DNA of 26,949 bases from a virus: positions 1 to 26,949 of IMG/VR virus record IMGVR_UViG_3300006749_000096. The stretch is one strand, 5' to 3'. A model generated the notes under the pieces. The model saw only the letters and a list, made by a program, of their open reading frames with translations. It ran no database searches and was not told where the DNA came from. A program made the translations under genes and the position numbers. This document shows positions 1 to 26,949 of this stretch, in pieces. Positions within the stretch are counted from its first letter, which is position 1, and every line of letters starts with the position of its first letter.

Positions 1-50
1 CATCTTCAAGTTCAACATCTTCAACTTCCACTCCTACTTATTCATACTAA
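1..50 (+). CDS. 3' end of an upstream gene (gp6 position), partial
   Basis: Only the last 15 codons could be present. Reading from base 3 gives a Ser/Thr-rich tail, SSSSTSSTSTPTYSY, ended by TAA at 48-50. Low-complexity Ser/Thr tails are common at the ends of phage virion proteins, and in the T4 gene order the neighbour here would be baseplate wedge gp6. The other two forward frames also stay open until stops at 56-58 and 61-63, so the choice of frame rests on composition alone. The identity as gp6 is inferred from gene order, not from sequence. Confidence 0.4.
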   Translation, partial: SSSSTSSTSTPTYSY

Positions 51-59
51 AGACGTAAG

Positions 60-3000
60 ATGATATCAACCGATTTACAGCGAGTACAGATTCAGGATAT
101 TATTGAGTATCAGTTACCTGCATTTGTAAGGGATGATTTTCCACTTGTTGGTGAATTTTTAAAGCAGTATTATATTTCTCAAGAATATTCAACTGCACCC
201 TCTGATATCATACAGAATATTGACGAATACGTCAAACTTGAAACTCTTTTAGAAGGAGAAGATGAAACTCGTCTTGATGTTGATATTGATTTTAGCGATT
301 CAACTATAAATGCAACTTTTGATTTACGTAATGATCAGTTTGGTACTTATAAATTTCCAGAGAGATATGGACTTATTCAAATTGATGATGAAGTAATATT
401 ATATACAAGTAGAAATAATTATCAATTCTTTGATTGTGTTCGTGGATTTAGTGGTGTAACTGCGTTTAGTGATAATGATGAAGAACTGACATTCACCAGA
501 TCTGGGGCAACATCGCACACACAGGGTGCGAAGATTATAAATCTAAGCAATATTTTATTAAGAGAGTTTTTAGTAAAACTTAAAAAACAAATTGCTCCTG
601 GATTTGAAAAAAGATCTTTGAGTTCTGATGTAAATGAGAGACTTTTCTTATCAAGAACAAAGGATTTTTATCAATCAAAAGGAACAGACGAATCTTTTAA
701 AATTCTTTTTGCTGCTTTATATGGAGAAAAAGTAGAGGTTATTAAGCCAAAAGAGTTTCTCTTTAAGCCTTCTGATGCTGAATATAGAAAAACAAAAGAT
801 ATTGTCGTAGAGGCAATTGTAGGTGATCCTACAAATTTAAAAAATCAAACTCTTTATCAAGATTCATATCCAGAATATGGGATACCTCAATCTTATGCTA
901 CTGTTATTGATGTAGAAAAACTTCAAAGAGGAAGTAAAACTTTTTATCAACTAAGTGTTGACTTTGATTATGGTAAAGATATTATTCTTTCTGGCGGAAC
1001 TATCTCCGGGGATTTTTCCGCACATCCGAAAACTCAAAATACTATTTTAGTATCAACTGGTTCATCAATTATTGATGTTGATTCAACTATTGGTTTTCCT
1101 GAAAGGGGAGAACTGAGCATCAATGGACAAAGTGGTATTCTAACTTATAGATCTAAAAACCTAACTCAATTTACTGACGTAGGTGTAGCACATACTACAG
1201 TCGTTGGAACTGGTGCTCAAATCGATCTGGGAACTGAATTAAGACTAAACGTTAGTGCATATGGTTTCTTAGGAATTAACCCTGTCTCAGTCGCTTCTAG
1301 CGATGCCTCAGCGGTAGGAGTAGCAACAACATCTAAGATTGAAGTGCGGTTAGGAAATGTACTTTCTAACAATGTCGTCTATGATGAAACTTCTTATTAC
1401 AATGATAAAGATACTATCAACATTAAGTCGCTTGGTATTTCTACAATATCTCCTCTTACAGATAATTGGTTCAATAACGTAAGTGTTAGATATGATGTTA
1501 GATCAATTGAATTAATTGACTCATCCAACTTTACTTACAGAATTACACTATTTGCAGATAACGACTTTAAGATTGGTGACAAATTAACCGTGCTTCAGGC
1601 AGATAGCACTGAAAGGCAAGGAGTTATTATAGATTTTGATAATTCAAAACAATTCCTCCTGTCAAGAACTGGTTTATTAACTGGTACACACTTTAGTGTA
1701 AGAAGAAATATTCTTAAACCAGATATTAGTAATGTTAATAACAAAAAATATTCTTACGCACAAAATATTCCGGCGAATGTACAGAATACGTATGCAAAAT
1801 ATAACGGTGATGTTTTAGTTGCATCTTCATCTATTCCTTTTTATCATGACACTCCTTTAAGTTTCTATGATAGAAAAGTATCTCTGGATGGTGTTTATCA
1901 AGGAGAGACATTTTCTATTGATAGAAATCACGGTTTTGTAACAGGAGACAAAGTTTACTATGATTCTTATGTTTACACTGATCAGGATGGTGCTCCTGTA
2001 GAAAGCAGATTTCCTGAAATTTTACCGGGATTATTTTATGTAAAAAAAGTTGATGATACATCATTTAAAATTGCCTCTAGTTTAACTAATCTTGATAGCG
2101 ATACTTTTATTTCAGTATCTGGAATCGTAACTAGTAATTTCCTCTGTGCAAACAATTTTTATAATAAAAATTTAGAAAATCAACAATTAGTAAGAGAATT
2201 TAAAAAATCTCCTGTTAACAATGGTGGAGATTATGTAACACTTCCAGGTAGAACTGGTATGTTGGTAAATGGTGTTGAAATTTTAAATTATAAATCTGGA
2301 GATAGTATTTACTACGGAACAATTAATAATGTTATTGTATCAGCTGGTGGTGATGGTTATGATGTTATAAATCCTCCAATTCTGTCAATCCAAGATACTA
2401 CTGGAATTGGTGCAACTGGACTTGTAAATGTAAAGGGAGAATTAGATAGAATTGATATTATTGATGGAGGGTTTGATTATATTTCAGATCCAATAATCAC
2501 AATTACAGGTGGAAATGGCTCTGGTGCAAGTGCTACTGCAAATACAAAACTGATCAATCACTCAATTTCATTCTTTGCAACAGCAGATAATCCTCAAATA
2601 GGATTATCTTCAGAAACAATTGGATTTACTACTTTCCATAAATTTAGAGAATCTGAAAAGGTAGTTTATAAAACCGATGGACAAACTGCCCTGGGTGGAC
2701 TTTCTGACGATGCCGAATACTATATTAAAATTGTTGATACAAAAACTGTAAAATTATTCTTAACTGAAGCGGATTCTATCCTCGGAACTAATCCAGTAAA
2801 TATTTCAGCATATAGTGATGGCATTCATAGATTTGAATCTTTTGAAAAGAAACGTATCGTTTCTAACGTAGTTGTAACCTCGTCTGGTTTAAACTATGAA
2901 AATAAACAGAGAACATCTTCAATTGCTGGTATTAATACTGCTTTAGATCAGATTAATATCAAGAACCATGGTTTTGTATCTGGAGACACCGTAACATACT

Positions 3001-6000
3001 CTGGAGACGCTTCTGGACTTAGTTCAGATCAGAATTACATTGTTACTGTCGTTGATACAGATAACTTTAAGTTGTCATCTGTGGGTGTAGGAACAACTGC
3101 AAAGATGTTCTACTATGACACCAATCAATATGCAAAAATTGAATCTAGTGGAACTGGATCTCATACATTTAACTATCCTCCAATTTCAGTAACTATATCT
3201 GGAGAAATTGGAATTAATACCGTAAGTGGACAAGACTTTAATGCTAAACTTCAACCAGTATTTAAAGGATCTATTGAATCAATTCACTTAACAAACAATG
3301 GTGTTGGATATGGATCAAGTGAGATTATTAACTTTAACAGACAACCATCCTTTAGATTACTTAGTGGTAAAGATGCAAGTCTCTTACCTATTGTTAATGA
3401 TGGTAGAATTCAGGAAGTATTAGTGTTAAATGGTGGTTCTGAATTTAACTCAGCACCTCAATTAGTAATCAATGGTGAGGGTAGTTTTGCTAAAATAACT
3501 CCTGTTATTGTTAATGGTGAGATCGATAGAGTTATTATTGATAATCCGGGTATTGATTACACTGATACTACTACTGTAAGTATAATATCAAATGGATTAG
3601 GGGCAAACTTAACTGCTGAAATTAATCAGTGGACTTTAAATCTTTTTGAAAAATATAAAAATATTATAAGTGATGATGATGGTATATTAGATGCATCTCT
3701 ATCTGATGATTATGGAATACAGTATACTCATCTTTATGCTCCAAGAAAACTTAGACAAAGTGTATTTGGCAAAACTTTATCCGGTACTACAAATTTTGGA
3801 TACAGTGATTTAGCAAAAGGAACAAAATATGGAGTTTCTGATTTAAGAATTGATGCAGCTAACGAAGAAATTGTTTCCGAATTCCACTCTCCTATAATTG
3901 GTTGGGCATATGATGGTAATCCCATCTATGGCCCCTATGGTTTTGATACCAAAACTGGTGGAGTTATCAGAGCGATGAGAAGCGGATATAGTTTAGTGCA
4001 ATCTTCAAATCGTCCTCCGTTATCATTATGGAACAATGGATTTTTCTGCGAAGATTACAAATTTACTGGGGATGGAGATCTCGATGAATATAACGGTAGA
4101 TATTGTATAACTCCAGATTATCCTAACGGTGTATATGCGTATTTTGCAACCATAAGTGACGGTGCTGTCGCTGGTGATGGATTGTTTGAAAACTTTAAAT
4201 TACCACAATTCCCTTACTTTATTGGTAATAAATTTAAATCTCAACCAAACGAATTTAATTTTAAAAATAGTTCGTATCAGGGAAAATATGATATTGTAAG
4301 TGATATGTGGTTGAGAGACACCACATCTTATGGATTAACAAAAGATAATGTTTCATATGAATTTGTAACTGAACCATATAAGGTTTATACAGAATCAATT
4401 GATATTACTTCTACTTCCGTTGGCACTATTGATAATGTTGGTATTATCACAGGTGGTAGTGGATATAAAGTAGGAGATAAAATAGTCTTTGAACCTTTAA
4501 CAGGCGCAAGTTCTGCTAATGCAAAAGTTTCAAGAGTTTCTGGTAAAGTCATTGATGATATAAGTGTTGAGTCTTTATCTTTATCTGAATTAGAAATTTC
4601 TCCGATTGATTCTTCGGGAAGATTTGTAGCATTTGCATCATCATCTCACAACCTTACTAATACAGATCTAGTCACTTTGTCTGGATTTAATACTTCAATT
4701 AATATTTCCAACAAATCTTATAACATTGGAGTTACCTCTAGTTTTTACAATTTAAGTTCTGGTGTCAGCACTTCTGGCAATACGGGTATTGTTACATATT
4801 TCTCTGTTGGAGGAGGAATTATTAATCGTGGACTTCTTTCCATCAGAGAAAATGATATCTTAACTTTGGGATCTGAAAAAGTTCGCGTACTTAACGTTGA
4901 TAATAAAAGCTCACGTTTCAGAGTTGAAAGAGCTGTTAGCAGCACAGTTTCTGCTGCTCATACTGCAACTACATCACTAATTGAAGATAGTCGTAAGTTT
5001 ACTTTCTCAGCAAGTAGAGAAAATAAAGTTGATTTTGATCTGAATAAACAAGTATATTTTGATCCCCGCGAAACCTTAGGTGTTGGTACTTTAAGTGGTG
5101 TTGGAATTGGTTCAACGGTATTCTTCTCCAATCCAGGTGCGGGTATCACTCAAAAATTTGTATCTACAAAAACATTATTCATTCCTAATCATGAACTTTA
5201 TACTGGAGATGTAGTTGTTTACAATAACGGCGGCGGAACATCAATCGAAGTTGATAAAAATCCAACTGTTGGAACCACTTACAGAATTGCTAATGATACA
5301 CCTCTCTATGTTGCTAAAATTAGCGCGAATGAAATTGGTATTCAAACATTTAAAGTAGGAATTGGATCTACTGGAACTTTTGTTGGTATCGCTGATACCA
5401 CAATGAATTCTGGATTACTGCACTTCACTGGTATTGGAACTGGTGTAATGCATAGTCTTAAGACTCTTAGAAGCAATGTTGTTACTGCTGAGGCTATAAG
5501 AAATAGAGTTACTGTTGCAACTGCTTCTACTCATGGATTGTCTATTGATGACAAAGTAAGAATGTCAGTTAAACCTGGTGTTATTACTAATATTAGTGTT
5601 AAGTATAATGATCATAACAGAAGAATCGTATTTAATCCTTTGGGATTTACCACTGCAGGTGTAAGTACATCTCAAAATACTATTGAAATTTCAGATCATG
5701 GATTTAATACTGGTGATAAAGTAATTCTTGATTCTAATCCAGCTCCTACTGGACTTGAGGATCAAAAAATCTATTACATTAATAAACTTTCTAAAGATAA
5801 AATTAGACTTTGCAAATCAAGATATCAGTCTGAACAGTTCAATCCAAGTTTCATTTCAATTGATATTGCAAGAAAAGGAACTTTACTACCAATTAATCCA
5901 TCTTTAAATGTATACTCAGGTAACACTGTTGTATTTGACTTAAGTGATTCTTCACTTTCTTCACTCAATAATTCTTCGTTATATTCTGCATTTGATCTCC

Positions 6001-9000
6001 ATCTTTACACAGATTACAATTTTACTGATGAATTTAGTGGATCATTAACAAGCAGTAAGTTTGAAGTTACTAAGTTAGGTAAAGTTGGTATTGATGCGAA
6101 CGCAAAACTTACTTTAGTAGTTAATGATGATGTTCCCAAGAATATTTTCTATAAATTCTCACCGATCAATACCGACTACACTACAGAATCAAAGAAAAAT
6201 ATCGTCATTGACAAAGAAATTGATGGATTTAACAAGATTAATGTTATAAACAGCGTGTATACAGGAGAATTTTCTGTAGTCGGTGTTGGTACAACCACCA
6301 CCTTTAAATATGATGTTAAAAAACTTCCAGAGAGAAGTTCTTATAATAAGTTTAATGGTGGATTATCTTACGATACTAGTTCAATCAATGCATACGGTGG
6401 AATTTCTGATATCATTATTTCTTTTAAAGGAGCAAACTATAACGAGATTGTTGGAGTATCCACTGTTGAGGGAACTATAACAGGATCTGGTGCTGTTCTT
6501 GAACCCTTTAGTAATACAATCGGAAAAGTTCTTTCAACAAAAATTTCAAATATTGGATTTGACTATCCAACCGATTTTACTATTCGTCCAACTACTAATT
6601 TACCAGAGGTTCTTTTACTTGAATCTCTAACTTCATTTGAAGAAATTGGAATTTCATCCGTTGGTAGAAATTACTCACTTGCTCCAAATTTAGTTGTTTT
6701 AGATGGATTAACTGGTAAACATATTGATGATGTTGATCTTTTCTATAGTTTAGGTGATTCTAAAGTCACCATCAGAAATAACACCAAAGGACTTAATAAT
6801 GTAACTCCAACAATTATTCCTATAAGTAACTCAAACGGTGTTCCTATTGAAAGAATAACATATAATACTTCAACTAAGTTAGCGACTGTTGGTTTTGACA
6901 CTGGATTCTCCGATAAGTCCCCGTTTGCCGTAGGTGATAAAGTACTTATTGAGAATGTTAGTGTTGGTGTTGGTTCCACAGGAACAGGATTTAATTCATC
7001 TGACTATGGATATCATCTGTTCACACTAACTGATGTAAACATTCCTGTAGGTGGTAATGTTGGTGTTGTTACATTTAGTATGGATGAAGTTCTTAATGAT
7101 AATATTCATGCAGGAAACTACGATACAATAAATTCTGCTGGAAGAATAATAAATCAAAGTTCTTTCCCACAATTTAATATTAAACTGAAAAAGAATAATT
7201 TCTTACTTGGTGAAACAGTTGTATCAAACGGTGGTGAAGGAAAGGTTGATAGTTGGAATAATAGAATTGAACTTTTGAAAGTTTCGACATCAAGAGACTT
7301 TTTAGTTGGTGATATTGTAACTGGACAAACTTCAGGAACTCAAGGCACCGTTAAATCTAAAATTGATTATAATTCCGATATAGAAACGGCATCTTCATCT
7401 ATAGTAGAGAAGGGTTGGAATAAAACGACTGGATTCTTTAATGATAATCAGCAAAGAATTCCTGATAATTTCTATTATCAAAACTTTTCTTATGCAATTA
7501 AATCTAAAATTCCTCTACAAAATTGGGATGATGCTGTAAGTTCTTTAACTCATACTGCAGGGTTCTTGAAATTTAGTGATTTAGTCATTGAATCTGCTGA
7601 TGATAGAGTTGGAGGAACAGTATTTACTGATTCTTCTTCAACAGTATCACTAGTCGTTGATATTCTTCCTACTACAACGTATGGAAATGGCAATTTTGGT
7701 GGAGGAATTAGCTTAAATTGCTATCCAGCATTTGATTTAGTGACTGAAAACTCAAAAATTGCTTCTGGAACCATCTATTCCGATAGAATTTTCTTAGAAA
7801 ATAGAGTTTTAACTGATTATTTTGAGTCTGTAGGTAATAGAGCCTTAATAATTGACGACATCAGTAAGCAATTTAATAGTGTAGAACGTCCCACTAAGTT
7901 TAGTGTTGTTAAAAAATTCCCAGTTGATCAAAAATCTAAGAAAATTTTAACTTATGTTCGTGATAAAGTAATTACTTCCGAAATACAGGCGTCACTTGTA
8001 ACTTTAGTTCATAATGGATCAATCGCTGAAGTATTAAATTATGGCAGGGTAGAATCAACGTTGGATTTGGGATCTTTTGACTTCAGTATTGCAGGATCTG
8101 AGGGACAACTTTTATTCTTCCCCACAAAATTTAGAACACAAAACTACAATGTATCATATTGTAGTTTCGATCTTGACAATACTATCTCTGGTATTGGATC
8201 ATTTTCACTGGGTGAAATCTGCAATATTGAATCTTCTCAAGTTGTAGTACCTGCAGCAACAAAAACAACAATTGTAGGGATAGCATCAACATATAGATCA
8301 TCAAAAGTTCTAGTTGAATTGCAAGATCAAAGAGGAATTACTGCTTTTAATGAACTTAATATTATTCATGATGGAACTGACGCTCAACTTCTTGAATATG
8401 GCGATGTTTCAACTGATTTTGGATCAACTGTAACTGGACTTGGAACATATTCAATCGACATGTCTGGAGGTGATGTAAATGTTGAATTCACCCCTGCAGT
8501 TGGACTTGCTCTCACTGCTAACACAGTAAGAGTTTCTTTATCAAGCACTGAATCTGTTGGTGTTGGAACAACAGTTATTGGACTTGCTGGACAAAATATT
8601 TCAGAACTTCAATCATTCCACACTACACTAGCATCATCATCTAATCCTGGAATCCATACTATTGCTTCTTATACTTGTGCGGGCACAAATGACTATCAAG
8701 CAGCATATTACATTGTAAGTATAGAAGATACTACAAATGATGAATATCAATTATCTGAGATCATTGTTGTTAATGATGACTCTAGAACATTTATTACTGA
8801 ATATGGTGTATTAACTACAGGAAGTGGTATCGGTACAATTGGATCTCTCACTGATGGTACCGAAACTCATCTTCAATTTACACCTCCTGCTAATACTGAT
8901 GTTCAAACAAAGGTATATCAGCAAGCAATTCAGTTAGTAGCTGTTGATGATACTCTTGATCATGAAATTGATTTAAACAATGCATCTATTACAGCAGGTT

Positions 9001-12000
9001 ATGGTTTCTATGAAGGTACTGCCATTGATGTTAGAAGGCAATTTGAATTAAATCACAAAGGAAGGCCTATTTTCCAAAGAACTTTTGATGGTGGTGATAC
9101 AAATGTTGTAGATCTAACTAATAATCAAATTACTGTTCCAAATCACTTCTTCACTACTGGAGAACCTCTTAATTATTCCGTTGGAGTTGCTACACATGTT
9201 CGTGTTGGTATTGCAACAACTACTTTTGCTGGAGTGGGTAGCACTGATTTTCTTCCTACTAACGCCTTTGTCTTTGCAATTAAAGTTAATGATTCTACTA
9301 TAAAATTAGCTCGATCTGCCACTGATGCTAATGCATTGGAACCTACAGCGATTGATTTTACAAGTATAGGAATTGGAACATTCCACAAACTCACTTCTAA
9401 TCAACAAAATTCTAAGTGTTTGATTGCCCTTGATAATTTCATTCAAAATCCAATTGTTTCTACTGCTACAACAACTGCTTTAGACAAAAAAATTGGTATA
9501 GCAGATGCCACGATAGAAACCATCGGAATTACTTCATTTTTTGCTGCAGATTTGATTCAAGTTGAATCCGAAATTATGAAAATTAACACTGTTGGTTTTG
9601 GATTAACCAATAGTATATTAGTTGATCGTGGGTGGATGGGCACTGGAATTACGACACACCCAGTTGGTGTTGCTGTAACTAAAGTTGATGGTGCTTATAA
9701 TATTATTGATAATACCATTAACTTCTACATTGCACCTCAAGGTGCAACACCTATTAGTTCAATTACTAATCCACCTGATTCTAGAGACTTTACTGGAATT
9801 ACTACTCATTCTAAATTCCAGGGAAGAACATTCCTTAGATCAGAATCTAAAGGTAGCACAAAGGCTGCATATCACTCCAATTATGTTTTTGATAGTATTG
9901 CGGATCAATTTGATGCAACTACTAAGACATTCACCCTTAAATCTGAGCAAGAAGATGTTGTTGGATTCTCCACAAATAATGGAGTGATTCTGATCAACGG
10001 GGTATTCCAAGGGCCAACCGGTGATTTAGTTCCTCAAGATTACTCATTAAGTGAAGGTTCTGGAATTAGTAGTGTTACTTTTACAGGAACTGCTACTTCT
10101 GTATCTTATGATCCAAATAATGCAAACATCCCTGTTGGAGGATTAATTGTATCAGTTGGTTCAACCGCAGGACTTGGTTATCAACCACTTATCTCTGCAG
10201 GGGGTACTGCAATTGTATCTGCAGGAGGAACAATTGTATCAATTAGCATTGGAAATACTGGTTCTGGTTACAGACAAGGATCTCAAACAGTAAATGTTGG
10301 TGTTTATACCTCATCAACTGGAAAAACTGGTATTGAGTTTATTGGTACTGCTGCAGTAAGTAATGGTAATGTAGTAAGTGTTGCTGTTACTAACCCTGGA
10401 TCTGGATATTTAATTGGATCTGAACCAATTGTCGTCTTTGATGAACCTTTATCATATTCTGATATTCCTCTAATCTACTCTGACGATTCTCCTTCAGGAT
10501 TTGGTACTGAGGCAACTATTGATATTGTTGTTGGACAAGGATCAAGTGTCATTGATTTTGAAGTCAAAAACTTTGGATATCGTTATGGACAAAAACAAAT
10601 TCTGACTGTGGCAACTGGTGGAGCAACTGGTATTCCTACCGATACAAACATTAATTTTAAAGAATTCCAGATTACAGTTGAAAAAACCGATTCAGATAAA
10701 TTCTCTGGATGGCATTTTGGTGAATTAGAGCGTCTTGATAACATTCATGATGAATTTGATGGTAACACTAGACAGTTTACTGTTAAGAGAAATGGTGCTC
10801 CTGTTACAATCAGATCAGCAGTTGGTTCAAATATAGATGTTCAAGCAACTTTACTTATCTTTATTAATGATATATTACAAATTCCAGGTGAATCATATAC
10901 TTTTGATGGTGGAAGTGTAATAAACTTCTCTGAACCACCTAAAGGAAGATCTGCAGATGGTTCATTCCCTGGTGACAAATCCAAAATTCTTTTCTATAAG
11001 GGATCTGGTGATATTGATGTTACTTTCCGTGATGTCCTAGAATCTGTCAAAGCTGGTGATGAGTTAACAATCAGAACTAGTGAAACACTGGTTCCAAATT
11101 CGATTAATCAGTCAGGTAGATTATCAACTAAGATTATTTCTTCCGATACTGTCGAGACAAATCCATATTATGAAGCAGGTATTGACTCGAACCCAGATCA
11201 TAAACGTGTAGTTACACTATGTCAGCAAACCTCTGACAAAGTAATTAACGGTAAAATTGTCAGTAAGGCAAGAGAATTAAACGCTGCTTTAATTAATCCA
11301 AGAACACACTTGATTCAATCGGTTGGTGTTGGATCCACTCAAATTTACGTTGAAAGTGTAATTCCTTTCTTTAATCCAGATGATGAGAATCAAACTGTTA
11401 AAAATCAGCAAACCATAAGTATCGTTTCTCAAAATAATATTGTGGCCGCTGCTGCGACAGCAGTTGTTTCCATCGCCAATACTGTCGAATCTATTACTAT
11501 TGGATATGGAGGAACAGGATATACTTCCGCTCCTTCTGTTACAATTTCAAATCCAGTAGGATTTGGTACAACTGCAAGAGCAACTGCAGTTGCAACTCTT
11601 ACAGGTGATACGGTTTCTTCGATTACTGTTTCCACACCTGGTATTGGATATACAAGAACCGTTGCTTCTCAAGTTCTTATTGAAGCACCTAAATTAGAAA
11701 GAGAACAAAATAGAACCTCTCTCTATCAGGGTGATTTTGGCGATATTGTCGGATTGAACACCACTTCTGTTGGTGTAGCAACCACAGGATATGTCATGGA
11801 TTTATTCATTCCAATTAACTCATTCTTACGTAATACTAAAGTTGTCGGGGCTGCTGTCACTCTAAGTGATATATCAGTTGGAGATTACTTTACAGTTAAG
11901 AATAGTAATGTTGGAAGTGGCGTAACTTCACTATATCAAACTGGTGAAACATTAGGTATTACAACACAATTCCTTGATAGTGTTTATGAAGTTGCAGCAG

Positions 12001-12266
12001 TTTCTGTGGGAACAACTGCAGTTGCTGGTGTTGGTATCACATACGTTAAGAGAGTAACTGTTAGCGTCGAAGATTATGGAAATCGCACTGGTATTGGATT
12101 GACTGAATTCTATGGACAATTCTCTTGGGGTAAAATTACCCTTGGAGGTAGATTAAATGCAACTGCATTTGATGCGTATCTTCTCAAAGGTACCGCTGGT
12201 ATTACAACTGGTGCTGTTATCAACAGAGTTCAACCTCTAAAATTAGTGGGATACTCCACAACTTAA
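60..12266 (+). CDS. Giant virion structural protein with YHYH-type domain, gp7 slot of the baseplate
   Basis: A 4068-residue protein that recalls the large 'YHYH domain' structural proteins of marine T4-like phages. The helical N-terminus (about 1-260, with LPAFVRDDFPLVGEFLKQYY near 19-38) looks like the anchoring part. The rest is beta-rich and modular: GxGY/P repeats (near 759, 798, 1075, 1120, 1158, 1460, 2117, 2161, 2197, 3392, 3439, 3497, 3809, 3851); HGFxxGDxVxY repeats (near 618, 855, 966, 1530, 1707, 1824, 1875, 3024); a YHYH-type domain at about 1275-1390 (GWAYDGNPIYGPYGF at 1281-1295, LDEYNGR at 1341-1347, FPYFIG at 1384-1389); an aromatic NFYYQNFSYAIKS domain near 2450-2520; and a threefold module at 2640-2960. 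It lies between the gp6 position and gp8, where T4 has gp7 (1032 residues), so a peripheral baseplate role is inferred. The start follows the upstream stop with only a weak TAAG-type site; no other ATG lies nearby in frame. Confidence 0.85.
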   Translation: MISTDLQRVQIQDIIEYQLPAFVRDDFPLVGEFLKQYYISQEYSTAPSDIIQNIDEYVKLETLLEGEDETRLDVDIDFSDSTINATFDLRNDQFGTYKFPERYGLIQIDDEVILYTSRNNYQFFDCVRGFSGVTAFSDNDEELTFTRSGATSHTQGAKIINLSNILLREFLVKLKKQIAPGFEKRSLSSDVNERLFLSRTKDFYQSKGTDESFKILFAALYGEKVEVIKPKEFLFKPSDAEYRKTKDIVVEAIVGDPTNLKNQTLYQDSYPEYGIPQSYATVIDVEKLQRGSKTFYQLSVDFDYGKDIILSGGTISGDFSAHPKTQNTILVSTGSSIIDVDSTIGFPERGELSINGQSGILTYRSKNLTQFTDVGVAHTTVVGTGAQIDLGTELRLNVSAYGFLGINPVSVASSDASAVGVATTSKIEVRLGNVLSNNVVYDETSYYNDKDTINIKSLGISTISPLTDNWFNNVSVRYDVRSIELIDSSNFTYRITLFADNDFKIGDKLTVLQADSTERQGVIIDFDNSKQFLLSRTGLLTGTHFSVRRNILKPDISNVNNKKYSYAQNIPANVQNTYAKYNGDVLVASSSIPFYHDTPLSFYDRKVSLDGVYQGETFSIDRNHGFVTGDKVYYDSYVYTDQDGAPVESRFPEILPGLFYVKKVDDTSFKIASSLTNLDSDTFISVSGIVTSNFLCANNFYNKNLENQQLVREFKKSPVNNGGDYVTLPGRTGMLVNGVEILNYKSGDSIYYGTINNVIVSAGGDGYDVINPPILSIQDTTGIGATGLVNVKGELDRIDIIDGGFDYISDPIITITGGNGSGASATANTKLINHSISFFATADNPQIGLSSETIGFTTFHKFRESEKVVYKTDGQTALGGLSDDAEYYIKIVDTKTVKLFLTEADSILGTNPVNISAYSDGIHRFESFEKKRIVSNVVVTSSGLNYENKQRTSSIAGINTALDQINIKNHGFVSGDTVTYSGDASGLSSDQNYIVTVVDTDNFKLSSVGVGTTAKMFYYDTNQYAKIESSGTGSHTFNYPPISVTISGEIGINTVSGQDFNAKLQPVFKGSIESIHLTNNGVGYGSSEIINFNRQPSFRLLSGKDASLLPIVNDGRIQEVLVLNGGSEFNSAPQLVINGEGSFAKITPVIVNGEIDRVIIDNPGIDYTDTTTVSIISNGLGANLTAEINQWTLNLFEKYKNIISDDDGILDASLSDDYGIQYTHLYAPRKLRQSVFGKTLSGTTNFGYSDLAKGTKYGVSDLRIDAANEEIVSEFHSPIIGWAYDGNPIYGPYGFDTKTGGVIRAMRSGYSLVQSSNRPPLSLWNNGFFCEDYKFTGDGDLDEYNGRYCITPDYPNGVYAYFATISDGAVAGDGLFENFKLPQFPYFIGNKFKSQPNEFNFKNSSYQGKYDIVSDMWLRDTTSYGLTKDNVSYEFVTEPYKVYTESIDITSTSVGTIDNVGIITGGSGYKVGDKIVFEPLTGASSANAKVSRVSGKVIDDISVESLSLSELEISPIDSSGRFVAFASSSHNLTNTDLVTLSGFNTSINISNKSYNIGVTSSFYNLSSGVSTSGNTGIVTYFSVGGGIINRGLLSIRENDILTLGSEKVRVLNVDNKSSRFRVERAVSSTVSAAHTATTSLIEDSRKFTFSASRENKVDFDLNKQVYFDPRETLGVGTLSGVGIGSTVFFSNPGAGITQKFVSTKTLFIPNHELYTGDVVVYNNGGGTSIEVDKNPTVGTTYRIANDTPLYVAKISANEIGIQTFKVGIGSTGTFVGIADTTMNSGLLHFTGIGTGVMHSLKTLRSNVVTAEAIRNRVTVATASTHGLSIDDKVRMSVKPGVITNISVKYNDHNRRIVFNPLGFTTAGVSTSQNTIEISDHGFNTGDKVILDSNPAPTGLEDQKIYYINKLSKDKIRLCKSRYQSEQFNPSFISIDIARKGTLLPINPSLNVYSGNTVVFDLSDSSLSSLNNSSLYSAFDLHLYTDYNFTDEFSGSLTSSKFEVTKLGKVGIDANAKLTLVVNDDVPKNIFYKFSPINTDYTTESKKNIVIDKEIDGFNKINVINSVYTGEFSVVGVGTTTTFKYDVKKLPERSSYNKFNGGLSYDTSSINAYGGISDIIISFKGANYNEIVGVSTVEGTITGSGAVLEPFSNTIGKVLSTKISNIGFDYPTDFTIRPTTNLPEVLLLESLTSFEEIGISSVGRNYSLAPNLVVLDGLTGKHIDDVDLFYSLGDSKVTIRNNTKGLNNVTPTIIPISNSNGVPIERITYNTSTKLATVGFDTGFSDKSPFAVGDKVLIENVSVGVGSTGTGFNSSDYGYHLFTLTDVNIPVGGNVGVVTFSMDEVLNDNIHAGNYDTINSAGRIINQSSFPQFNIKLKKNNFLLGETVVSNGGEGKVDSWNNRIELLKVSTSRDFLVGDIVTGQTSGTQGTVKSKIDYNSDIETASSSIVEKGWNKTTGFFNDNQQRIPDNFYYQNFSYAIKSKIPLQNWDDAVSSLTHTAGFLKFSDLVIESADDRVGGTVFTDSSSTVSLVVDILPTTTYGNGNFGGGISLNCYPAFDLVTENSKIASGTIYSDRIFLENRVLTDYFESVGNRALIIDDISKQFNSVERPTKFSVVKKFPVDQKSKKILTYVRDKVITSEIQASLVTLVHNGSIAEVLNYGRVESTLDLGSFDFSIAGSEGQLLFFPTKFRTQNYNVSYCSFDLDNTISGIGSFSLGEICNIESSQVVVPAATKTTIVGIASTYRSSKVLVELQDQRGITAFNELNIIHDGTDAQLLEYGDVSTDFGSTVTGLGTYSIDMSGGDVNVEFTPAVGLALTANTVRVSLSSTESVGVGTTVIGLAGQNISELQSFHTTLASSSNPGIHTIASYTCAGTNDYQAAYYIVSIEDTTNDEYQLSEIIVVNDDSRTFITEYGVLTTGSGIGTIGSLTDGTETHLQFTPPANTDVQTKVYQQAIQLVAVDDTLDHEIDLNNASITAGYGFYEGTAIDVRRQFELNHKGRPIFQRTFDGGDTNVVDLTNNQITVPNHFFTTGEPLNYSVGVATHVRVGIATTTFAGVGSTDFLPTNAFVFAIKVNDSTIKLARSATDANALEPTAIDFTSIGIGTFHKLTSNQQNSKCLIALDNFIQNPIVSTATTTALDKKIGIADATIETIGITSFFAADLIQVESEIMKINTVGFGLTNSILVDRGWMGTGITTHPVGVAVTKVDGAYNIIDNTINFYIAPQGATPISSITNPPDSRDFTGITTHSKFQGRTFLRSESKGSTKAAYHSNYVFDSIADQFDATTKTFTLKSEQEDVVGFSTNNGVILINGVFQGPTGDLVPQDYSLSEGSGISSVTFTGTATSVSYDPNNANIPVGGLIVSVGSTAGLGYQPLISAGGTAIVSAGGTIVSISIGNTGSGYRQGSQTVNVGVYTSSTGKTGIEFIGTAAVSNGNVVSVAVTNPGSGYLIGSEPIVVFDEPLSYSDIPLIYSDDSPSGFGTEATIDIVVGQGSSVIDFEVKNFGYRYGQKQILTVATGGATGIPTDTNINFKEFQITVEKTDSDKFSGWHFGELERLDNIHDEFDGNTRQFTVKRNGAPVTIRSAVGSNIDVQATLLIFINDILQIPGESYTFDGGSVINFSEPPKGRSADGSFPGDKSKILFYKGSGDIDVTFRDVLESVKAGDELTIRTSETLVPNSINQSGRLSTKIISSDTVETNPYYEAGIDSNPDHKRVVTLCQQTSDKVINGKIVSKARELNAALINPRTHLIQSVGVGSTQIYVESVIPFFNPDDENQTVKNQQTISIVSQNNIVAAAATAVVSIANTVESITIGYGGTGYTSAPSVTISNPVGFGTTARATAVATLTGDTVSSITVSTPGIGYTRTVASQVLIEAPKLEREQNRTSLYQGDFGDIVGLNTTSVGVATTGYVMDLFIPINSFLRNTKVVGAAVTLSDISVGDYFTVKNSNVGSGVTSLYQTGETLGITTQFLDSVYEVAAVSVGTTAVAGVGITYVKRVTVSVEDYGNRTGIGLTEFYGQFSWGKITLGGRLNATAFDAYLLKGTAGITTGAVINRVQPLKLVGYSTT
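3882..4226 (+). other. YHYH-type domain inside the giant protein, signature tetrapeptide altered
   Basis: Codons for about residues 1275-1390 of the giant protein. Two blocks typical of YHYH-family proteins are clear: a G-x-A-x-DG-x-PIYGP block (GWAYDGNPIYGPYGF) and an LDEYNGR block, followed by FPYFIG. At the expected YHYH position the protein reads YAYF (1359-1362), so both histidines are absent. The domain call is firm on the flanking blocks. Loss of a histidine-dependent function is inference. Confidence 0.75.
7977..8937 (+). repeat. Threefold tandem protein module within the giant gene
   Basis: Three diverged copies of a module of about 70-90 residues follow each other at residues about 2640-2707, 2747-2833 and 2880-2960. 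Each has a short strand ending in a turn (LVTLVHNGS, LNIIHDGT, IIVVNDDS; the H/H/N is at 2651, 2770 and 2905), then a Tyr-Gly strand (LNYGRVEST, LEYGDVST, TEYGVLTT), a Gly-rich stretch, and a hydrophobic-FP/FTP strand (LLFFPTKF, VEFTPAVG, LQFTPPAN). The spacing between copies is 119 and 135 residues. The copies are diverged enough that DNA identity is low, so this is an old duplication. Confidence 0.65.
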
Positions 12267-12268
12267 CT

Positions 12269-12276
12269 GATAAATA
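12269..12276 (+). promoter_or_regulatory. Candidate T4-type late promoter box GATAAATA
   Basis: GATAAATA matches the T4 late consensus TATAAATA in seven of eight positions. It lies in the 28-base gap just after the giant gene's stop codon and ends 18 bases before the gp8 start. Such boxes are recognised by the phage late sigma factor (gp55) with the sliding clamp. The assignment rests on sequence and position only. Confidence 0.5.
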
Positions 12277-12294
12277 AGTAAAAAACTACGCAAA

Positions 12295-13854
12295 ATGGCT
12301 GCGATTATAACTGATCAACTTCGTATATTAAATGCAAAAGATTTTGTTGCTAGTGTGGCTTCCACTAGTAGCACTTTGTATTCTTTTGTTGGACTTCCCA
12401 ATCCTACTGATGTTGATGTAAGTTGGGATAGCAGTCCTCCTGATCCAAGGGATAACTTTAATCAAGAGAATGATTATTGGGATACAATGATTGCTCTCAA
12501 AAAAATTGATTCTGATGATGTTAAACAAGTTATCAGAAAAGTAACTTGGGCGTCTGGTACAACATATGATATGTATCGTCCAGACATTAAAGCAGAGAAT
12601 CCTTCACAACCCTCAAGTTCTATTACTCTCTATGAGGCAAATTATTATGTAATGAACTCTGATTTTAGAGTTTATGTTTGCTTGCAGAATGGAACTAATC
12701 CAGAAAATCCAAGTGGTAAAGCATCTCTTGATGAACCAACTTTTACTGATTTAGAACCAAGAGAAGCAGGAACTAGTGGTGATGGTTATATTTGGAAATA
12801 TCTTTACACAATAAAACCTGGAGATATTGTAAAATTTGATGCTACTAATTTTATGCCAGTACCAAAAGACTGGACAACTAGCACAGATTCAAATATAGCA
12901 GCAGTTAGAAACAATGCTGTTACGAGTGGACAACTAAAGATTGTTAAAATTAGTAATAGAGGTGTTGGATTAGGAACTGCAAATAGAACTTATACACGAG
13001 TTCCGATTAAAGGTGATGGAAATGGAGCAGAATGCACCATCTCTATCAATAATAATTCAAAAGTTGAATCTGTAGTTATTTCTAAAGGTGGATCTGGTTA
13101 TTCTTTCGGCACTATAGATCTTGTCGCTGGTAATGTCCCTACCGGATCAACTGCTCCTATATTCGATGTAATTATTCCACCTCAAGGTGGACATGGATCT
13201 GACATATACAGGGAACTTGGAGCAAGAAATGCTCTAATTTATTCTAGAATTGAGAATGATTCAGAAAATCCAGATTTTATTACAGGTAACGAAATTGCTA
13301 GAATTGGATTAGTACAAAATCCCAAGGCATATAATACATCATCAAATCTAACACTTGATAAAGCATCTGCAACATATGCTTTAAAACTAACAGGTGCTGG
13401 ATATAGTTCAGCAACATTTACACCAGACTCATTTATTACTCAAACAGTTGGATTTGGTTCTACGGCTGTTGGAAGAGTTGTTTCTTATGATCAGGTAACT
13501 GGAGTATTGAAATATTGGCAAGATAGATCAACTGCAGGATTTAATACTGATGGATCTAAAAATACGAGTCCTGAATATGGATTCAAAATGAATAGATTTG
13601 GGCCAAATATTGTTGATGGTGGTAATTTTAGTATTTTAGGTGGATCATCAACTTTAGCCATTCAAACTTCATTTACGGGTGTCTCAACTGAAATAAATAG
13701 TCGTACTTATTATTTGGGACAATCATTTAATAGTGGCGTTGCTCAACCAGAGGTTGAAAAGTATACAGGCAACATTATTTACGTAGATAATAGGCCTTCT
13801 ATTACAAGATCGTCCAGTCAAAAAGAAGATATCAAAATTATCTTGCAGTTCTAA
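12295..13854 (+). CDS. 8: Baseplate wedge subunit gp8
   Basis: A 519-residue protein recognised as the marine T4-like version of gp8, a wedge protein at the edge of the hexagonal baseplate. The N-terminus has the gp8-like start (ITDQLRILNAKDFVASV at 5-21), then DPRDNFNQENDYWDTMIALKK near 51-71, YDMYRPDI, SDFRVYVCLQNG and DGYIWKYLYTI near 163-173, which is the conserved core. T4 gp8 is 334 residues. The extra length comes largely from a GxGY-type insertion at about 216-278 (VVISKGGSGYSFGTIDLV) and a longer C-terminal half. It follows the giant gene after 28 bases that hold a late-promoter-like box. No clear Shine-Dalgarno site precedes the ATG; the leader is A-rich. Confidence 0.88.
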   Translation: MAAIITDQLRILNAKDFVASVASTSSTLYSFVGLPNPTDVDVSWDSSPPDPRDNFNQENDYWDTMIALKKIDSDDVKQVIRKVTWASGTTYDMYRPDIKAENPSQPSSSITLYEANYYVMNSDFRVYVCLQNGTNPENPSGKASLDEPTFTDLEPREAGTSGDGYIWKYLYTIKPGDIVKFDATNFMPVPKDWTTSTDSNIAAVRNNAVTSGQLKIVKISNRGVGLGTANRTYTRVPIKGDGNGAECTISINNNSKVESVVISKGGSGYSFGTIDLVAGNVPTGSTAPIFDVIIPPQGGHGSDIYRELGARNALIYSRIENDSENPDFITGNEIARIGLVQNPKAYNTSSNLTLDKASATYALKLTGAGYSSATFTPDSFITQTVGFGSTAVGRVVSYDQVTGVLKYWQDRSTAGFNTDGSKNTSPEYGFKMNRFGPNIVDGGNFSILGGSSTLAIQTSFTGVSTEINSRTYYLGQSFNSGVAQPEVEKYTGNIIYVDNRPSITRSSSQKEDIKIILQF

Positions 13855-13857
13855 GGA
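13853..13857 (+). promoter_or_regulatory. Ribosome binding site overlapping the gp8 stop codon
   Basis: AAGGA lies three bases before the ATG at 13861 and shares its first two bases with the gp8 stop codon TAA (13852-13854). The placement suggests translational coupling of gp8 and the DUF4815 protein. The spacing is shorter than usual. Confidence 0.5.
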
Positions 13858-13860
13858 ATT

Positions 13861-16800
13861 ATGTCACAGGAAACCAATCTCAATGTCGCTCCTTACTTTG
13901 ACGACTTTGATCCCCAAAAAGATTATTACAAGGTTTTATTCAAGCCAGGTTATCCCGTACAAGCAAGAGAATTAACGTCTCTTCAGTCGATCCTGCAAAA
14001 TCAAGTAGAGAAATTTGGACAGCACTTTTTTAAAGAAGGTGCTAAGGTTATTCCAGGAAACACAACATATTCTACTAATTATAAATGTGTTATTCTGGAA
14101 AATAACTATCTGGGAGTTCCTCTCTTTGATTATTTGGATCAAATAGTTGGAGCACAAATTACCGGACAAGATTCTGGTGTTACAGCGATTGTTGACAAAT
14201 ATATTACGGATGCAGAATCCGAGAGAAATCAAGTTACTTTATATGTAAACTATTCAGGATCTGGAACAGATAATCAAGAAACTATTTTTAGAGATGGTGA
14301 ACTTTTAACCTGTGACGTTACAATTTCAACTGCTAATACTTTAATTGGACAGGGATCTCCATTTGCCTCTACCGTTCAAGAGAACGCCACAGCAGTGGGA
14401 TCTGCTTATTTTATAAGTAATGGTGTATATTTTGGAAAAGGAACCTTTCTTAATGTTGCCGAACAAACTTTAATATTAAATCAGTATTCTAACGTTGCAA
14501 ACTGCAGAGTTGGTTTACTAATTGAAGAAAAAATTGTTAACGCTGATCTTGATTCATCATTAACTGATAACTCCTCCGGTTTTAATAACTTTGGAGCACC
14601 TGGAGCAGATAGACTTCAAATTACTACTTCATTGCATAAAAAAGATCTTACTGATCTTGATGATAGTAATTTTGTTGAACTTGGAGTTGTTAATAGTGGA
14701 ATTTTAAGACAAAAAGTTATAAGTAACTCTACACAGTTTGGTGATGAGTTAGCAAAAAGAACATTTGCAGAATCTGGTGATTATTATGTTAAGTCTTTTG
14801 GACTTGGCGTAAAAGAATCTTTAAATAATTTTAAAGGAAATAGAGGAATTTTTAATGCAGGACAAACCACATATAGTGGATCAACTCCAGATGAAGATTT
14901 AGCATTATATCAAATTTCTCCAGGTAGAGCGTTTGTAAAGGGTTATGATGTTGAGACAACAGCACCCACCTATCTTGATGTTGCAAAACCTAGAACAACA
15001 AAAACTCTTACTCAACAGCAAATTAATTATGAGACTGGTAAGACTCTTAAATTAAATCGTGTTTATGGATCACCTACCATTGGAATTGGAAATACATATG
15101 TTTTAAGTTTACGTGATACAAGAGTTGGAGTTAATTCAACTGCAATTGCAGGAAAAGAAATCGGACTAGCAAGGGTTTATGATTTTAATCTTGACTCTGG
15201 ATCTTATAATGCACCAAACTCGGATACTAATGAGTGGGGATTATCACTATATGATGTTCAGTCTACTACTGAAATTACTTTAAACGAAAATATTACCCTT
15301 CCTGTTCCTACTTTCATCAAAGGAAAGAATAGTGGTGCTACTGGATTCTTAAAAGAGACAGCAACAAATACCAAGTCTCTTGTACTTTATGAAACTTCTG
15401 GTAAGTTTATCAAAAACGAAAATTTTATCATTGATGGTATTGAAAATCCAAGAGTTGCAACTGCCGTTACTTCATATGGTATCAGTGATGTATTATCAGT
15501 ATTTGGTAGTCTTAATGGTGCTGAAGTTGGAGCAGCAAGAACTTTCTCTGCTGATGTAGTTCTTGCCCCTAAATTTAACATTGGTGTTGCCACTGTAACC
15601 GCTGCTGCTGCTAACTTTACATCAGTTATTAGATCTACAAATTCACGTTTCCCTGGACAAATTAAAGCAGGAAATATCATTTCTTTTAGTGGTGATTTAT
15701 CTCAAGATCCTGTTTTTGCCTCAGTTGTTAGCGTTGCAACATCTTCAGTAACTATTACAGGTGTATCTACTGTTGAAGGTGTAGCAAGTGGTGCTATTCC
15801 AACTTCTGCAGCAACATTGAATGATGTAAAAGTTATTGCTGGTGATCTTGGAGCATCTAATGATAATACTCTCTATACTGAAATGCCAAGGCGTCACATT
15901 TCAGAGGTAAAACTTGATGATGCATCTTTAGTTATTAGAAAAACTCAGCAGGTTAACATTCTTGATAATAAGTTAACTGCTGCAGTAGTAACAGAATCTA
16001 ATGAAACATTCTTACCATTTACTCCAGAGAGATATCTATTAATTAGAAGTGATGGCACAACTGAAGAACTAACTTCTGATAAAGTACAGATTAACGCAGG
16101 ATCAAATCAATTAGAGATATTTAATCTTGGAAATGATGATGAAGCAACTTTAGTTACAACTCTGACTAAAATAAAACCAAAAGCAAAAAATAAAATTAGA
16201 AATAGAGTTGATTCTATTGTAATTGATAAATCTACTCAAGCTGCATCAGGAATTGGATCTACTACATTAAATGATGGATTAACACATGGAAATTATCCAT
16301 TTGGAACTAGAGTACAAGATGAAAGTATCTCACTCAATCGTGCAGATATTATTGAAGTACATGGCATTTATGAACTAGCAACAGATCCTGCTGTTAATAA
16401 CACTGATCCTACGGCTCCTTCGATGGTGCTGTCAAATCTATCAGGGCCTACAGGAAAAACCTCAGATTTGGTTATTGGAGAGGAAATTAAAGGACTAACC
16501 ACTAATTCTCGTGCTATTGTTGGTAGAAAAGAAACTGATGCAAAGATTTTATATCTTCCTAAAAATCAAATAAACTTTAATGAGGGTGAAACTGTTGAAT
16601 TTGTTGAATCTGGAATAAAAGCTATAGTTACTACCTTAGATACTCCAAGTAAAGATATTTCTTTTAAATATGGATTTACAAATGGACAAAATGGAGAATT
16701 CTATGGTTATGGTGTCCTTAATAGAAAAAATGGTGAAGAAGCACCTAAGAGAAAAGTAGTCGTATACTATTCAAATGGTTACTATGAGTCAACTGATGAT

Positions 16801-19800
16801 GGTGATATTACCACTGTAAATTCATACTCTAATTTTGACTATGGTAGTGAAATTCCTAGTGTTAACTCACTCAGAAACACTGATATAATTGATATTCGTC
16901 CAAAAGTTTCTGATATTGAATCTGTATCGGAAGGTGATAGATCTCCCTTAGAATTTAAGGGAAGAACATTTAATGTTTCTGGAAATTCTGCTACAAATAT
17001 TCTTGCTTCAAATGAAGGAATTTTAACAGATTTCTCTTATTACCTTGGTAGAATTGATAGAGTTTATTTGACAAAAGATGGAGTATTCCAGGTTAAATAC
17101 GGCACTCCAGCAGAAAATCCAGAAAAACCAACCTCTGTAGATGATGCTTTAGAAATTGCAACCATCTCACTTCCTCCTTTCTTATACAAGGTTTCAGATG
17201 CATCTAAGAAATTCTTAGAGCATAAACGTTATAGAATGGTTGATATTAAACAACTTGAAAATAGAATTAAAAATCTTGAATTCTTTACTTCACTTTCGCT
17301 TCTTGAAACAAATACTGCTAATCTCTTTGTTCCCGATGCAAATGGACTTAATAGATTTAAATCTGGATTCTTTGTAGATAACTTCACTTCTTTCCTCGCT
17401 CAGGAAGAATCTGTTGATCTTAAGAATAGTGTTGATTTTACTAATAAGCAAGCACGTCCAAAACACTATACAACTCAGGTTGATTTAACACAAAGTCTTT
17501 CTGGAAGTGGAGACTTAAAAGTTGCTGTTCCTGATGGAAATAACATCAGGAAAACCGATGATATTGTAACACTAGAATATTCTGATGTAGAGTGGTTGAG
17601 TCAACAATTCGCTACAAGATCTGAAAGTGTTACACCATTTATTATTGGATTTTGGATCGGAGCTCTCAATCTTACACCAGCATCTGATTCTTGGACTGAT
17701 CAAGTAAGACTTGAGGCAAATATTGTTCAAGCAGAGGGTAACTTTACAGAAACCCTTGAGAGGGCAACTAGAACTCTCAATGTAGATCCTCAGACAGGAT
17801 TTGCTCCTGCAGTTTGGAACTCTTGGGTTAATAATTGGACTGGTAGAGAAGAGGTAATTGATACTGTTGATAGGCAAACCTCAACCACTAGTAGACAAGT
17901 GGGTGTAAGACGTGCTGGATGGTGGGGTGATATTATCACAACTACAAATACTACCTTCAGAGATACAACTAGAGAAATATTTGAAACTGGTGTTGCAACT
18001 AGAACTGGAGCAAGAACAGTTATTAGTGAACAATTTGATAATGAATCTCTTGGAGATAGAGTTGTAAGTAGAGATTTAATTTCATTTGCTCGCTCTAGAA
18101 ATATTGAATTTAATATTAATTCACTCAAACCCTATTCACAATTATACGGATTTTTTGATGGTGTTGCAATAACAGATTATTGCATTCCCAAACTTCTTGA
18201 AATTAGTATGGTTTCAGGAACTTTCCAAGTTGGAGAAACCATAACTGGTACAATGAGATCTGTTGGAAATGCACCTTCAACAGATAGCAATCCTCAAATA
18301 ACTTTTAGAGCAGCACAATCAAATCATAAAGAGGGAGCATTTGATAACGCCACAGAAGTATTCACAATCAATCCTTATAATAAGGATAGAACAATTCCTA
18401 GAGCGTATTCTTCTACATCAACTATCCTTAACGTAGATACTTTCTCGTTATGTGATCAACCTCAAGGTGATTTTATTGGATATGTTGCTCAGGGAATGGT
18501 TCTTGTAGGAGAAACTAGTGGTGCTCAAGCAACTATTACTCAAGTAAGATTGGTTGCAGACTTCTCTTCTTCATTAATTGGAAGTTTCTTCATACCTGAT
18601 CCCAATATTACAAATAATCCACGATTTGAAGTTGGAACAAAAGTTCTTACTTTCATAGATGATATTAATAATAATCTTAATGAAGCATCTACTCGTGCAA
18701 CATCAACATTCTTGATTAGTGGAGTTATCGAGACAGTTCAAGAAAATATTGTTTCTGTTAGAAATGCTAATGTTCAGTCTGAAGAAGTTGCTGAAGAAAG
18801 GGATATCAGAAGACAAGATGATACTTTTGGCACTGAAGTCATTTCAACTGAAGTTTTAACTCAGAACTTTACTCGTAGAACAGAGCGAAGAGGAGATCCT
18901 CTTGCACAGACTTTCCTTGTAGAGGATGATACTGGTATATTCATCACTAAGTGTGATGTATTCTTCGAGCAAACAGACAATCTTGGAATTCCTGTTATAT
19001 TTGAACTTAGAACATGTGATAATGGAGTACCAACTACCAAGATTCTGCCACTTTCTCAAGTAATTGCTTTTCCTAAGGATATTGCCGTCAGTGATGATGG
19101 ATCTGTTGCTCATACATTCAATCTAAAGGCTCCTGTTTACTTAGAACCAGGTGTTCAATATGCAATGGTGATGCGTTCTGCATCTGCGAGATATAGAGTC
19201 TTTATTTCAAGAGTTGGAGAAAATGATCTTCTCCGTCAAACATTTGTTTCTAACCAACCTTATCTTGGTTCACTTTACAAATCACAGAATGGATCTGTTT
19301 GGGAACCAAGTCAGTGGGAAGATCTCAAATTTACTCTTTACAGAGCAGACTTTGTAGATAGTGGATCAATCGAAGTATACAGTCCAAAATTAAGCTTGGG
19401 TAACAAGCAAATTGCATCTCTACTTCCCAACTCAATTAGTCTTAATTCTAGATCTGTTCGTATTGGTATTGGTTCAACACTCCAGGATAATGATCTTACA
19501 TTAGGAAATACTATTGTTCAACATGGTAGCAATGCCTCTGGTAACTTTGTTGGTGAAGCAGGTATTGCCACTGGCAGTCTAAATGTTATCAATGCTGGTA
19601 TAGGATTTACTCCCCATAGTGGTACCCTTGAATATGAGGCAGTTGAATTAGTCAACATTACAAGTAGTGGTAGAAACGCTAAAGCGGATATCACCGTTAC
19701 TAACGGTATTGTTGCTAGTGCTACTATTTCCGAGGCCGTTGCAAATAGTGGCGGACAAGGATATGTTATCGGTGATGTACTAGGTGTATCGACTATCGGA

Positions 19801-21336
19801 AACAATAATCTGGGTAGAAATCTTAGATTATCTTTAGTATCAATCGCCAATACAAATGAAATTCTTCTAGATAACGTTCAGGGTGATTTTATTACTGGAG
19901 CAGGTAACACAGTTCAATTTATTAACAATGCAGGACTTAGAACTGATTTAAATAATGATCAGACTTTACCTGCTGGCGGCGGTGTTCTTATTGATGGAAT
20001 TAATGAAGTAATTACTGATGGTGTTCACTTCACTGTCAACCATAAAAATCATGGAATGTATTTTGAAGATAATAGAGTTGAAATCACTGATGTTGAATCT
20101 GATATTCTTCCAATAAAACTTACTGAAGCGATTAATTCATCATCAACTTCACCAATTTCTGTTGATTCTACCACTGGATTTAATATTTTTGAAAATGTAG
20201 GTGTAGGTTCAACTAACTTGGGTTATCTCAAGATTGGAAGTGAAATTATTTCTTATGAATCAGCAACTTCTAACAGTATCACACTGGTTCAAAGAGGAAT
20301 TGATAGCACGATTGCTAAGGATTATATTGCTGGTACACAAGTATTTAAGTATGAACTTGGTGATGTATCGTTGAGAAGAATCAACAAAACGCATAATCTT
20401 GATAGTGTGACTGCTGCTGATCCTCGCACATTTGATACATATAAAATCAAACTTAACATGGGTGAAAGTGGAGTAGGACGTTCTACAGGCGAAAGTTTCC
20501 CAATCCTTTATATGGGAGAAACAAAGTCTGCTGGTGGTAATAAGATCAAGGCATCTCAGAATATTCCTTTTGAAATCTTGACACCTCAAATTCAACACAT
20601 GACTGTTAGAGGTACAAATATTGATGCTCAGGTAAGAACAATCTCTGGTTCTTCAATTAGTGGCAATGAAATTCCGTACATTGATCAAGGATTTGAAGAA
20701 ATTTCAATACAAAATCCAAACTACTTTAGTACTCCTAGAATTATTGCTTCTAAAGTTAATGAAGATGCAAAACTTAGTAGTACTCCAGGTAATAAGTCTA
20801 TGACTCTGAGACTTAACTTAGGAACAACTGATGCAAGAGTCTCTCCAGTAATCGATACTCAGAGAATGAGTATTATTGCTACATCAAATAGAGTCAATAG
20901 TGTAATTACTGATTATGTCACTGATAGTAGAGTCAACGGTATTGATACCGATCCTACCGCCTTCCAGTATCTCTCTAAAGAGATTTCTTTGGAAAATCCT
21001 GCAACTTCAATAAAAGTAATTGTTGATGTTTTCAAGGATAGAGACGCTGATATTAGAGGATTCTTTGCAATTGCTGATCATCAAAACTTTACTCCAATTT
21101 ATGAGGCATTCCCTGGATTTAATAATATTGATGAAAGAGGACAAATTATTGATATTGCAAATAATGATGGTTCTAGTGACACTTTTGTCTCCCCTGTTGA
21201 AGACTATAGAGAACATACATTTACAATTGAGGAACTTTCATCCTTTAGATCATATAGAATCAAACTTTCACTTACCTCAACCAATCAAGCAAATCCACCT
21301 AGAATTAGAAACCTGAGAGTGATAGCACTTGCATGA
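13861..21336 (+). CDS. DUF4815-type giant virion protein, gp9-gp12 slot
   Basis: A 2491-residue structural protein. The N-terminus (about 6-65: APYFDDFDPQKDYYKVLFKP, PGYPVQARELTSLQSILQNQ, KFGQHFFKEGAKVIPG) is the hallmark of large phage proteins with a DUF4815 domain. Further blocks: GE.I.G..SGA modules (near 94, 485, 869, 906, 1454, 1546); YRMVDIKQLENRIKNLEFFT near 1123; a Trp-rich region (1295-1380); LKPYSQLYGFFDGVAITDYC near 1422; DPLAQTFLVED at 1679, opening a jelly-roll-like region to about 1830; GxGY modules near 1907 and 1951; a GxxxIGxExIxY module at 2090-2168; and a conserved-looking C-terminus after 2400. In T4, gp9, gp10, gp11, gp12 and wac lie here and none is present, so this protein probably supplies fibre attachment or short fibres. 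That role is inferred from position. Its stop overlaps the next start (ATGA). Confidence 0.85.
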   Translation: MSQETNLNVAPYFDDFDPQKDYYKVLFKPGYPVQARELTSLQSILQNQVEKFGQHFFKEGAKVIPGNTTYSTNYKCVILENNYLGVPLFDYLDQIVGAQITGQDSGVTAIVDKYITDAESERNQVTLYVNYSGSGTDNQETIFRDGELLTCDVTISTANTLIGQGSPFASTVQENATAVGSAYFISNGVYFGKGTFLNVAEQTLILNQYSNVANCRVGLLIEEKIVNADLDSSLTDNSSGFNNFGAPGADRLQITTSLHKKDLTDLDDSNFVELGVVNSGILRQKVISNSTQFGDELAKRTFAESGDYYVKSFGLGVKESLNNFKGNRGIFNAGQTTYSGSTPDEDLALYQISPGRAFVKGYDVETTAPTYLDVAKPRTTKTLTQQQINYETGKTLKLNRVYGSPTIGIGNTYVLSLRDTRVGVNSTAIAGKEIGLARVYDFNLDSGSYNAPNSDTNEWGLSLYDVQSTTEITLNENITLPVPTFIKGKNSGATGFLKETATNTKSLVLYETSGKFIKNENFIIDGIENPRVATAVTSYGISDVLSVFGSLNGAEVGAARTFSADVVLAPKFNIGVATVTAAAANFTSVIRSTNSRFPGQIKAGNIISFSGDLSQDPVFASVVSVATSSVTITGVSTVEGVASGAIPTSAATLNDVKVIAGDLGASNDNTLYTEMPRRHISEVKLDDASLVIRKTQQVNILDNKLTAAVVTESNETFLPFTPERYLLIRSDGTTEELTSDKVQINAGSNQLEIFNLGNDDEATLVTTLTKIKPKAKNKIRNRVDSIVIDKSTQAASGIGSTTLNDGLTHGNYPFGTRVQDESISLNRADIIEVHGIYELATDPAVNNTDPTAPSMVLSNLSGPTGKTSDLVIGEEIKGLTTNSRAIVGRKETDAKILYLPKNQINFNEGETVEFVESGIKAIVTTLDTPSKDISFKYGFTNGQNGEFYGYGVLNRKNGEEAPKRKVVVYYSNGYYESTDDGDITTVNSYSNFDYGSEIPSVNSLRNTDIIDIRPKVSDIESVSEGDRSPLEFKGRTFNVSGNSATNILASNEGILTDFSYYLGRIDRVYLTKDGVFQVKYGTPAENPEKPTSVDDALEIATISLPPFLYKVSDASKKFLEHKRYRMVDIKQLENRIKNLEFFTSLSLLETNTANLFVPDANGLNRFKSGFFVDNFTSFLAQEESVDLKNSVDFTNKQARPKHYTTQVDLTQSLSGSGDLKVAVPDGNNIRKTDDIVTLEYSDVEWLSQQFATRSESVTPFIIGFWIGALNLTPASDSWTDQVRLEANIVQAEGNFTETLERATRTLNVDPQTGFAPAVWNSWVNNWTGREEVIDTVDRQTSTTSRQVGVRRAGWWGDIITTTNTTFRDTTREIFETGVATRTGARTVISEQFDNESLGDRVVSRDLISFARSRNIEFNINSLKPYSQLYGFFDGVAITDYCIPKLLEISMVSGTFQVGETITGTMRSVGNAPSTDSNPQITFRAAQSNHKEGAFDNATEVFTINPYNKDRTIPRAYSSTSTILNVDTFSLCDQPQGDFIGYVAQGMVLVGETSGAQATITQVRLVADFSSSLIGSFFIPDPNITNNPRFEVGTKVLTFIDDINNNLNEASTRATSTFLISGVIETVQENIVSVRNANVQSEEVAEERDIRRQDDTFGTEVISTEVLTQNFTRRTERRGDPLAQTFLVEDDTGIFITKCDVFFEQTDNLGIPVIFELRTCDNGVPTTKILPLSQVIAFPKDIAVSDDGSVAHTFNLKAPVYLEPGVQYAMVMRSASARYRVFISRVGENDLLRQTFVSNQPYLGSLYKSQNGSVWEPSQWEDLKFTLYRADFVDSGSIEVYSPKLSLGNKQIASLLPNSISLNSRSVRIGIGSTLQDNDLTLGNTIVQHGSNASGNFVGEAGIATGSLNVINAGIGFTPHSGTLEYEAVELVNITSSGRNAKADITVTNGIVASATISEAVANSGGQGYVIGDVLGVSTIGNNNLGRNLRLSLVSIANTNEILLDNVQGDFITGAGNTVQFINNAGLRTDLNNDQTLPAGGGVLIDGINEVITDGVHFTVNHKNHGMYFEDNRVEITDVESDILPIKLTEAINSSSTSPISVDSTTGFNIFENVGVGSTNLGYLKIGSEIISYESATSNSITLVQRGIDSTIAKDYIAGTQVFKYELGDVSLRRINKTHNLDSVTAADPRTFDTYKIKLNMGESGVGRSTGESFPILYMGETKSAGGNKIKASQNIPFEILTPQIQHMTVRGTNIDAQVRTISGSSISGNEIPYIDQGFEEISIQNPNYFSTPRIIASKVNEDAKLSSTPGNKSMTLRLNLGTTDARVSPVIDTQRMSIIATSNRVNSVITDYVTDSRVNGIDTDPTAFQYLSKEISLENPATSIKVIVDVFKDRDADIRGFFAIADHQNFTPIYEAFPGFNNIDERGQIIDIANNDGSSDTFVSPVEDYREHTFTIEELSSFRSYRIKLSLTSTNQANPPRIRNLRVIALA

Positions 21337-21569
21337 TGAAACATTTAAAAGTAGAAGGGCATAATAATCTTTTAAGAGATAGTGAAACCGGAGCTATCAT
21401 TAACAACGATAGATCTGGTTTCTCTTCTTATATGATGAGTAAGAATGCCAAAAATGAGGAGAGTATTAGGATACAGAATGTAGAGAGAGATCTTGCTAAT
21501 ATTAATAATGAAATTACTGAATTAAAATTACTTCTCAAGGAGGCACTTTATGGATCCCGAATCAATTAA
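21333..21569 (+). CDS. Small conserved phage protein, 78 residues, helical C-terminus
   Basis: The start ATG overlaps the DUF4815 gene's stop (ATGATGA); a second ATG at 21336 is equally possible, giving 77 residues. The N-terminal half has the pattern LKVEGHNNLLRDSETGAIIN, which I recall from small proteins in the same place in marine T4-like phages. The C-terminal half (about 42-73) is a charged amphipathic helix (RIQNVERDLANINNEITELK) likely to form a coiled coil. The position in a run of structural genes suggests an assembly or minor virion role, but none is known to me. Translation is probably coupled to the upstream gene. Confidence 0.75.
   Translation: MMKHLKVEGHNNLLRDSETGAIINNDRSGFSSYMMSKNAKNEESIRIQNVERDLANINNEITELKLLLKEALYGSRIN
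21537..21543 (+). promoter_or_regulatory. Strong Shine-Dalgarno site fixing the start of the 58-residue gene
   Basis: AAGGAGG, a full match to the core anti-Shine-Dalgarno complement, lies six bases before the ATG at 21550. It lies inside the coding sequence of the preceding 78-residue gene. It is the strongest ribosome binding site I saw in the window and is the main evidence that the short frame is translated. Confidence 0.75.
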
Positions 21570-21726
21570 ACTCAACAATTTATCTAAAAGTTTTGAATAT
21601 ACTAAATTAGCATCTGAGATAGATAGTTGTGATGATAGAGATATTTTGAGAAATATCGCAAAGTCATTTGTAAAACTTTATTATAAACAACAAGAGACTT
21701 TATCAGTAATAAACATAAATGGCTAA
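21550..21726 (+). CDS. Small phage protein, 58 residues
   Basis: A short frame starting at ATG 21550 and ending at TAA 21724-21726. It begins MDPESIKLNNLSKSFEYTKL, continues with ASEIDSCDDRDILRNIAKSF and ends VKLYYKQQETLSVINING. Three things support it: an ideal AAGGAGG site six bases upstream, a 20-base overlap with the preceding gene and an 8-base overlap with the next (tight operon packing), and a sensible mostly helical composition. It fills what would otherwise be a 149-base gap. I recall similar short proteins beside neck genes in cyanophages, but know no function. Confidence 0.75.
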   Translation: MDPESIKLNNLSKSFEYTKLASEIDSCDDRDILRNIAKSFVKLYYKQQETLSVINING

Positions 21727-22138
21727 TCAGAACGTAACCTATGATGTAGCATCTGCTGCACCGTATGCCGTAAATTTAAATATATACGGTGGAGCAACCT
21801 TTAGTGATAAATTCACAATTACTAATCCTAACGGATCTGCATTTAGGTTTGACACTGGTGCTGGTACAACTGCTGGATTAGCAGTTACTTGGACTGGATC
21901 TGCTGCAATATCAAAAAGTGTTGCCATAGGTGCCACACTTGGTGTAACTCAAGCTTTCACCGTTGGATTTACAAGTGCAGCAGGTGGTGTTATTACATTA
22001 TCTTTGGGATCTACTGAAACAAGAAATCTTAAACCTGGTAGATATGTTTATGATGTTTTAGTGAGTTCTGGTAATACTGTATATAATATTATCAACGGAG
22101 ATGCCTTAGTCAAGGCTGGTATAGCGACATCTCCATAA
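21719..22138 (+). CDS. Small beta-rich virion protein, 139 residues, Ig-like fold likely
   Basis: A Gly/Ala/Thr-rich, cysteine-free protein. It starts with alternating strands (NLNIYGGATFSDKFTITNPN near 22-41) and ends with LKPGRYVYDVLVSSGNTVYN followed by IINGDALVKAGIATSP. This layout (early 'GATF' strand, late 'G-x-Y-x-YD-x-x-V ... G-x-x-x-V') resembles the small Ig-like or baseplate-upper-protein-type domains of many phage tails. It has no signal peptide or membrane segment. It sits just before neck gene 13, where T4 has wac (fibritin), but shows no coiled-coil or foldon features, so it is not a fibritin homologue. A structural role is inferred. The start overlaps the upstream frame by eight bases and has no strong ribosome site. 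Confidence 0.8.
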   Translation: MANQNVTYDVASAAPYAVNLNIYGGATFSDKFTITNPNGSAFRFDTGAGTTAGLAVTWTGSAAISKSVAIGATLGVTQAFTVGFTSAAGGVITLSLGSTETRNLKPGRYVYDVLVSSGNTVYNIINGDALVKAGIATSP

Positions 22139-22141
22139 ATA
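22134..22141 (+). promoter_or_regulatory. Candidate T4-type late promoter box CATAAATA
   Basis: CATAAATA (seven of eight to TATAAATA) includes the stop codon of the 139-residue gene and ends 18 bases before the gp13 ATG, the same distance as the box before gp8. Position and matching spacing support a late promoter for the neck genes. Confidence 0.5.
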
Positions 22142-22159
22142 CCTAAAAAGTGTAGATAG

Positions 22160-23005
22160 ATGCAACCATCAACTAGAGCGGAGTTAGTAGACTACTGCAA
22201 AAGAAAGTTAGGTGCTCCCGTCCTTGAGATTAACGTTGCTGATGAGCAAATCGAGGACTTAGTTGATGATGCGATTCAATACTTTCATGAAAGACACTTC
22301 GATGGTGTCGGACAAGTATTTTTAAAATATCAAATAACTCAAGAAGATATTAATAGGGGTAGAAGTCCATCTTCATCAGTAACTCAAGCAGGTATTGTAA
22401 CAACAACCGCTTCATCTACAATTGATGGTGCATCTACGACATTTTCTTATACTGAAAATAGTAATTATTTACAGGTTCCTCCTTCTGTTATAGGAGTTAA
22501 TAAAATATTTCAATTTGCTGGTGCTAACACTGTTACCAATAATATGTTTAGTGTTAAGTATCAGTTATTTTTAAATGATGTTTATTTCTTTGGAAATACT
22601 GAGTTGTTGTCATATGCTATGACAAAGACGTATCTTGAAGATTTAGACTTCTTACTAAACACACATAAACAAATTAGATTTAACCAGCGGATGGATAGGT
22701 TATACCTAGACATTGATTGGGGTTCAGTCAGAGCTGGTGAATATATTATTATTGATTGTTTTAGAACAGTTGATCCTAATGATTTTTCAAGAGTATATAA
22801 CGACTCTTTTATTAAACCATACCTTACTGCATTGATTAAACGTCAATGGGGACAAAACCTGATGAAGTTTCAAGGAGTAAAACTTCCAGGTGGAGTTGAA
22901 CTTAATGGTAGACAAATTTATGAAGATGGACAAAATGATTTAGACAAAATCATAGAGAAAATGTCCAACACTTATGAACTTCCTCCACTTGATTTCATCG
23001 GATAA
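22160..23005 (+). CDS. 13: Neck protein gp13
   Basis: A 281-residue protein clearly of the T4 gp13 family, which with gp14 completes the head and joins it to the tail. Diagnostic stretches: LVDYCKRKLGAPVLEINVAD near 9-28, EQIEDLVDDAIQYFHERHFD near 29-48, VPPSVIGVNKIFQF near 107-120, MFSVKYQLFLNDVYF near 128-142, and near the end TALIKRQWGQNLMKFQGVKL and PGGVELNGRQIYEDG. The length is close to T4 gp13 (309). A Ser/Thr-rich stretch at about 74-95 lies between the two halves. Its TAA shares one base with the ATG of gene 14 (TAATG), so the two partners are probably coupled in translation. Confidence 0.93.
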   Translation: MQPSTRAELVDYCKRKLGAPVLEINVADEQIEDLVDDAIQYFHERHFDGVGQVFLKYQITQEDINRGRSPSSSVTQAGIVTTTASSTIDGASTTFSYTENSNYLQVPPSVIGVNKIFQFAGANTVTNNMFSVKYQLFLNDVYFFGNTELLSYAMTKTYLEDLDFLLNTHKQIRFNQRMDRLYLDIDWGSVRAGEYIIIDCFRTVDPNDFSRVYNDSFIKPYLTALIKRQWGQNLMKFQGVKLPGGVELNGRQIYEDGQNDLDKIIEKMSNTYELPPLDFIG

Positions 23006-24402
23006 TGGCATTAAATCCTTTTTTCTTACAAGGTTCTCAAGGAGAGCAAAGTCTTGTTCAAGACTTAATCAACGAACAGTTGAGAATGTATGGTGTCGAA
23101 GTTTATTACTTACCGAGACAGTATGTTACCAAAAATAAAATAATTCGTGAAGTAATTACGTCAGAATTTAATCAGTCGTATCCCATTGAGGCATATGTTG
23201 ATAATTTTGATGGATATGGAGATAATACCGTTCTCTTATCAAAATTTGGTGTTCAAGCAACTAATGAATTAAAGTTAATTATTTCTCAAGAAAGATTTTC
23301 AAGTTATATTACACCATTAATTAAAAATTTACCTAATATTGAACTTGCAACACGTCCAAAAGAGGGAGATCTGATTTATTTTCCACTTGGTGATAGACTT
23401 TTTGAAATTAAATTTGTCGAGCACGAAAAACCTTTTTATCAGTTACAAAAAAATTACGTATACGAATTAACTTGCGAACTGTTCAGAGGAGAAGATGAAA
23501 TTCTGGATACTGGTGTTGAGGAAATCGATGATACCTTCAATGTGGAAGGAAATATCAGATCTCTCACACTTGTCGGATCTGGATCCACCGCAACCGCTTT
23601 CTCTGGAAGAATTATTAGTGGTGCCGTCAACCAAATTATCGTTACCTCTAGAGGTGAAAAATACAATCATCCACCCACTGTTGCGATTTCATCTGCACCT
23701 ACCGGTGGTACCCGCGCCACAGGAATTTCAACCTTACGTAACGACATTGTTAATTGTGATGGAACTTTAATTGGAGAGAAAGTACAAGGTGTCTTCATTG
23801 TAAATCCTGGAGCAGGATATACTGCGAATCCAGGTATAGTATTCGTTGGAGTCAGTACTAATCCTGGAGTTGGTGCTGCTGCCACCACTAGGATATCCGA
23901 CAATACGGTTGGTATTGTAACTATAAGTGATGGTGGTGGTGGATATGTATCTGCACCAACAGTTACATTCAGTAGTCCTGGAATTGGAACAACTGCACAA
24001 GGTGTTGCCGTTGTCTCTGCTGCAGGAACAGTCTCTGCAATCTATCTAACAAATGCTGGTGCTGGATATACTGTAGCACCCACTATTACCCTTTCTGCTC
24101 CAGATTTAAGCGGAAGTGGAGACTTTATACCTACAGAAACCATAACCGGTTCTACAAGTGGTGTTACTGGAATTGTCAAAACTTGGAATTCTGTTACAAA
24201 CATTCTTACATATTCTAATGTTTCTGGTGACTTTGTTGCTGGAGAGACAATTACAGGATCCGAAAGCAGCGCCTCTTATAAAATTAGAGTTATAGAGGAT
24301 GATAATACTGTTAATAATTATCCCGATAATGATGAAATTAAACTTTCCGCTAGGGATGGAATCTTAGATTTCTCAGAATCTAATCCCTTTGGGAATCCTT
24401 AA
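23005..24402 (+). CDS. 14: Neck protein gp14 with a large modular insertion
   Basis: The N-terminal 172 residues are the gp14 core: DLINEQLRMYGVEVYYLPRQ near 20-39, then AYVDNFDGYGD, PKEGDLIYFPLGDRLFEIKF and PFYQLQKNYVYEL. The last residues (ILDFSESNPFGNP) match the conserved Ser-Asn-Pro-Phe end of T4 gp14. Between them lies an insertion of some 250 residues: four GxGY modules (near 209, 263, 302 and 343), then a module with two GETITG-type turns (371-432). T4 gp14 is 256 residues, so this one is nearly twice as long. The insert resembles modules in the giant baseplate proteins in this window. gp14 works with gp13 at the head-tail joint; the insert probably projects from the neck (inference). 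Confidence 0.9.
   Translation: MALNPFFLQGSQGEQSLVQDLINEQLRMYGVEVYYLPRQYVTKNKIIREVITSEFNQSYPIEAYVDNFDGYGDNTVLLSKFGVQATNELKLIISQERFSSYITPLIKNLPNIELATRPKEGDLIYFPLGDRLFEIKFVEHEKPFYQLQKNYVYELTCELFRGEDEILDTGVEEIDDTFNVEGNIRSLTLVGSGSTATAFSGRIISGAVNQIIVTSRGEKYNHPPTVAISSAPTGGTRATGISTLRNDIVNCDGTLIGEKVQGVFIVNPGAGYTANPGIVFVGVSTNPGVGAAATTRISDNTVGIVTISDGGGGYVSAPTVTFSSPGIGTTAQGVAVVSAAGTVSAIYLTNAGAGYTVAPTITLSAPDLSGSGDFIPTETITGSTSGVTGIVKTWNSVTNILTYSNVSGDFVAGETITGSESSASYKIRVIEDDNTVNNYPDNDEIKLSARDGILDFSESNPFGNP
23628..24303 (+). repeat. GxGY and GETITG module array within gene 14
   Basis: Four copies of a short beta module (VTSRGEKYNHPPTVAIS, VNPGAGYTANPGIVFV, ISDGGGGYVSAPTVTF, TNAGAGYTVAPTITL) at residues near 209, 263, 302 and 343 of gp14. 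They are followed by a paired TETITGSTSG / GETITGSES module. Spacings are uneven (54, 39 and 41 residues). T4 gp14 lacks this region. Confidence 0.75.
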
Positions 24403-24410
24403 CCTAAATA
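24403..24410 (+). promoter_or_regulatory. Candidate T4-type late promoter box CCTAAATA
   Basis: CCTAAATA (six of eight to TATAAATA) directly follows the gene 14 stop codon and ends 20 bases before the gp15 ATG. A weak AAGG ribosome site follows at 24420-24423, seven bases before the start. Confidence 0.42.
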
Positions 24411-24430
24411 AACATAACTAAGGCAACTGT

Positions 24431-25438
24431 ATGTTTGAATACTTTTACCATGAAATTCTGAGACGAACGATTATTTCGTTCGGAAGTCTTTTTAATGGAA
24501 TTGAAATCAAACATTTAGATTCCAATGGAAGTGTTGATGAAGTTATCAAGGTTCCTTTAGCATATGGGCCTACTCAGAAATTTTTAGCAAGACTTGAACA
24601 ATCGGCAGATCTTAATAAACCCACATCGATTACTCTCCCAAGAATGTCGTTTGAATTCACGGGACTTCAATATGATGGTACTAGAAAAGTAACCACAACT
24701 CAAACCTTCAAATCACAGAGTGTAGGTATTGCAACTGCAATTAGAAAAACCTACATGCCTGTGCCCTATAACATGTCATTTGAACTATCTATTTTCACTA
24801 AGTTGAATGATGATATGCTTCAAATAGTTGAACAAATTTTACCATATTTTCAACCAGCATACACATTATCTGTAAATCTAGTTGATACTATTGGGGAAAA
24901 AAGAGATATTCCAATAGTTATTGAAAATGTAACAATGCAGGATGATTACGAAGGTAATTATAATACTAGACGCTCCCTTCTTTATACAATAAGATTCACT
25001 GCAAAAACATATATCTTTGGCCCTGTTGGAGATACCTCAACGGCGTCCAGAGATCTTATCAAAAGAGTTCGTGTTGGATATGTTCAAGACGATTCTTCTA
25101 CTCCAACGAGAGATCTTACTTATACTGTTACTCCAAGAGCAACAAAAAGTTATACAGACAACGTTGTTACAAATCTTTCAGAGGACGTTGGAACTACCAC
25201 CAATATTCTTCAAGTAAATGATTCTTCTGGAATATCAGAAAATACCTTCATTGTAATTAATAATGAGTCTATCTACGTTGATAGAAAAGAAGGTAATACT
25301 CTGTTTACTAAGAGAGGACAAGACGAGACTATTGTAGGATCCCATGTTCGTGGCACAGCAGTTAATCTAATTACAGATGCTGATGATGCTTTAATTGAAA
25401 TTGGAGATGACTTTGGATTTGATGGTACAATCTCATGA
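24431..25438 (+). CDS. 15: Tail sheath stabiliser / tail terminator gp15
   Basis: A 335-residue protein of the T4 gp15 family, which forms the hexameric ring capping the tail tube and sheath and docks to the neck. The start MFEYFYHEILRR parallels T4 gp15 (MFGYFY...RR). Other markers: VPLAYGPTQKFLARLEQ near 41-57, LPRMSFEF near 69-76, and the near-invariant FELSIFTKLNDDMLQIVEQI followed by LPYFQP (about 117-142). The family core ends near residue 200 (TYIFGPV). The rest is an extension whose part at about 256-314 is the same GxxxIxxExIxY/RGxxGTxxxHxxGTxV module found in the giant and DUF4815 proteins. T4 gp15 has 272 residues. The stop overlaps the next start (ATGA). Confidence 0.92.
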   Translation: MFEYFYHEILRRTIISFGSLFNGIEIKHLDSNGSVDEVIKVPLAYGPTQKFLARLEQSADLNKPTSITLPRMSFEFTGLQYDGTRKVTTTQTFKSQSVGIATAIRKTYMPVPYNMSFELSIFTKLNDDMLQIVEQILPYFQPAYTLSVNLVDTIGEKRDIPIVIENVTMQDDYEGNYNTRRSLLYTIRFTAKTYIFGPVGDTSTASRDLIKRVRVGYVQDDSSTPTRDLTYTVTPRATKSYTDNVVTNLSEDVGTTTNILQVNDSSGISENTFIVINNESIYVDRKEGNTLFTKRGQDETIVGSHVRGTAVNLITDADDALIEIGDDFGFDGTIS

Positions 25439-25854
25439 GTTTTGATAGCTTAAATGAAGCGTTTGATGTATCCAGTGAGATTGTTTCTAGTGAACCTGAA
25501 CAGATAAAACCTGTTCAAAAAGAAGTTGATGGAATTAAAACAGACACTAGAAAAGATTATGAATACACAAGAGGTAATCTTTATTCTTTGATCGAAAAGG
25601 GGCAAGAAGCAGTTAATGGAATACTTGAACTTGCACAAGAAACTGAGCAAGCAAGGGCATATGAAGTTGCAGGACAATTGATTAAGAGTGTTGCTGATGC
25701 AACTGATAAACTTCTTGACTTGCAGAAAAAACTAAAGGATGTTGAAGAGGAGTCGAATTCCAAAGGCCCTACAAATGTAACAAATGCACTTTTTGTTGGT
25801 TCTACAGCAGATCTCGCCAAACTTTTAAAGCAGAATAAGAAAGAAGATAAATAA
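25435..25854 (+). CDS. 16: Small terminase subunit gp16
   Basis: A 139-residue, mostly helical protein matching the T4 gp16 pattern: DYEYTRGNLYSLIEKGQEAV near 42-61 (T4 DDYGVVRRN...), a central helical pair (EVAGQLIKSVADATDKLLDL near 80-99, then QKKLKDVEE), and the C-terminal block ALFVGSTADLAKLL near 118-131 (T4 TVFMGSPTELMDEI). gp16 binds DNA as a ring and directs the large terminase to start headful packaging. T4 gp16 is 164 residues; this one lacks some N-terminal length. It overlaps gene 15 by four bases. In T4 gene 17 follows directly; here another frame comes first. Confidence 0.87.
   Translation: MSFDSLNEAFDVSSEIVSSEPEQIKPVQKEVDGIKTDTRKDYEYTRGNLYSLIEKGQEAVNGILELAQETEQARAYEVAGQLIKSVADATDKLLDLQKKLKDVEEESNSKGPTNVTNALFVGSTADLAKLLKQNKKEDK
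25846..25853 (+). promoter_or_regulatory. Candidate T4-type late promoter box GATAAATA
   Basis: GATAAATA overlaps the gp16 stop codon (25852-25854) and precedes the last gene's ATG by 44 bases, a longer leader than at the other three boxes. It is the same octamer as the box before gp8. Confidence 0.45.
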
Positions 25855-25897
25855 ACTATAGGGTGAGAAAACCCAAAGTAATCTTACTAATATTTTA

Positions 25898-26949
25898 ATG
25901 GCGCAGGCTGAAGATAAAAATTTGCCATCACTTGATGACTATCTTGTAGAAGGGGATTTGCCCTCTATAGAAGATTATATTGAGGTAGAAAAGGAAGAAG
26001 TCGAAGAAAAAATAGAAGAAGCAGTAGAACCAGAAGTTGTGGAATCTACTGTAGATCTTACAGAAATTTTACATCTTATCAGTGATGTTAGGAAAGATAT
26101 TCCTGAGATTCCTGAAGTAAGATATTATGATGATCAACTTGAAGCACTTTGCGAAGTAATTGATCAGTTAAGGGAAGATATTCCTGAGGTTCCCGAAGTA
26201 AAATATTATGATGACGAACTCGAAGCAGTTTGTGATCAAATTGATCAAGTAAAAGAGTTTATCGAATCAAAAATCGATGAACTTCCAGAAGTAAAATATT
26301 ATGATGAACAAGTTCAAAATATTGAAGATAGAATTGATTCTGTCATTCAAGAGGTAGCAAATCTTCCTGAACCAAAATATTATGAAGATGATTTACTCTC
26401 AATCAAAGAAGATATTGAGAGGGTAAAGGAATCTATCCCCAAGTTCCCTAAATGGGTAAATGAGGTTAATGAAGTTCCAGATTTTTCCTGGATCGGAAAA
26501 ACATTTAGTGTTATTGATGATGACTTTGTAAAAGTCAATGATACTATCGATGGTTTAAGAGGAAAAGTTCAATTTGATATAGAACAACTTACCGAAAATG
26601 TAGAGACAAAATACTTTAATAATTCAATCAAAATTGAATCAAATGTCAAGGATCTTGATAAAAAAGTAAATGTTCGTATTGATGAAGAGAAAGATAAAAT
26701 TTGGAAAGAACTCAGATCATCATCTCTCAAAATGTGGGAGTATCATAAAGAGTTTAAAGATGATGATCGCAAACTTAAAAAACAAATTCTTGGTGAATAT
26801 AATACCCTTAAGCAGAATATTAATAAAGAACTTAAGGAGATCAACTACACCAGCACTAAGACTGATGAGTTACTCCTAAAGTATTTTACTGAGTTAAGAG
26901 AAGAGATCTCAGAACTTCCAGAAGTCAAGTATTATGATAAAGATATTGA
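25898..26949 (+). CDS. Acidic coiled-coil protein with PEVKYYD repeats, 3'-incomplete
   Basis: The frame opens after a TAG at 25859, first ATG at 25898, and runs off the window end after 350 codons without a stop. The N-terminus is acidic (SLDDYLVEGDLPSIEDYIEV, then a Glu/Lys-rich stretch). Then come four PEVKYYD-type motifs at residues 72, 99, 130 and 157 (PEVRYYD, PEVKYYD, PEVKYYD, PEPKYYE), each followed by a heptad-like helix of about 20 residues (DDELEAVCDQIDQVKEFIES), and a fifth copy at 341. A region around 180-205 contains VPDFSWIGKTFSVIDDDFVK, and the rest is long charged helix. The pattern suggests an extended trimeric or dimeric rod, perhaps fibre- or whisker-like. I do not recognise the family. 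It stands between gp16 and the expected gp17. There is no clear ribosome binding site. Confidence 0.8.
   Translation, partial: MAQAEDKNLPSLDDYLVEGDLPSIEDYIEVEKEEVEEKIEEAVEPEVVESTVDLTEILHLISDVRKDIPEIPEVRYYDDQLEALCEVIDQLREDIPEVPEVKYYDDELEAVCDQIDQVKEFIESKIDELPEVKYYDEQVQNIEDRIDSVIQEVANLPEPKYYEDDLLSIKEDIERVKESIPKFPKWVNEVNEVPDFSWIGKTFSVIDDDFVKVNDTIDGLRGKVQFDIEQLTENVETKYFNNSIKIESNVKDLDKKVNVRIDEEKDKIWKELRSSSLKMWEYHKEFKDDDRKLKKQILGEYNTLKQNINKELKEINYTSTKTDELLLKYFTELREEISELPEVKYYDKDI
26111..26386 (+). repeat. PEVKYYD repeat block
   Basis: Four copies of a seven-codon motif start at 26111, 26192, 26285 and 26366 (spacings 81, 93 and 81 bases, i.e. 27, 31 and 27 residues); a fifth starts at 26918. Each motif is followed by an acidic amphipathic helix. 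Synonymous differences between copies show that they are diverged, not recent duplications. Confidence 0.8.

Follow-up and report, generated by a model that had tools for sequence, protein, structure and literature searches.

The head-closure ring of T4-like phages is a gate under pressure and is among the most conserved parts of their virions. As described in PMC12270204, T4 gp14 is a hexamer with a core formed by residues 5-177, followed by residues 178-256, which are disordered before tail docking and bound to gp15 in the virion. PHROGs already places the gp14s discussed here in head closure Hc2, and the gp14s of cultured phages related to the window carry the annotation "neck protein". T4 also carries fibritin (gpwac) at the neck, and wac is listed among the genes missing from cyanomyoviruses by Clokie et al. 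2010 (PMC2984593). Our search of the open-access literature, with most subscription papers outside its scope, found no description of the gp14 insert reported below.

The gp14 of the window and its insert

The window, meaning the whole stretch of DNA that was analysed, comes from a marine virus of the T4-like kind and is a fragment of 26,949 bases. Its neck genes stand in the usual order 13-14-15-16, with gp13, gp15 and gp16 flanking gp14 by profile matches, and gp8 is also on the fragment. The features of the neck region are as follows.

22160..23005, + strand: gp13, lacking the fibritin-binding domain III (gp13 alignments)
23005..24402, + strand: gp14, head closure Hc2 or neck protein, 465 aa (Pfam, PHROG, T4 gp14 alignment)
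23005..23535, + strand: T4 gp14-like core, residues 1-177 (PF11649 match and T4 gp14 fold match)
23542..23616, + strand: first strands of a small barrel, residues 180-204 (model strands 184-189 and 197-203)
23617..23742, + strand: GxGY module 1 (GEKY variant), residues 205-246 (module HMM 48.6 bits)
23776..23901, + strand: GxGY module 2, residues 258-299 (module HMM 44.2 bits)
23899..24021, + strand: GxGY module 3, residues 299-339 (module HMM 46.7 bits)
24022..24126, + strand: GxGY module 4, residues 340-374 (module HMM 44.1 bits)
24121..24300, + strand: remainder of the small barrel with the TETITG/GETITG hairpins, residues 373-432 (module-free counterpart in S-PM2 and P-SSM4)
24301..24399, + strand: C-terminal tail, residues 433-465, with ILDFSESNPFGNP as its last letters (equivalent to the last part of the T4 arm)
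24431..25438, + strand: gp15, with a C-terminal extension of ~70 aa past the T4-like part (gp15 comparison)

By family profile, core fold and gene order, the gp14 of the window is a T4-type head closure protein. PHROG 460 (head closure Hc2, 385 positions) includes it at 2.8e-130, whereas the Pfam T4_neck-protein family (PF11649) is limited to residues 3-179 (6.3e-29, 101.6 bits against a cutoff of 25); a search of NCBIfam gave no match. T4 gp14 itself aligns to residues 3-165, and the core fold resembles that of T4 gp14 in 9lu7 (Z 12.4, rmsd 3.4, 131 aligned within residues 1..164). The preliminary description, made from the letters alone, had the core stop near residue 172. That description also gave an insertion of about 250 residues at 23500-24303, equivalent to gp14 residues 166-433, and the insert as now delimited comprises 253 residues (180-432). 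This gp14 is matched by 2316 records of the phage collection, 351 of them over at least 80% of its length; the closest are cyanophage gp14s, such as that of S-SM2, which together with those of P-TIM68 and P-SSM2 are full-length relatives at 44-58% identity. An assembly artefact as the source of the insert can be dismissed, given that all 78 of 78 complete gp14s from one scan measure 458-481 aa with the same tail, that one of these (L001) is identical to the gp14 of the window, and that the insert is present in the cultured phages S-SM2, P-SSM2 and P-TIM68.

The insert is two-layered, consisting of a beta-barrel of ~70 residues and, accommodated in a single loop of it, four GxGY modules (205-374). 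In the gp14s of S-PM2 and P-SSM4 the strands that follow the core run straight into the TETITG/GETITG part to give a module-free domain of ~70 residues, and the barrel is present in all 14 of the 14 cyanophage gp14 clusters examined. The original picture of a gp14 interrupted by one insertion was thus right about the insert and too simple about its make-up, as the modules in turn break up a barrel that is conserved in cyanophages. Two other details of it need adjusting: the GETITG pair is present with its first copy reading TETITG (377) and only the second GETITG (413), and the modules do number four with the profile, the first of them reading GEKY rather than GxGY. The module HMM finds exactly four domains in the protein, each at 44-49 bits, against 4.4 bits for the best domain in 214 controls (reversed or shuffled window proteins together with T4 wac, gp13, gp14 and gp15). 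By regular expression, GxGY occurs three times against a shuffle mean of 0.44 and maximum of 4, which is weak alone, and the case for the modules therefore rests on the profile and on conservation over 55 aligned sequences.

An AlphaFold2 model of the whole gp14 has a pLDDT of 76.5 and a pTM of 0.49, with the insert confident (block means 74-93), and the four-module block folded alone reaches a pLDDT of 90.8 and a pTM of 0.82. The insert is predicted to be compact and all-beta. Residues 182..432 weakly resemble domain 3 of aIF2-gamma, the EF-Tu-like barrel of translation GTPases (Z 6.3, rmsd 3.4, 70 aligned), at a level that common arrangements also reach. This resemblance fits a model in which 182-203 and 376-432 would build a single barrel from which the modules loop out. 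For the GxGY block, Foldseek gave no PDB match under E 1.0, VIA-align gave no clear PDB match (best Z 2.7, rmsd 3.6, 81 aligned) and a profile search of PDB sequences gave none under E 1, a lack of matches that does not prove a new fold. Pfam finds no lectin domain (Laminin G or ConA-like) in the insert of the window.

Beyond the insert, the conserved C-terminal SNPF tail recognised in the preliminary description is well borne out: NPFG occurs in the last 40 residues of 476 of the 480 complete gp14s gathered below. A PF motif at the gp14 C terminus is shared with the Straboviridae, being found also in T4, phi-ST2, KP15 and the gp14s of Acinetobacter, Aeromonas and Vibrio D481, and it is missing from two Ackermannviridae (Ag3 and pertopsoe).

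The modules have kin elsewhere in the virion. The giant 4068-aa ORF of the window (60-12266), which belongs to phrog_2885 (baseplate wedge subunit), holds six related module domains at 7.0-31.2 bits, three further matches at 2.5-4.6 bits being noise; the two best are as follows.

11475..11591, + strand: best related GxGY module, giant ORF aa 3806-3844 (module HMM 31.2 bits)
2445..2555, + strand: second related GxGY module, giant ORF aa 796-832 (module HMM 23.2 bits)

Residues 283-374 of gp14 are identical to a block of the giant ORF at 46/86 positions, so that this block is as close to the gp14 modules as are the gp14s of other genera (P-SSM2 38/92, S-SKS1 40/86). Many virion proteins of these phages, including those of baseplate and fibre, carry such modules, and the early remark that they are of the kind filling giant baseplate proteins was correct. 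Separately, the Pfam match of gp8 (12295-13854, 519 aa) is split, with weak GxGY-like matches near residues 211-270 (2.7 and 7.5 bits), so that an insert like that of gp14 may be present in this wedge protein too. A very long profile, phrog_3465 (head closure Hc2, 978 positions), also matches the modules and may point to enlarged head-closure proteins in other phage groups.

Variation and history of the insert

For comparison, 498 loci yielded 480 complete gp14s, which fall into 17 clusters at 70% core identity, namely 14 of cyanophage type together with T4, phi-ST2 and Ag3. The loci come from six scans, one from the window and five from chosen cyanophage gp14s, with the best 80 taken from each, and counts are accordingly not prevalence. 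These gp14s range from 216 to 852 aa and from 0 to 9 modules; T4, phi-ST2, the Ackermannviridae, S-PM2 and P-SSM4 lack the modular insert, which varies among the others, and S-PM2 and P-SSM4 retain the barrel without modules. The region is thus accessory, as first proposed, rather than a part of the core fold carried by all close relatives.

Modules occupy two sites. At site A, the type found in the window, they lie ahead of the first hairpin of the barrel and are followed by an intact barrel, whereas at site B, seen in S-CAM8, ACG-2014j and IMG417, they lie within the first hairpin and split the barrel, S-CAM8 and ACG-2014j having two modules there. The S-SSM7-type gp14s are much longer (760-767 aa in 71 of 72, with one of 610) and carry a Laminin_G_3-like domain between the modules, detected at E <= 0.01 in 15 of the 17 members scanned from the 72 of the cluster (best 1.4e-6). 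In S-SSM7 gp14 itself this match scores 26.6 bits, one bit below the curated cutoff, and a search of PDB sequences gave no match to the lectin-like region. The longest gp14 among those examined, at ~850 aa, has nine modules (L424 3501-6050).

Two core trees, of 35 and 33 rows, place the module-less P-SSM4 inside the module-bearing S-CAM8 group and ACG-2014j, with its modules, inside the module-less S-PM2 group. Both require a minimum of four changes of presence or absence, or five when the two sites are coded as three states. Single gains or losses are not firm: trees in which the site-B rows of the S-CAM8 group form a clade that leaves out P-SSM4 survive the AU test (p 0.296), and so do those in which the S-PM2 type forms a clade that leaves out ACG-2014j (p 0.065). 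Stronger evidence for movement than the trees comes from discordance between core and insert. ACG-2014j and S-CAM8 share 72/174 core positions (41%) as against 87/115 of the insert (76%), so that inserts must have moved between lineages. Across 325 pairs of module-bearing proteins (pairs not independent) the insert identity minus the core identity averages -12 points, s.d. 12.8, and this pair is the extreme discordance, at +35 points. At the DNA level, ACG-2014j and its nearest core relative (L255) are 74-75% identical in the flanks, with ~270 bp without counterpart where the modules lie.

Selection on the modules is purifying and looser than on the core (dN/dS 0.11-0.33 versus 0.05-0.12, rough values with synonymous sites near saturation in some comparisons). 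Positive selection on gp14 was considered and rejected, no dN/dS exceeding 0.33. Gregory et al. 2016 (PMC5112629) report a McDonald-Kreitman signal on cyanophage gp14, with the caution that such signals did not exceed the false-positive rate.

Position on the neck and competing explanations

As the T4 core ends at residue 177 and its arm spans 178-256, the insert lies in the arm and not in the gate. Six inserts (150 kDa) would need ~182,000 cubic angstrom, against ~91,000 for a channel assumed to measure 44 x 60 angstrom on the basis of the 44-56 angstrom gp13 tunnel of T4 given in PMC12270204. With the channel size so assumed, a place for the modules inside the neck channel, raised in the preliminary description as the contrary case, is ruled out by volume, and the six inserts, which do not fit, should face outwards. 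Our search turned up no neck structure from any T4-like cyanophage.

We consider it probable, with some reserve, that the neck ring bears the insert as an exchangeable decoration, outside the neck and in six copies per virion. The original suggestion of fibre-type modules decorating the collar holds in so far as the insert is modular, accessory and related to baseplate and fibre proteins; its outward position is what we infer from the volumes. The six copies, of ~25 kDa each, would face outwards at the level of gp14 and gp15, hanging on the arm which in T4 grips gp15 at tail docking; the PF tail would be left free to reach gp15, with barrel and modules projecting sideways from the neck. The modules might bind glycans or other surfaces weakly, in the way that other decoration domains of phages do, and this would be their most likely use, although it is less certain than the decoration itself. 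The exchange of inserts, their variable number, the nested lectin-like domain and the kinship with baseplate and fibre proteins fit a surface-binding decoration best, and the nesting of the Laminin_G_3-like domain at the same place in S-SSM7-type gp14s points to surface binding. For the insert of the window, which has neither a lectin match nor, in its GxGY block, a clear PDB match, binding is only putative. Counting against it, the neck fibre of A-1(L) bears a carbohydrate-binding module at its tip, and this module did not bind the host (PMC10966104).

A more far-reaching version, which we regard as doubtful, would make the gp14 arm a general display platform on marine T4-like necks, with six sets of swappable blocks that bind surfaces, formed by GxGY modules with a fold absent from the PDB and in some cases a lectin domain, giving fibritin-less phages an adsorption collar. 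If so, collar density would be expected in module-bearing phages and none in S-PM2-type phages.

The main rival to decoration is that barrel and modules pack on gp15 and the upper end of the sheath, making the joint between head and tail stiffer, with no ligand. It has in its favour that the insert sits in the arm that binds gp15 in T4, that the gp15 of the window's clade has a C-terminal extension adjoining the matching region, and that gp15 is long in five module-bearing clusters (medians 331-361 aa). This extension is common to the window, S-SM2, P-TIM68, P-SSM4, S-SSM7, S-PRM1 and S-8S53 and is not found in P-SSM2, S-PM2 or S-CAM8; the gp15 of S-SKS1 was scored at 117 aa and is probably mis-called or a broken frame. 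As a partner of the modules the extension was rejected, there being no clear link: P-SSM4 has it without modules, P-SSM2, S-CAM8 and S-CAM7 have modules without it, and the two features do not track each other. A brace would moreover sit poorly with a module number ranging from 0 to 9, and a lectin-like domain would be odd in one. We judge reinforcement unlikely. In S-8S53-type phages (L094 1872-2990 and L425-type loci) gp13 measures 372-377 aa versus ~280, with an insertion of ~100 aa. Together with the gp15 extension, this shows that embellishment of the neck goes beyond gp14.

Less probable still is that recombination among virion genes seeds tolerant loops with passenger modules that have no function at the neck. 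Such an origin would suit the presence of these modules in many virion proteins, their repeated gain and loss, and the position of gp14, which in pelagimyophages adjoins a hypervariable host-recognition cluster (PMC7029224). Purifying selection on the modules speaks against it, as does a length that is near-constant within clades, for example 458-481 aa across the window's cluster of 74 gp14s.

The reading of the insert as a substitute for fibritin, which would replace the whiskers in helping to assemble or retain the long tail fibres, was offered in the preliminary description and is in our view very improbable. The premise was sound in that no wac was found in the window, which is however a fragment record, nor in 15 of the 21 phage records searched with phrog_1056; wac is present in T4 and phi-ST2, in 0/12 others, in 0/2 more and in 4/5 more, or 6/21 records. 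Published remarks also lend it something, as PMC2984593 sets a St Kilda cyanomyovirus with distinct whiskers (an unpublished remark) against the collarless S-PM2, whose gp14 is module-free. S-SKS1, with four modules and no wac, would be relevant if it is the St Kilda isolate, as it possibly is from its name, the record giving North Atlantic; S-PM2 and S-SKS1 are two cases, so that the match of modules and whiskers is a lead and not a test. Against substitution, wac and gp13 domain III are also lost in phages without modules, namely S-PM2, P-SSM4 and two Ackermannviridae. Domain III is missing in 422 of 424 gp13 loci, T4 and phi-ST2 being the two that have it, and among 20 aligned gp13s it is present in all six wac-bearing phages and in no others. 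Its loss is independent of the modules, which indicates that the gp13 socket has gone in cyanophages whatever their gp14 looks like. The insert is, besides, a predicted compact beta structure rather than a long coiled-coil fibre, it stands on gp14 beside gp15 and not on gp13, where fibritin binds, and phrog_1056 is not among the families matched by the gp14 of the window. A better fibritin look-alike is the coiled-coil ORF right after gp16.

That ORF (25898-26947, + strand, running off the end of the window) lies between gp16 and the expected gp17 and encodes an acidic, segmented coiled coil with 27-aa repeats (EVKYYDDQ...). Relatives were found in 26 loci, the longest measuring 863-1167 aa, and two of the three scanned have C-terminal tail-fibre modules, also matching phrog_460.

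Comparison with known systems

The insert is a real, widespread and variable decoration of a known protein. In a ring otherwise so conserved, the arm with which T4 grips the tail accommodates between 0 and more than 500 additional residues, which are nested and have been exchanged across distant lineages. Should the modules face outwards, marine cyanophages would have, in addition to tail fibres and baseplate, a further site for domains that bind, and the old remark on whiskered and collarless cyanophages would become testable from sequence.

With T4 gp14 (PDB 9mkb, 9lu4-9lu7) the protein of the window shares the core fold, the gene order 13-14-15-16 and the C-terminal PF tail; T4 differs in having a 79-residue arm (178-256) with no barrel or modules, and in having wac and the gp13 socket as well. 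Within PHROG 460 it is S-CAM8 gp14 that fits best, end to end and with two modules; the window type carries four, placed in another loop. The gp14s of S-SM2, P-TIM68 and P-SSM2 show the same architecture as the window, with an insert whose sequence diverges faster than the core. Fibritin would be comparable in adding mass to the neck, if the gp14 insert faces outwards, but it is the product of a separate gene, a segmented coiled-coil trimer, and binds gp13 domain III, none of which is true of the insert. A decorated cyanophage neck, with a carbohydrate-binding module there, is also provided by the neck fibres gp80-82 of A-1(L), which PMC10966104 describes as long separate fibres on a pentadecamer, whereas the insert of the window is built into the head-closure ring.
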